DNA from: Butyrivibrio sp.
GTDB lineage: Bacteria > Bacillota > Clostridia > Lachnospirales > Lachnospiraceae
Reading direction: 5' to 3'
Assembly: GCA_024692165.1 (NCBI GenBank)
Contig: JAILMY010000149.1
Location: 1 to 59,677, forward strand
Length of the DNA stretch: 59,677 nt
Part shown: positions 1-59,677 of the stretch, in pieces
Layout of the letters: each line of letters begins with the position of its first letter
How positions within the stretch are numbered: position 1 is the stretch's first letter
Notes under the pieces: generated by a model
Told to the model about the DNA's origin: nothing
What the model saw: the letters and a program-made list of their open reading frames with translations, nothing else
Databases searched by the model: none
Translations under genes and position numbers: made by a program

Positions 1-3000
1 AGAAGGCGGAACAGGCTCAGAAGGTTCTTGATCAAAAGGCAAAGGATGCAGCTCAGGAAACTGAAAATGCTGCTGCGGAAGCAGAAAAAGCAGCTAATGC
101 GGCTCAGAAAGCTGCTGATAAAGCAGATGCTGAACGAACAATAGAAGCAGCAGAAGAAGCCGAAAAGGCAGCTAAGACCGCAAGAGAAGCAGCAGAAACA
201 GTTAAAGAAGCAGCATCTGCTGCAGAAGAAACAGGAAAGGCTGCGAAGTCAGAGGATGCTATTAAAGCAGTAGAAGACGCAAAAGAAGCTGCAGATAAGG
301 CAGTAGAGGCTGTAGAAGAAAAAGCTGGTAATGCGGAAGAGAAAGCTAAAGAAATTCGTAATGAAATAGCTCAGAATGCAAAGGATGCTGCGGATAAAGC
401 AACAAAAGCTGCAGAGGATGCAGTAAGTAAAGCTCAGAATGCAATAGATAAGGCCCAGAAGCTTATAGACGCTGCAAATAACGCAGGAAAAGCAGCTGAG
501 AATAATCCATCTGAAAAAACAATTAAGGATGCAAAGGATGCTGCCAAAGATGTACTTCCGGAACATAAGAACCTTACAGATCTGATCCCGGAGATAATAA
601 AAGCAGCTGATGCTGCAAGTGAAGCAGCAAAGGCAACTTCTGATCCGGCAACTAAGGCTGCAGCAGAAAAAGCAGCTCAGGATGCATATGATATTGCAAA
701 AGAGCTTGCAAGTACCGCAGCTGATGTAACAAGAGCTGCTGAATATGCAAACAGCGCTGCACAGAATGCACAGAAAAAGCTTGATATTGAAAATGCACTT
801 AAGGAAGCTACAACTAATGCAAATAATGCAGCTGAGACTGCTTTGAGTAAAGCTGCTGAAGCAACAGATGCATCAGCAGATGTAGCAAGAACAGCGGCGA
901 TGGTGGCTAATGCAGCAGCTGATGAAGCTGACAGAAAAGCATTGGCAGCAGAAAATGCCGTTGAGGCAGCTGAAGGAATTGCAGATGAAGAAATCCTGAA
1001 TAAGGCAAGAATAGCTGCAGAAGCAGCAAGAAGTGCTGCAGAAGCAGCCAGAAGCGCTGCAGAAATTGCATTAGCCAGAGCTAAAGATGCAGAGGATAAG
1101 GCAGCCGAAGAAGCAGCAAGACAGGAAGCAGAAAGACAGAAGGCAGCCGAAGAGGAAGCAGAAAGACAGAAGGCAGCCGAAGAGGCGGAAAGACAGAAGG
1201 CAGCCGAAGAGGAAGCGAAAAGACAGAAGGCAGCCGAAGAGGAAGCAGAAAGACAGAAGGCAGCCGAAGAGGAAGCGGAAAGACAGAAGGCAGCCGAAGA
1301 GGCGGCAAAACAGCAGCCGACACCAGGAGATGGCACAACTCCTAAGCCGGAAACAGAACCTCAGCCAGAACCACAGCCAGAGCCTACTCCTCAGCCAACA
1401 CCGGTAGATAACACAACTCCTAAGCCGGGAGCTGACAAGATCGATGATAAGATCAATGAAGCAAGGACTCAGGCTAAAAATGCTAAAGAGACTGCAGAGC
1501 AGGCAGAGAGAAATGCTGTAGAAGCAAAGAATGATGCAAATACTCAGCTGAAAAAAGCAGAGAACGCTGCAAGTACTGTTTCAGAAAACGCTTTAATAGA
1601 GGATTTAACTAATGCGCTTAACGATGCAAAAGAAGCAGCAGTAGAAGCCGGTAAGAAAGCTAACAAGGCTAATGAAGAATATCAGAATGCAGGTTCAGCA
1701 GCGCAGACAGCAGAAGCTCTTGCTAATCAGTACAACGACGAGGAAATAAAGAACGCAGCAGCCGATGCCAAAACTGCAGCTGATAATGCTGAGAAAGCAG
1801 CAAAAGATGCTCAGGATGCAGCTAATAAAGCCGCGGGCGAAGTTAAAAAAATCAATGATAAATTGAATGAGGCCAAAGAGGCAGCAAGACGAGCACAGGA
1901 AAATAAGGCAAGACAGGAAACCGAGGAAGAAGAGACCAGAAAGAAGGCCGAAGAAAAAGCTAAAAAGAAACCCGAGGAAGAAGATGATCTAAAGAAGGCC
2001 GAAGAAGAAGCGTTAAGAGCGGCTAAAGAAGCTGAAGAGGCGGCCAGAAGGGCAGCCGAAGAAGCTGCAAGGGAAAAGGAAGCAGCTGAAAAGGCAGCTA
2101 ATGCAGCACAGGAAGCAGCACAGGCTAATGAAAATGCACAAAAGGCAGCTCAGGATGCAGAGAAAGCCAATAAAGATGCTCAGGATGCAAGAGACAGAGC
2201 AAATGAAGCTGCAAAGACTGCAGCTGAGAAGGCAGAAGAAGCTAAACAGGCTGCAGATAAGGTTAATGAACTCATAGGAAAGAAAGAGTCAGAAAGTGAG
2301 AACTCTGATGAGAATAACTCTGATGAGAATAACTCTGATGAGAATAACTCTAATGAGAATAATTCTAATGAGGATAATTCTGATGCAGATAATTCTGGAG
2401 AGAACAATTCTGGAGAGAACAATTCTGGAGAGAACAATTCTAATGAGCCAAAGCCTGGACAGGTAACTGAGGAAGAAATTTCCGCAGCCGAGGAAGCAGC
2501 AGAAAAGGCAGCTAAAGCAGCGCAGGAAGCAGCTAATGCAGCTGCACAAGCAGCGACAGCAGCAGATGAGGCAGAAAAGGCAGCTAAGGCAGCAGCAGAT
2601 AGAGCAGCTGCGGCAGCAGGTGAATCAGATGCAAAGAATGCTGAAGCGGAGGCAGCAAAGACTGCAGCTCAGGAAGCAAAGACAGCTTCTGAGAAAGCAG
2701 CGAAAGCAGCAGAACAGGCCAAGAAAATTGCTGAGGATGCTAAAAAGGCAGCAGAAGAAGCCAGAGCAAACAACAGCAACAGTTCTTCCGATGACGATGC
2801 AGATACTGAAGAGAACAAAGATACAGAAGAAAGCAAAGATACAGAAGAAAGCAAAGATACAAAAGAGAATAAAGATACAGCAGAAAACAAAAATACTGCA
2901 GAAAACAAAGATACACAGACGATTATTGGCGGCGACAACTCAAACGGAAGTGGCACAAACGGCACAGGTTCCAATGGTACAGGCACAAATGGTACAGGAT

Positions 3001-3656
3001 CAAATTCAAGCACCACAGCACCTGGCACTTCAACACCTGGTACCTCAACTAGTACTACAAGGCCAAGCACTTCAACACCTGGCACTTCAACAAGTACTAC
3101 TACAGTAACAATTACACCTTCATATAGTGGTACAAAGACACATACCAATACAGATACTAATGCCAATACAGATACCAATGCCAATACAAATACTTATGTA
3201 CCTTCTGACAATATTGTACAAGAGTATACCGGCGAAATTGAAAACAGCCAGGTTGTTGTTATACCTGACAGCAATGCAAGCAGTAATTCCAGCTCATATA
3301 ATCTTAATGCCACAAAGAAGACTACTGCGACAACAGAAAAACAGAAGAATACAAAAGCCAGGGAAATCGTATTTATCAACGGAACAGAGGTTGCTAAGAG
3401 CGGATCATTTGACTATTTTATAAAAGACATTGAAGATAGTGACGTTGCTACAGCAGACGAAACTTATACAGAGGCAAATAGGGTCACACCTACTGTTTCA
3501 CAGAAGAAAGATCTGGTTCATACTATTTTCATTTTGAGCGTATTATCACTTGTTCTCACTGTTTTATTCTCAATGCTGTCACACCTTCTTTTCTTCTTCA
3601 AAAAGAAACGTGAAGACGAGGAAGAAGATGATACTGTTCAGACAGATAATGTATAA
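1..3656 (+). CDS. Giant Ala/Glu/Lys-rich coiled-coil repeat surface protein with C-terminal TM anchor and acidic cytoplasmic tail (5'-truncated by window edge)
   Basis: Frame 3 is open without stop from the window edge to the stop at 3656; the listed TTG start at 843 is internal. Heptad-like AEKAA/EEAERQ coils, several low-complexity blocks, C-terminal TM LVHTIFILSVLSLVLTVLFSMLSHLLFFF then KKKREDEEEDD. Confidence 0.85.
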   Translation, partial: KAEQAQKVLDQKAKDAAQETENAAAEAEKAANAAQKAADKADAERTIEAAEEAEKAAKTAREAAETVKEAASAAEETGKAAKSEDAIKAVEDAKEAADKAVEAVEEKAGNAEEKAKEIRNEIAQNAKDAADKATKAAEDAVSKAQNAIDKAQKLIDAANNAGKAAENNPSEKTIKDAKDAAKDVLPEHKNLTDLIPEIIKAADAASEAAKATSDPATKAAAEKAAQDAYDIAKELASTAADVTRAAEYANSAAQNAQKKLDIENALKEATTNANNAAETALSKAAEATDASADVARTAAMVANAAADEADRKALAAENAVEAAEGIADEEILNKARIAAEAARSAAEAARSAAEIALARAKDAEDKAAEEAARQEAERQKAAEEEAERQKAAEEAERQKAAEEEAKRQKAAEEEAERQKAAEEEAERQKAAEEAAKQQPTPGDGTTPKPETEPQPEPQPEPTPQPTPVDNTTPKPGADKIDDKINEARTQAKNAKETAEQAERNAVEAKNDANTQLKKAENAASTVSENALIEDLTNALNDAKEAAVEAGKKANKANEEYQNAGSAAQTAEALANQYNDEEIKNAAADAKTAADNAEKAAKDAQDAANKAAGEVKKINDKLNEAKEAARRAQENKARQETEEEETRKKAEEKAKKKPEEEDDLKKAEEEALRAAKEAEEAARRAAEEAAREKEAAEKAANAAQEAAQANENAQKAAQDAEKANKDAQDARDRANEAAKTAAEKAEEAKQAADKVNELIGKKESESENSDENNSDENNSDENNSNENNSNEDNSDADNSGENNSGENNSGENNSNEPKPGQVTEEEISAAEEAAEKAAKAAQEAANAAAQAATAADEAEKAAKAAADRAAAAAGESDAKNAEAEAAKTAAQEAKTASEKAAKAAEQAKKIAEDAKKAAEEARANNSNSSSDDDADTEENKDTEESKDTEESKDTKENKDTAENKNTAENKDTQTIIGGDNSNGSGTNGTGSNGTGTNGTGSNSSTTAPGTSTPGTSTSTTRPSTSTPGTSTSTTTVTITPSYSGTKTHTNTDTNANTDTNANTNTYVPSDNIVQEYTGEIENSQVVVIPDSNASSNSSSYNLNATKKTTATTEKQKNTKAREIVFINGTEVAKSGSFDYFIKDIEDSDVATADETYTEANRVTPTVSQKKDLVHTIFILSVLSLVLTVLFSMLSHLLFFFKKKREDEEEDDTVQTDNV
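1125..1311 (+). repeat. In-frame tandem repeat of about 30/33 bp encoding QKAAEE(E)AERQ
   Basis: gcagaaagacagaaggcagccgaagag repeated about six times with 3-bp indels. Confidence 0.9.
2301..2449 (+). repeat. 15-bp in-frame tandem repeat encoding NSDEN/NSNEN/NSGEN
   Basis: aactctgatgagaat and variants repeated about 10 times. Confidence 0.9.
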
Positions 3657-3693
3657 TTGTTTTTGAGATAAGCAATTAGTTATGCAAAAAGAA

Positions 3694-3736
3694 ATCCCCT
3701 TAAGAGGAATGATAAAACTCTTAAGGGGATATTTTT
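3694..3736. terminator. Intrinsic terminator (probably bidirectional) between convergent genes
   Basis: atccccttaagag / ctcttaaggggat stem followed by atttttatt; A-run on the other side. Confidence 0.85.
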
Positions 3737-3764
3737 ATTGTTAACGTATTTAATTAAAAATGCA

Positions 3765-5786
3765 TTACACCTGAAGTTCTTCCCACTCATCGTAGAGTGC
3801 TGACAGTTTGTCCTGGATTTCGGTCTGCTCGTCGGTGAGTTTTCGCAGTTTGGCAAGATCTGTTCCAACGGATGGATCTGAGAGAGCCTGCGTTATTTCG
3901 CCATCGCGCTCTTCAAGCCTTGCTATTTCCTCCTCGCATTTTTTAAGTGCAGCTTCCATCTTGCGCTTTTTGGCCTGAGCCTCTTTTTGGGCCTTCCAGT
4001 CATCAGCTCCGGAGGCTGCTGAAGCAGTGCTGCCATCTAAAGAATTACCATCGCCTGATACAACGGCTGAATCTGTGGAAGCATCTGAATCTGAGGAAAC
4101 GCCTGTGGCATACTTGTAGCTTCCACTGCCCAAGGTGGCGCTGTCAAGATTTCCTGAACTTCCAAAGAGTCTTTGCATCTGCTCATCCACATGCTCGATG
4201 TAGTAGTCGTAGTTTCCGATGTAGTTCACCATCTGACCATGGGTAAGATCCAGGATCCTTGTGGCTGTACGGTTTATAAAGTAACGATCATGGCTTACAT
4301 AGAGAACTGTGCCCTCGTAGCCCGAAATCGCGGTCTCCAGAATCTCTTTTGACGTGATATCCAAGTGGTTTGTAGGCTCGTCCAGGATAAGAAAATTGGC
4401 GTCTGAGAGCATAAGCTTTGCAAGACTGACTCTGCCTTTTTCTCCGCCTGAAAGATCGCCGATTCTCTTAAATACATCATCTCCTGTAAAAAGAAATGCT
4501 GCCAGAGTATTCCTGATCTCGGTATTATTCAGGGCAGGGTAGTCATCGGAGATTTCATCGAACAGAGTCTTCTCGTCGTGAAGAACGTGGTGCTCCTGAT
4601 CGTAGTATCCGATGTGAACCTTTACGCCAAAATCTATGGTGCCTCCATCCAGGGTTTCAATTCCGTTTATTATCTTAAGAAGAGTAGTCTTACCGGTTCC
4701 GTTGTCTCCGATAATAGCCACGTGCTCGCCCTTTTTGATAGAAAAGTTAAGGCCGGAAAAAAGATGCTCATTTCCAAAGGACTTGGATAATCCTTCAGCT
4801 TCAAGTACATCATTGCCGCTTTCACAGGAGGGCTTAAGACTTATCTTCATGCGATCATCGATGGTAACAGGCTTATCCAGCACCTCAATTTTATCCAGCA
4901 TTTTCTCACGGCTCTCGGCGCGCTTTATGGATTTTTCCCTGTTAAAGGATTTGAGCTTGGCGATAACCTCTTCCTGGTGCTTGATCTCAGCCTGCTGCTT
5001 GATATAGGCGTTCCACTGACTTACGCGAAGCTGCTCTTTTTTTACCGCATAATCTGAGTAATTGCCGGTAAAAGAAGATATCCTGGTGTTCTCAACTTCG
5101 ATGATCTTGCCTGCAATCTTATCAAGGAAATATCTGTCGTGGGATACGATCAGAACTGAGCCCTTATAATTAAGAAGATAGTTTTCAAGCCATCTGATGG
5201 AACTCATATCCAAGTGGTTGGTGGGCTCGTCCAGAATGATAAGATCGGGTTTTTGCAAAAGAAGCTTACCCAGCGCCACACGGGTTTTCTGACCACCGGA
5301 GAGGGTGCTTATCTTTTTATCCAGCTCCTCATCCAAAAAGCCAAGACCCTTGGCAATTCCTGTAACTTCGCTTTTCCAGGCATAGCCTGAGGCTCTCTGG
5401 AACTCCTCATTCATTCTGGTGTAGCGATCCATTAGCTGTTCAAGTTCAGTTCCTGTCGCATGCTTCATCTGCTCCTCGGCGTTGCGGATATTCTGCTCAA
5501 GGGCGATGACATCCTTTTTTACCTCGGCCAGTTCATCGTAGATTGTGTTCTCTGAAGTGATATTCTGATTCTGGGCAAGGTAACCCCAAGTCACATCTTT
5601 GGAGAAAGTAACCTCACCGTCATCAGCAGAGAGCTCTCCGATAATGATCTTTAAAAGAGTAGTCTTGCCTGCACCGTTGATGCCGACAATAGCAGCTTTT
5701 TCGTTATTTTCGATATGAAAAGAGCCACCGCTTAAGATGTCCTTTCCATCAAAACTCTTACATATATTATGAACATTTAAAATCAT
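3765..5786 (-). CDS. ABC-F family ATPase (two ABC domains, C-terminal coiled coil)
   Basis: [12 protein letters not shown] and GDNGTGKTTLLK Walker A, two LSGGQ/LSGGE signatures, DEPTNHLD twice, no TM. Confidence 0.92.
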   Translation of the reverse strand: MILNVHNICKSFDGKDILSGGSFHIENNEKAAIVGINGAGKTTLLKIIIGELSADDGEVTFSKDVTWGYLAQNQNITSENTIYDELAEVKKDVIALEQNIRNAEEQMKHATGTELEQLMDRYTRMNEEFQRASGYAWKSEVTGIAKGLGFLDEELDKKISTLSGGQKTRVALGKLLLQKPDLIILDEPTNHLDMSSIRWLENYLLNYKGSVLIVSHDRYFLDKIAGKIIEVENTRISSFTGNYSDYAVKKEQLRVSQWNAYIKQQAEIKHQEEVIAKLKSFNREKSIKRAESREKMLDKIEVLDKPVTIDDRMKISLKPSCESGNDVLEAEGLSKSFGNEHLFSGLNFSIKKGEHVAIIGDNGTGKTTLLKIINGIETLDGGTIDFGVKVHIGYYDQEHHVLHDEKTLFDEISDDYPALNNTEIRNTLAAFLFTGDDVFKRIGDLSGGEKGRVSLAKLMLSDANFLILDEPTNHLDITSKEILETAISGYEGTVLYVSHDRYFINRTATRILDLTHGQMVNYIGNYDYYIEHVDEQMQRLFGSSGNLDSATLGSGSYKYATGVSSDSDASTDSAVVSGDGNSLDGSTASAASGADDWKAQKEAQAKKRKMEAALKKCEEEIARLEERDGEITQALSDPSVGTDLAKLRKLTDEQTEIQDKLSALYDEWEELQV

Positions 5787-5888
5787 GATTTTACTCCTAT
5801 TTTAATACGTCAAAACATTTTATCATGCACATACTAAAGTAGCAAACCAAATACCCATTGACCTTGTCTTTCGCTACTTATATAATAA

Positions 5889-6557
5889 ATGCAGTGTGGA
5901 ATCATACTAATGAAGGAGTCAGTTTTGAAGCGTTTATATATACCGTTAGCGTGGGAACTGCTATTTGTTATCTCTACCATTCTCATGCCCAAGCAGGCTT
6001 TTTACTTGTTCTTTGTATTTTATGCTGGGCTACTTATATATTTTTATTATTTTCACAAGCAGTTTTCATTCAGGAAATTTGTTCGTAACCTTACAAGGAT
6101 CAAGATGTTCTGGGTACCCGTACTCATTACTTTCATAGGTCTTTTACTGGCGAATGATATCAAGAATAAAATAATCCAGCCGTTGTTTTACACTGCAAAG
6201 GATGGAACCATCAGCATTATCACAAAGAATGACATCTTCCCGACTATTATGTATGCGACCATGATGATCATTATGAAGCCGGTGGCTGAGGAGCTTTTCT
6301 TCAGAAAGGCGATCATTTCCTTTGGCAGTAAGAAGAGAGTGTTTGCGCTGACAATAGTGAGTCTTCTGCTTTGCGCCGTGTCCAGAGCACATGGTGTATT
6401 GGGGATAGCAGAGTGGATTCTTATGGCGATTCCTGTAACTGTAGCATATGTTGTTACCAGGAACATCTATATTTCCGTTATGGCTCACGTGGCGTTTGAG
6501 TTTTATGACAATATTTATTCCATTGTTTACGCTATCGGAAGAATCATGAACAGATGA
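5889..6557 (+). CDS. CPBP family intramembrane metalloprotease
   Basis: EELFFR motif, later HG and HVAFEFYDN, multiple TM helices. Confidence 0.8.
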   Translation: MQCGIILMKESVLKRLYIPLAWELLFVISTILMPKQAFYLFFVFYAGLLIYFYYFHKQFSFRKFVRNLTRIKMFWVPVLITFIGLLLANDIKNKIIQPLFYTAKDGTISIITKNDIFPTIMYATMMIIMKPVAEELFFRKAIISFGSKKRVFALTIVSLLLCAVSRAHGVLGIAEWILMAIPVTVAYVVTRNIYISVMAHVAFEFYDNIYSIVYAIGRIMNR

Positions 6558-6609
6558 TTTTCCGATATGTAAAATAATCCAAACACATTTCAAAGGAGAG
6601 GAAAAAGTT

Positions 6610-7974
6610 ATGTTGGAGAAGTATTTCAAACTCAAGGAGCATAACACTACTGTCAAACAGGAGGTTATTGCTGGTCTTACCACATTCCTGACCATGGCGT
6701 ACATTCTTGCCGTAAACCCTAATATCCTTAGTGCTTCCGGTATGAGTGCAAACGCTGTATTTGTTGCAACCGCAATTGCATCTGCAATTGCAACCTTTAT
6801 TATGGCTTTCCTTGCTAATTACCCAATCGGTCTTTCAGCAGGTCTTGGCCTTAATGCTTATTTCGCTTACACTGTTTGTCTCGGAGAACTTGCCGGAGAA
6901 GAGGATCCCTTCAGGATTGCTCTTACAGCGGTATTTGTAGAAGGTGTTTTATTCATCCTTCTCTCATTCTTCAAGTTCCGTGAACAGATCATCAACGGTA
7001 TTCCACAGAATCTTAAATTTGGTATCTCAGCAGGTATCGGTCTTTTCGTTGCATTTATCGGTATGCAGAATGCAAGGATCATTGTTGCCAACGATGCTAC
7101 AATAGTAGGACTCGGCAGCTTCTCAGATCTTGATATGGTACTTGCTTTAGTAGGACTTATCATCATCGCTGCACTTATTTACTTCAAGGTTACAGGTGGC
7201 GTTCTTATCGGTATTCTTGTTACATGGGCAATAGGAATCATCCTTCAGCTTGCAGGTGTTTATGTTCCTGCTGAGGGAACAAGTCTTCTTCCTGATTTCT
7301 CAAGAGGACTTCAGCTTGGTGCCGTTGCACAGACAGCTTTCAAGCTCAACTTTGGATGGGCAGCTTCACACATCATTCAGTTTATTGCTATTACTTTCAG
7401 CTTCCTCTATGTTGACCTTTTCGATACAGTAGGAACAGTAGTAGGTGTAGCTGACAAGGCAGGTCTTCTTGATAAAGACGGCAATCTTCCAAGAGTTGAT
7501 AAGGTATTTTTATCAGACGCTGTTGGTACAACAGCAGGAGCTCTTCTCGGAACATCAACCATCACAAGCTTTGTTGAGTCAAGCGCAGGTGTAGCAGCAG
7601 GCGGTAGAACAGGTCTTACAGCAGCTACTACAGGTCTTATGTTCCTTGTATCTCTGGTACTTAGCCCTATTTTCCTTGCTATTCCTTCATTCGCAACAGC
7701 TCCGGCTCTTATCTATGTTGGAATGCTCATGGTATTCTCAATCACAAAGGTTAAGTTTGACGATGGCGATATCGCTGATTCAATCGGTGCTTACCTTGCA
7801 CTTGTTATGATGCCTCTTGCATATTCAATTGCTACAGGTATCATGTTCGCAATTCTTGGTTGGGTTATTATCAAGACTATCGAGGGTAAGGCAAAAGAGA
7901 TCAGCCCTGTTATGTGGGTTGTATTTGTTCTGTTCCTTCTGAGAATCGTAGCTCTTGTAACGAACTTCCAGTAA
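6610..7974 (+). CDS. NCS2/AzgA-PbuG type purine (guanine/hypoxanthine/adenine) permease
   Basis: GLTTFLTMAYILAVNP, SAGLGLNAYFAY, FVESSAGVAAGGRTGL family motifs. Confidence 0.93.
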   Translation: MLEKYFKLKEHNTTVKQEVIAGLTTFLTMAYILAVNPNILSASGMSANAVFVATAIASAIATFIMAFLANYPIGLSAGLGLNAYFAYTVCLGELAGEEDPFRIALTAVFVEGVLFILLSFFKFREQIINGIPQNLKFGISAGIGLFVAFIGMQNARIIVANDATIVGLGSFSDLDMVLALVGLIIIAALIYFKVTGGVLIGILVTWAIGIILQLAGVYVPAEGTSLLPDFSRGLQLGAVAQTAFKLNFGWAASHIIQFIAITFSFLYVDLFDTVGTVVGVADKAGLLDKDGNLPRVDKVFLSDAVGTTAGALLGTSTITSFVESSAGVAAGGRTGLTAATTGLMFLVSLVLSPIFLAIPSFATAPALIYVGMLMVFSITKVKFDDGDIADSIGAYLALVMMPLAYSIATGIMFAILGWVIIKTIEGKAKEISPVMWVVFVLFLLRIVALVTNFQ

Positions 7975-8028
7975 ATTTTTCAGATCCGGAAATAATATTT
8001 CGCGGAAAAAGGAAAATATGACAAAAAC

Positions 8029-8071
8029 CATGCCAATATGCTGCTAAAAATCAGCGTATTGGCATGTTTAT
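8029..8071 (+). terminator. Intrinsic terminator
   Basis: catgccaatatgctg / cagcgtattggcatg stem followed by tttattt. Confidence 0.75.
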
Positions 8072-8163
8072 TTACTGAGAAAGTGATTTATTACGTTGGC
8101 ACTAGTTGATATACTATCTACATAACATAAATTGTTTTACATATGAAAAGGAGGAGTGGGTAA

Positions 8164-9135
8164 ATGTTTAATAAGGGACCCCGAATGCAGAAGCCTCATG
8201 GATACGTTGAGTTTCCTGCAAAAAAGAACCCTAAGATCTTTATAATTATCGCTGTTATCGTGGTCGCTCTTGTTTGTGCAGGCGAGAGCTTTTACTCGGT
8301 AAAGGAGCAGGAACAGGCAATTCTTACCATGTTCGGTAAAGTGCTCAGAGTCGATACAGCGGGCTTGTATTTCAAGGTGCCGTTTATTCAGGATGTTCAT
8401 ACCATCGATATGACAACCCATGGTATCGGAATCGGATACACAATCCAGAACGGCCAGAATATCACGGTTGATGATGAGGGTGTTATGATCACATCAGACT
8501 TCAACTTTGTTGATATTGATTTTTACCTTGAATATAAGGTAAGTGATCCGGTAGCTGCTTACTACAACTCAGAATCACCGGAGCTTATCATGAAGAATAT
8601 GGCCCTTGCCAGCATCAGAAATACAGTTGTAAATTACACTGTTGATGATGTTATCACTACAGCCAAGGGACAGATCCAGTCTGAGGTAAAGGAAACACTT
8701 CAGAAGGAACTGTCAGACAAGAACATTGGTCTTATGGTTGTTAACCTTTCTGTTCAGGATGCAGAGCCACCGACACAGGAAATCGTTCAGGCTTTCAAGT
8801 CAGTTGAGACTGCTAAGCAGGGAAAAGATACAGCTATAAACAATGCCAAGAAGTATCAGAGTGAAGAACTTCCTAAGGCTGAGGCCGATGCAGATAAGAT
8901 CGTTCAGGATGCAGAGGCTGCTAAGCAGGCAAGAATTGCAGAGGCTGAAGGACAGGTTGCAAGATTTAATGAGATGTATGAGCAGTACAAGCTGCAGCCA
9001 TACATTACCAAGGAGAGACTTTTCTACGAGACAATGGAAGATGTACTTCCTGATCTGAAGGTGATCATTACAGATGGTAACACTCAGCAGATGCTTCCAC
9101 TGGACAGTTTTAACAGCGTAGGAGGTGCAGAATAA
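8164..9135 (+). CDS. SPFH/Band 7 protein, HflK-like protease modulator
   Basis: N-terminal TM, EQAILTMFGKVLRVDTAGLYFKVPF, SPFH then coiled coil. Confidence 0.85.
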   Translation: MFNKGPRMQKPHGYVEFPAKKNPKIFIIIAVIVVALVCAGESFYSVKEQEQAILTMFGKVLRVDTAGLYFKVPFIQDVHTIDMTTHGIGIGYTIQNGQNITVDDEGVMITSDFNFVDIDFYLEYKVSDPVAAYYNSESPELIMKNMALASIRNTVVNYTVDDVITTAKGQIQSEVKETLQKELSDKNIGLMVVNLSVQDAEPPTQEIVQAFKSVETAKQGKDTAINNAKKYQSEELPKAEADADKIVQDAEAAKQARIAEAEGQVARFNEMYEQYKLQPYITKERLFYETMEDVLPDLKVIITDGNTQQMLPLDSFNSVGGAE

Positions 9136-9136
9136 T

Positions 9137-10024
9137 ATGGAAAAGAAAAAAAGACCGGCATTAGCCGTAATCATAGGTGTTTTACTCATAGCGATAATCT
9201 GGCTTTTAGGATCAGCTACATATGTGGTTCACCAGAATGAGTTCGTAGCAGTAAGACGTTTTGGAAGAATTGTATCAATTGTTGACGAACCGGGACTTCA
9301 TTTTAAGACTCCTTTTATCGAGGATACTCAGTCCATAAGCTGCAAAATCGTTCTTTACGATATTCCTGCTTCTGACGTCATCACTAAGGACAAAAAGTCC
9401 ATGATCACAGATACATACGTACTTTGGAAGGTAACAGATCCTATCAAGTATGTACAGACTCTTAACGCACTTAGCGCAAGAGCTGACGAGAGAATTGAAG
9501 CTTCTGTTTACAACGCAACCAAGAATGCTATTTCATCCATGACACAGGATGAGGTCATCGAGGCAAGAGGTGAGTATCTTACAAACCTCATCACAGATGA
9601 AGCTAATGATGACATGCAGGGTTACGGCATTGTCATTGTACAGGCCCAGATCAAGGCCCTTGACCTTCCTGATGACAACAAGAACGCTGTCTATGAGCGT
9701 ATGATCTCAGAGCGTAACAACATAGCTGCTTCTTATACAGCTCAGGGTGATGCTGAAGCTCAGAAGATCCACAATGAGACTGACAAGCAGGTAGCTATCA
9801 TCAAGGCTCAGGCTGAAAAGAGTGCTGCTGTTCTGGAGGCAGAAGGTGAAGCTGCTTATATGGAGACTCTCTCAAAGGCTTATGATACAGAGGATAAGGC
9901 TGCTTTCTACAGCTACATCCGTGGCCTTGATACTCTTAAGAGTTCTCTTCGCGGCAAAGAAAAGACCATCATTCTTGACAAGGATTCCGAGCTGGCTCGA
10001 ATTCTTTATGGAAATTTTAACTAA
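9137..10024 (+). CDS. hflC: SPFH/Band 7 protein, HflC-like protease modulator
   Basis: N-terminal TM, NEFVAVRRFGRIVSIVDEPGLHFKTPFI. ATG 9137 preceded by ggaggt; the listed GTG start at 9125 overlaps the upstream stop. Confidence 0.87.
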   Translation: MEKKKRPALAVIIGVLLIAIIWLLGSATYVVHQNEFVAVRRFGRIVSIVDEPGLHFKTPFIEDTQSISCKIVLYDIPASDVITKDKKSMITDTYVLWKVTDPIKYVQTLNALSARADERIEASVYNATKNAISSMTQDEVIEARGEYLTNLITDEANDDMQGYGIVIVQAQIKALDLPDDNKNAVYERMISERNNIAASYTAQGDAEAQKIHNETDKQVAIIKAQAEKSAAVLEAEGEAAYMETLSKAYDTEDKAAFYSYIRGLDTLKSSLRGKEKTIILDKDSELARILYGNFN

Positions 10025-10061
10025 TTCTTATACATTTTTTTATTCGAGATTAGAATAGAAA

Positions 10062-10107
10062 TGCCCGCAAATGGCTTGAAAAGGCTGTTTGCGGGCTTAC
10101 TATTTTT
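10062..10107 (+). terminator. Intrinsic terminator
   Basis: gcccgcaaatggct / aggctgtttgcgggc stem followed by ttactattttt. Confidence 0.8.
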
Positions 10108-10297
10108 ATGTTGATTTTTATAAAATTATGGTGTATTTTACTTGTAGATATTTATATAATTTATGTTCTTAAACAGACGCAAATTTTTTGTTGCAATCGT
10201 TTATTATTCCCAATGCTAAAACATAAAGCTAAATGAATAACATAAATTCTTTTAATGCAATTAAAGTGTCTTTTATTGACGCAGAAAAGGAGAAGAT

Positions 10298-11794
10298 TTG
10301 AGAGAGAAATACGAAACCCTAAAACTGAATGACCTCAGAGAAATTGCCAAGTCTCGTGGAATTAAAAGTGTAGCCGGCCTCAAGAAGTCAGAAATCATTG
10401 ATCTTATGTGCCAGATGGATGAGCAGGATGCAAAAGAGAAAGAGAAGGCAAGTAAGGCACCTGAGACAAAGGCCGAGGGGTCAGATAATAAGCCAGCAAC
10501 CAGCAGTGCTCGTCGCAAGAAGAACATTGTTGTCATGAATAATAATAAGTCAGAGGATAGAACTGAGGACAGACCCAGGAATGAGGACAAGCCAAGAACT
10601 GAGGACAGACCCAGAAATGAGAGAAACTCAGAGGCTCCTGCCAGAGAAGAAGCGCCGGAAGAAGTGGCTGACGGCGATGAGGCAGATGGCATCCTTGAAG
10701 TTATGCAAGATGGATACGGCTTTATCAGATGCGAGAATTACCTCCCGGGTGAAAACGACGTATATGTTGCACCGAGCCTTATCAGAAAGTTTAACCTTAA
10801 GACAGGCGATATCCTGAAGGGAAGATGCAGAGCCAAGAAGGAAACAGATAAATTTGCAGCTCTTCTTCGCCTGGATTCTGTGAATAGTTATAAGCCCGAA
10901 GTTGCCATGGGAAGATGGAACTTTGAGAATATGACACCTATTTTCCCTAATTCAAGAATCAAGCTTGAACAGCCCGGAAGCAGCCTTGCCATGAGAATCA
11001 TGGATCTTATCAGCCCTATCGGTAAGGGACAGAGAGGAATGATCGTATCTCCTCCTAAGGCAGGTAAGACAACACTTCTTAAAGACGTTGCCAAATCAAT
11101 TTTAAAGAGTGATTCAAATATCCATCTCATAATCCTCCTTATCGATGAGAGACCTGAGGAGGTTACAGATATCAAGGAATCTATCGAGGGACCAAATGCT
11201 GAGGTTATCTATTCAACCTTCGATGAGCTTCCTGAGCACCACAAGAGAGTAGCTGAGATGGTTATGGAACGTGCTAAGAGACTTGTTGAGCACGGCAAGG
11301 ATGTGGCTATCCTTCTTGATTCCATCACCAGACTTACCCGTGCTTACAACATCGTTGTTCCTCCTTCAGGAAGAACACTTTCAGGTGGTCTTGATCCTGC
11401 AGCTCTTCATATGCCCAAGAAGTTCTTTGGCGCAGCCAGAAACATGAGAGAGGGCGGATCCCTGACAATACTTGCAACTGCTCTTATTGAAACAGGTTCA
11501 AAGATGGACGATGTTATCTACGAGGAATTTAAGGGAACAGGTAACATGGAAATGGTTCTCGACAGAAAGCTTCAGGAAAAGAGAATCTTCCCTGCTATCA
11601 ATATTCCTAAGTCCAGCACCAGAAGAGAGGATCTTCTTCTTTCTCCTGAGGAACTTGTAGCAATTAACGGTCTGAGGAAAGGCTTCAACGGCATGAAGGC
11701 AGATGAGGCCGTTGATCAGTGCATTAACCTCTTTTCCAAGACTCGCAACAACAACGAGTTCGTTCGCATGGTTGAGAAACAGATTAGATACTAA
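10298..11794 (+). CDS. rho: Transcription termination factor Rho with disordered N-terminal insertion
   Basis: Rho_[36 protein letters not shown], Walker [47 protein letters not shown] start with aaaggaga upstream. Confidence 0.97.
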
Positions 11795-11822
11795 ATATAG
11801 ATTACAAATAAACTATAAAATG

Positions 11823-11870
11823 AACTCCGCTTTTTCCGCTTGATTACTGGGAAAATGCGGAGTTTTTTTA
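11823..11870 (+). terminator. Intrinsic terminator after rho
   Basis: aactccgc / gcggagtt stem then ttttttt. Confidence 0.8.
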
Positions 11871-11951
11871 TGCTTTTTGACGGCTTTTCGGTAGTCAAAA
11901 ACCACTAGATATTGTATAATGTTGGAAGTTGATTTTTGGGAGGTAATGACT

Positions 11952-13253
11952 ATGCCTATAATGTCAGTAATCAAAAATACTTCTATCGGCAATACGCTGT
12001 GTGCAAAGGTTCCCTACGAGGACTTTAATATTGGTTCACAGCTGATCGTTGCGGAATACGAAGAAGCGCTGTTCATGAAAGACGGCGTTATTGAGGAGGT
12101 TTTTGGACCGGGTAAATATACTCTTACAACTGAGAACTATCCTTTTTTAACAAAGTTTGTATCAACTCTGGTATCAGGCGGTACAAGTGCTTACAGTTGT
12201 AAGGTTTATTATATTAACAAATCTCATCACCTTGAGCTTAAGTGGGGTACAGGAACTCCTATAAGAGTTATTGATCCTGTATGGGGCATCGAGGTTCATG
12301 TACAGGCAAGAGGCGCTTATTCAGTAAATGTTAAGGACGGAAAGAAATTCTTCCTTAAGTTCGTAGGTGCAAATGCCAATGCTGTTGAGCAGGATATCAT
12401 CAAGAATTTCAGATCTGCGTTCATTCAGCACATCACTGATGGACTGGCAGAGTACCTTGTTTCCAAACAGGATGAGGTTCTTGTAACTTGCAACAAGAAG
12501 AAGCAGTTGGCTGATGATATGCTTCCTGTTCTTAACAATATTCTCGATGAATACGGAATGGAGCTTATCAATTTCTATATTGAGAGTATTGAGGTTCCTG
12601 AGGATGATCCTTGCATGACAAGAATCAGAGAGCTCAGAATCCAGCGTCAGGAGAAGATGTTCGAGCGTGAACAGCTGGGCGCTGATGAGAGACTTAGATA
12701 TAATCTGAGACGTGAATCATCAGAGGCAGACCGCTATGTATCCGGTCAGATGGCACAGGCTGATTACGAGCGTATGACTATCCGCGATCAGGACGGCAAC
12801 AACGGATGGGCAAGACAAGAGTATGCCGATACGATCAAGATGGCTGCAGGCAACAACGGCACAGGCGGAGCCTTTGTCGGAGCAGGTATGGGTCTTGCCA
12901 TGGGTAATGCTTTAGGCAACATGGTAGGCGCTATGATGAATGGCGGCGAAGGCGGCGGACCTCTTGGAACAGGTATGGCTGCAGGCGCAGGAGCAGCTTC
13001 TGCCAAGCAGATATGTCCTAAATGTAACGGTGTTGTTCCTGCCGGTGCTAAGTTCTGCGTTAACTGTGGGAGCCCAATGGAGCAGAAGAAGGAAGTATGT
13101 GCAGCCTGTGGAGCTGAGCTTATTCCCGGAATGAAGTTCTGCGGACAGTGCGGAGCACCGGTGGCGGCTGTAAGAACCTGTAAGGTTTGCGGTGCTGAGC
13201 TTGCACCCGGACAGGCTTTCTGCGGATCCTGCGGCACCAGGTACGAGGACTGA
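11952..13253 (+). CDS. SPFH domain protein (YdjI/virion-core-like) with three C-terminal zinc ribbons
   Basis: YdjI-like SPFH core, Gly-rich linker, CPKC..CVNC, CAAC..CGQC, CKVC..CGSC. Start at ATG 11952 fits gggaggt; the listed start is 33 nt upstream. Confidence 0.85.
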   Translation: MPIMSVIKNTSIGNTLCAKVPYEDFNIGSQLIVAEYEEALFMKDGVIEEVFGPGKYTLTTENYPFLTKFVSTLVSGGTSAYSCKVYYINKSHHLELKWGTGTPIRVIDPVWGIEVHVQARGAYSVNVKDGKKFFLKFVGANANAVEQDIIKNFRSAFIQHITDGLAEYLVSKQDEVLVTCNKKKQLADDMLPVLNNILDEYGMELINFYIESIEVPEDDPCMTRIRELRIQRQEKMFEREQLGADERLRYNLRRESSEADRYVSGQMAQADYERMTIRDQDGNNGWARQEYADTIKMAAGNNGTGGAFVGAGMGLAMGNALGNMVGAMMNGGEGGGPLGTGMAAGAGAASAKQICPKCNGVVPAGAKFCVNCGSPMEQKKEVCAACGAELIPGMKFCGQCGAPVAAVRTCKVCGAELAPGQAFCGSCGTRYED

Positions 13254-13302
13254 TTTATATTATGATCTAAATTAAATATGTGAAGGAGTAAGGAGATAAG
13301 GT

Positions 13303-13983
13303 ATGAATAGAACCGTTATGAAGAGTATAGTGGCGGCTATACTGATTGTTGTGGCGAATATTGGACTTTTCCTCTTTGGGGATTCATTCAATAGTGCATT
13401 TTGGATCAGCTATGTATTTATGATGCTGGCAGCGATTGTTGCATCATATGTTTTGATTTTCCATATCAATGGAAAACCATATCTGCAGGTTTATGAGACA
13501 TCTGCAATAACAGTATTTTATCTGGTAATTGCTTTTATCGCAGGAATTATCTGCAAGAACTTTTTATTCCTGTGGCCTGCCAGGGTATTCTTTATTCAGC
13601 TTTGTATTGCAGCTTTGTATGCAATAGCATTTCTTTTCGTAGGAATTCATGGCTCACATGTATCTGAACAGCAGCAGGTCAGATCCACTGACCTTATGAA
13701 CTTCAGATATATTCTTGATCTCATGAAGGAAGCTACTTCCAGGATGGAGTATTCCAATCCACAGAGAAAGATGGTAATACATGCTTATGATTCTCTTGCA
13801 AGTGGACAGGTTACAAGCAATGAAGTAGTATTTGATGTAGAGAAGGGTATCCTTGAGTCTGTAGAGGCTTTGAAGGGAGCTATTACAAGTAACGACAGTG
13901 CAAAGGTTGATGAGCTCTGTAAGAAGATTGAAGAGCTGGCCGATGAGAGAAAGAGAAAGCTGAGTCTTAAGAGACCTTTCTAA
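13303..13983 (+). CDS. Membrane protein with several TM helices and cytoplasmic helical C-terminus
   Basis: Hydrophobic N-terminal helices then charged helical tail; RBS aaggagtaaggag. Confidence 0.75.
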   Translation: MNRTVMKSIVAAILIVVANIGLFLFGDSFNSAFWISYVFMMLAAIVASYVLIFHINGKPYLQVYETSAITVFYLVIAFIAGIICKNFLFLWPARVFFIQLCIAALYAIAFLFVGIHGSHVSEQQQVRSTDLMNFRYILDLMKEATSRMEYSNPQRKMVIHAYDSLASGQVTSNEVVFDVEKGILESVEALKGAITSNDSAKVDELCKKIEELADERKRKLSLKRPF

Positions 13984-14019
13984 ATATATGATACAAGCTA
14001 AACAAAGGGGATTAGAGAA

Positions 14020-14649
14020 ATGAATAATATCGACACAAGCAAATGGTATTTTTCCACATGGTTTATTATTATAATGTTTGTTATTTTCTGGCCTGCCGGA
14101 ATTGCACTTCTGATTCTTAAGAATTCCAAGAACAAGAATGCAATGTTCATCGGCACAACAGATAAGAGAAAATACATGCTGGGCGGCGCAGCACTTGTAA
14201 TCATCGGTCTTTCATCAATCGGAGATCATGCCTTTTGGGGACTTGCCATGATCGTGGGTGGTGCAGCAATGCTTTACTATTCCAAGACACTTGTTGACAA
14301 GGCTGAGCGAAACCGTAAGTACATTGATCTTATTGTTAACCAGCACGAGGGCAGTATCGATAACATCGCAGGTGTTTGCAACATTGCCTATGACAAGTGC
14401 ATCAAGGAACTTAAATATCTCCAGACTGTAGGTGTTCTTTCAAACATAACTATCGATGAGGCAGGCAGAATGGTTAATCTTATCCAGGCACAGCCTGTTG
14501 TTGAGAGAAACCAGTCTATTCTTTCACCATTTGCTACTCCGGCGGAGGAGGTTACCTGTACATGCCCCGGATGTGGTGCTAGGGTAGCAGTTATTAAGGG
14601 AACATCAGTAACCTGTGAGTACTGCGATTCACCGATCACAGCTAACTGA
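14020..14649 (+). CDS. Membrane protein with C-terminal zinc ribbon
   Basis: TM segments, then CTCPGCGARVAVIKGTSVTCEYCDSPI. Confidence 0.78.
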   Translation: MNNIDTSKWYFSTWFIIIMFVIFWPAGIALLILKNSKNKNAMFIGTTDKRKYMLGGAALVIIGLSSIGDHAFWGLAMIVGGAAMLYYSKTLVDKAERNRKYIDLIVNQHEGSIDNIAGVCNIAYDKCIKELKYLQTVGVLSNITIDEAGRMVNLIQAQPVVERNQSILSPFATPAEEVTCTCPGCGARVAVIKGTSVTCEYCDSPITAN

Positions 14650-14680
14650 TAAATAAATTTTAAGAGTGGAGGAGAATGTA

Positions 14681-15238
14681 ATGAATAAGAAGTTTGGAAT
14701 CAAAGAAGTTGTTGCAATGGGTATTGGAACCGCATTATTTGTAGTTCTTACAAACGTGCAGATTCCCCTGGTGATTGTTCCTAACACAGCTCTTCAGCCA
14801 CGTATGGCAGTTTTAGCTTTCTTTTCAGCTATCTTTGGACCTATCGTAGGCGGTGTTGTTGGATTTTTAGGACATGCTCTCGGAGATGCTCTTTTCTATG
14901 GCTCAGTCTGGTGGAGCTGGGTATTTCCTGAGGCTGTTGTAGGTGTTGCTATCGGTTTATTTGTAAAGAAGTACGGTGTTGAAGAGGGTAAGTTTGCTGA
15001 TGCAAAGACCATTATATTCTTCAATGTGGTTCAGGTTGTAGCAAATGCTGTTGCCTGGATCGTTGTTGCTCCTGTTCTTGATATTCTTGTATATCAGGAG
15101 CCTGCAAACAAAGTATTTATTCAGGGCGCTTTTGCGTTCCTTGGCGATATCATTATCATTGGTATCCTGGGTTCACTTCTCCTTGCGGCTTATTCCAGAA
15201 TTGCCGGAAAGAGTTCAAACCTGAAGGTGGAGGACTAA
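14681..15238 (+). CDS. UPF0397 family ECF transporter S component
   Basis: MGIGTALFVVLTNVQIPLVIVPNTALQPRMAVLAFFSAIFGPIVGGVVGFLGHALGD; followed by fused A subunits and T. ATG 14681 with gtggaggag. Confidence 0.88.
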   Translation: MNKKFGIKEVVAMGIGTALFVVLTNVQIPLVIVPNTALQPRMAVLAFFSAIFGPIVGGVVGFLGHALGDALFYGSVWWSWVFPEAVVGVAIGLFVKKYGVEEGKFADAKTIIFFNVVQVVANAVAWIVVAPVLDILVYQEPANKVFIQGAFAFLGDIIIIGILGSLLLAAYSRIAGKSSNLKVED

Positions 15239-15242
15239 TATC

Positions 15243-16967
15243 TTGGGAAGTAATGAGCCTATCATCGAGTTTTCGGATGTGACCTTTAAGTACAGGGCTC
15301 AACAGGAACCAACCTTAAAGAATATCAATCTGAAGATATATCCCGGTGAGAAGATTTTAATAGCCGGTCAGTCCGGTTCAGGTAAATCAACATTGGCACA
15401 TTGCCTTAATGCTCTTATCCCCTGTTCTTTTACGGGGGATATGAGCGGAACACTCCGAGTTTGTGGTGAAGAACCATCAAAGCTCGGAGTTTTTGGCATG
15501 TCCAGAAAAGTTGGAACAGTGCTTCAGGACACCAACGGACAGTTTATTGCCCTTACGGTTGCTGAAGACATTGCTTTTGCCCTGGAAAATGACATGGTTC
15601 CCAAGGATGAGATGTATCATAAGGTCGAAGATGTGGCTAAAAAGCTGGAACTTGTGGACTTTCTTGAAAATGCTCCGGGAGAGTTGTCAGGAGGACAGAA
15701 ACAGAGAGTGTCCCTTGGCGGCGTTATGGCCTGCGACGTTAAGGTGCTTCTATTTGACGAGCCCTTAGCCAATCTTGATCCTGCCACAGGAAAACGAACA
15801 ATCGCCCTTATTGACGAGATCATGAAGAATGAGGATATGACTGTGGTCATTATCGAGCATCGTCTGGAGGACGTACTGTATAGGGATGTGGACAGGGTTA
15901 TTCTCATGGAAAGCGGCAGGATAATAGCTGATATGCATCCTGATGAGCTTTTGTGCTCGGACCTTCTTACCAGAAACGGCATAAGAGAGCCTCTTTACAT
16001 TACGGCATTAAAGCATGCAGGGGCTGATATTACTCCGGATTCTCATCCTCAGCACATTGAAACCATGGACATTGAGTCCTACAAGGACACTGTGATCAGA
16101 TGGTTTAAGGATACCAGGGAAAAAGAGACAGCTCTTTCGACAGAGACTCTTTTATCCGTAAAGAATCTGAAATTCAGCTACGATGAAAAAAGAACTATCA
16201 TTGACGATGTGTCTTTTGACATAAAAAAAGGTGAGATGGTGGCACTGGTTGGTAAAAACGGCGCCGGCAAATCCACGTTGGCATCCCTTATCTGCGGCTT
16301 TTATAAGCCTACATCCGGAACCATTATGCTGGATGGAAAGGACATAGGACCTTTGTCCATAAAGGAGAGGGGCGACAAGATTGGCTTTGTAATGCAGAGT
16401 CCAAATCAGATGATAAGTAAGCCCATGATATATGATGAAGTGGCCCTTGGACTTCAGGTCAGGGGTGTTCCGGAGGAGGAGATAAAGCAGAGGGTATATG
16501 AAATCCTTAAGATATGCGGCCTTTACCCATTCAGGAACTGGCCGGTTTCAGCTCTTTCCTTTGGACAGAAAAAGAGGGTTTCCATTGCTTCGATACTGGT
16601 GCTCAATCCGGAACTGATAATTCTTGACGAGCCTACAGCAGGCCAGGATTATCAGCACTATACAGAAATCATGGAGTTCCTTCTTGAAATCAGAAAGAAG
16701 CTCCCGATAACTATACTCATGATTACCCATGATATGCATCTTATGCTGGAATATACCGACAGAACGCTGGTGCTTACAGATGGCAAACTCCTGATGGATG
16801 CAGGACCCTGGGATGTGCTGACAAGGGATGAGGTGTGCGAGAAGGCATATCTTAAAAGAACTTCGCTCTATGACCTGGCAGTAAAATGCGGCATAGAAAA
16901 TCCGGATAAGTTTGTGGCAAGATTTATCGAGGATGAGAGAAGCACAAGGAAAGGAGGAGTCTTATGA
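15243..16967 (+). CDS. ECF-type ABC transporter, fused tandem ATPase (EcfA1-EcfA2-like)
   Basis: Two Walker A (GQSGSGKST, GKNGAGKST) and two Walker B (LLFDEPLANLDP, LIILDEPTAGQD). Confidence 0.92.
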   Translation: MGSNEPIIEFSDVTFKYRAQQEPTLKNINLKIYPGEKILIAGQSGSGKSTLAHCLNALIPCSFTGDMSGTLRVCGEEPSKLGVFGMSRKVGTVLQDTNGQFIALTVAEDIAFALENDMVPKDEMYHKVEDVAKKLELVDFLENAPGELSGGQKQRVSLGGVMACDVKVLLFDEPLANLDPATGKRTIALIDEIMKNEDMTVVIIEHRLEDVLYRDVDRVILMESGRIIADMHPDELLCSDLLTRNGIREPLYITALKHAGADITPDSHPQHIETMDIESYKDTVIRWFKDTREKETALSTETLLSVKNLKFSYDEKRTIIDDVSFDIKKGEMVALVGKNGAGKSTLASLICGFYKPTSGTIMLDGKDIGPLSIKERGDKIGFVMQSPNQMISKPMIYDEVALGLQVRGVPEEEIKQRVYEILKICGLYPFRNWPVSALSFGQKKRVSIASILVLNPELIILDEPTAGQDYQHYTEIMEFLLEIRKKLPITILMITHDMHLMLEYTDRTLVLTDGKLLMDAGPWDVLTRDEVCEKAYLKRTSLYDLAVKCGIENPDKFVARFIEDERSTRKGGVL

Positions 16968-17791
16968 GTAAGATGATCTCCTATGAGAAAAAGAATACTC
17001 CAATTCATAAGCTGAGCGGCTTTACGAAGCTGGTATTCTTCCTTTTGTGGTGCTTTTGCAGCGCTCTTACATTTGACACCAGGATACTGCTGGTGATGGT
17101 GGTTTTGGGGGCCATAATCTATATTGTGTCCGGGATAAAGTGGAAACAGGTCAGCGGCGTATTTCTGGCTGTCATGTTTTTTATGGTGATAAACCTGACC
17201 TGTATTTTCTTTTTTGCTCCATATCAGGGATGCCAGATATACGGCACCAGGAATGAAATATGCCATTTGTTTGGAGGCTATACCCTCACCAGGGAACAGC
17301 TCTTTTACGAGTTTAATGTGTTCATCAAGTATTTCACGGTAATTCCTTCTGTGTTCATTTTCCTTGTGACCACTGACCCCAGCGAACTGGCCGCATCCAT
17401 GAACGGAGTGAGAATACCCTATACTGTTTCCTATGCTGTGGAGATTGCCCTCAGGTATATTCCTGATATTCAGGATGAGTTTCACAGGATCAGGAATGCT
17501 CAGGAAGCCAGAGGAATTGAGATGAGTTCCAAGGGAAAACTCATGGACAGGATTAAGAATACATCAGCAATAATCTTTCCTTTGCTGTTTTCAACAATGG
17601 AGAGAATCGATGTTGTCAGCAATGCCATGGAACTAAGGGGCTTTGGTAAACATGGCAGGCGCACCTGGTACAGGAAGAAGGATCTGACGGCAGGGGACAT
17701 AGCAGTGCTTGCGTTTATTATTATTTTCTTTGTGGCAAGTATGATCATTACCTTCCATGATGGAAACAGGTTCTATAACCCATTTATTTAA
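16964..17791 (+). CDS. ECF transporter transmembrane component EcfT
   Basis: CbiQ/EcfT family; AQEARGIE and MELRGFGKHGRRTWY coupling motifs; overlaps upstream stop. Confidence 0.9.
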   Translation: MSKMISYEKKNTPIHKLSGFTKLVFFLLWCFCSALTFDTRILLVMVVLGAIIYIVSGIKWKQVSGVFLAVMFFMVINLTCIFFFAPYQGCQIYGTRNEICHLFGGYTLTREQLFYEFNVFIKYFTVIPSVFIFLVTTDPSELAASMNGVRIPYTVSYAVEIALRYIPDIQDEFHRIRNAQEARGIEMSSKGKLMDRIKNTSAIIFPLLFSTMERIDVVSNAMELRGFGKHGRRTWYRKKDLTAGDIAVLAFIIIFFVASMIITFHDGNRFYNPFI

Positions 17792-17800
17792 ATAATATAA

Positions 17801-17834
17801 AAATCCCCTCATCACTTCGATGAGGGGAGATGTT
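17801..17834 (-). terminator. Intrinsic terminator of the PilZ gene (possibly bidirectional)
   Basis: tcccctcat / atgagggga stem; on the minus strand followed by tttttatatt. Confidence 0.8.
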
Positions 17835-18730
17835 TATAGATCAGAATCATTCAGATCCAGAAGGTTCTCGATGGCTTTTGACTGCTCCAGCATACGCTGG
17901 TCTCTTTTTTGCTCTCGCAGGGACTTTTCTCTTGATACGTGCTCTAGGATAGCAGGATCCAAAGGATTGACCTCGGAGATGGTTTTACCGGGCTTCTTTT
18001 CTTGAATAAGCTGCCGGGCAATATCCTCGTTGACTTCCATAACCTGCTGTTTCTCGGAGATTTCGGGATTGAGGTTGGTTGCCGGAACGTCGTCCAGGTG
18101 AGTGTATTTATCGTTGCGCTTGATGGTAACAAGAGAGACGAAGTCCACATTCATATTGGCAATGCTGCAGCCAACAGCCGGCATATCCTTTACCTTGAAG
18201 TTTCTGACAGCGATAGTTTCAATTTCGTAGTTGTGGAGAGTGGCTCCGTATCTGAACTGGATATCCAGCCTGTCACCGGGTTTAACCTTGGTTTCATTGT
18301 CCAGGATTATTGAGAGGCCTCGGAGGGATATATCGTGAATAATGCAGTTTTTAAGGGCATTGGAATTTCCATTGATGGAGAAAACACCAAGCTTTTCAAT
18401 GTAGAATCTCTCAGCCTTTCTTGAGTTCTCGGGTTCAAGCTCAGATGAACATCGGATGAGGTGGAAATTGCCATATCTGGTTTTTACAGGGGTAATGGAG
18501 GTGGACATGAACTTGTATACGCGACCGTCTCTTTTGTTTCTGATCTGCACGTTGGAAGGCTCTAAGAATTGCATATACTTACCGAAGTATTCCATGGGCT
18601 TGACTAAGAGACCTGCAGCCACACCAAATATGGCCTCGGTTAAGAGAACAATATTATGACCGCCGATTGAGGCATAGATTTTTACCTCAGAGCCGTTTGC
18701 AATATCGCGTATTACCATATTATCCCCCAT
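17834..18730 (-). CDS. PilZ domain protein (predicted c-di-GMP receptor)
   Basis: RKAER (RxxxR) plus DISLRG (D/NxSxxG) downstream, preceded by YcgR-like N-domain. Confidence 0.82.
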   Translation of the reverse strand: MGDNMVIRDIANGSEVKIYASIGGHNIVLLTEAIFGVAAGLLVKPMEYFGKYMQFLEPSNVQIRNKRDGRVYKFMSTSITPVKTRYGNFHLIRCSSELEPENSRKAERFYIEKLGVFSINGNSNALKNCIIHDISLRGLSIILDNETKVKPGDRLDIQFRYGATLHNYEIETIAVRNFKVKDMPAVGCSIANMNVDFVSLVTIKRNDKYTHLDDVPATNLNPEISEKQQVMEVNEDIARQLIQEKKPGKTISEVNPLDPAILEHVSREKSLREQKRDQRMLEQSKAIENLLDLNDSDL

Positions 18731-18868
18731 AGTTAAAGGTCAAGAATACGATAACGATAGTACTTTGACGCTTTCCTAAGTAATATGATATTATTTCTGT
18801 GGCTATTTATCAAGCATTGACGTTTCTGGTTATATGTAAAAACACATAATTATGCGAGTGGAGAAAAA

Positions 18869-19567
18869 ATGATAAAGGAAAATCTGGAAGTAGTTGAGAA
18901 GAATATTCAAAATGCCTGCAAAAGGGCAGGGAGAGAGCGAAGTGAAGTAACACTTATAGCTGTCAGTAAGACAAAGCCAGTCAGCGATATCAGAGAGGCT
19001 ATGGCGTGCGGAATAACTGTATTTGGCGAGAACAAGGTTCAGGAGATCAGGGATAAGACCGCTGAGATAAAGGAGCCTTTGTCATGGCATATGATCGGAC
19101 ATCTTCAGGCTAATAAGGTTAAGTATCTTCCCGGAGTTGCCTGTATGATCCACTCAGTAGATAATCTAAGGCTTGCTCAGGAGATCGAGAAGCAGGCAGC
19201 AAAGCACAATCTTACCATGGACGTTCTTATCGAAGTAAATATGGCTCACGAAGACACTAAATTCGGCCTTTCTCCTGAGGAAGCCATTCCCTTTGCCAAG
19301 GAAATCAGCACTTTGGAGCACCTTAATATCAGAGGCCTTATGACAATAGCACCCTTCACTGATGATCCTGAGAGTAATAGGGTGTACTTTAAGGGACTTC
19401 GCCAGCTTAAGGATGAAATAAATGCTCTTAGTATTCCGAGGGTTAAAATGGATACACTGTCCATGGGAATGACCGGCGACTATCAGGTGGCAATAGAGGA
19501 AGGAGCCACATTTGTAAGAGTTGGGACCGGGATTTTTGGCGAACGTGATTACGCAAATATTAAATAA
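18869..19567 (+). CDS. yggS: YggS/PLPBP family pyridoxal phosphate homeostasis protein
   Basis: LIAVSKTKP, FGENKVQE, WHMIGHLQANK, LSMGMTGDYQVAIEEGATFVRVGTGIFGER. Confidence 0.95.
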   Translation: MIKENLEVVEKNIQNACKRAGRERSEVTLIAVSKTKPVSDIREAMACGITVFGENKVQEIRDKTAEIKEPLSWHMIGHLQANKVKYLPGVACMIHSVDNLRLAQEIEKQAAKHNLTMDVLIEVNMAHEDTKFGLSPEEAIPFAKEISTLEHLNIRGLMTIAPFTDDPESNRVYFKGLRQLKDEINALSIPRVKMDTLSMGMTGDYQVAIEEGATFVRVGTGIFGERDYANIK

Positions 19568-19613
19568 ATATAAACGAATTTACACTCATTCTGCTGAATA
19601 GTATAATTATCAT

Positions 19614-19886
19614 ATGATTAAAACAATGCCATTATCTAAAAATTTAACCATAGATCAGATCAATCACCTGATCGATACAGGGCACGCTTTTGTGACGCCC
19701 TTTGGTCTTAACAGGACATGTTATATTGTTGTTAATCATAAGCCATTTATGGTTATTGCAACGGATATATCAATTAGAGGGGTTCAGCTAAGCGGAGCCT
19801 GGTATACCTGGGAAGACCTGGAAGCCATGGGCGGTGTGTACGAATCAGAGTTTGAGGCACTAAAAGCAATTTCGGGCGGAGCATAA
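19614..19886 (+). CDS. Small conserved-looking protein, function unknown
   Basis: 90-aa ORF between YggS and a terminator. Confidence 0.6.
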   Translation: MIKTMPLSKNLTIDQINHLIDTGHAFVTPFGLNRTCYIVVNHKPFMVIATDISIRGVQLSGAWYTWEDLEAMGGVYESEFEALKAISGGA

Positions 19887-19918
19887 GCGGAGAGTGTAGG
19901 AACTTTCCGCTTTTTTAT
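19885..19918 (+). terminator. Intrinsic terminator
   Basis: aagcgga / tccgctt stem then tttttattt. Confidence 0.65.
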
Positions 19919-20014
19919 TTATAAAGAAAGTATAAACAATGAGAAAACTGCAACAATTCAAGATATTTTCATGATAAAATATTTCTTGCGCACTTGTATT
20001 TGGGAGGTTTATCG

Positions 20015-21166
20015 TTGAACTACGTCTTGTACTATGTAGAGGCATATGCTGCCAGTATATTTCTTTTGGGGATTTTTCTTTTTAAAATTCAACATGGTGT
20101 AAATAAGCAGATATCTCAGGTGTATTTAGGCAACTTGGTCTTTGACCTAATGCTTTATTTCGTTGCGGAGATTTTTTGGGCACTGGTTGATGGTGGGACA
20201 TTGGGTGAATCCAAGTCGCTTTTGTATTTGTCCAATATTTTTACCTATGTGCTTATCTCTGTGGCTGCATACCAGTGGTTTTTGCTTTCTGAGGCGATTC
20301 AGGGCGATAAGGTTGTGGAGTCGGATCCCTTTAAACTTATTCTTAGTATTCCTGTATGGATTTCAACTATACTATGCGTAAGTGCATACAGAACAGGACT
20401 GGTTTACTATGTGGATGACAATGGCAAGCTTGTAAACGGCAAGTTCTATATTCTTTTGATCATTGTTCCCTTTGGCTACATGCTTGCATCATCGGCAAAG
20501 GCCTTCGGACGAGCTTTCGCCAAGGACAAATACGCTGACAGAAACACCTATTTCATGATAGGATTTTTCCCGATTGCGCCCATAATTCTGGGAGTGCTTC
20601 AGGCAGTTTACTGGAGAATACCGCTTCTTTGCTACGGCGCATTGGCGGCTGTAATTTATATTTATATTTCTCTTCAGGACAACCTGATATCTCTTGATCC
20701 GCTTACACAGATCAATAACAGGAATCAGATGTACAAGTACCTGGCAGCTAAGATGAGAAATGAAGAGCCTGGCCTGTCACTGTTTCTTTTGATAGTTGAT
20801 GTGGATAAGTTCAAGAATATCAATGATGCTTACGGGCATTCTGAAGGAGACAGGGCGCTGGTAAGAATAGCCGGTGCCATAAAGAAGGCTTGCCAGGGAC
20901 CAAGGAGCAGATTCTTCGTATCAAGGTATGGCGGAGATGAATTTGTAGTTGTGGCAGAGATGGCCTACAGAGCAGAAGCTACATGGCTTGCGGATCAGAT
21001 AAAGAGTAATGTGAGAAAAATAGCATCTGAGGATAATCAGAGATACTCCTTGTCGGTCAGCGTTGGAATTGCGCAGTATGATTACTCGCAGCCAATATCA
21101 ATGCAGGCATTCATTGCAAGAGCCGATTCGGATCTATATAAACAGAAAAAACTTGGGGCTGGTTGA
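20015..21166 (+). CDS. Membrane diguanylate cyclase (multi-TM sensor + GGDEF)
   Basis: 7TM-like N-terminus, DPLTQINNR, SRYGGDEFVVV. TTG 20015 has gggaggt upstream; the listed start 19994 precedes that RBS. Confidence 0.88.
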   Translation: MNYVLYYVEAYAASIFLLGIFLFKIQHGVNKQISQVYLGNLVFDLMLYFVAEIFWALVDGGTLGESKSLLYLSNIFTYVLISVAAYQWFLLSEAIQGDKVVESDPFKLILSIPVWISTILCVSAYRTGLVYYVDDNGKLVNGKFYILLIIVPFGYMLASSAKAFGRAFAKDKYADRNTYFMIGFFPIAPIILGVLQAVYWRIPLLCYGALAAVIYIYISLQDNLISLDPLTQINNRNQMYKYLAAKMRNEEPGLSLFLLIVDVDKFKNINDAYGHSEGDRALVRIAGAIKKACQGPRSRFFVSRYGGDEFVVVAEMAYRAEATWLADQIKSNVRKIASEDNQRYSLSVSVGIAQYDYSQPISMQAFIARADSDLYKQKKLGAG

Positions 21167-21213
21167 TTCCGGCCTCCTTTTATTTTTGAGACGAAAGAGT
21201 ATTTCTGACGAAC

Positions 21214-21306
21214 TCAAAACAGCGTGGATATGAAGTTTATTATAAGTCCTGCCAGGACAAAAGCCGCCAATATGGAGATTGCATAGATAAATTTCATGCG
21301 AGCCAT
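21214..21306 (-). CDS. Unlisted 30-aa predicted single-TM small protein MARMKFIYAISILAAFVLAGLIINFISTLF
   Basis: Minus strand aaaggagtttcctATG; one hydrophobic helix and stop TGA; below ORF-track cutoff. Confidence 0.6.
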   Translation of the reverse strand: MARMKFIYAISILAAFVLAGLIINFISTLF

Positions 21307-21424
21307 AGGAAACTCCTTTGTATGTTCGGGTCATTAAGTATATAATTATTTTATACTATTTGGTAATACTTTTCATTTTTTAAATCAATTTCAAAGTATA
21401 TTTGTATTTACTTGAGGAGGGGTT

Positions 21425-24178
21425 ATGCAGATATATGTAGCTGGTAATGTTTTAAGAAGTGGAGATGGGACTGTAAAGCATCCATTTAAGACTATTCAGG
21501 AAGCAGCAGACATTGCTGTTGCCGGAGACGTAGTATTTGTGGGGCCGGGAGTCTATAGAGAATGGGTAAGACCGAATAATGGTGGATGTCCTGATAAAAG
21601 AATATCCTATATCAGCACTGCCAGGGGAGAAGCTGTCATCACCGGAGCTGAAGAGCTAAAGGGCTTTGAGAGTTTTGAGAATGTCTGGCGCATAAGGATA
21701 CCCAACAGCTTTTTTGGAAGCTTTAACCCTTTTGTGGAGGTGGTTCACGGAGACTGGTATACCAGCACTGATGATGCGCCGCATTTGGGAGAGATATATC
21801 TTAACGGCAAGTCTATGTATGAGGTATTTGACATGAACAGCCTCATGCATCCAAATAGGGACAACAGGTCCTGGGATCCGGATTTTTCAATTTATACCTG
21901 GTATACGGTTCAGGAAAATGATGACACTGTTATTTACTGTAATTTCCAGGACAAGAACCCTGAGTTTGAGAATGTGGAACTCTCTGTAAGAAAGGCATGT
22001 TTCATGCCGGATAAAGATGGCGTTTCATATATCACTGTATCAGGCTTTGCAATCCGCCAGGCTGCCACACAGTGGGCGCCACCTACTGCTTATCAGGAGG
22101 GAATGATAGGCCCCCACTGGTCCAAGGGCTGGATAATAGAGGACTGCGAGATTTCTGAGGCTAAGTGCAGCGGTATTTCCCTTGGAAAGTATCATCAAAG
22201 AGGCAATAACAACAAGTGGACAACCACCTGGGTGAAGGATGGAACACAGACCCAGAGAGACGCCGTATGTCAGGCTGTAAACGAGGGATGGGATAAAGAG
22301 ACCATCGGAAGTCATATCATAAGACGCTGTGATATTCACAACTGTGGACAGACCGGAATCGTTGGACACATGGGCGGCGCCTTTTCTCTGATAGAGGACA
22401 ACCACATCCATAACATCAATAACAAGCACAACCTGGCCGGCGCGGAGATAGGCGGCATCAAGCTTCACGCGGCAATAGATACCATCATAAGACGCAATCA
22501 TATTGATCATTGTACAAGGGGCATCTGGCTTGACTGGGAAGCTCAGGGCACAAGGGTGTCACAGAACTTCCTTCACGACAATGTACCACCTAAGGGAACG
22601 GTCATAGATAATGGCCTGTCTCTTGGCGAGGATATTTTCGTTGAGGTATCTCACGGACCTACAATCATTGATCACAACCTGCTTTTATCAGATATTGCAT
22701 GCAGGCTCAGTACTCAGGGAATAGCCCTGATACATAACCTTATCGCAGGCTCTTTTACCTATGTGGGAAGGGGCACTGATAACGGCGGCAAGAAACTGGC
22801 GACGGACAGATATACACCATATCATGTGCCACACTCCACGAAGATAGCAGGCTTTATGACTATCCTTCACGGAGATGCCAGGATTTACAACAACATTTTT
22901 GTTCAGAAGACTGTAAGGCAGGATCTTCTGGACTATTGTGTCTCAAGGAACGCAGACACAGTGGACCGCAATAATTTCATCTGCGGCAGTATGCCTTACA
23001 ACAATTTCCCAAGTGTTTCCGAGTACTTTGGGCGCTTTGGAAAGAATGCGGTAAAAGAGCTTGGATCAAAGGATCTTTACTACGAGCATCTTCCTGTTAC
23101 CCTTAGCGGCAACGCATATTTTAACGGGGCAAGGCCCTGTGACGGCGAAGTATGTCATGTGGACAAGGATCACAAGATAAGCTTTTACATTGATGAGAAT
23201 GATGGAAGATATACCCTTCATACAAATCTCTATGAGTATCTTCCAAGAAACATAGCCATGCCTGTAAACACCAGAATTCTGGGAGTGGCCTTTGAGCCGG
23301 AGCAGAGATTTGAAAATCCTGACGGTTCGGAGATCATGTTTGATCAGGACTACTTTGGCAGGAAAAAGGGAATCAATCCGGTGGCAGGTCCCTTCGAGGA
23401 GTGCGGCACCGACAGATTTACTGTACAGACTCCGGGCTTTGGATCCTACAGAATCGTTTATGAGAAAAATGAGCGGATACCGGACAAGAGCATTTCCCGG
23501 GAAAAGGAAGAAAATGAAGAGCATGATCAGGACCAGAATCAAGATCAGGATCAGACTCTTAATCAGGAAGAAGTAGTTGAAGAGATCCTGGATGAGATAA
23601 AGAATCCTGAAACTGAGCATGATCTGCGTTTTGACCCCAATTTCACCATAGAAGAGGATGACTTTGAGATTGAGGACAGGGTAAGCGAGATTAATTCAAA
23701 TATTCTTCTTACGGGCTGCGACGTGGTTGATATCAAGTTCCCCTTTGAGGGTGAGCTTTTCCAGGTAAGTGACATGTTCGTAAAGGGCAATGAAGTATGG
23801 CTCTATGATAACGTAAACGTAAGACTTGTGGAGCTTGACCTTGAATATGGAATCTACCGGAATCTCAAGAAGTGGTCTGTAGGAGCGTTGCAGTCACTGG
23901 ATGTTTCAGATGACCCCAACGTGGCCGGAATGGTCAGAACCGCCGGAACTCTTCTGTGCATTCTTTCAAAGAGCATAACCCATGATGCCAAGGACACCTG
24001 TGACACAATACAGGCCAAGGCCAATGAAGGCATTGAGCCCAAGGGTATCAAGATGAGGTTTACACCTAAGTATTTAAAGTTTATCCGTAACAAGAAATTC
24101 ATTTCCCTGGAGGATGTTATCTACCGCATGAGCAGGGGCAGTATGGATGTGGTCACGGAGAGACTTGAACATTTATAG
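21425..24178 (+). CDS. GH120 family beta-xylosidase-like parallel beta-helix protein with acidic linker and unrecognised C-terminal domain
   Basis: [80 protein letters not shown] match remembered XylC/GH120; no signal peptide. Confidence 0.87.
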   Translation: [917 protein letters not shown]

Positions 24179-24206
24179 AATTAACTGATGATAAGGATAA
24201 GGCCTG

Positions 24207-25472
24207 ATGGACAGACAAACCAATTGGTATAGGCTTGATAATGCAGCGAAGATTGTTCCTTCCACTGCGAAGGGAGCTAATACCAGAGTATTCAGAATCA
24301 CATGCCAGCTAAAAGAAGAGGTTGAGGAAGAGATTCTTCAGCAGGCTCTTGATGACATTATTGATGAATACCCTATCTTTAACTGCGTTTTACGAAGAGG
24401 CATTTTCTGGTACTACTTAGAGGACAGCAATATACACCAGACTGTTCAGGAGGACAGTATTCCGGCCTGTTCACCTCTTTATATTCCGGGACGAAAGAAT
24501 CTTCTATACAGAGTAAACTATTACAACAACCGCATAAATCTTGAGATGTTCCATGTGCTGGCGGACGGCACCGGAGCCTTTATGTTCTTTAAAAATCTTG
24601 TGACCAGATACCTGGTTATAAAGCATGGGATAGAGGCAGATATCAAGCCTATTGATGAGTTCTCCGTGGAAGAGAAAAATGTGGATGCCTTTACTGACTT
24701 TTACAGTAAGCAAAAGGGTCTTAAGCAGCTAAAGGAGATGTCATCAGTTAAGGCTTATCAGATCACCGGGGAGATTGATGATAACCTTTTGCCCCATCTG
24801 GTGGAAGGAACGGTATCTGCTAAAAAGTTCCTGGGGATTGCCCATGAATACAACACCACAGTAGGTGTCCTTTGCGTATCCATTTATATAAAGGCTGTGA
24901 TACAGGGCATGAATCGAAGACAGATGAAAAAGCACGTGGTCATAAGTGTTCCTGTTAATCTAAGGCAGTTCTTTAAATCAGGAACCAGCAGAAATTTCTT
25001 TGGTGTCATTAACATTGACTACGACCCGGCTAATTACAAGGACGATCTTAAGGACATCATAGAACAGGTTAACAGAGACTTTAAGGAAAAGCTCTCACCG
25101 GAAAATATTGAAAAGACCATGAACTCATACGCGGCCCTGGAGCACAACTTTGGAATCAAGATGATTCCGCTTCCAATCAAGGACTTTGGAATCGGACTCT
25201 TTGACAGGGCAGCCAAAAAGGGTGTAACAAGCTCCATGTCCAATCTGGGACAGATAAAGATGCCGGAGGAAGTGGAGGATTACATTGAAGGGTTCAGCGC
25301 CTTCATGACCGCTCAGTCACAGCAGATTTGTGTCTGCTCCTATAAAGACAGATTGAGCTTTGGCGAGGTTTCTCCCTACAAGACCCACAAGAGCATGCTG
25401 AATTTCTTCAGGTGCCTTACAGAGATGGGAATTGAGGTTGAGCTTGGAACCAATGATTACGATAAGGAGTAA
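24207..25472 (+). CDS. Condensation/alcohol-acetyltransferase-like acyltransferase
   Basis: HxxxDG motif (FHVLADGTGAF), DEYPIFNCVLRR, SVPVNLRQFF, SSMSNLG. Confidence 0.78.
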   Translation: MDRQTNWYRLDNAAKIVPSTAKGANTRVFRITCQLKEEVEEEILQQALDDIIDEYPIFNCVLRRGIFWYYLEDSNIHQTVQEDSIPACSPLYIPGRKNLLYRVNYYNNRINLEMFHVLADGTGAFMFFKNLVTRYLVIKHGIEADIKPIDEFSVEEKNVDAFTDFYSKQKGLKQLKEMSSVKAYQITGEIDDNLLPHLVEGTVSAKKFLGIAHEYNTTVGVLCVSIYIKAVIQGMNRRQMKKHVVISVPVNLRQFFKSGTSRNFFGVINIDYDPANYKDDLKDIIEQVNRDFKEKLSPENIEKTMNSYAALEHNFGIKMIPLPIKDFGIGLFDRAAKKGVTSSMSNLGQIKMPEEVEDYIEGFSAFMTAQSQQICVCSYKDRLSFGEVSPYKTHKSMLNFFRCLTEMGIEVELGTNDYDKE

Positions 25473-25477
25473 TTTAA

Positions 25478-26143
25478 ATGCAGTATTGTCCTAAGTGTAA
25501 GGTAAACATAAGAGGAGAGAAGTATTGTTGTCCCCTTTGTCAGGGCAAGATCAAAGAAGTAGATGACAATATCAATGAGCCCTTTCCTACACTTCCGAGA
25601 AAGAAGATCAGTAACATAACCTTCTTTAAGGTTGTTACTTTCATATTTGTTGCTTTGGAGATCATATTTGAAACCATCAATATCCAGACAGGTGGACAGT
25701 ATCCATTCATCGGAATCACAATGCTGGGAATACTGGTGGCTTGGATCACTATTTTGACTACCATGTACCTTAGAAACAACCTGATCAAGGTAATTACCTG
25801 GGAGGTCGTGGTTGCTATTGTGGTGGATATCTACATCGATCTAAAGACAGGCTTTCATGGCTGGAGTGTTATGTGGATGGTGCCTGCGACCCTGATAGGC
25901 CTGGCAATAGCTACAATTATTACCGCCAAGATAGTCAGGCTCCGTATGGATGAATACATCCTTTACCTGGTGCTTGATCTGGTGATGGCTCTTTTGCAGA
26001 TAATCTTTATAGCAAATGGAATGAACAAGTTCACATGGCCTGCTGTAATCAGCATCACGGTATATCTGATCATGATCGTGGCATTGTTTATTTTCAGATT
26101 CAGGGATCTTAAGAATGCTTCAGAAAGGTTCTTTAATATGTGA
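25478..26143 (+). CDS. Zinc-ribbon multi-TM membrane protein (DUF6320-like)
   Basis: MQYCPKCKVNIRGEKYCCPLCQGKI followed by about six TM helices. Confidence 0.75.
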   Translation: MQYCPKCKVNIRGEKYCCPLCQGKIKEVDDNINEPFPTLPRKKISNITFFKVVTFIFVALEIIFETINIQTGGQYPFIGITMLGILVAWITILTTMYLRNNLIKVITWEVVVAIVVDIYIDLKTGFHGWSVMWMVPATLIGLAIATIITAKIVRLRMDEYILYLVLDLVMALLQIIFIANGMNKFTWPAVISITVYLIMIVALFIFRFRDLKNASERFFNM

Positions 26144-27336
26144 CGCCTATGAGCATTAAGAACAGACTCAATAAGAATAACCTAAAGCGCGGCGTGGTAT
26201 TTGCTTCCATGGTTGGCGACTTTGTGGAGAACAGGATTGGAAAGGCGATTGAAGAAAAGGGCTACGAAGCAGACATCCTTCCTGATGATCCCGAGGATAT
26301 GAAGTGGTATAAGGTTCCGCTGGAAAAGGGAATTTCCGGTGACGGATCCGAGTATCACATTTATGTAAAAAAAGCTGATCCGAAAAAGCTATGTATCTTC
26401 TTATCCGGAGGAGGCGTAGCCTATAACGAATACACGGCGGCAAGACCCGTTACCGGAGGAAAGGTGGCAGCAGGGCTTCCCAATTACTACTGGAACAACC
26501 TGCGGCCCTTTACCCAGATAATGAACATCAACATGGGAATAACGGACATAAGTAATGACAAGAATCCTTTCAGGGATTGGAGCTTTGTTGTTGTTACCTA
26601 TTCCACCGGGGATTTCCATGTGGGAAATAACGACTATCCATACACCGGCGAGGATGGCCAGGAAAGAGTGCTTCACTTTCATGGCTATGTAAATTTCCTT
26701 GAGAGCATGAAGGTTGCGAAGTCTCTTTTCCCAAATCCGGCGACTCTTCTTATTGCAGGAAATTCAGCCGGAGCCTTTGCAGTTCCTGCCCTGGCGGGAG
26801 AGATAGTTGATGATTACTATCCAAAAGCCAGAAATGTTACTCTGTTTTCCGATAGCGGACAGCTCCTCTATAAACACTGGAGAAAGACCGCCAGGAATAT
26901 CTGGAAGACGAAGCCTTCGGTTTACGAGCCGCTGGTATCAGAGAACATTACACTGGACTGGTACAGGAGCCTGTATGCTAAATATGGGGACAGGTTCAGA
27001 TATCTGTATTCCAGTTCAATCTACGATTATCTTTTAAGCGCTTATTACAACGACATTATTCGCAAGAAATATAAGACAGATCAGGAGGTTCAGCTGGACT
27101 ACTACAGACAGCTGGTGGAGATGGTAGGAGAGCTCAAGGCTTTGACTCCTGACTTTGGAATGTTTTTGAATGAATGGAGAATACCGCTTATAACCATGGG
27201 CGGAACGGTGCACACCAGTGTACGAGAGCCTCACTTTTTATTATTTTCCCAGGATGGGATAACCATGGCGAAATGGCTTTCGGATGCCTGCGAAGGAAAG
27301 GTATACGACGTCGGAATGGATCTATTAAAGAGGTAG
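26140..27336 (+). CDS. Pectinacetylesterase-family-like alpha/beta hydrolase
   Basis: LCIFLSGGGVAYN oxyanion region, AGNSAGAFAVP nucleophile motif, FSDSG; overlaps upstream stop by 4 nt. Confidence 0.8.
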   Translation: MTPMSIKNRLNKNNLKRGVVFASMVGDFVENRIGKAIEEKGYEADILPDDPEDMKWYKVPLEKGISGDGSEYHIYVKKADPKKLCIFLSGGGVAYNEYTAARPVTGGKVAAGLPNYYWNNLRPFTQIMNINMGITDISNDKNPFRDWSFVVVTYSTGDFHVGNNDYPYTGEDGQERVLHFHGYVNFLESMKVAKSLFPNPATLLIAGNSAGAFAVPALAGEIVDDYYPKARNVTLFSDSGQLLYKHWRKTARNIWKTKPSVYEPLVSENITLDWYRSLYAKYGDRFRYLYSSSIYDYLLSAYYNDIIRKKYKTDQEVQLDYYRQLVEMVGELKALTPDFGMFLNEWRIPLITMGGTVHTSVREPHFLLFSQDGITMAKWLSDACEGKVYDVGMDLLKR

Positions 27337-27415
27337 TAGTCAGCGTTAGAAAAGAGCCATGCCCTATGGAATGATAGGACATGACCCTTAGAAGTTCTTA
27401 TAGATATTGCTTATT

Positions 27416-27586
27416 TCAGTCGATGAAACATTCCTCAATCTGAGCTTCGTACTCATCTCGCTGTTCTGCCGGAATATCGTATTCATCAAGTGCTTCAGCT
27501 ACTGACCAGTGCTCATTGGCCATGGAGCGCAGTATATTGCGAATAACCCTGGAATCTAGAGCCTCAATATCAGTAACATTAGTCAT
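27416..27586 (-). CDS. Unlisted 56-aa small acidic protein MTNVTDIEALDSRVIRNILRSMANEHWSVAEALDEYDIPAEQRDEYEAQIEECFID
   Basis: Minus strand gaggaggatgtgttATG, stop TGA; TTGTAT-N16-TACAAT promoter-like elements about 30 nt upstream; below ORF-track cutoff. Confidence 0.72.
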   Translation of the reverse strand: MTNVTDIEALDSRVIRNILRSMANEHWSVAEALDEYDIPAEQRDEYEAQIEECFID

Positions 27587-27620
27587 AACACATCCTCCTC
27601 AAAAAACAACAATAACTTTC

Positions 27621-27638
27621 ACTACAATATATTGTAGT
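27621..27638. promoter_or_regulatory. Perfect 18-bp palindrome ACTACAATATATTGTAGT overlapping predicted -10 of the 56-aa ORF
   Basis: actacaata is the exact reverse complement of tattgtagt; minus-strand TACAAT lies inside. Confidence 0.65.
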
Positions 27639-27720
27639 ATAAAAAAATCTCTATACAAGTATTGACATTTGAAGTGTTACTATTTTTGTAAAATATGCAC
27701 AGAAAACGAGAGGTAATTTC

Positions 27721-28857
27721 ATGCATATAATCGCTGTAGCTCTGATTTTATCCATATTGGCGGGGATTGCTTCTTTCTTATTTGTTGGAATAATTCCGTC
27801 AATTATAGCATTAATTCTGAATATTATATGCATTCGTAAAGAAAAGTCTATCAATACTGTCAGATCTCTGGCAATATCTGTTGTGGGTATTCTTTTGCCC
27901 GTCATCATGTATCTGAACTCCTATGGTTTTAGTCTCCCCTTTGAGAAAATAAAAGGAATGCCCATGCTCTCCCAGATCCTTTATGACAATTACACAAGGC
28001 TGGGATTTAATATGGACTGGATGCTAAAGGACAGCGGAAAGCTGGATGAAGAGCTGCTGACGGAAGTTAATAATGGAATGGGACTATACTATGTCACCGA
28101 GGGTGTTGACTTTGATGAGGAAGGAGTACATGTGGCAGAGGAGCCTGTAGAAGAGGCCTCCATCGATGATGCCATACCCGGGATGGATATTGAGATTGAC
28201 GAGTCTTCAATATTTGAGGCTGTTGATTCGAATTCGGACGCCGGAAAAATGGAAATAGGAAAGTCCGATGACGACATGCCTTCGTACGGGGGACTTCCCA
28301 TCGGAACTCTAATAGTAGGACAGTATTTCAGAGAGGATGACCACAACTGCAATCCTATTCTTGTACTGCAGAATAAGACAGGAGGAGCATGCCGATTTGA
28401 GTGCCTCTTTACCGCAAGGGATGAGGATGGAAATGAGCTGGCTACTTCCAGGAAGACCGTGGAAGCAGTAAAAAACGATGCACTCTTTGTGTTTGAGGGA
28501 AGGTTTGATAAGGGAAGGCTTGATGGTAAGCGGCCTGCCATGTACGAATTTCTTGTATCAAAAAGAGATCCTTATGAAAAGGATATGGCAGACGAGGTAT
28601 CGGTATTCAGTCAGGTGCTGGATTATTCGGTGATGGTGACTGCTCAGAACCTTTCGGATAAAAAGGTCAAGGTAGACGCATATGTGCTATTCTTTGATGG
28701 GGATGAGCTGGTAGACTGTATCTGGATGATTCCCAGAAACGAAGATGAGGTTACTGTTTATCCAAAAAGCGCAGCAGCAATAAAGGCAGATGCCTACTAC
28801 AGATTTGACCGCGTAGAGACATACTACACCGCATATGAAGCGGTGGAGGCAAGATAG
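27721..28857 (+). CDS. Membrane-anchored protein of unknown function
   Basis: Two or three N-terminal TM helices and long soluble C-terminal domain. Confidence 0.7.
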   Translation: MHIIAVALILSILAGIASFLFVGIIPSIIALILNIICIRKEKSINTVRSLAISVVGILLPVIMYLNSYGFSLPFEKIKGMPMLSQILYDNYTRLGFNMDWMLKDSGKLDEELLTEVNNGMGLYYVTEGVDFDEEGVHVAEEPVEEASIDDAIPGMDIEIDESSIFEAVDSNSDAGKMEIGKSDDDMPSYGGLPIGTLIVGQYFREDDHNCNPILVLQNKTGGACRFECLFTARDEDGNELATSRKTVEAVKNDALFVFEGRFDKGRLDGKRPAMYEFLVSKRDPYEKDMADEVSVFSQVLDYSVMVTAQNLSDKKVKVDAYVLFFDGDELVDCIWMIPRNEDEVTVYPKSAAAIKADAYYRFDRVETYYTAYEAVEAR

Positions 28858-28880
28858 AAGTGTGATTAAATCGATACGAA

Positions 28881-29183
28881 TCAGCCCTCCGGTGGATTTG
28901 GATTACCGCTTTCAACCATCATGTTGATGGCTTCAAAGGCGACTTCATAGATATCAGCCAGATCTTTGGCGCCTTCATCATCCTTTTCAGCAAGCTTTCT
29001 GTACTGATTCAGGAAATAGATGCGGGCCTGTTCAACGGTTCTTTTTGGAATTATGTGACCGTTGCCAAAGATAGAGCCGGATTCGGGATTATATTTTCCT
29101 GATGTGAATCGTGTCTTCTGAGCATCACCCATTCCCATGGATTTTGCCAGTGAATGAATCAGATCTTCTCTTCCAAGTGACAT
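28881..29183 (-). CDS. Hypothetical protein (100 aa)
   Basis: ORF with non-low-complexity composition in an otherwise empty interval. Confidence 0.65.
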   Translation of the reverse strand: MSLGREDLIHSLAKSMGMGDAQKTRFTSGKYNPESGSIFGNGHIIPKRTVEQARIYFLNQYRKLAEKDDEGAKDLADIYEVAFEAINMMVESGNPNPPEG

Positions 29184-29277
29184 AGCCGTCTCCTATCTAT
29201 GGATTATCATAGTTATATATATTCATGATAACACACTTGACGGAAAATCGTAAATGCCTAAAAGGCAGGAGGATTAC

Positions 29278-32200
29278 ATGATTTTTTATATTTTTGTAAT
29301 ACTGATAACATTTGTTTATATCGCCTTCCTGGAGCTTTCCAAAAATATGCTGATATCCTGGGCTGTGGCCATTGTGGCAGCTATCGTTGCTTTGGCTTTA
29401 AAAGCCTATATGGGCAAAAGAGAAAAGAGCAAAGGAATATCGCTTCTGATATTCCTTGGACTGGTGCTTGTGTTTGTAGTAAGCTACATTCTTACAGGAC
29501 CGCCGGCAAAGAGAGTCCCGGCAGTGGATAACAATAATCCGGATGTGACAGATGTGGTGGAGATACCCCAGGGCGAACTTACGGGAGTCTACAACAAGGA
29601 CCACAGCGTAAAGGTATATGCCGGAATTCCATATGCCAAGGCACCGGTGGGGGACTTAAGGTTCAAAGAGCCTCAGGCTCCCGAGAAATGGGAGGGAGTT
29701 CTAAAGGCTGATCATTTCGGACCAATGGCTATGCAGACCAGGGGCTCGGTATGGTTTGATTCCCTGTCACATATCCTTGGCTGGCATGATTACCAGATAA
29801 AGTTCGGAGATGAGTATACAGAGGAGGTCAGCGAGGACTGCCTCTATCTGAATGTCTTTTCACCGGAAAGAAATACGACAAATTCCGGCGAACTGTTGCC
29901 GGTTATCTTCTATGTCCACGGCGGATCCCTGACAACTGGACAGTCCTCCTACTCGGAGTACAGGGGAGAGGATCTGGCAAAAAAAGGAGTGGTCTTCGTA
30001 AACTTTGCCTATAGACTTGGAGTATTCGGTTACTACGCGGCAGAGGATTTAAAGGAAGAGTCTCCCAATGGCACTACCGGAAACTATGGACTTCTCGATC
30101 AGATTGCGGCCCTTAAATGGGTCCATGAAAACATAAAAGCCTTTGGAGGCGACCCGGACAGGATAACCATTGCAGGAGAATCTGCAGGATCTTCCAGTGT
30201 AAATGCCCTCTGCGTATCGCCCCTTACAGAAGGTCTTTTTAACTACGCCATAGCAGAGTCCAGCGGCATAGTAGCGAGGGTCCCCTTCCACACCTTCAGG
30301 TTTTATGATGATGCCATAGAGACCGGAGATGAGGTGAGGAAGGAATTTGGAGTATCATCCTCTAAGGAGCTTAGGGCTATTACGGCAAAAGAGCTGGTGA
30401 AAACCAGAACTCAGAATTCATCCATGACAGTTGATGGTTATGCTATAACAGAGCAGCCATACCTGACCTATGAAAAGGGCAATAACCACGAGAAGGCTCT
30501 TTTAAACGGATTTAACCAGAAGGAAGCGGATGCGTTTCTTTTGGATACCAAGGCAACAAAGGAAAACTATGTTGAGCTTTTGGCGGATGATATGGGAGAA
30601 TACGCAGATGAGTTGTCTCAGGTGGTTCCCTATAATCTTCCCCAGAGGGATCAGCACTTTATTATCGATGGTATGGGTGAAGCCAAAGGCGCTCTGAACC
30701 TTGCCTACAGTGCCATATGGTTCAGTTACTCTCATTATGTCTGGAACAACTATATGGTAAAGCAGAACAGACCTGCCTATGAGTACTATTTCACCAAGAC
30801 TAATAATATGCTCTCCAATTATCATGCCGGTGAGATTCCCTATGCCTATGGCAATCTATGGCGGCATCCCGGGCTCTACGATGATGAGGATTACAAGCTT
30901 TCAGAGATTATGCAAAACTACTGGGTGAATTTTGCAAAGACGGGAGATCCCAACGGAGCCGGACTTCCAAGGTGGGAGATGAGAAGTAAAGAAAATACAA
31001 AGCTCCTCAACCTGGATACGGACATAAAGATGATGGAGGATCCAAATAACGAGATATACAAGGTAATAGACAAATTTCAGGAAAGCCAGGAGGTGCCAGG
31101 AGCAGAGGAGGCTATGGCTGAGTTCTACGGCGCTACATCTAAAGAGGAAAAGGCAGATGCGATTTCTTTTTACAGGGATAAGCTTCTCTCGGCAGGTATC
31201 GATCCAAAGTCACTGGAATACATAGACAGGGTCATATCTTCGGATATTGACCATGGCTTTTCCAGTGCTCAGATGGCCATCATAAGAGGCAGCGAGCTGG
31301 TTTTCAGAAATTCCTGGGGGCATGTCAGGACCTATGATGAAATGGGTGAAGTTGTTGAAGCAGGGGAAGTAACAAATGATTCTTTATATGACCTGGCTTC
31401 CAATACCAAGATGTACACGGTAAACTATGCCATCCAGTATCTGGTAACAAACGGCTCCTTAGACATTGATACGAAGATAGTTGATATTCTGGGAAAAGAG
31501 TTTGCGGAGGATACCATAGATATAGAGTACAAGGGCTATGAGCACGTTGATCTTGAGACCAACAAGGCCTGGAAGGCAGATCTTTCCATAAGAGATCTTT
31601 TGATGCACAGGGCAGGATTTCCTGCAGGTCCGCAGTATTTCAACGACAGGTATGATGTGGCTGAATTTGACTTTGATTCGGACAAGGGGAATGTCCTGTA
31701 TGTGGGAACCGACGGTGACTATGAAGCCAGGAAGGAGACTCTTTATCAGCTCTTCAGGACTCCTCTGATGTACGAGCCGGGAACTGATTCCCTGTACAGT
31801 GACCTGGATTTCATGATCCTTTGCTTTTGTATCGAAGAGATCACGGGGCAGGATTTTGATGACTATTTGGAGGAAACCTTTTATAAGCCCATGGGTCTTA
31901 CCCATATCACCTTTAACCCTCTGGATAACGGCTTTAAAAAAGAGGACTGCGTTGCCACTGAGGTTATGGGAAACAGCAGGGATGGGAACCTGAACTATAC
32001 AGGCATCAGAAAGTATACCCTTCAGGGGGAGGTTCATGATCCCAATGCCTTTTACTGTATGGCCGGAGTGTCGGGCCACGCAGGGCTTTTTTCAAATGCT
32101 GAGGACCTGGCAAAGCTGGCATCTGTCATGCTGACGGGAAAGTATCAGGGAAAAGAGTATTTTTCCAGAGAATGTATAGAAACCTTTACCGCAGAGGATC

Positions 32201-32634
32201 CCGAAAACCCAGGCTTTGGCCTTGGCTGGTGGGTTCAGGGAGATCACAAAAGAGATAGGTATTTTGGCACAAAATGCAGTAGAGCTACCTTTGGACATCA
32301 GGGCTTTACAGGAACCCTTACTATGATAGATCCGGAAAAAGAGCTGGTGATAGTTCTTTTGACTAATAAGATCCACTCAAGGCTCCTTGAGGGCGATAAG
32401 ACCTTAAGTGCCTACAGGGGAAATTATTATACAACAGGAAAGCTGGGCTTTGCGCCGGAGCTTATCATGACGGGAATAGACAAAGAGGCAAATGAATCAG
32501 AGTACAGGGATGTGATCGGGAAAATAGCCGACGATATGAAAGAAACCCTGGATAAAAAGAATATTACAGACGAAGATGATCCAAGGATGCTGGCCTATAA
32601 GTCCCTTTTAGGTGTCATGGAAAATGAACTATAA
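29278..32634 (+). CDS. TM-anchored bifunctional carboxylesterase type B / class C beta-lactamase-fold serine hydrolase fusion
   Basis: Three TM helices; YAGIPYAKAPVGDLRF, EDCLYLNVFSP, GESAGSSS (type B CE); then SNTK (SxxK), LYSDLDF, GHQGFTG. ATG 29278 after aggaggattac. Confidence 0.88.
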   Translation: MIFYIFVILITFVYIAFLELSKNMLISWAVAIVAAIVALALKAYMGKREKSKGISLLIFLGLVLVFVVSYILTGPPAKRVPAVDNNNPDVTDVVEIPQGELTGVYNKDHSVKVYAGIPYAKAPVGDLRFKEPQAPEKWEGVLKADHFGPMAMQTRGSVWFDSLSHILGWHDYQIKFGDEYTEEVSEDCLYLNVFSPERNTTNSGELLPVIFYVHGGSLTTGQSSYSEYRGEDLAKKGVVFVNFAYRLGVFGYYAAEDLKEESPNGTTGNYGLLDQIAALKWVHENIKAFGGDPDRITIAGESAGSSSVNALCVSPLTEGLFNYAIAESSGIVARVPFHTFRFYDDAIETGDEVRKEFGVSSSKELRAITAKELVKTRTQNSSMTVDGYAITEQPYLTYEKGNNHEKALLNGFNQKEADAFLLDTKATKENYVELLADDMGEYADELSQVVPYNLPQRDQHFIIDGMGEAKGALNLAYSAIWFSYSHYVWNNYMVKQNRPAYEYYFTKTNNMLSNYHAGEIPYAYGNLWRHPGLYDDEDYKLSEIMQNYWVNFAKTGDPNGAGLPRWEMRSKENTKLLNLDTDIKMMEDPNNEIYKVIDKFQESQEVPGAEEAMAEFYGATSKEEKADAISFYRDKLLSAGIDPKSLEYIDRVISSDIDHGFSSAQMAIIRGSELVFRNSWGHVRTYDEMGEVVEAGEVTNDSLYDLASNTKMYTVNYAIQYLVTNGSLDIDTKIVDILGKEFAEDTIDIEYKGYEHVDLETNKAWKADLSIRDLLMHRAGFPAGPQYFNDRYDVAEFDFDSDKGNVLYVGTDGDYEARKETLYQLFRTPLMYEPGTDSLYSDLDFMILCFCIEEITGQDFDDYLEETFYKPMGLTHITFNPLDNGFKKEDCVATEVMGNSRDGNLNYTGIRKYTLQGEVHDPNAFYCMAGVSGHAGLFSNAEDLAKLASVMLTGKYQGKEYFSRECIETFTAEDPENPGFGLGWWVQGDHKRDRYFGTKCSRATFGHQGFTGTLTMIDPEKELVIVLLTNKIHSRLLEGDKTLSAYRGNYYTTGKLGFAPELIMTGIDKEANESEYRDVIGKIADDMKETLDKKNITDEDDPRMLAYKSLLGVMENEL

Positions 32635-32765
32635 TAAACGTAAATACACTTAGTAATAGTTAATAAAATGTTAAGGGAATTAATCCGCTTTTTTAAGCAT
32701 TGAATAGTATTATAGTATTGGAAAATTGCACGTAGGACTATTTAATGTTTTACTGAGGTGTTTTT

Positions 32766-34547
32766 TTGAAGCAGTTTAACTTTGAGATCACTGATTCCGC
32801 GGATATTACTGCAGCGCTGCAGGAAGTATTCAATTATACGGTAGTGCATCCCTATAAGTCCATATTGTTCCATCTGTATTCAATAATGTTTGATGAGCAG
32901 CAGATAAAGCAGGTTCAGGATTCTATTCTGGAGATATTTGCTGATGCTAAGATAGCCGGAACAAGCTCCAACGGCGATATCTGTGACGGGCATCTGGCTG
33001 AATACGGAATGGTCATTGCTGTGTCCGCCTTTGAAACAACAGAGGCCAGGACACTGCTTTTGTCGTGCGAAAAGGAAAAGGAGAGGGAACTTGGCATCAA
33101 AATACGAAAGATAATTGATGCCACGGAAAATATCAAGGCAGCTGAGCTTTTCATTACGCTTAAGTCCATTAACTCCAAGAAGATTTTGGAGGAAGTGGAG
33201 CTGTGTAATCGGGAAGTAAAGATATTCGGAGGAGGAAGTGCCGGAGTCAATATATCCTCTACCGATACCAAAGTCATGAGCGAGAGAGAAATTTCCGGTG
33301 AGGGTGTAATGCTCGTAACCTATTCCGGAGATGATCTTCATGTGGATATACATCATGCCACAGGCTGGAAGCCTCTTGGTAAGGACCTTATTGCAACCAG
33401 GATAGAGGGCAAAAGACTCTATGAACTGGATGGAGTTCCTGCTTCTCTTATATACAACAAATATCTGGATATTCAGGCCGATGAATCTTTCTTTAACAAC
33501 GTAATGGAGTTTCCGCTTATGACCTGGCAGCATGGACAGAGCGTTTTAAGGCTGCCCTTTAATTGCCACACTGAAGACGGATCCATTGAACTTGCTGCTG
33601 AACTGGACAGAGGAGCCCAGGTAAATCTTTCCTATGGTGATCCTGAAGTAATTAAAGCAGATGTGGAAATCCTCACCGAAACTGTAAGGGACTTTGCGCC
33701 CGAAGCAATCTTTTTGTACTCCTGTGGTGTAAGAAGACTTTACTGGAAATATCTTTTGAACAAAGAGACGGGTCCATTTTACAAGATCGCGCCGGTGTGC
33801 GGATACTACTCCAGCGGTGAGATCATGAGGACCGGAAATATAATCATTGAGCACCATGTGACCCTGATAGCTGTCAGTATGCGCGAGGGCGTAAAGCCTC
33901 TTCCCGGAACGGATGTGAAAGAAGAAGGCACAAAGGCAGCAGCGCCGGTGCATAAGGTTCATAGTCAGATATCCATGGTCAGACGCCTTGCGAATTTTAT
34001 AAATGTTACTGCTGCCGAGCTTCGTGCCGCAAATGAAGAACTTCAGGAGATGGCTGACACGGATGCCCTGACAGGACTAAGCAACAGAAGAGTAATAGAT
34101 AAGATGGTAAGAACAGCGCTGCTTCATTCCGCAGCCTTTAACATAAGCCTTGTTCTGGGCATCATTGATCTGGATGATTTCAAGGATGTCAATGACACCT
34201 ATGGCCATTCTGTGGGAGATAAGGTTCTTGTGACCATTGCCGGTATTTTAAAAAAGGAGATCGGCAGGGTAAAGAGCTCCATGATAGGAAGATGGGGCGG
34301 AGAGGAATTTCTTTTTATCCTTCCCAATACTTCCATGGATGATGCTCTAAGGCGCATGGAAGCGATCAGAGCACTGATAGAAAAAACTGAATTTGAAGAA
34401 ATCGGAACAAAGACCATAAGTGTCGGTATGACTTCCTACTGCGCAGGCGACACAGCGGACGAAGTGTTCCAGAGAGCAGATGAAGCCCTTTATGAAGCCA
34501 AAGGCACAGGTAAGAACAAAATCTGTGTTCGGGAAAAGGAGATTTAA
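32766..34547 (+). CDS. FIST domain-GGDEF diguanylate cyclase
   Basis: FIST_N/FIST_C-like N-terminus (GTSSNGDICDG, GGGSAGVN, YSCGVRR); DTDALTGLSNRR, GRWGGEEF. Confidence 0.85.
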   Translation: MKQFNFEITDSADITAALQEVFNYTVVHPYKSILFHLYSIMFDEQQIKQVQDSILEIFADAKIAGTSSNGDICDGHLAEYGMVIAVSAFETTEARTLLLSCEKEKERELGIKIRKIIDATENIKAAELFITLKSINSKKILEEVELCNREVKIFGGGSAGVNISSTDTKVMSEREISGEGVMLVTYSGDDLHVDIHHATGWKPLGKDLIATRIEGKRLYELDGVPASLIYNKYLDIQADESFFNNVMEFPLMTWQHGQSVLRLPFNCHTEDGSIELAAELDRGAQVNLSYGDPEVIKADVEILTETVRDFAPEAIFLYSCGVRRLYWKYLLNKETGPFYKIAPVCGYYSSGEIMRTGNIIIEHHVTLIAVSMREGVKPLPGTDVKEEGTKAAAPVHKVHSQISMVRRLANFINVTAAELRAANEELQEMADTDALTGLSNRRVIDKMVRTALLHSAAFNISLVLGIIDLDDFKDVNDTYGHSVGDKVLVTIAGILKKEIGRVKSSMIGRWGGEEFLFILPNTSMDDALRRMEAIRALIEKTEFEEIGTKTISVGMTSYCAGDTADEVFQRADEALYEAKGTGKNKICVREKEI

Positions 34548-34689
34548 ATCTGTAAGTGATCATAGTATGGATTCTATGGCTCTGGCTGCTGCCAAAGGTG
34601 GTCAGAGCCTGTGTATTTACGGAAGGATTTAATTGTCGTAATATATAGTTCTGGCTTAATACTATTTTATTACAGGAGCTTTATTTTCT

Positions 34690-35322
34690 ATGTTACTTGC
34701 GATATTTGATCTCATCGGCACTGTGGCTTTTGCCATTTCCGGAGCCATTACCGGCATCAACAAAAAGATGGATGTTTTTGGTGTAAACATACTGGCCATA
34801 TTAACAGCCTGTGGTGGTGGTATGCTAAGGGATGTGGTCATGGGGGATTTTCCTCCGAAGATGTTTGTTAATCCATTTTATGTGGCAGTGGCAGCTGTTG
34901 TGGCGAATATCGTTTTTATCATCATGTATTATCACAGACCTATTCCTCAGAAGTTTGCAGGGCTTTATGAAAGAGGACTGTTTATATTTGATACACTGGG
35001 CCTTGCGGCTTTTATGGTAGATGGCGTTATGATAGGAGCCAATTTCGGATATGAGGAAGATCACTTCTTTCTGATATTTCTTGGATTTATCACCGGGGTC
35101 GGTGGCGGAGTTTTAAGAGATGTGTTATCAATCCAGATGCCGGCTATATTTGTAAAGCATGTATATGCGCTTCCTGTTATAATAGGGGGTATTCTCATGG
35201 TGATCATGCATGAGATAACAGGAGGATGGCAGGCCGCCATGATATGCGGCTTTGCGCTGGTTCTTTTGCTAAGGTTATTGGCAAGGCATTTTCTGTGGAA
35301 TCTGCCAAAAGTATCCATCTGA
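34690..35322 (+). CDS. TRIC/UPF0126 family membrane protein
   Basis: Duplicated UPF0126 units: AISGAITGINKKMDVFG...GGGMLRDV and FITGVGGGVLRDV. Confidence 0.9.
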   Translation: MLLAIFDLIGTVAFAISGAITGINKKMDVFGVNILAILTACGGGMLRDVVMGDFPPKMFVNPFYVAVAAVVANIVFIIMYYHRPIPQKFAGLYERGLFIFDTLGLAAFMVDGVMIGANFGYEEDHFFLIFLGFITGVGGGVLRDVLSIQMPAIFVKHVYALPVIIGGILMVIMHEITGGWQAAMICGFALVLLLRLLARHFLWNLPKVSI

Positions 35323-35388
35323 TCTAAATATACGGTGTATTGGGACAACATTTATATAAGGCAGATGAGTTTAGGAGGAGTATGAAAA

Positions 35389-35958
35389 ATGAGAATTGAA
35401 AAGGTTTCAGTTTCAGACGCAAAGGAGCTTCTTGGCATCTATGGTCCCTATGTGGAGAAGACAGCCATCACTTTTGAGTATGAGGTTCCCAGTGTGGAGG
35501 AATTTGAGGGCAGGATCAGAAACATTTCTTCAAAGTATCCATATATCAAGGCTGTTAATGACCTGGGTGAGATCGTGGGTTACGCCTATGCATCTGCCTT
35601 CAAGGGAAGAAGAGCCTATGACTGGTCCGTGGAGAGCACGGTTTATGTAAGGGAAGACCAGAAGAGAAACGGCGTTGGAATGGCTCTTTATGCAGCTCTT
35701 GAAAAGTCACTGGCAGACATGGGAATTTTGAATGTAAATGCCTGCATCGCTTATCTTAAGGATGGCACTACAGATGAGCATCTTACCAACGACAGCTACT
35801 TCTTCCACGAGAAGCTTGGTTACAAACTGGTTGGTACATTCCATGACAGCGGCTTCAAATTCGGAAGCTGGTACGACATGATCTGGATGGAAAAAATGCT
35901 GGGAGATCACAGCAAAGAGCCAAGACCGGTAGCCTTTGGAGAGTGGAAAATAAATTGA
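35389..35958 (+). CDS. GNAT N-acetyltransferase, phosphinothricin acetyltransferase-like
   Basis: EYEVPSVEEFEGRI, GEIVGYAYAS, YDWSVESTVYV, RNGVGMALYAALE. Confidence 0.88.
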   Translation: MRIEKVSVSDAKELLGIYGPYVEKTAITFEYEVPSVEEFEGRIRNISSKYPYIKAVNDLGEIVGYAYASAFKGRRAYDWSVESTVYVREDQKRNGVGMALYAALEKSLADMGILNVNACIAYLKDGTTDEHLTNDSYFFHEKLGYKLVGTFHDSGFKFGSWYDMIWMEKMLGDHSKEPRPVAFGEWKIN

Positions 35959-35984
35959 GAATTAATATGTGGTATCATATTAAT
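35955..35984 (+). promoter_or_regulatory. Predicted promoter TTGAGA-N17-TATTAA with 9-bp perfect inverted repeat in spacer/-10
   Basis: attaatatg (35961-35969) / catattaat (35976-35984). Confidence 0.45.
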
Positions 35985-36015
35985 CATAGATATTATCACG
36001 AATGGAGGGTTAGTA

Positions 36016-37710
36016 ATGGGTTACAAAGAAAGATACAATGAGTGGCTTGAAAAGTTGTCTGACAGTGATCCTTTAAAAGCAGAGCTCCTTGCAATAAAGG
36101 ACGATGAAAAAGAGATTGAGGACAGGTTTTATCAGGATCTTTCATTTGGAACGGCAGGACTTCGCGGCAAGGTTGGAGCAGGCACTAACCGAATGAATTT
36201 TTTGACAGTGGGCAAGGCTTCACAGGGCGTTGCCGATTATATTGTTTCTAAGGGAAAAGAGGCCTGTGACAAGGGTATTGTCATTGCCCATGATCCCAGA
36301 CATTTTTCAAAGGAATTTTCACAGCTGGCTGCAGGTATCTTTGCAGCCAACGGTATCAAAGTTTATACATTCCCGGATCTGCGCCCCACACCGGAGCTGG
36401 CATATATGATCAGGAGACTTGGAACAGTATCAGGAATCAATATCACAGCTTCCCATAATCCCAAGGAGTACAACGGATATAAGGCATATTGGGATGACGG
36501 ATGTCAGGTTTCATCAGATGTGGCTGACGGCATGACTGAAAAAATAAATGCTGTTGATATCTGGAGCGGTATAAAGACCTCTGACTTTAATGAGGGTGTT
36601 AAGGCCGGCAAGATCATCGTTCTTGGAGAAGAGTACGACAGAGAATATCTGGACAAGATCGAGTCCATGGCGATCCATGAGGGGGACGAGCTGGATCTTA
36701 CTATCCCTCTGGTTTACACACCACTTAACGGCTGCGGATCAATTCCGTTCAGACAGATGCTTAAGGACAGAGGCTTTACTAACTGGAAGATAGTTCCTGA
36801 GCAGGAAAATCCTGATCCGGATTTCAAGACAGTAGGCTATCCTAATCCTGAGGATCCCAAGGCCTTTAAACTTAGTGAGCAGTACGGAAGAGAGTTTGGC
36901 GCCGAGCTTTTAATGGCAACTGATCCTGATTCTGACAGATTTGCCATTGAGATCAGAGATGACAACGGTAACTACATTCCTCTTAACGGAAACCAGACAG
37001 GATATCTTTTGGTTAATTATGTCCTTGAGGGCCATAAGTCTGCAGGAACACTGCCTGCAAAGGGTGCTATGGTTAAGTCTATTGTTACTTCAACTCTTTC
37101 AACCATCATGGCAAAGGCATATGGCGTGGAGATGTTTGAGACCCTTACGGGCTTTAAGAATATCTGCGGAAAGATACCTTACCTTCATGAGAACGGATAC
37201 ACCTATCTCTTTGGATATGAGGAGTCTGTAGGCTATGCTGTCTGTGAGGACATCAGAGACAAGGATGGTATCAGTGCAGGTATGCTGGTGGCAGAGGCAG
37301 CAGCATACTATCGCAAGGAGGGCAAGACCCTTTGGGATGTTCTTCAGGAGATCTACGCGAAGTACGGCTTCTTTGCAGAGGATGAGCCAAACATTGTTCT
37401 TGAGGGAATTCCGGGAGCACAGCGTATCCAGCGTATGATGAAGTACTTTAGAGAGAATATTCCTTCTGAGGTTGCCGGCAGTAAGGTTGATAAGGTAATC
37501 GATTATATAAACGGCTATGAGGATATTCCGCCTCAGAACGCCATCAGACTTTTCCTTGATAACGGATCCTGGTTTGCCATCAGACCTTCAGGAACAGAAC
37601 CAAAGATCAAGTTCTATTTCTATTCCAACCGTGACAGCAGGGAGAATGCTCTGGCTACCAATAAACAGGTAAAAGAGGAGATATTTGGTATCATTAACTC
37701 AGTAGAATGA
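36016..37710 (+). CDS. pgcA: Phospho-sugar mutase (phosphoglucomutase)
   Basis: FGTAGLRGKVGAGTNRMN, TASHNPKEYNGYKAYW, ATDPDSDR, RPSGTEPKIKFY. Confidence 0.93.
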   Translation: MGYKERYNEWLEKLSDSDPLKAELLAIKDDEKEIEDRFYQDLSFGTAGLRGKVGAGTNRMNFLTVGKASQGVADYIVSKGKEACDKGIVIAHDPRHFSKEFSQLAAGIFAANGIKVYTFPDLRPTPELAYMIRRLGTVSGINITASHNPKEYNGYKAYWDDGCQVSSDVADGMTEKINAVDIWSGIKTSDFNEGVKAGKIIVLGEEYDREYLDKIESMAIHEGDELDLTIPLVYTPLNGCGSIPFRQMLKDRGFTNWKIVPEQENPDPDFKTVGYPNPEDPKAFKLSEQYGREFGAELLMATDPDSDRFAIEIRDDNGNYIPLNGNQTGYLLVNYVLEGHKSAGTLPAKGAMVKSIVTSTLSTIMAKAYGVEMFETLTGFKNICGKIPYLHENGYTYLFGYEESVGYAVCEDIRDKDGISAGMLVAEAAAYYRKEGKTLWDVLQEIYAKYGFFAEDEPNIVLEGIPGAQRIQRMMKYFRENIPSEVAGSKVDKVIDYINGYEDIPPQNAIRLFLDNGSWFAIRPSGTEPKIKFYFYSNRDSRENALATNKQVKEEIFGIINSVE

Positions 37711-37743
37711 TGAGCAGGTCTGCTTTTATGGCAGGGAGGGTGC

Positions 37744-38358
37744 ATGGGTACTTATCCCAAGGAAGTCTTTAGGAAAAGTCTGCATATGATAGGAGTGGCA
37801 GGGGTAATAGTATGGTTCTATACTCTGGATGATTGGAGGCAGTCAATTACTGTTACTCTTGCAATTACTGTTGTCATTTACCCAATGCTTTACCTGGGTT
37901 CCAGAATACCGGGGATGACAGAGTTCTTCAACGCCAGGAAGAAGGGCGAATATGCCAAGAGTTTTGCTGCGCTTTTTTTGACTTATATCATGGTTGCAGC
38001 TGTATGCTGGGGATATTTTAACCAGCGAATCCTGGGGGTGGCGAGCTTTATGGCATGGGGACCTGGAGATGCGGCAGCAGCTCTTGTGGGAAAAAGATAT
38101 GGGAAGCACAAGATAGGCAGAAAAAAGGCCAAGACTCTTGAGGGCTCCACTGCCATGTTTGTGCTTTCTCTTTTTAATGTATTATTTGTTCTTTATCTGT
38201 CCGGACTGTTTAGTATACCGGCTCTTATCCTGGTGTCTTTAATAACCGCTATTGTGACGACGATTACAGAACTTAAGGTTCTTGGCGGATATGATACTTT
38301 GTTCTGCCCGCTGGCAGCCATGACCGTTCTGTGCATATCTTATATGATAATCCTATGA
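37744..38358 (+). CDS. Dolichol/phytol kinase-like CTP-dependent membrane enzyme family
   Basis: Multi-TM; GPGDAAAALVGKRYGKHKIG and KTLEGSTAMF motifs. Confidence 0.72.
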   Translation: MGTYPKEVFRKSLHMIGVAGVIVWFYTLDDWRQSITVTLAITVVIYPMLYLGSRIPGMTEFFNARKKGEYAKSFAALFLTYIMVAAVCWGYFNQRILGVASFMAWGPGDAAAALVGKRYGKHKIGRKKAKTLEGSTAMFVLSLFNVLFVLYLSGLFSIPALILVSLITAIVTTITELKVLGGYDTLFCPLAAMTVLCISYMIIL

Positions 38359-39011
38359 AAAAAGAAAATGACGACGGGAAAAAAAGCGGCTTTAAGACCC
38401 TGCTTTTATCAGTTGTTTTAAGTTCTCCGGGCCCACTTATTCTGGGGCTCGGTCTTACTGTGGGAAGAAGTTCGACACAGATCTCAGATTTTACCAGAAG
38501 AAGTGCAGAGCTTCTTGCCATCATTGCCTCCTTTGTAGTCTACTGCATTACTAACGGCAAAAAGCCCATGGAGGAGCTTAGGAAAAAGAAAATAGAATGC
38601 AACAGCAATATCTTTGTTGGAATAATTATGTGCATCAGTGGTATCAGCATGATAATACTGGCTCTTGTTTCAAATAATGAGGACAAGGGAAATGTAATTC
38701 CGGCGCTGGCCATCGCCTTTAGCGGAGTTGTGGCAAATACTCTTTTCTGGAGAAAGTACAGTGCTCTATATAAAGAGAATGGCAATGTTATATTGGAGGC
38801 TCAGGCCAGATTATATGGTGCAAAGTCCATTGTAGATACCTGTATCACCTTATCTTTATTCGTAGTTGCATTATTTCCGGGGAAGCCCATATCCTACTAT
38901 TTTGATATGGTTGGCTCCATTATGGTGTCTGCATACATGATAAGAAGCGGCATTAAGACAATTATACAGAGCAAAAACCGCAAAAAATCCATAAATTTTA
39001 CAAATTTTTAA
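38355..39011 (+). CDS. Cation-diffusion-facilitator-like membrane protein
   Basis: Multi-TM with CDF-like TM arrangement; ATGA overlap with upstream gene. Confidence 0.55.
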   Translation: MKKENDDGKKSGFKTLLLSVVLSSPGPLILGLGLTVGRSSTQISDFTRRSAELLAIIASFVVYCITNGKKPMEELRKKKIECNSNIFVGIIMCISGISMIILALVSNNEDKGNVIPALAIAFSGVVANTLFWRKYSALYKENGNVILEAQARLYGAKSIVDTCITLSLFVVALFPGKPISYYFDMVGSIMVSAYMIRSGIKTIIQSKNRKKSINFTNF

Positions 39012-39117
39012 TATAAAGTAGTTAACTATCGGTATAAAAATACGATATAATATTAGAAAGAGCAGAGTACATCTGCTTTTTAGGTATTAGAAATTTGTGA
39101 AAGGAGGAAAGAAGTGT

Positions 39118-39291
39118 ATGACAGCTACATTGGATGCTCGAATGGAAGTAATGGACTGCATTAGCAAGGACTGCACTAATGAATACTATCCTGATCCTGA
39201 AAAAGTAGCCCATATTACAGGCTTACCATTGGGGGTTGTTTTTGATCTACTCATTGAACTCAAAAACCAGGGTTGTCTTGGGAAAAGATGA
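39118..39291 (+). CDS. Small (57 aa) HTH-like protein
   Basis: aaggagga RBS, ATG 39118; AHITGLPLGVVFDLLIELKNQGCLG resembles a winged-helix recognition segment. Confidence 0.6.
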   Translation: MTATLDARMEVMDCISKDCTNEYYPDPEKVAHITGLPLGVVFDLLIELKNQGCLGKR

Positions 39292-39336
39292 TCTTCACTA
39301 TTGATTTGGAGAATACAATGGAAGAACAGCAAAACT

Positions 39337-39372
39337 AAGGCTCTATGCACTGAATGCATAGAGCCTTTTTCT
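39337..39372 (+). terminator. Intrinsic terminator
   Basis: aaggctctatgca / tgcatagagcctt stem then tttctta. Confidence 0.85.
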
Positions 39373-39375
39373 TAC

Positions 39376-39627
39376 TTATAGCATTTCAACTGATTCGTGG
39401 CTGAAATCTGCTTTGCCGTCCTCGTAAAGCTTTTTCACAAAATCAATTGCTCTCTGGCCGGATTCCTCAATAGGAACGCTCTGGCTGTAGATGTATTTAA
39501 TATTGTCCCCGGTTTTAAGAAGAAAATCAACTTCGGTTCCCGAAATCTGTCCGTCACCAAAGTCTAATGGCTTAACCTCAACAGACTCAACTTCTTTCAC
39601 AATTCCCGCCTCAAAAAGAACTCTCAT
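39376..39627 (-). CDS. Hypothetical protein (83 aa)
   Basis: Minus strand ORF, agggttttttcATG context, ends at shared terminator. Confidence 0.6.
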   Translation of the reverse strand: MRVLFEAGIVKEVESVEVKPLDFGDGQISGTEVDFLLKTGDNIKYIYSQSVPIEESGQRAIDFVKKLYEDGKADFSHESVEML

Positions 39628-39777
39628 GAAAAACCCTCCTAGAATCAGTTAATAGTTACATATACATTATTTTATCACCATGTAAGCGCAATTGCGATAC
39701 TCTTTGGAGAAACCTTCGCAGTATGTTATTATATTTGGGGTAAATATTTGAAAAAAGAAATTACGGGGATTTTTAGA

Positions 39778-40470
39778 ATGAAAGGTATTGGGAAAAAGGC
39801 TGCAAGTATTATTCTGGCTGCAGCATTTAGTATAGCATCACTTACAGGATGCACATCTTCAGATAAGGCCGGTGCAGAGGAAGCGGCTACAGGATTCCTT
39901 GCAGTAGTGGCTTCTGATTCCACTGAGGATATCAATAAATATGCCACTATGGAAGTTGCAGGCGGAGATTTTGTTCAGCTCTTCGATGCAGAATCCATGA
40001 CAGACGCTTTCGTAGCGGGCTTTGATCAGTCTGAACTCACCGATGAGACAAGATCAGAAGTAGATGAATTCTGCAAACTCTTTGATGATATGATCAAGGA
40101 TTATTCCGTATCCAAGGTCGAGGTGGGCAAGGACGGCGTAGCGACAGTCATTGCCACCATAGGTACCAAATTCCCGGTGGACATCATCAACAGCGAATCC
40201 GCATCTGAGAAGATTAAAGAGGCCACAGACGCTTATAACAAGAATAACGAGGAAGAGATTGCAGCCCTTTATGAACAGGGAGAGGATGTTGCAGAAGCGA
40301 AGATCTACGACGACATGATCCGCATCATCCTTGAAATCTATGAGGATGAGATTGCGAACTCTTCTGAAGAAAATTATGCAATTGCACTTACTCTTGAAAA
40401 GAACACTGAAACGGACACCTGGTATGTAACAGACGTACAAGACTACGACAGCTCCACAGCTGAGAATTGA
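39778..40470 (+). CDS. Predicted secreted lipoprotein
   Basis: MKGIGKKAASIILAAAFSIASLTGC signal peptide with lipobox LTGC; ATG 39778. Confidence 0.75.
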   Translation: MKGIGKKAASIILAAAFSIASLTGCTSSDKAGAEEAATGFLAVVASDSTEDINKYATMEVAGGDFVQLFDAESMTDAFVAGFDQSELTDETRSEVDEFCKLFDDMIKDYSVSKVEVGKDGVATVIATIGTKFPVDIINSESASEKIKEATDAYNKNNEEEIAALYEQGEDVAEAKIYDDMIRIILEIYEDEIANSSEENYAIALTLEKNTETDTWYVTDVQDYDSSTAEN

Positions 40471-40486
40471 TAATAGGCAAAAATAG

Positions 40487-40520
40487 GGCGCCGGCTATCT
40501 TATAGCACGGCGCCATTTTT
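40487..40520. terminator. Intrinsic terminator between convergent genes
   Basis: ggcgccg / cggcgcc stem then attttt. Confidence 0.8.
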
Positions 40521-40530
40521 GCTGAATTTT

Positions 40531-42000
40531 TTACTTTTTGTCGGTCTGCATATCTTTAAGTTTATTTGCTTCCTGGAAGATATTTAACAGGATTTCCTTG
40601 AAGCTTTCGAATTTATCCACGGCTGTGTCGGAAGCATTAAGCCCTTCGTTGGAGAGGGAGGCAACTTCCTGGCTGGTAGCGGAAAGATTTGAAATACTGT
40701 CGTTGATCTCTGTTGTTGATGCTGCGATGGATTTCATTCCTTCACCGATCTCGCTGAAACGGGAGAGCATCGCTGATACATTTTCATTGATGGCGTTAAA
40801 GTTCTCACCTACGGATTCGATCATTTCATTTTGCTCTGATACAGAAGCAACAGTGTCATCTATGCTGGCCATGGCCTTCTGAACATCTTCATTGAGCTCG
40901 TTGATAATATTTGTGATCTCAGTGGAAGCAGTATTGGTTTCTGCTGCCAGCTCTCGTACATCGTTGGCAACAACTGCAAAGCCCTTACCGGCTTCTCCGG
41001 CTCTGGCAGCCTCAATACTTGCGTTAAGAGCAAGGAGGTTTGTCTGCTTTGCAATGGACATGATGGAACTTACGATCTTAGTAACTTCTTCAACTTTATT
41101 TATTACCGCCTGGGTTGCCTCAACGGTAACCTGGCTGGTTCTTGAAACATCCTGTGACTTTTCCTTCAGTTCTCCGATGACCTTTACACCTTCACGGACA
41201 GCTTCCTGAGTACTTTCTGAAGCTTGGGTCATATCTTTTCTGTGTTGCTCGGTAGTAGCTGTCTCTTCCTGAATCTGCTGAACCCTTTGAGCCTGAGATG
41301 TGATTGCCTGAGCCGTTGATTCCATGCTGCTGGCAATATCCTGCATACCTGAATGCTGAGAATCCATGATTTCCTGTAAATCATGCATATCCTGCTGAGA
41401 GTCATTGAACAGATCGGTGATCTTGTTGGCAATTTCAGCCATTTGATTTCCTGCGTTCATTGTCTCTTCGGCATTTTTGGAAATGGTATCGTTGTTCTCC
41501 TGATTGAATTTTGTAAGAAGAGTAACCGTTGCAAGAGTAGCAACAAAAGCCAGTGCAAGGGTAATAAAAGCAGGAACATGTGCCATATCAAGTGAACCTG
41601 TTGAGAAGTAGGTTTTGAGACAGGTAATTATAAACGATATGCTTATGGCAGATATTCCACCTTTACATAACTTTACATTAAGGTAAATGATACTGCAGAC
41701 GAGAATGGGAAGTCCAAATGCGAAGTAGACAATATCATTTTCTGCAAGAAGGAGAACAAAATAGTATATTGTAGCACCACCCATTACCAGGATAGATCCT
41801 AGCTTTTGGGTGCTGTACTTAAATTTTCCACATGCTCCCATTCCCAGGCCGATTAAAATGGAAATCGCGATAAGAACTCGTGGCAGTGATATACCGTCCT
41901 TGAGGAGGTTATTAAAATTAAGTAAGGCTCCACAAATATAAATTACTATGCATACATTAAAACTGTTACTGTTGGCTCTACGGTATTGGTCAGCATTCAT
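40531..42000 (-). CDS. Methyl-accepting chemotaxis protein with multi-TM N-terminus and no extracellular sensor
   Basis: About six TM helices, then [36 protein letters not shown]. Confidence 0.9.
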   Translation of the reverse strand: MNADQYRRANSNSFNVCIVIYICGALLNFNNLLKDGISLPRVLIAISILIGLGMGACGKFKYSTQKLGSILVMGGATIYYFVLLLAENDIVYFAFGLPILVCSIIYLNVKLCKGGISAISISFIITCLKTYFSTGSLDMAHVPAFITLALAFVATLATVTLLTKFNQENNDTISKNAEETMNAGNQMAEIANKITDLFNDSQQDMHDLQEIMDSQHSGMQDIASSMESTAQAITSQAQRVQQIQEETATTEQHRKDMTQASESTQEAVREGVKVIGELKEKSQDVSRTSQVTVEATQAVINKVEEVTKIVSSIMSIAKQTNLLALNASIEAARAGEAGKGFAVVANDVRELAAETNTASTEITNIINELNEDVQKAMASIDDTVASVSEQNEMIESVGENFNAINENVSAMLSRFSEIGEGMKSIAASTTEINDSISNLSATSQEVASLSNEGLNASDTAVDKFESFKEILLNIFQEANKLKDMQTDKK

Positions 42001-42438
42001 ATTTTTGTATCCTTTCTGAAATAATTAACGTATTAACATAATGATTTTAACATAAAAGAGTTTCGCTAAATAGGGCTTGGGCTGGGCAATAGATAAAAAA
42101 ATAATAAAGGAAATAAGAATTTTTTGATCTTCAAATGGGCTGGAATCTGGCTTTTGGGGAGAAAAGCAGTTGAAAATATGATTAAATATACACTGATTAA
42201 TGCGGTGATTCAAAATACATCTTTTGACTAATTCAGACACTTGAGCTAAAAATCCAGTTTAATAACCTCAAAAAGCATAAATATGTATATATATACATTG
42301 TACACAATGATTAAATTTTGTTTATATTTACACTTTATATAGAATAATTCTGATGTTCTATAGTAAAATGTTGGTAGGTACAACCACAACATTTATGCAG
42401 TAATTTGCATAAAGGATTATAGAAGGAGTGCTTTTGAT

Positions 42439-44505
42439 ATGAAAAAATTTAGTCTTAGAGCCAAAATGTTGATGTGCATTCTTCCTGTTATGGCTATAGC
42501 GATGATTCTTTTAACATATATCGCTGCAAGTTCCAGCCGTACAGCCATCAGAAATGCAACAACAACAGAGATGCAGCAGACATTGCAGGCTAATGTTAAC
42601 AGTGTGGATGGAAATCTGGAAATCATCAGAAATACCTGTGTTAACATTGCGGCTATGGTATCTACTTCCTACAGATTTGTTCAGATGGATGGCTACAAGG
42701 AAACTCTTACGAAGATCATAAACGAGAATGATTCAATTCTCGGTGCCGGTCTTTGGTTTGAGCCAAACACTGTTAATCCTGATGAAAAATATATTGGCCC
42801 TTATTGGTATAAAGACGGCGGTTCGGTTGTGGAGACCTGGGACTATAGTAATGCTGAATACGACTATTTCACTCAGGAATACTATACAAATGCCAAGGCT
42901 CTTTCAGAAGGACAGGCTGTGATAACAAATCCATATTATGACCCTACATCAGGACTTATCATGTCCAGTTGCTCAGCTCCCATATATGAGGGATCCACAT
43001 TTGTCGGCTGCGTGACTGTTGATATGGAGCTTTCCAATATTACAGACATGGTATCCGACATAAAGGTGGGGAGGACCGGAAAAGCATTATTGACAGCAGA
43101 AAATGGTCAATACATCTACACGGATGATGAGCAAAAGGTCCAGAACGAGACTTATATTCAAGACGAATCAAATGCTTCCCTTGTAAATACTGCAAAGATT
43201 ATGCTTTCTTCTGCAGATGGCATTGGAATGGGTGGTTATGTCGATGATTCAGGAAAAGGCATAGTTCTCACTTATACAACAATTCCTGAAGTAAACTGGA
43301 AGATGGCAATTCAGATGAATGAAGAGGAGATGGACGAGGAGGTAACTAATCTTCTTAAAACTCTTATCCTTGTTTGTGTTGTGGCTCTTTTGATTGGCGC
43401 CGTAATTATCCTGGTATTCGTAATGAGCATCTGCAAGAGTATCAATAACGTTAAGCAATTCGCTTCTGTTCTTGCCAGTGGCGACTTTACAATTGATAAG
43501 CTCAGAAATAACAGAGGCGATGAGCTTGGACAGATGAGCGATTCCCTCAATGAAATGTTTGAGAATAATAAGGATGTTATCTCCAAGATTTCTAACGGGT
43601 CAGTCGAAGTCAGCGAGACATCCAACGGCCTGGCAAACATGGCAAACGAGCTGTCGCAGCAGTTCACATCGATCCAGGGAAATATCTCCGGTGTCAATGA
43701 TGCTATGATGTCATCCGGAGCTGCAACAGAGCAGGTTAATGCTTCCGTTGAGGAAGTAAATGCATCTGTTCATCAGCTGGCTGCTGAGACAGAAAAGACA
43801 AGCTCCGAGGCTACAGATATCAAGTCCAGAGCAAGAGAGATTGAAAAAGAAAGTAAGTCTGCTTACGATTATGCTATCAATATTGCAGAGCAGAGAGAAG
43901 CTGATCTGGTAGAGGCCAATGAGAAGGCTAAGGTTGTTGATCAGATTGGAACTCTGGCTGATACAATTGCTGAGATTGCAGATCAGATCAACCTGCTTTC
44001 ACTTAATGCTTCAATTGAGGCTGCAAGAGCAGGAGATGCAGGTAAGGGATTTGCGGTAGTTGCTTCCGAGATCAACAAGCTGGCCAGCAGCACATCTGAG
44101 GCGGTTGAGCAGATCAGAGAAACTATCGATGGTGTACAGGAAGCATTCGGGACCCTTTCAAGTTCTTCAGGAGAACTGCTTACATTCATCAAAGATACAG
44201 TTACACCTGACTATGACAAGTTCGTAACTGTTGCAAAACAGTATGGAAATGATGCAGGATCCTTTGGTGATTCATCCGAGAATATCGCTCAGATGGTTGA
44301 GAACATCAGAGCATCCATGGAAGAGGTTAGTAAGGCGATTCAGAATATTGCCGAGTCCACTCAGGATACAGCAGATCTTTCCAGCCAGGTTAATGATTCC
44401 GTTATGGCTGCTGCAGATGTGGTATCCAACGTTAATGAGATGACGAATAAGCAGGAATCCGTAGCAGGAACTTTGAAGGATATTGTTGGAAGATTCAAAC
44501 TGTAG
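42439..44505 (+). CDS. Methyl-accepting chemotaxis protein with dCache-like sensor
   Basis: TM-Cache-TM-HAMP; [36 protein letters not shown]. Confidence 0.93.
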
Positions 44506-44525
44506 ATAAATATTCAGAAATAATG

Positions 44526-44560
44526 GGCGTCGGACCTAAAAATCCGGCGCTTTTTCTTTT
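44526..44560 (+). terminator. Intrinsic terminator
   Basis: gcgtcgga / tccggcgc then tttttctttt. Confidence 0.75.
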
Positions 44561-44678
44561 GACAAGTATGAAATTGTGTTATTATAAATATAGTATTTAT
44601 CAGTACATTTTTATTATTGTTCTGAATACGATTCTAAAATTTCTTTAAATCTAGTTGAGTTTATAAGGGGGATAAAAT

Positions 44679-45821
44679 ATGGCTCATAATGAGATGCTCG
44701 CTATGATCCTGGCCGGTGGACGAGGAAGCAGGCTTAGAGATCTTACTAATAAGGTTGCTAAGCCGGCGGTTTATTATGGTGGCAAGTATCGTATCATTGA
44801 TTTTCCACTCAGTAATTGTGCGAATAGCGGAATTGACACAGTAGGTGTTCTGACACAGTACGAATCAGTACTTTTGAACAGTTACGTTGCTCAGGACGGA
44901 CGCTGGGGGCTTGACTCCAAGGACAGCGGTGTGTATGTTCTTACACCCCGTGAGAAGGCTGATGAGGGGCTTGATGTATACAGGGGAACGGCTGATGCTA
45001 TTTCACAGAATATAGATTTCATCGATAATTACAATCCTGAATATATTCTGGTTCTTTCAGGTGATCATATCTATAAGATGAATTATGCAAAAATGCTTTC
45101 ATTTCACAAGAAGATGGGAGCTGATGCAACCATTGCTGTAAGACCTGTTCCCATGAAGGAAGCCAGCCGCTTCGGTATCATGAATACTGATGCAGACGGC
45201 AGGATCATTGAATTTGAGGAAAAACCCAAGAAGCCAAAGAGCAATCTTGCTTCTATGGGTATCTATATCTTTAGCTGGAAGCTCATGAGAAAGATGCTGG
45301 TTGAGGATATGAACAATCCGGAATCAGATCATGACTTTGGAAAAGACATTATTCCAAGGATGCTCTCCGACAAGAAGAAACTCTTTGCTTATGAATTCAA
45401 GGGCTATTGGAAGGATGTAGGAACAATCGATTCTCTCTGGGAAGCCAACATGGATCTTCTTGAGACGAAGAATGAGCTTAATCTTAATGATTCTTCATGG
45501 CTGATTTACACAGAGGATGTTTCCACACTTCCTCAGTACATCGGCAAGAATGCCAAGATCAAGAAGGCGTACATAACACAGGGCGTCAGAGTAGAAGGCA
45601 GTGTTACGAATTCAGTTCTTTTCACAGGAGCTGTTGTGGCACCGGGAGCCAGAGTTGTTGATTCGGTACTGATGCCGGGAGTTGTGGTAGAAGATGGAGC
45701 AACTGTGACAAGAGCCCTTGTGGCAGAAAATGTTCATATCGGCAAAAAAGCCAAGGTTGGCAGCAAGACCAGTGAAGAGATCACTCTTGTGGCAAATGAT
45801 GTGAAGGGAGGTACAAAATAA
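44679..45821 (+). CDS. glgC: Glucose-1-phosphate adenylyltransferase catalytic subunit
   Basis: [71 protein letters not shown]. Confidence 0.96.
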
Positions 45822-46942
45822 TGTCAGCATTCAGAGCTTTCGGAATAGTATCTTCCGCAGATAACAGTATTCACGTTGAGGGGCTTCATGACTACAGACC
45901 AATCGGTGCTTTTTCGTTCCTTGGAAGATTCCGGGTAATTGACTTCCCAATCTCTAACATGAGCAATTCCGGAATGGACAGAATCCAGGTTTATTTGCGT
46001 ACAAGACCAAGATCAATCGCAGAGCATATCGGATCAGGAAGACATTACAACATCAACTCCAAACGTGGTAAGATCCAGATGCTTTTCTCAGAGGATAATA
46101 ACCAGCACAATATCTACAACAATGATATTGCTGCTTACATGGAGAACATTGATATCATCGAGAGAATGCATCAGGAGTATGTGATAATCGCACCAAGCTA
46201 CATGGTTTACAAGCAGGATTATTGCCAGCTTCTTGAGACACATATCCAGTCCGGAGCAGAGGTTACACTTCTCTATCACAGAGTAGAGAATGCCAGGGAC
46301 TATTATCAGAACTGCCGACTGGTTACCGTAAACAGACAAAAGGGTATCACATCCTTAGAGAGAAACCTTGGAACAGCCAAGGAGAAGAATATCTTCATGG
46401 ATACCTATTGCATGAAGAAGGAAGTATTCATAGGACTTATAAGAGCAGCGCATGAGCTGTCATCCGTATATACTCTTGCAGACATAATCGGTATCAGGTG
46501 CAAGGATATGGATATCAGAGGCTATCAGCACAAGGGATATTTTGCATCTCTTCTTAGCCTTTCAGATTACTACAGAGCTTCTCTTGATCTTCTTGATTAC
46601 AATATGGCAAGTGGACTGTTTAGTAACAGCTGGCCTATTTACACAAGAACCACCGACTCTTGTCCTACCAAGTATTTTGAGACAGCCAAGGTTGAGAATT
46701 CCTTTATCTCAAACGGATGTCTGGTGGAAGGTACTGTTGAGGATTCCATCGTAGGCCGTGGTGTTACCATCAAGAAGGGTGTTACCATTAAGAACTCCAT
46801 CATTATGGCTCACAGCGTCATCGAAGAGGGAGTGCATATTGAGAATGCTATCGTGGATAAATGGGCACATATTATTCATGCCAAGGAAATCCGCGGAACA
46901 ATAGAGCAGCCTCAGTACATAAAGAGAAGAGATACCTTGTGA
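45821..46942 (+). CDS. glgD: Glucose-1-phosphate adenylyltransferase regulatory subunit
   Basis: Divergent GlgC paralog (RPIGAFSFLGRFRVIDFPISNMSNSGM), translationally coupled to glgC. Confidence 0.94.
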   Translation: MSAFRAFGIVSSADNSIHVEGLHDYRPIGAFSFLGRFRVIDFPISNMSNSGMDRIQVYLRTRPRSIAEHIGSGRHYNINSKRGKIQMLFSEDNNQHNIYNNDIAAYMENIDIIERMHQEYVIIAPSYMVYKQDYCQLLETHIQSGAEVTLLYHRVENARDYYQNCRLVTVNRQKGITSLERNLGTAKEKNIFMDTYCMKKEVFIGLIRAAHELSSVYTLADIIGIRCKDMDIRGYQHKGYFASLLSLSDYYRASLDLLDYNMASGLFSNSWPIYTRTTDSCPTKYFETAKVENSFISNGCLVEGTVEDSIVGRGVTIKKGVTIKNSIIMAHSVIEEGVHIENAIVDKWAHIIHAKEIRGTIEQPQYIKRRDTL

Positions 46943-46963
46943 TAATTTAACATGTATGATTTG

Positions 46964-47003
46964 ACAAAGACCATGGGAGATGCGCCCGTGGTCTTTGTTT
47001 TAT
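46964..47003 (+). terminator. Intrinsic terminator after glgD
   Basis: acaaagaccatggg / cccgtggtctttgt then tttattg. Confidence 0.85.
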
Positions 47004-47116
47004 TGTCTGCAAGTTGACGCAATTTAATAAAAATATAATACTTTTTGAATTGGGTTTTTGTTACAATATACTTAAGTGGGAGTATGTCTTTTTACCTGTT
47101 GAAAGGAGACATTTTT

Positions 47117-48343
47117 ATGTTAGCAACCTTAATTCCTTTATTCGACGATAATATGCTTGTGTGCGCATATTCGGTTTTTGCGCGTAAAGAGAACCACTTT
47201 CTAAACCCAAGTCTGGAAGGTGGCGCAAGATTTGACGGTGCAGGCACAGTTCACGAGCTTGAAGTTGTCAGCAATATGGGTGTTGCTACGCTTTCAGGAG
47301 GCAAGGAAGTTTTTGTTCCCGTTAACCAGTTCTCTGTTTTTGCGGAAATCTCTCTGCAGTGCACTGTTCCTTCCAACAAGGTTGTCCTTCTTATGGACAA
47401 TACTATTGTCCCAAACGCACAGTATGTTAAAAGGATAAAAGAACTGAAGGAACAGGGTTACAAGCTGGCTATCAGAAAGCTCCCCATTTCAGAATTTGAA
47501 AACTACAGAGAAATACTTGCTAAATGCGATTATATCCTTCTTAACCATGAAAAAATCGATATCAGCAAGGCTAAGGTATATTTCAATAAGGTCTATCCAA
47601 ATATTAAGCTCTGCGCCGTAAATGTGGATACTCTGGAGGAGTACGAAAATCTTAAGGCAGATGGCGGATACGATCTATACGAGGGAACCTTCTTCAGAAT
47701 GCCTGTGAAGCAATCCCAAACCGAAGTTAATCCTCTTAAGGTAAACTATATTGAACTTTTAAATGTTGTTAATGCTCCGGATTTTGATCTTCAGAAAGCA
47801 GCAGATGTAATCGGAAAGGACCCGGCTCTTGTCATTTCTCTTTTGGAAATGGTAAACAGAATGGCTCTGAATTCTGAGATTACATCCATTCGTCATGCAG
47901 CAGCAATGCTGGGACAAAAAGAACTTAAGCGATGGATCAATACCGCTGTAACAAAGGAACTTTGCGCAGATAAGCCAAGTGAGATAACAAGGCTTGCTAT
48001 TATCAGAGCAAAATTTGCTGAGAATCTGGCGGAATGCTTCGATTTGGCGATGATGGATCAGGAGCTTTTCATCATGGGTCTTTTCTCTGCTCTTGATATC
48101 ATGCTTGAGAAAACTATGGAAGAAGCACTTAATATGGTGAAGGTATCAAAGAATATCAGAGATGCACTGCTGGAAAATAAGGGAGATTTTGCAAAGGTCC
48201 TGAACTTCATGAAACGTTATGATGATGCTGATTGGACTGAAGTCTCCAGGATCATGGTTCTGGAAAATATAGATATGGATAAGGTGTATGATTCTTACCT
48301 TAATGCTCTCAAGTGGTATCGAGATCTTATTCCTCAGAAGTAA
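47117..48343 (+). CDS. YuxH-like degenerate EAL-HDOD protein
   Basis: EAL-fold region without E-A-L catalytic motif, then HDOD (IELLNVVNAPDFDLQKAADVIGKDPALVISLLEMVN, SIRHAAAMLGQKELKRWI). ATG 47117 after aaaggagac. Confidence 0.85.
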   Translation: MLATLIPLFDDNMLVCAYSVFARKENHFLNPSLEGGARFDGAGTVHELEVVSNMGVATLSGGKEVFVPVNQFSVFAEISLQCTVPSNKVVLLMDNTIVPNAQYVKRIKELKEQGYKLAIRKLPISEFENYREILAKCDYILLNHEKIDISKAKVYFNKVYPNIKLCAVNVDTLEEYENLKADGGYDLYEGTFFRMPVKQSQTEVNPLKVNYIELLNVVNAPDFDLQKAADVIGKDPALVISLLEMVNRMALNSEITSIRHAAAMLGQKELKRWINTAVTKELCADKPSEITRLAIIRAKFAENLAECFDLAMMDQELFIMGLFSALDIMLEKTMEEALNMVKVSKNIRDALLENKGDFAKVLNFMKRYDDADWTEVSRIMVLENIDMDKVYDSYLNALKWYRDLIPQK

Positions 48344-48400
48344 TGCTTTGCCTGCTGTAATATTCAGACCTGCAGGTAGTGGCGCCTGAGAGGTAGACAT

Positions 48401-51400
48401 ATGCTTGGTATAGACGGCGTAGGCAGTATCACCTTTAATTTTGCTGCCATATTAATTAGCATCACTTGTATATTTTATTCCTTGATAATGAATAACAGAT
48501 ATCGTCTTCGTGGACGTTTATTTGTTGCGCTTTGTTCAATAGTCGCTCTTGATGCTCTTGCAGGAATATTGGTTGAGCTGATAGGAGCGGCTTCTTTTTC
48601 ATACAACATCAAGTTCTGCTTAGCCAATGCAATACAGCTTCTGTATTTTTTGACGCATTTTGCAATTGCTCCGATGTTTGCCCTCTATATCATCCTTACC
48701 TGCAACGTGCAATACAGATTCCCCAAGTGGGCCAGGTGTGCCGTAAGTATTCCGTTTGTAATAATGGAGATGATGGTTTTTATAAGCCCCATCATAAACT
48801 TTGTTTTTTACATTGATGAGAACCTGATATTTCATAGAAGAGGCGGCGTTTATTTTGCCTACATAATCAGCGCATTTTATATTATTTTTGCAATGGTGGT
48901 TCTTTTCCTTTACTGGAATTATCTGACAAGAGTAAGAAGAATCGCCATAATCTATTTCTTTATTCTTGTATCTATCGGAACACTGCTTCAGATGTTTGTG
49001 GTTGAGATCAGAAGTGAGCTCATGTCAGAAGCTATAGGCTTTATGGGCCTTATGATGATGTTGGAAAATGATGATGACAGAATAGACGTATCCACCAGGG
49101 CCTATAACCGAAATGCGTTCATGCTGGATACAAGCACCTATTTCAAATACAAAAGAAGCTTCTACACCATATGTATCAGGATACAGAATGCGGACATTTA
49201 CAGAAAAATAGCAGGCTACGAGGAATATGAGAAATTCCAGGCAACAGTTGTGGATTTCCTCTCAAGGCTTGATAAGAACAACGATGTATACAGACTGGCG
49301 GTGGATACATATATCGTGATATGTCCGGAAGTAAGCGATGAAACGGCTAATTTTTACGCGTATCAGATACGAGAGAGGTTCCTTGGAGAATGGAAGCACA
49401 AGGATAACTATATTATCCTGAAGTCCCTGATCCTTTTGGCAAACTCTCCGCGGCAGTTTGCCAGCACAGATTACCTGCTGCTTCTTTGTGACAGCAAAAT
49501 AGATATTGAGAGTGACAGAGTACTTACAGGCAGTGACCTTGACTTCCTTCTTCGAAGATCCGATGTGGAGATGGCCCTTAAAAGAGGCTTCATGGATGGT
49601 AACTTCAGGGTCTACTTTGAACCTATTTATTTGAGAATTGACAGGTCCATATGTGCTGCACAGGCAGTGCCAATGCTTATGGATCCTGATCTGGGGGTTA
49701 TTAAAGCCGATGAATTTATTCCGGTGGCAGACCAGGCAGGACTTATTGATCATGTGGGATTTTATGTCATTGAACAGGTACTGTCCTTTCTTGGAGGCGG
49801 TATTGTCAATGAAATGGGCGTTGAGGCTATCAGTATAAATCTTTCGTCAGTCCAGATGATCAAATCCGATTTTGTGGAGAGAATATTAAAGCTTCTTAAG
49901 GAAAACAACGTTCAGCCGGGAAGGTTTGTCATGGAGATTCCTGAGACCATGGCAACGTCTGATCAGAGCGTGCTTATTCCTGTTATGCAGAGATTACAGA
50001 AGGCAGGAATCAGGTTTTATCTGGATCAGTTCGGCACCGGATTTTTTAACATGCAGTCAAAAGCAGCCTCTTTGTTTGAAGGCGTAAAGATAGATGCTTC
50101 CCTGCTGCTTAATGCGGTTGACTTTCCTCAGACCCGTATCATTTTGGAAAACAGACTTAGAATGATCGGCCAGATGGGTAAGTCAATAGATATTGTAAAA
50201 GTAGACACCCAGGAGGCTTTGGAAAGCCTTTCGAATATAAAGTTTGATTTTTTCCATGGAGAATTTTTCTCGGAACCAATCAGTAAAAATGAGCTTCTTG
50301 CTATCCTCAGGGCAACTGAAATGGCAAGAGTGGAGGAGAGAAGGGCAAGGGCAGCTAACGAGGCAAAGAGCAATTTCCTTGCAAATATGTCCCATGAGAT
50401 TCGAACTCCTATAAATGCCGTCCTTGGTATGAATGAGGTGATCCTCAGGGAGTCCAAGGATGAAAGAATCCTTGAATATGCCCAGAACATTGAGGCTGCC
50501 GGAAGAACTCTTTTATCTCTTATAAATGATATTCTGGATTTCTCAAAGATAGAAGCCGGAAGCATGGAGATTCACGAGGCGGATTACGAGCTTAGCTCGG
50601 TTCTCAATGATATTTATAACATGATTAGTATAAAAGCGCAGCAGAAAGATCTTGCGCTTGTTCTTGATGTGGACAGCACACTTCCGGATAAGCTGTACGG
50701 CGATGAGATGCGCCTTAGACAGGTGGTTGTAAATGTTCTGAATAATGCCATTAAGTATACCCAGGAGGGTAGTGTCACCCTTAAGGTTACGGGAGACAGA
50801 AATTATGACAACAGCCTGAATTTAAAGATCGATGTAACTGATACCGGAATGGGTATTAAGGATGATGACCTGGACAATCTCTTTGAGAAGTTCAAGAGAC
50901 TTGATGTAGATAAAAACAGAGAGGTGGAAGGAAGTGGTCTGGGACTGGCCATTACAAGTTCTCTGCTTGAGCTTATGGGAGGATCTATTTCTGTAAAGAG
51001 TAAATACGGAGAGGGATCCACCTTTACCATCGTGCTTCCTCAGGGTGTAAGGGACGAAGCACAGATCGGAAACTTCAAAGAGAGGATTGTCAGAAATATA
51101 AAGGAGAGAAAGGCCTATAAGGAGAAGTTTAAAGCTCCTGAGGCAGAGATCCTTGTGGTTGATGATACTCCGATGAATCATGTGGTTATCCAGGAGCTTC
51201 TTAAGACCACAAAGATCAGAATTGACAGCGCTAAAAGCGGAATGGAATGCCTTGAAAAACAGCATCAAAAGAAATACGACATTATTTTCCTGGACTATCG
51301 TATGCCGGGAATGGACGGATCAGAAACCTTCGATGCAATCAAGGCAGACAGTGAATCACCTAATTTAAATACTCCGATCATTGTTCTTACCGCCAATGCA

Positions 51401-52201
51401 ATTTCAGGGGCGAGAGAGAACTTCCTTAGGTATGGCTTTGATGCGTACTTAAGTAAGCCTATTGAAAGTGATAAGCTGGAAGCTACGCTTATAAAGTTCC
51501 TTCCGGAGGATAAAGTTCTTCTCACTACAGATGAGTTTGATGAAGAGGAAGATGCTTCTGAAGATGTACAGAGGCAAAAAGAAAGCGGCAGTTCATATGA
51601 TAACAGAGACTGGATGAACAACCTTGAAGGAGTAGAGACCGGCGAAGGAATAAAGAACTGCGGAACTGTAGAAAGCTATATAGAAATCCTGAAGGTTTAC
51701 TATGAATCTATAGAAAGCTCCAGGAACAATATTGAAACCGCCTATGCTGATGAGAACTGGAAGGACTACACAAGCTATGTTCATTCCTTAAAGAGCACCA
51801 GCAGAACCATTGGTGCCATGGAACTTTCAAAGCTGTCAGCTCAGCTGGAAGAAGCCGGAAATAACAATGACCTGGACACCATAAGAAGCAATCATCATGT
51901 TCTGCTTGATATGTATTCAAGCATTAAATCCAGCCTGGATAATGTTCAGGAGATAGCAGGCAAAGAGGAAGAAGATACCGATAAGCCTGAAATTACAAAG
52001 GCTCAGCTTATGGACGCCTATAATACTATCCTGGAAGTGAGCAAAATTCTGGACTTTGATACACTGCAGTTTGTACTAGATTCTATTAAGGGCTATAAAC
52101 TGCCGGCAAATGATAAGGAGATAATTACAAGGATATCTGAGCTGGCATATACACTTAAGTGGGATGAAATAACCAAGATCGTACAGGAGAGACTGGGATG
52201 A
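48401..52201 (+). CDS. Hybrid sensor kinase: 7TM - degenerate GGDEF - degenerate EAL - HisKA - HATPase - REC - HPt
   Basis: NMSHEIRTPINAVLGMNEVIL, DTGMGIKDDDLDNLFEKF, GSGLGLAI, ILVVDDTPMN, YVHSLKSTSRTIGA; RLAVDTYIVICP where GGDEF expected, AQAVPML where EAL expected. Confidence 0.9.
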   Translation: MLGIDGVGSITFNFAAILISITCIFYSLIMNNRYRLRGRLFVALCSIVALDALAGILVELIGAASFSYNIKFCLANAIQLLYFLTHFAIAPMFALYIILTCNVQYRFPKWARCAVSIPFVIMEMMVFISPIINFVFYIDENLIFHRRGGVYFAYIISAFYIIFAMVVLFLYWNYLTRVRRIAIIYFFILVSIGTLLQMFVVEIRSELMSEAIGFMGLMMMLENDDDRIDVSTRAYNRNAFMLDTSTYFKYKRSFYTICIRIQNADIYRKIAGYEEYEKFQATVVDFLSRLDKNNDVYRLAVDTYIVICPEVSDETANFYAYQIRERFLGEWKHKDNYIILKSLILLANSPRQFASTDYLLLLCDSKIDIESDRVLTGSDLDFLLRRSDVEMALKRGFMDGNFRVYFEPIYLRIDRSICAAQAVPMLMDPDLGVIKADEFIPVADQAGLIDHVGFYVIEQVLSFLGGGIVNEMGVEAISINLSSVQMIKSDFVERILKLLKENNVQPGRFVMEIPETMATSDQSVLIPVMQRLQKAGIRFYLDQFGTGFFNMQSKAASLFEGVKIDASLLLNAVDFPQTRIILENRLRMIGQMGKSIDIVKVDTQEALESLSNIKFDFFHGEFFSEPISKNELLAILRATEMARVEERRARAANEAKSNFLANMSHEIRTPINAVLGMNEVILRESKDERILEYAQNIEAAGRTLLSLINDILDFSKIEAGSMEIHEADYELSSVLNDIYNMISIKAQQKDLALVLDVDSTLPDKLYGDEMRLRQVVVNVLNNAIKYTQEGSVTLKVTGDRNYDNSLNLKIDVTDTGMGIKDDDLDNLFEKFKRLDVDKNREVEGSGLGLAITSSLLELMGGSISVKSKYGEGSTFTIVLPQGVRDEAQIGNFKERIVRNIKERKAYKEKFKAPEAEILVVDDTPMNHVVIQELLKTTKIRIDSAKSGMECLEKQHQKKYDIIFLDYRMPGMDGSETFDAIKADSESPNLNTPIIVLTANAISGARENFLRYGFDAYLSKPIESDKLEATLIKFLPEDKVLLTTDEFDEEEDASEDVQRQKESGSSYDNRDWMNNLEGVETGEGIKNCGTVESYIEILKVYYESIESSRNNIETAYADENWKDYTSYVHSLKSTSRTIGAMELSKLSAQLEEAGNNNDLDTIRSNHHVLLDMYSSIKSSLDNVQEIAGKEEEDTDKPEITKAQLMDAYNTILEVSKILDFDTLQFVLDSIKGYKLPANDKEIITRISELAYTLKWDEITKIVQERLG

Positions 52202-52959
52202 ATAAAAAGATTCTGCTTGTTAGAAAAGATGAAACGTTTTTGGTAAATGCTATAAAGAATGCCCTTATCACCAACAGGTTTCAGGTAGTGGATTCTTCAT
52301 ACAGCATAGGAGATCTGAGCACAAAAAAGCAGGGAGTGGATCTGATAATCCTGTACACAGATCAGGACTTTGAAGAGTACATGGAAGCCCTTGTGTATAT
52401 CAAGGATATGTGTATTGAAGAAAACATGATAATCCTTGTGATCGGAGATAAGGATGCCTTTGAGCTTGTCCACCAATATATTCCCAAGGAGGACATAGCC
52501 TTTGAAGTCACAAGACCCCTTGATATGGCAAATCTCATGGATAAGGTTGCCACTGCTACGGATGATGAATTTGAGATCAAGCGTAGAAAATGCATCCTGA
52601 TCGTGGATGATGATCCCACATTTATTCAGATGGTAAGAGAGTGGCTAAAGGATACCTACAGGGTTGGAATGGCCAACTCGGGAACCCAGGCTATTGCATG
52701 GCTTGCCACAAATAAAGCGGATCTTATTCTGCTGGACTATGATATGCCTGTTCTTGATGGCCCAAAGGTTATGGAAATGCTCCGCAGCGAGTCTTTTTCC
52801 CAATCCACACCGGTTATGTTCCTTACCGGAAAAAATGACCGTGACTCTGTAACCAACGTTATTTCTTTAAAACCTGCGGATTATCTTCTCAAATCCATCA
52901 GCAGGGATAAACTGCTCGGCACTCTTGATAAGTTCTTTAAGCAAAAGGTAAATGGATAA
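52198..52959 (+). CDS. Response regulator with pseudo-receiver plus canonical receiver domain
   Basis: First half LLVRKDE lacks acidic pocket; second half CILIVDDDPTF, LILLDYDMPVLDG, FLTGK. Confidence 0.87.
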   Translation: MNKKILLVRKDETFLVNAIKNALITNRFQVVDSSYSIGDLSTKKQGVDLIILYTDQDFEEYMEALVYIKDMCIEENMIILVIGDKDAFELVHQYIPKEDIAFEVTRPLDMANLMDKVATATDDEFEIKRRKCILIVDDDPTFIQMVREWLKDTYRVGMANSGTQAIAWLATNKADLILLDYDMPVLDGPKVMEMLRSESFSQSTPVMFLTGKNDRDSVTNVISLKPADYLLKSISRDKLLGTLDKFFKQKVNG

Positions 52960-52962
52960 AGC

Positions 52963-54933
52963 ATGGACATTGAAATGATTGACAGCATGACCTATAGAAT
53001 TGCTGGCGCTATTATCTGCATAACCTGCCTGTTCTATTCGACTATGATGCGAAAGAGATATCGCGTCAGGAGTCGTCTGTTTACCATGCTTGTTATTATT
53101 GTCCTTATTGATTCTCTGACTGATGTAGTTTCTTATCTGGCCGTAACATACGGCATTACGGACACCTTCAAGTGGATAATATCATATCTGGCAGAAATGA
53201 CTTATTATTTTACCCACGTAGGTATGATGCCGGTATTTGTCTTTTATATAATTACTATTTGCGGAGTAAGATACAGACTAAGCAGATTTCAGCACTTTGC
53301 CCTGAAGTTCCCGATCATCGTGCTGGAACTTATGCTGCTCTCCAATCCTCTTACCCAATACTTTTTCGTCATAGTAGCTAAGTTTGACTATGCAAGAGGC
53401 ATAGGTATTTATTTGTCCTATGCTGTTTCGGTTTATTATATCGGAGTCGGAGTTTTTCTTCTGATTAAATTCTGGTATACCATTAACGCAACAAAAAAGA
53501 TTGCCATGGTATATTTCCTTTCATTGGCTGTTGGCGGAACTTTGATCCAGATGCTGTTCCCGGGGATCAAGTGCGAGCTCATGTGCGAAGCTATCGGTCT
53601 TACCGGAATCATGCTCATGATTGAAAAAGACGATGACAGGACTGATATGATATCCATGGCCTATAACCGACTGGCCTTTGTACAGGACATGAAGAGCCTG
53701 TTTCTTATGAAAAGAGAATTCAGTGCCATCTGTCTTAGACTGGAAAATCTCGACATGTATCGCAAGATTTACGGAGAAGAAGTGATTGATCCTCTTCTTA
53801 AATCATTGGCTTCATTTTTCATGGAGGATGGAACAGAGACCAACGCATATCATACGGCCTATAATGTGTTCTATATTGTAAATTCTGAAATGACTGATTG
53901 GGAGACCAATAACCTGGCGGAAGCCACTGAAATACGTATGAAGAAGCCTTGGGTCATTAATGACACGGAGTTTTTATTTGATTTCAATATTCTGCTTGGC
54001 AAATGCCCTGAGCAGTTTAGCAGTGTTAATGATCTGTTCCTTTTAGAGAGCGTTGATCTTAAGAGGCAGGAAAAGAATTTCTTAAGAAATACAGACCTTA
54101 ACTTCCTCATAAGAAGAATGGAAGTGGAAAAGGCCATTGGTCGTGGAATTCAGGAAAAGAGCTTTGCCATTTACTATCACCCGGTGTATCAGCAGGAGAA
54201 TAATTGTATTAAGCTGGCACAGGTATACCTTAAGTTGCATGATTCTCTCATGGGTGATATACAAACCGCAGAGTTCATGGAAGTTGCGGAGAATTCAGGA
54301 TTTCTTGAGGAACTTCAGTTAAGGACCATAGAGGGCGTATGCAGGTTTTTATCCAGTGGCGTCGACAAATCCGACATGCAGATTGATTTTGTGCTGCTGC
54401 CGATAATGTCTGCCCGTATGATCAAGAGAGAACTCTTTAACAAAATATCCGAAAATATCAAGAGATTTAATATTGATGCTTCACTTCTTGCCTTTGTACT
54501 TAAGGAGTCCGACGCCCTGGGAGCTAAGGATGAGCTTGAAAAAATGAAAGGGGCAATAGAAAATCTGGGGGTAAGAACCTATATAAGTGACTATGAAGCC
54601 GGATTTCTTGGCATCAATACAATTGCAAATATAGATTTTGAAGGCGTTATTCTGGACATGAGTAAAATCTTTGAAACCTCCAATCAGGAAAGTGCAGAGA
54701 TCGTCCTCCGGAACAGAACCACCATGATCAGACAGCTGGATAAGAAGATAATCATCTCCGGAATAGACAACGGATATTATTATGGTAAGATTAAGGATGT
54801 ACCATACGACTATATGGAGGGTAATTACCTTTCCAGGGAAGTAACAAGGAACGAATTGCAGAATAAATTCTGGCATGGAGAACATCTTATTTTCCATGAG
54901 GATGGAGTTGAAAGGGTTTCTGACGAATACTGA
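52963..54933 (+). CDS. 7TM - degenerate GGDEF - degenerate EAL protein (paralog of the N-terminal half of the hybrid kinase)
   Basis: Collinear similarity to 48401 product (ITCLFYSTMMRKRYRVRSRLF; CEAIGLTGIMLMIEKDDDRTDMISMAYNRLAFV) with no catalytic motifs. Confidence 0.87.
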   Translation: MDIEMIDSMTYRIAGAIICITCLFYSTMMRKRYRVRSRLFTMLVIIVLIDSLTDVVSYLAVTYGITDTFKWIISYLAEMTYYFTHVGMMPVFVFYIITICGVRYRLSRFQHFALKFPIIVLELMLLSNPLTQYFFVIVAKFDYARGIGIYLSYAVSVYYIGVGVFLLIKFWYTINATKKIAMVYFLSLAVGGTLIQMLFPGIKCELMCEAIGLTGIMLMIEKDDDRTDMISMAYNRLAFVQDMKSLFLMKREFSAICLRLENLDMYRKIYGEEVIDPLLKSLASFFMEDGTETNAYHTAYNVFYIVNSEMTDWETNNLAEATEIRMKKPWVINDTEFLFDFNILLGKCPEQFSSVNDLFLLESVDLKRQEKNFLRNTDLNFLIRRMEVEKAIGRGIQEKSFAIYYHPVYQQENNCIKLAQVYLKLHDSLMGDIQTAEFMEVAENSGFLEELQLRTIEGVCRFLSSGVDKSDMQIDFVLLPIMSARMIKRELFNKISENIKRFNIDASLLAFVLKESDALGAKDELEKMKGAIENLGVRTYISDYEAGFLGINTIANIDFEGVILDMSKIFETSNQESAEIVLRNRTTMIRQLDKKIIISGIDNGYYYGKIKDVPYDYMEGNYLSREVTRNELQNKFWHGEHLIFHEDGVERVSDEY

Positions 54934-55655
54934 TGGGAGAAAATAAAGAGGGCGCAGGGAGCCTCAAGGTAACAGGGATAGATGTTTCTTTTTTGGAAGA
55001 TGGAAAGATTTTTGACTTTTGGTATGACAAAATGCCTGTTTCCCGCAGACAGAAAATAGATCTGGTAAAACCTTTAAAGGGTAAACTTTTATCGCTTGGT
55101 GCCGGGATCCTTTTTACCGAGGGACTTAAGAAGCTTGGTTTGGAAGGGGCTGAGATTGGCCTTTTGGAAAATAAAAAACCATATATTATTGGCGCAGATG
55201 GTCTGTACTTTAACCTGTCACATTCAGGAGGTATGGCTGTGTGCGCTTTTTCTGATTCCGAAGTGGGAATAGATATAGAAAAGAACAAGGAATTTAAGGA
55301 TAGCCTTGTGGACTATGTCTTCGATGACCGGGAAAAAGAGTTTGTTTCAAGGCTTTCAGATGATGACAATAAGAGAAATGCTCTTTTTACAAGTATCTGG
55401 ACCATGAAGGAAAGCATCATGAAGTTTACCGGAAAGGGCATATCCATGGTGCCAAAGAGTATATTTGTGGATTTGTCAGCTGCTGACAATATGGGTGATA
55501 TGAGCGTAGCGGCAATTTACCATAACGGGAAGCTGATTCCTGAACTTAAGCTGTCAACACTTAGGATTCCCGCAAATCCGGATTATCAGGTGTGTGTATG
55601 CTCTAAGTATGCTTTATCTTCAAGGGACATCGAGATGTTTGATCATAGGTCCTGA
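54933..55655 (+). CDS. Sfp-type 4'-phosphopantetheinyl transferase
   Basis: FNLSHSGGMAVCA, VGIDIEKNK, FTSIWTMKESIMKFTGKG. Confidence 0.92.
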   Translation: MGENKEGAGSLKVTGIDVSFLEDGKIFDFWYDKMPVSRRQKIDLVKPLKGKLLSLGAGILFTEGLKKLGLEGAEIGLLENKKPYIIGADGLYFNLSHSGGMAVCAFSDSEVGIDIEKNKEFKDSLVDYVFDDREKEFVSRLSDDDNKRNALFTSIWTMKESIMKFTGKGISMVPKSIFVDLSAADNMGDMSVAAIYHNGKLIPELKLSTLRIPANPDYQVCVCSKYALSSRDIEMFDHRS

Positions 55656-56206
55656 GGGAATTTCAACTGTCTTAGTTCGCAGTTCTGGATCAGGTTATCC
55701 CAGAATTTCTCCAAGGGAGTGCGTTCTATCTGAGAGATAATGCTGCAGTTCATGGCGCCGTGCCCAACAATCAGCACATCTTTGTTTTCTTTTAATGCCG
55801 GTGATATTACTTCCTTAAGAAAAGAACCGGTTCTTGCAAAAAGCTCTTCAAAGGATTCCGCGCCGCCCTGTTTTACATAGCTTACAGGATTTACAAAAAG
55901 ATCGTTTATGGGGCAGGAGGGATTGTTGAAGTACCCTGTAACTCCCTCAAATTCGCCGAAGGCCATTTCCTTTAATCTGTCATCTGTGATTATGGGAGTG
56001 TTTGTTCCCTGAAGAAAGATTTCTGCCGTCTCCTTTGCTCTTATAAGGGGAGATGAGTAGCAAATGTCAAAGGCTATATCCTTATATTTTTCACGGGCCG
56101 CTCTCGCTGCCTCTTTTCCCTCTTCATTAAGCGGAATGTCTATCTGACCCTGCAGCTTTTGAAGGGCATTCCAGTCTGTTTTTCCATGTCGCATTATATA
56201 AAGCAT
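55643..56206 (-). CDS. Histidine phosphatase (phosphoglycerate mutase-like) family protein
   Basis: MRHGKTDWN, LNEEGKEAA, YSSPLIRAKETAEI, VGHGAMN; ATG at 56206 with gaggaaaactg. Confidence 0.92.
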   Translation of the reverse strand: MLYIMRHGKTDWNALQKLQGQIDIPLNEEGKEAARAAREKYKDIAFDICYSSPLIRAKETAEIFLQGTNTPIITDDRLKEMAFGEFEGVTGYFNNPSCPINDLFVNPVSYVKQGGAESFEELFARTGSFLKEVISPALKENKDVLIVGHGAMNCSIISQIERTPLEKFWDNLIQNCELRQLKFPQDL

Positions 56207-56308
56207 CAGTTTTCCTCTATAATATTCTGGTTGATTTATATCTGCCAAACCGATATTATGTTTAGTGTTGTTTTGGGATATTGTTTGTATTATATCACAG
56301 GAGTTTTT

Positions 56309-57868
56309 ATGAGTATTTTAAATGTTGAACATCTGACCCATGGATTTGGTGACAGAGCGATTTTTGATGATGTGTCCTTCAGACTTCTGAAGGGTGAACA
56401 TATAGGACTGGTTGGCGCCAATGGAGAAGGTAAGTCAACCTTCATGAATATTATTATAGGTAAGCTTATGCCTGATGCAGGCAAGATTGAGTGGGCCAAG
56501 AACGTTAAGGTAGGATACCTTGATCAGCATGCTGTGTTAAAAGAGGGCATGACTATAAGAGACGTTCTGGCTTCTGCCTATGAGCCTTTATATGCCATGG
56601 AGACAAGGATGAATGAGATCTGCGATGCCATGGGAGAGGCTGATGAGAAGCAGCTTGAGGAATACATGGAAGAGCTGGGTACGATTCAGGATCTTTTGAC
56701 TAACAGAGATTTCTATCTTATCGATTCCAAGATTGAAGAGGTTTCAAGGGCTCTGGGATTTTTGGAACTGGGACTGGACAGAGATGTGACTGAGCTTTCC
56801 GGAGGTCAGAGAACCAAGATTCTTTTGGGAAAACTTCTTTTGGAGAAGCCTGATATTCTTTTGCTGGATGAGCCTACCAACTATCTGGATGCAGAGCACA
56901 TTGTATGGCTTACAAGGTACCTTCAGGATTACGACAACGCCTTTATCCTGATCTCACACGACATTCCTTTTTTGAACAGCGTCGTTAATATCATCTATCA
57001 TATGGATGGCACGACTCATTCTCTGGACCGGTACGTTGGAGACTATGACAAGTTCATGGAAGTCTATGAGATGAAGAAGTCTCAGAGGGAGGCGGCCTAC
57101 AACAGACAGCAGCAGGAGATCGCCGATCTTAAGGATTTCGTTGCAAGAAATAAGGCGAGAGTAGCTACAAGAAATATGGCCATGGCCCGTCAAAAGAAAT
57201 TGGACAGCATGGATATCATAGAGAAGGTTCAGGAAAAACCAAAGCCTGAGTTTAACTTCAAAGTGGCAAGAACACCGGGCAAAGTTATCTTTGAGACTAA
57301 GGACCTGGTTATAGGATATGACGAGCCCTTATCATCACCTCTTAATATCACCTTTGAGAGGGGATCAAAGATTGTTCTTACTGGAGCCAACGGTATAGGT
57401 AAGACAACACTTTTAAAGAGTATTCTTGGACTTATCCCTGCTATTTCAGGAAGTGTTGAGCTTGGTGAAAATGTTGCCATCGGCTATTTTGAGCAGGAGA
57501 TGTCTCCTGATATTGAGACAACCTGTATGCAGGAAATCTGGAACGAGTTTCCGGGCTTTTCACAGTATGAGGTAAGATCAGCCCTTGCCAAGTGCGGACT
57601 TACCACAAAGCATATCGAGAGTAAATGTAAGGTTTTATCCGGTGGTGAGCAGGCAAAGGTACGTCTTTGCAAGCTTATAAACAGAGAGTCCAATCTTCTT
57701 GTATTGGACGAGCCCACAAATCACCTGGATGTTGATGCCAAAGAGGAGCTTCACAGAGCCCTTTCAGAGTATAAGGGAAGTATCCTGATGGTATGCCATG
57801 AGCCGGATTTCTATGCTGATCTGGCTACCCAGGTAATGGACTGCACAAAGTGGACCACTAAGATTTAA
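56309..57868 (+). CDS. ABC-F family ATPase
   Basis: GANGEGKST, LSGGQRTKILLGKLLL, DEPTNYLD, GANGIGKTT, LSGGEQAKVRL, DEPTNHLD. ATG 56309 after caggag; listed start 56159 is upstream. Confidence 0.93.
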   Translation: MSILNVEHLTHGFGDRAIFDDVSFRLLKGEHIGLVGANGEGKSTFMNIIIGKLMPDAGKIEWAKNVKVGYLDQHAVLKEGMTIRDVLASAYEPLYAMETRMNEICDAMGEADEKQLEEYMEELGTIQDLLTNRDFYLIDSKIEEVSRALGFLELGLDRDVTELSGGQRTKILLGKLLLEKPDILLLDEPTNYLDAEHIVWLTRYLQDYDNAFILISHDIPFLNSVVNIIYHMDGTTHSLDRYVGDYDKFMEVYEMKKSQREAAYNRQQQEIADLKDFVARNKARVATRNMAMARQKKLDSMDIIEKVQEKPKPEFNFKVARTPGKVIFETKDLVIGYDEPLSSPLNITFERGSKIVLTGANGIGKTTLLKSILGLIPAISGSVELGENVAIGYFEQEMSPDIETTCMQEIWNEFPGFSQYEVRSALAKCGLTTKHIESKCKVLSGGEQAKVRLCKLINRESNLLVLDEPTNHLDVDAKEELHRALSEYKGSILMVCHEPDFYADLATQVMDCTKWTTKI

Positions 57869-58033
57869 CCCAAATGGACCTAGGGGGCGGAGTTCGTTGT
57901 TCAATTTTACGAAGTAATTAGTGTGACAGTTCTGTGATGTTAATATTGCTAGAATTATTCATATAAGGGCGCAAACGCAGTGTTTATGCGGCGTTGAGCT
58001 GTCCAAATTAAGACCCACATCAAGTTGTTTAAT

Positions 58034-58096
58034 ATAATCAGCAAGATAATCAGCAAATAAGTTTGAACCTGAGTTTGAATTTGTGTTTGAACGTAT
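58034..58096 (+). repeat. Two adjacent 12-bp direct-repeat sets: ATAATCAGCAA x2 and GTTTGAA+5 nt x3
   Basis: ataatcagcaag/ataatcagcaaa at 58034 and 58046; gtttgaa at 58061, 58073, 58085, exact 12-bp period. Confidence 0.75.
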
Positions 58097-58146
58097 TGGG
58101 CTTTGAAAAAGAACCAGTGGCTTGATGTGATGGATCGGAGGGAAAT

Positions 58147-58560
58147 ATGAATACAATAGCAATGGATAACAGAGCTTATAACGGATACGGATATTATTCA
58201 AGAAGCGAAATGAGAATTCGCGCCAACAGAAAATGGCGCATGCAGATAGTAAGACGTCAGAGAATTGCTCTGGCTGTATCTATTGCAGTAGTTCTTTCAA
58301 TAGTTATCTTTTTTGCAGCTTCTATCATGATAAAGGCTCAGAACAACGGCATCGAGCCTATGGTTAAGTATTACACGGTGGCCATGGTTCATGGAGGGGA
58401 TACCCTCGAGAGCCTTGCAAAGGAGAGTTTTTCTTCAGACCACTACGACAGCTTTGACGCATATATAAATGAAATTCTGAGGATTAACCACCTGGATGAC
58501 CCTGAGGATCTTAAGGCCGGGGAGAATGTTGTTATTCCATATTATGATATTTACAGATGA
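58147..58560 (+). CDS. TM + LysM protein, YneA-like (cell-division suppressor-like)
   Basis: Short basic N-terminus, one TM, C-terminal YYTVAMVHGGDTLESLAKE...INEILRINHLDDPEDLKAGENVVIPYY. Confidence 0.7.
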   Translation: MNTIAMDNRAYNGYGYYSRSEMRIRANRKWRMQIVRRQRIALAVSIAVVLSIVIFFAASIMIKAQNNGIEPMVKYYTVAMVHGGDTLESLAKESFSSDHYDSFDAYINEILRINHLDDPEDLKAGENVVIPYYDIYR

Positions 58561-58615
58561 AGCAGGTCTCAAATGTATATCATTGAGCCTTGCAAAATAC
58601 CTGATGTGAGGTTTT

Positions 58616-59368
58616 ATGATACGAGCAGTACTTTGGGATTTAGATAATACACTTTTGGATTTTGATGTGGCTGAGAAGGAAGCACTCACCAGGGAGTTCA
58701 AGGAATTCGGCCTTGGTGAGTTCACTGATCAGATGTTAAAAGATTATATGGTCATCAACAGAAGGCGGTGGCAGGCTCTGGAACGTGGCGAAATGGAGAA
58801 ACAGGAAGTCTTGGAAGGGCGCTACCGTGAATTTTTTGCGTTTCTGGGAAAAGACACTTCTATAGCTGCGGCCTTTAATGACAGGTATCAGGAGCTCCTT
58901 GGTGAGACCATATGCTTCAGGGATGATTCCTATGAACTTGTTAAGGGCATGAAGGGGAAGGTACTTCAGTGCATGGCATCCAACGGCACCAAGAAGGCTC
59001 AGACCGGAAAGCTTAAGAACTCAGGCTTTGACAAGCTCTTTGATCTATTCTTTATCTCTGAGGAGATTGGAGCAGAGAAGCCGGCTGTGGAGTTTTTTGA
59101 TGTGTGCTTTGATGAGATCAATAAGTGGCTTATGGAAAATGAAGCTGCTCTTCCTTACTCCGGTGGTAAGTACCTTGGAGAAATCAGTAAGGATGAGATG
59201 ATCATCATCGGAGATTCTCTGACCAGCGATATCCGGGGTGGAAATAACGCCGGAATCAAGTGCTGCTGGTACAATCCCAAGGGACTGGAGCGCAGCGCGG
59301 ATTTGAAGATTGACTACGAGATTAAGAATTTGCAGGATGTAACGGGGATTCTTGATGAATTAAAATGA
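58616..59368 (+). CDS. HAD-superfamily hydrolase, YjjG-like
   Basis: LWDLDNTLLDFDVAEKEAL, MASNGTKKAQTGKLKNSGF, FISEEIGAEKPAVEFFD, IIGDSLTSDIRGG. Confidence 0.9.
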   Translation: MIRAVLWDLDNTLLDFDVAEKEALTREFKEFGLGEFTDQMLKDYMVINRRRWQALERGEMEKQEVLEGRYREFFAFLGKDTSIAAAFNDRYQELLGETICFRDDSYELVKGMKGKVLQCMASNGTKKAQTGKLKNSGFDKLFDLFFISEEIGAEKPAVEFFDVCFDEINKWLMENEAALPYSGGKYLGEISKDEMIIIGDSLTSDIRGGNNAGIKCCWYNPKGLERSADLKIDYEIKNLQDVTGILDELK

Positions 59369-59377
59369 TGTATTTAA

Positions 59378-59424
59378 AGAGGCTGACAGTTCTGGTTTGT
59401 TCGGAACGGTCAGCCTCTATTTTA
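59378..59424 (+). terminator. Intrinsic terminator
   Basis: agaggctgac / gtcagcctct then attttatt. Confidence 0.8.
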
Positions 59425-59488
59425 TTGTAATTGTTTAATGAAGTAGATGGCTGTTTGAAGTGGTTGGCTATTTGGGAGGAATTTCGCT

Positions 59489-59577
59489 GACGATCGTCCT
59501 GGCGCGAGCGGCGGGTTCCATGGGGCGGTGGGCCGTCGCGCCGGGGCGAACGGTGAATCTAAGTGAATTCTTAGATT
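59489..59577. repeat. GC-rich multi-hairpin intergenic element
   Basis: GACGATCGTC palindrome; GGCGCGAgCGGC...GCCGTCGCGCC stem; AATCTAAG-TGAATT-CTTAGATT stem; GC far above flanks. Confidence 0.65.
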
Positions 59578-59677
59578 ATAAAATAGCGCACTGTTCTTTG
59601 ATCATACCAATGAAATCCTCAACCTTCATGGCTCCAAGGTCCTGTTTTCCCTCTTCACCATCACGGGCTCTTACGGA
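59576..59677 (-). CDS. thrS: C-terminal end of threonyl-tRNA synthetase (partial, runs off window)
   Basis: Minus strand frame translates SVRARDGEEGKQDLGAMKVEDFIGMIKEQCAIL*, matching the ThrRS anticodon-binding domain tail (VR-R...LGAM-V-EFI--I). Confidence 0.82.
   Translation of the reverse strand, partial: SVRARDGEEGKQDLGAMKVEDFIGMIKEQCAIL

Follow-up and report, generated by a model that had tools for sequence, protein, structure and literature searches.

Proteins whose GGDEF and EAL domains are catalytically dead are common and have mostly been studied as c-di-GMP receptors in Proteobacteria. In Pseudomonas fluorescens, LapD is a degenerate GGDEF-EAL membrane receptor that has kept c-di-GMP binding (PMC3032553). 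The hybrid histidine kinase SgmT of Myxococcus xanthus uses its GGDEF domain as a c-di-GMP receptor (PMC3509222), while the Caulobacter kinase ShkA is activated when c-di-GMP binds its pseudo-receiver (PMC7010744). RgsP of Sinorhizobium is a 7TM receptor with a PAS-GGDEF-EAL arrangement (PMC6107284). Within the collection of papers searched for Lachnospiraceae EAL-kinase fusions and Butyrivibrio c-di-GMP signalling, we found no description of the architecture presented here.

We analysed a 59,677-nucleotide stretch of Butyrivibrio (Lachnospiraceae) DNA, hereafter the window, in which a preliminary description had placed a five-gene signalling operon (47117-55655; genes here named HDOD, HYB, RR, TM2 and PPTase, all on the forward strand). 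All five frames were open and intact, and the junctions from 48401 on proved as tight as described. Read off the sequence, the hybrid kinase gene HYB (48401..52201, 1266 aa; assigned by Pfam, alignment and an AlphaFold2 model) overlaps RR (52198..52959, 253 aa; Pfam and alignment) by 4 nt (ATGA). A 3-nt gap follows before TM2 (52963..54933, 656 aa), a twin of the N-terminal half of HYB that lacks the kinase; TM2 in turn overlaps the Sfp-type phosphopantetheinyl transferase gene (PPTase, 54933..55655; Pfam and motifs) by 1 nt (TGATG). The leading gene, HDOD (47117..48343, 408 aa, YuxH-like), ends 57 nt before HYB. In gene order the Pfam domains are HDOD; EAL-HisKA-HATPase-REC-HPt; REC; EAL; and ACPS. 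A hairpin following glgD (46963..46999, forward strand), with a 15-pair stem and a T-rich tail, has the longest stem among the 8 terminator-like hairpins detected; judged from its sequence, this strong terminator-like element sets glgCD apart from the HDOD-led operon. A promoter-like site 5′ of HDOD (TTGAAT-16-TATACT, 47045..47072, forward strand) was recognised by consensus match alone, and such sites were no commoner than in shuffles. No c-di-GMP riboswitch or other Rfam RNA matched above threshold in the window.

HYB begins with membrane helices (residues 1-225), followed by a pseudo-GGDEF (226-385) and a pseudo-EAL domain (386-640; 49556..50320, forward strand). The GGDEF half was missed by Pfam but is recognisable from the modelled fold: the AlphaFold2 model of residues 1-645 (pLDDT 81.6) matched solved GGDEF-EAL tandems in Foldseek over about 416-431 columns, namely MorA (4rnh, E=7e-25) and LapD (6pwk, E=5e-18; 3pjw also matched). 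The membrane part is polytopic as proposed, although with 8 membrane helices in the model instead of a clean seven. Careful alignment confirmed that the catalytic motifs of both HYB and TM2 are degenerate. The GGDEF signature reads AVDTY in HYB and AYNVF in TM2, with no consensus among orthologs there, so that neither protein has the GGDEF/GGEEF signature of an active diguanylate cyclase. Similarly, neither carries the full residue set of an active EAL phosphodiesterase (E, N, E..E, DD, K, EGVE, Q). HYB keeps 5 of the 10 catalytic or pocket residues (N480, E512, E515, D542 and K563) and has lost E421 (to Q), the second D of DDFG (D543Q), both E residues of EGVE (E599V and E602D) and Q619 (to H); nearly all are gone from TM2. 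Cyclase or phosphodiesterase activity is thus not expected from either pair, as had been predicted.

The GGDEF domain was degenerate in all six other members compared of the 7TM-GGDEF-EAL family, so loss of the EAL pocket is the only special feature of the window proteins in this respect. This pocket drifts among Butyrivibrio orthologs: position 421 is Q, E, R, M or S, position 480 G, N or K, position 599 variable and position 619 K, Q, H or T. Since E515, D542 and K563 are still fairly conserved, the altered pocket may nevertheless bind a ligand. Members of the Butyrivibrio lineage keep 1-6 of the ten pocket residues, whereas kinases of other Lachnospiraceae keep all ten (metagenome-assembled genome L166) or nine (three other genera, L132-L134). 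By this comparison, what began as an EAL-type sensor kinase seems, through decay, to have become a kinase gated by a pseudo-enzyme.

The kinase half showed the opposite behaviour. HYB continues with HisKA/HATPase (641-890), REC (906-1040), HPt (1086-1180) and a C-terminal region, and its HisKA histidine (H665), HATPase_c domain, REC aspartate (D965) and HPt histidine (H1128) are all intact and conserved. The three phosphorelay residues were identical in 46/46 aligned kinases, 9 of them distant, which fits the phosphorelay predicted for this operon. RR carries an Asp-less pseudo-receiver (residues 1-125) and then an intact receiver (D180); in all orthologs the first receiver is without its Asp, and D180 of the second is conserved. 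We found no DNA-binding or enzymatic output domain in RR, which suggests that it acts through binding a partner. A phage origin of RR was also considered and rejected, the phage matches being short, weak receiver matches only. TM2 consists of membrane helices, a pseudo-GGDEF and a pseudo-EAL domain. It forms a sister clade to the HYB N-terminal half (support 100/100), indicating an old duplication.

We then asked how far the genes belong together. In rumen Butyrivibrio the conserved unit comprises three genes, HYB-RR-TM2, present in 31/61 sampled genus genomes (counted when HYB had at least 43% identity), and their order is constant wherever the contig permits. HYB and its twin are therefore co-conserved neighbours. 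Outside the genus, full-length kinase relatives occurred in 4/298 sampled Lachnospiraceae genomes. Mean pairwise identity was high in the histidine kinase (0.76), its REC (0.73) and the second RR receiver (0.83), and lower in the pseudo-EAL (0.58), membrane (0.54) and pseudo-GGDEF (0.49) parts and in TM2 (0.41-0.45). TM2, the fastest-evolving member, may be dispensable: a relative from genus g236 (L131/L176) has HYB-RR without an adjoining TM2 ortholog. Three genomes forming one clade (G024/G047/G036; support 100/99) retain TM2 and HDOD, while their HYB is reduced to the helices and pseudo-GGDEF (380 aa) and the kinase half and RR are gone; elsewhere in these genomes we found no RR ortholog, just 36-40% paralogs. 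This joint loss supports the HK-REC-HPt half and the REC-REC regulator as a pair. The same pair is present in other genera with other sensors. Paralogs within the window's own genome were counted through searches, and in two genus paralog modules the third gene encodes a 7TM-HD-GYP protein, whose 7TM similarity is weak (16-20 bits).

The flanking genes behaved differently from this set. HDOD matches were found in 57/61 genus genomes, mostly single; the set is usually located just 3′ of HDOD, and HDOD remains where the set is gone. HDOD thus belongs to the core of the genus and has no special tie to the signalling set, and we rejected it as a dedicated component. Of its proposed EAL-HDOD composition, the HDOD half holds (Pfam 2.3e-13), whereas support for the EAL half is only weak: Pfam recognised no EAL there, and hhalign gave P=11.6% with E=0.0026; the AlphaFold model of this protein was poor (pLDDT 52).

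The PPTase is by its features a typical Sfp-type enzyme, longer than 200 aa with intact GIDIEK and WTMKES motifs, the latter of the form W-x-x-KES. The preliminary description had seen in it a link from membrane signalling to carrier-protein activation, and close spacing favours such an output: the 1-nt overlap recurs in one relative, short gaps or overlaps occur in four further species, and co-transcription with the set is likely, from this spacing, in this one Butyrivibrio clade. However, the PPTase lies directly after the set in only 6/35 loci, so that of the proposed gene order HYB-RR-TM2 stands and the terminal PPTase does not. The sister pair AE3009/MC2021 has no PPTase at this position; in two species that lack the set the gene directly follows HDOD, and elsewhere it has unrelated neighbours (a Na/Ala symporter with LytTR, cyclophilin, FBPase, FtsX). 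Moreover, it occurs in 35/35 near-complete genus genomes, set present or not, and is the sole detectable PPTase in the window genome and in 18/19 near-complete relatives, with no AcpS in the 12 genomes checked. Since no second PPTase was detected in nearly all of these genomes, it is probably a housekeeping enzyme and a positional neighbour, not a conserved member of the set. These surveys of gene order and copy number led us to reject the PPTase as operon output; as a general link it is refuted, and we consider a functional tie to carrier-protein activation extremely improbable.

On balance we lean towards a three-gene membrane phosphorelay, HYB-RR-TM2, gated by pseudo-enzymes and with a pocket that decayed in the Butyrivibrio lineage. 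The analysis itself shows the architecture, the lost residues, the invariance of the relay residues, the conserved gene order and the concerted loss; dimerisation, the signal, the direction of phosphate flow and the RR partner are inferred. HYB and TM2 would form membrane homo- or heterodimers through their helices and pseudo-GGDEF/EAL domains, and a signal at the membrane part, or the altered EAL pocket, would alter the dimer and thereby switch HYB autophosphorylation. Phosphate would pass from H665 to D965, to H1128 of the HPt and on to D180 of the second RR receiver. RR would then work by partner binding; as a guess from the neighbourhood, the partner would most likely be a membrane protein of c-di-GMP type encoded close by, for example TM2. 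The ancestral kinase may have arisen by fusion of a 7TM-GGDEF*-EAL sensor (asterisks marking degenerate domains) with an intact c-di-GMP pocket to a widespread Lachnospiraceae HK-REC-HPt/REC*-REC module; the pocket would later have decayed in the Butyrivibrio lineage with the kinase held under strong constraint. More tentatively, this lineage of gut Firmicutes could have turned a c-di-GMP-recognising, EAL-type hybrid kinase into one gated by a dead enzyme and its kinase-less twin, the EAL/GGDEF fold now responding not to c-di-GMP but to a different ligand or to the twin itself, with intact, near-intact and decayed stages surviving in related genera. Alternatively, HYB and TM2 could be LapD-like receptors whose degenerate domains still bind c-di-GMP, the phosphorelay answering the second messenger. 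The modelled fold, the 9-10 pocket residues kept in HYB homologs of other genera, and the established degenerate or kinase-linked c-di-GMP receptors (LapD, PMC3032553; SgmT, PMC3509222; ShkA, PMC7010744) are consistent with this. As in LapD, a degenerate GGDEF-EAL fold sits in a membrane protein, but pocket retention, the I-site and a HAMP domain are not found: binding residues drift from species to species, the TM2 pocket is almost wholly lost, and HYB has no I-site RxxD and, by Pfam, no HAMP linker. c-di-GMP sensing by the Butyrivibrio proteins is thus weakened, and we find it rather doubtful. That the operon is a relic of an old c-di-GMP enzyme system, losing function and maintained by drift, would agree with the fast evolution of TM2 and the pseudo-domains, the truncated clade and a clade without the set. 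That dozens of species keep full-length open frames, the invariance of the relay residues and the mean identity of 0.76-0.83 in kinase and second receiver make it very unlikely.

In related bacteria, one kinase architecture thus occurs with a complete, nearly complete or ruined c-di-GMP pocket and a fixed kinase half, and comparing these stages would directly reveal the role of a pseudo-EAL sensor that no longer needs its ligand. The tempting PPTase link is removed, this apparently sole PPTase having been placed there by history. Among known systems, LapD shares with HYB and TM2 dead GGDEF and EAL domains in a membrane protein and an EAL fold that signals without catalysis; it has a HAMP and a periplasmic output domain, in contrast to the polytopic helices, kinase fusion and decayed pocket of HYB. 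SgmT likewise uses a GGDEF-type domain as a regulatory module in a hybrid kinase. It has an N-terminal GAF domain, a C-terminal c-di-GMP-binding GGDEF and the DNA-binding partner DigR (PMC3509222), whereas HYB has N-terminal helices and GGDEF-EAL, and its regulator is without a DNA-binding domain. The ShkA phosphorelay also contains a pseudo-receiver, there within the kinase and binding c-di-GMP, here in the separate RR. RgsP resembles HYB and TM2 in its polytopic membrane region, degenerate GGDEF and EAL domain, but has a periplasmic 7TMR-DISMED2, an active EAL and no kinase. Finally, adjacent two-gene HK-REC-HPt and REC*-REC modules of Lachnospiraceae (for example L141, L169, L171 and L180) have a homologous kinase half and regulator and differ in their sensors (dCache, Reg_prop propeller).

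The five open frames of the preliminary description are all present in the window, on the forward strand: an HDOD gene (47117–48343), the hybrid kinase HYB (48401–52201), the regulator RR (52198–52959), the membrane protein TM2 (52963–54933) and a phosphopantetheinyl transferase (PPTase, 54933–55655). Pfam assigned HDOD to the first, EAL-HisKA-HATPase_c-REC-HPt to HYB, one REC to RR, EAL to TM2 and ACPS to the fifth. From 52198 onward, the junctions read as a 4-nt overlap (HYB/RR), a 3-nt gap (RR-TM2) and a 1-nt overlap (TM2/PPTase). Since a terminator-like stem of 15 pairs separates glgD from HDOD, the transcript probably starts at HDOD, not at glgCD. The neighbours on that side (dCache chemoreceptor, glgC and glgD, 42439–46942) recur beside HDOD in many Butyrivibrio; glgCD orientation varies, and closeness to HDOD outlasts inversion. 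A family 2 glycosyltransferase gene lies immediately upstream of HDOD in 13 loci (L032:9750–10670 and 12 more), the window clade being without it.

The HDOD gene is a core gene, found in 57 of 61 genus genomes independently of the HYB-RR-TM2 set and mostly just upstream of it. HYB itself was detected at 43–100% identity in 31/61, with the order HYB-RR-TM2 in every genus locus on a long enough contig; 5–6 further genus genomes carry a diverged HYB-TM2-RR arrangement, whole or partial. Named relatives belong to Butyrivibrio, some Pseudobutyrivibrio and unclassified Lachnospiraceae. In a family sample of 299 genomes (the window's and 298 others, about one per genus), at least four of the others (G295, G062, G172 and G240) hold full-length HYB relatives, and in a class-wide sample (n=291) full-length matches were confined to Lachnospiraceae among the candidates scored; the top two candidates were scored per genome in both searches, so that these counts are lower bounds.

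We then consider the GGDEF and EAL domains, both of which had been described as dead. This holds for HYB and TM2, where signature residues are replaced. The GGDEF position reads AVDTY in HYB and AYNVF in TM2, and no I-site was found in either sequence. In HYB, alignment to solved EAL domains showed glutamine in place of the EAL Glu (Q421) and of the second Asp in the DDFG motif (Q543), V599 and D602 in place of the EGVE glutamates, and histidine (H619) at the conserved Gln position; N480, E512, E515, D542 and K563 are retained. For TM2, a whole-protein search indicated that almost all EAL residues are lost. An AlphaFold2 model of HYB 1–645 (pLDDT 81.6) places eight membrane helices ahead of two folded domains, one GGDEF-like and one EAL, which match the MorA, PA0575, DosP and LapD tandems in a structure search. 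Because GGDEF is degenerate in 6/6 other members compared from the 7TM-GGDEF-EAL family and EAL residues are intact in 5/6, the distinguishing mark of the HYB/TM2 set is EAL loss as opposed to GGDEF loss. This family is strongly expanded in the genome that carries the window, where a search with the 7TM-GGDEF-EAL half gave 18 matches at E < 1e-10.

The HYB N-half and TM2 form sister clades with full support; TM2 is therefore a kinase-less twin. In three species of one clade (100/99), HYB ends after the pseudo-GGDEF at 380 aa, leaving membrane helices and pseudo-GGDEF (L121:5846–6988, L122:8395–9537, L123:8481–9623). Kinase half and RR are both lost there, TM2 and HDOD are kept, and no RR ortholog was found elsewhere in these three genomes. 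This joint loss supports a functional pairing of the kinase with RR, and a separable second pair made up of the membrane pseudo-enzymes. In two other species (G001, G031) the entire set is missing from this site and the PPTase directly follows HDOD. In other genera, the pair of HK-REC-HPt kinase and regulator with an Asp-less and an intact receiver (REC*-REC) is associated with different sensors (dCache, Reg_prop propeller). Likewise, three genus paralog sets (L171, L173, L174) combine a hybrid kinase, with a Reg_prop propeller sensor in L171, and a REC*-REC regulator; L171 and L174 have a further gene for a 7TM-HD-GYP protein, its HD motif being intact in L174 and altered in L171.

In the mechanism we propose, a membrane signal, or the state of the twin, would alter a HYB-HYB or HYB-TM2 dimer and thereby switch the HYB kinase. 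Phosphate would pass from H665 to D965, H1128 and RR D180, and the chain would end with RR binding a partner. As two of the paralog sets carry the 7TM-HD-GYP gene, we propose that the output-less RR acts on a neighbouring c-di-GMP-type membrane protein, which in the window we infer to be TM2. Relay residues, gene order and joint loss of kinase and RR are the observed part of this scheme.

The main rival is a LapD-like system, in which the pseudo-domains still bind c-di-GMP. Of ten EAL pocket residues scored, 10 are kept in L166 (a Lachnospiraceae MAG), 9 in L132–L134 (three other genera), 3–5 in the diverged Butyrivibrio set and 1–6 in the main lineage. As substitutes at lost positions vary from species to species, the pattern is one of released constraint rather than of an altered receptor site under conservation, and we consider the LapD-like alternative unlikely; a new, loosely constrained ligand is possible. 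Relay residues H665, D965 and H1128 are unchanged in all 46 HYB sequences aligned. Mean identity in the main lineage (37 HYB) is 0.76 in the kinase, 0.73 in REC and 0.83 in RR's second receiver, versus 0.58 in pseudo-EAL, 0.54 in the membrane part, 0.49 in pseudo-GGDEF and 0.41–0.45 in TM2; conservation has held in the kinase and not in the pocket. The L166 locus (4030–7941) encodes a HYB-type hybrid kinase with the full pocket, adjoining two relatives of the HYB N-half; it is possibly a c-di-GMP-hydrolysing or -sensing hybrid kinase.

The PPTase, a complete Sfp-type enzyme by sequence, had been taken to hint at a link between signalling and carrier-protein activation. Six species have the gene downstream of the set (window, L142, L143, L033, L035, L036), and they group together in the HDOD tree (fork 88/77). 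The sister pair L098 and L099 has no PPTase at the site, TM2 being directly followed by PrsW, and elsewhere the gene lies near Na/Ala symporter with LytTR regulator, cyclophilin, fructose bisphosphatase or FtsX genes. Given this variation the association is positional and the link was rejected. The earlier observation is confirmed and its interpretation partly supported: the dead domains stand, and the PPTase connection does not. The enzyme is the sole PF01648 match in the window's genome, whose assembly is 87% complete; among the 19 near-complete genomes of the genus that were checked, 18 have one copy and one has two. AcpS (TIGR00516) was not detected in the 12 genomes searched, the same search matching 8/14 control genomes including E. 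coli and B. subtilis; carrier proteins were searched for and are present. In a separate sample from Lachnospiraceae, AcpS exceeded the family cut-off in only 32/150 genomes. Butyrivibrio thus appear to depend on one Sfp-type PPTase without AcpS; in cyanobacteria, where an Sfp-type enzyme is required for fatty acid synthesis, there is a precedent (PMC5605751).

Our literature search, with most subscription journals outside its coverage, found no published description of the HYB-RR-TM2 layout. It is absent from LapD (PMC3032553), whose dead GGDEF-EAL lies in the membrane like those of HYB and TM2, from SgmT (PMC3509222) and ShkA (PMC7010744), kinases controlled via c-di-GMP-type or pseudo-receiver domains, from RgsP (PMC6107284), a 7TM protein carrying a dead GGDEF, and from the interaction networks built by E. 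coli GGDEF/EAL proteins (PMC5635695).
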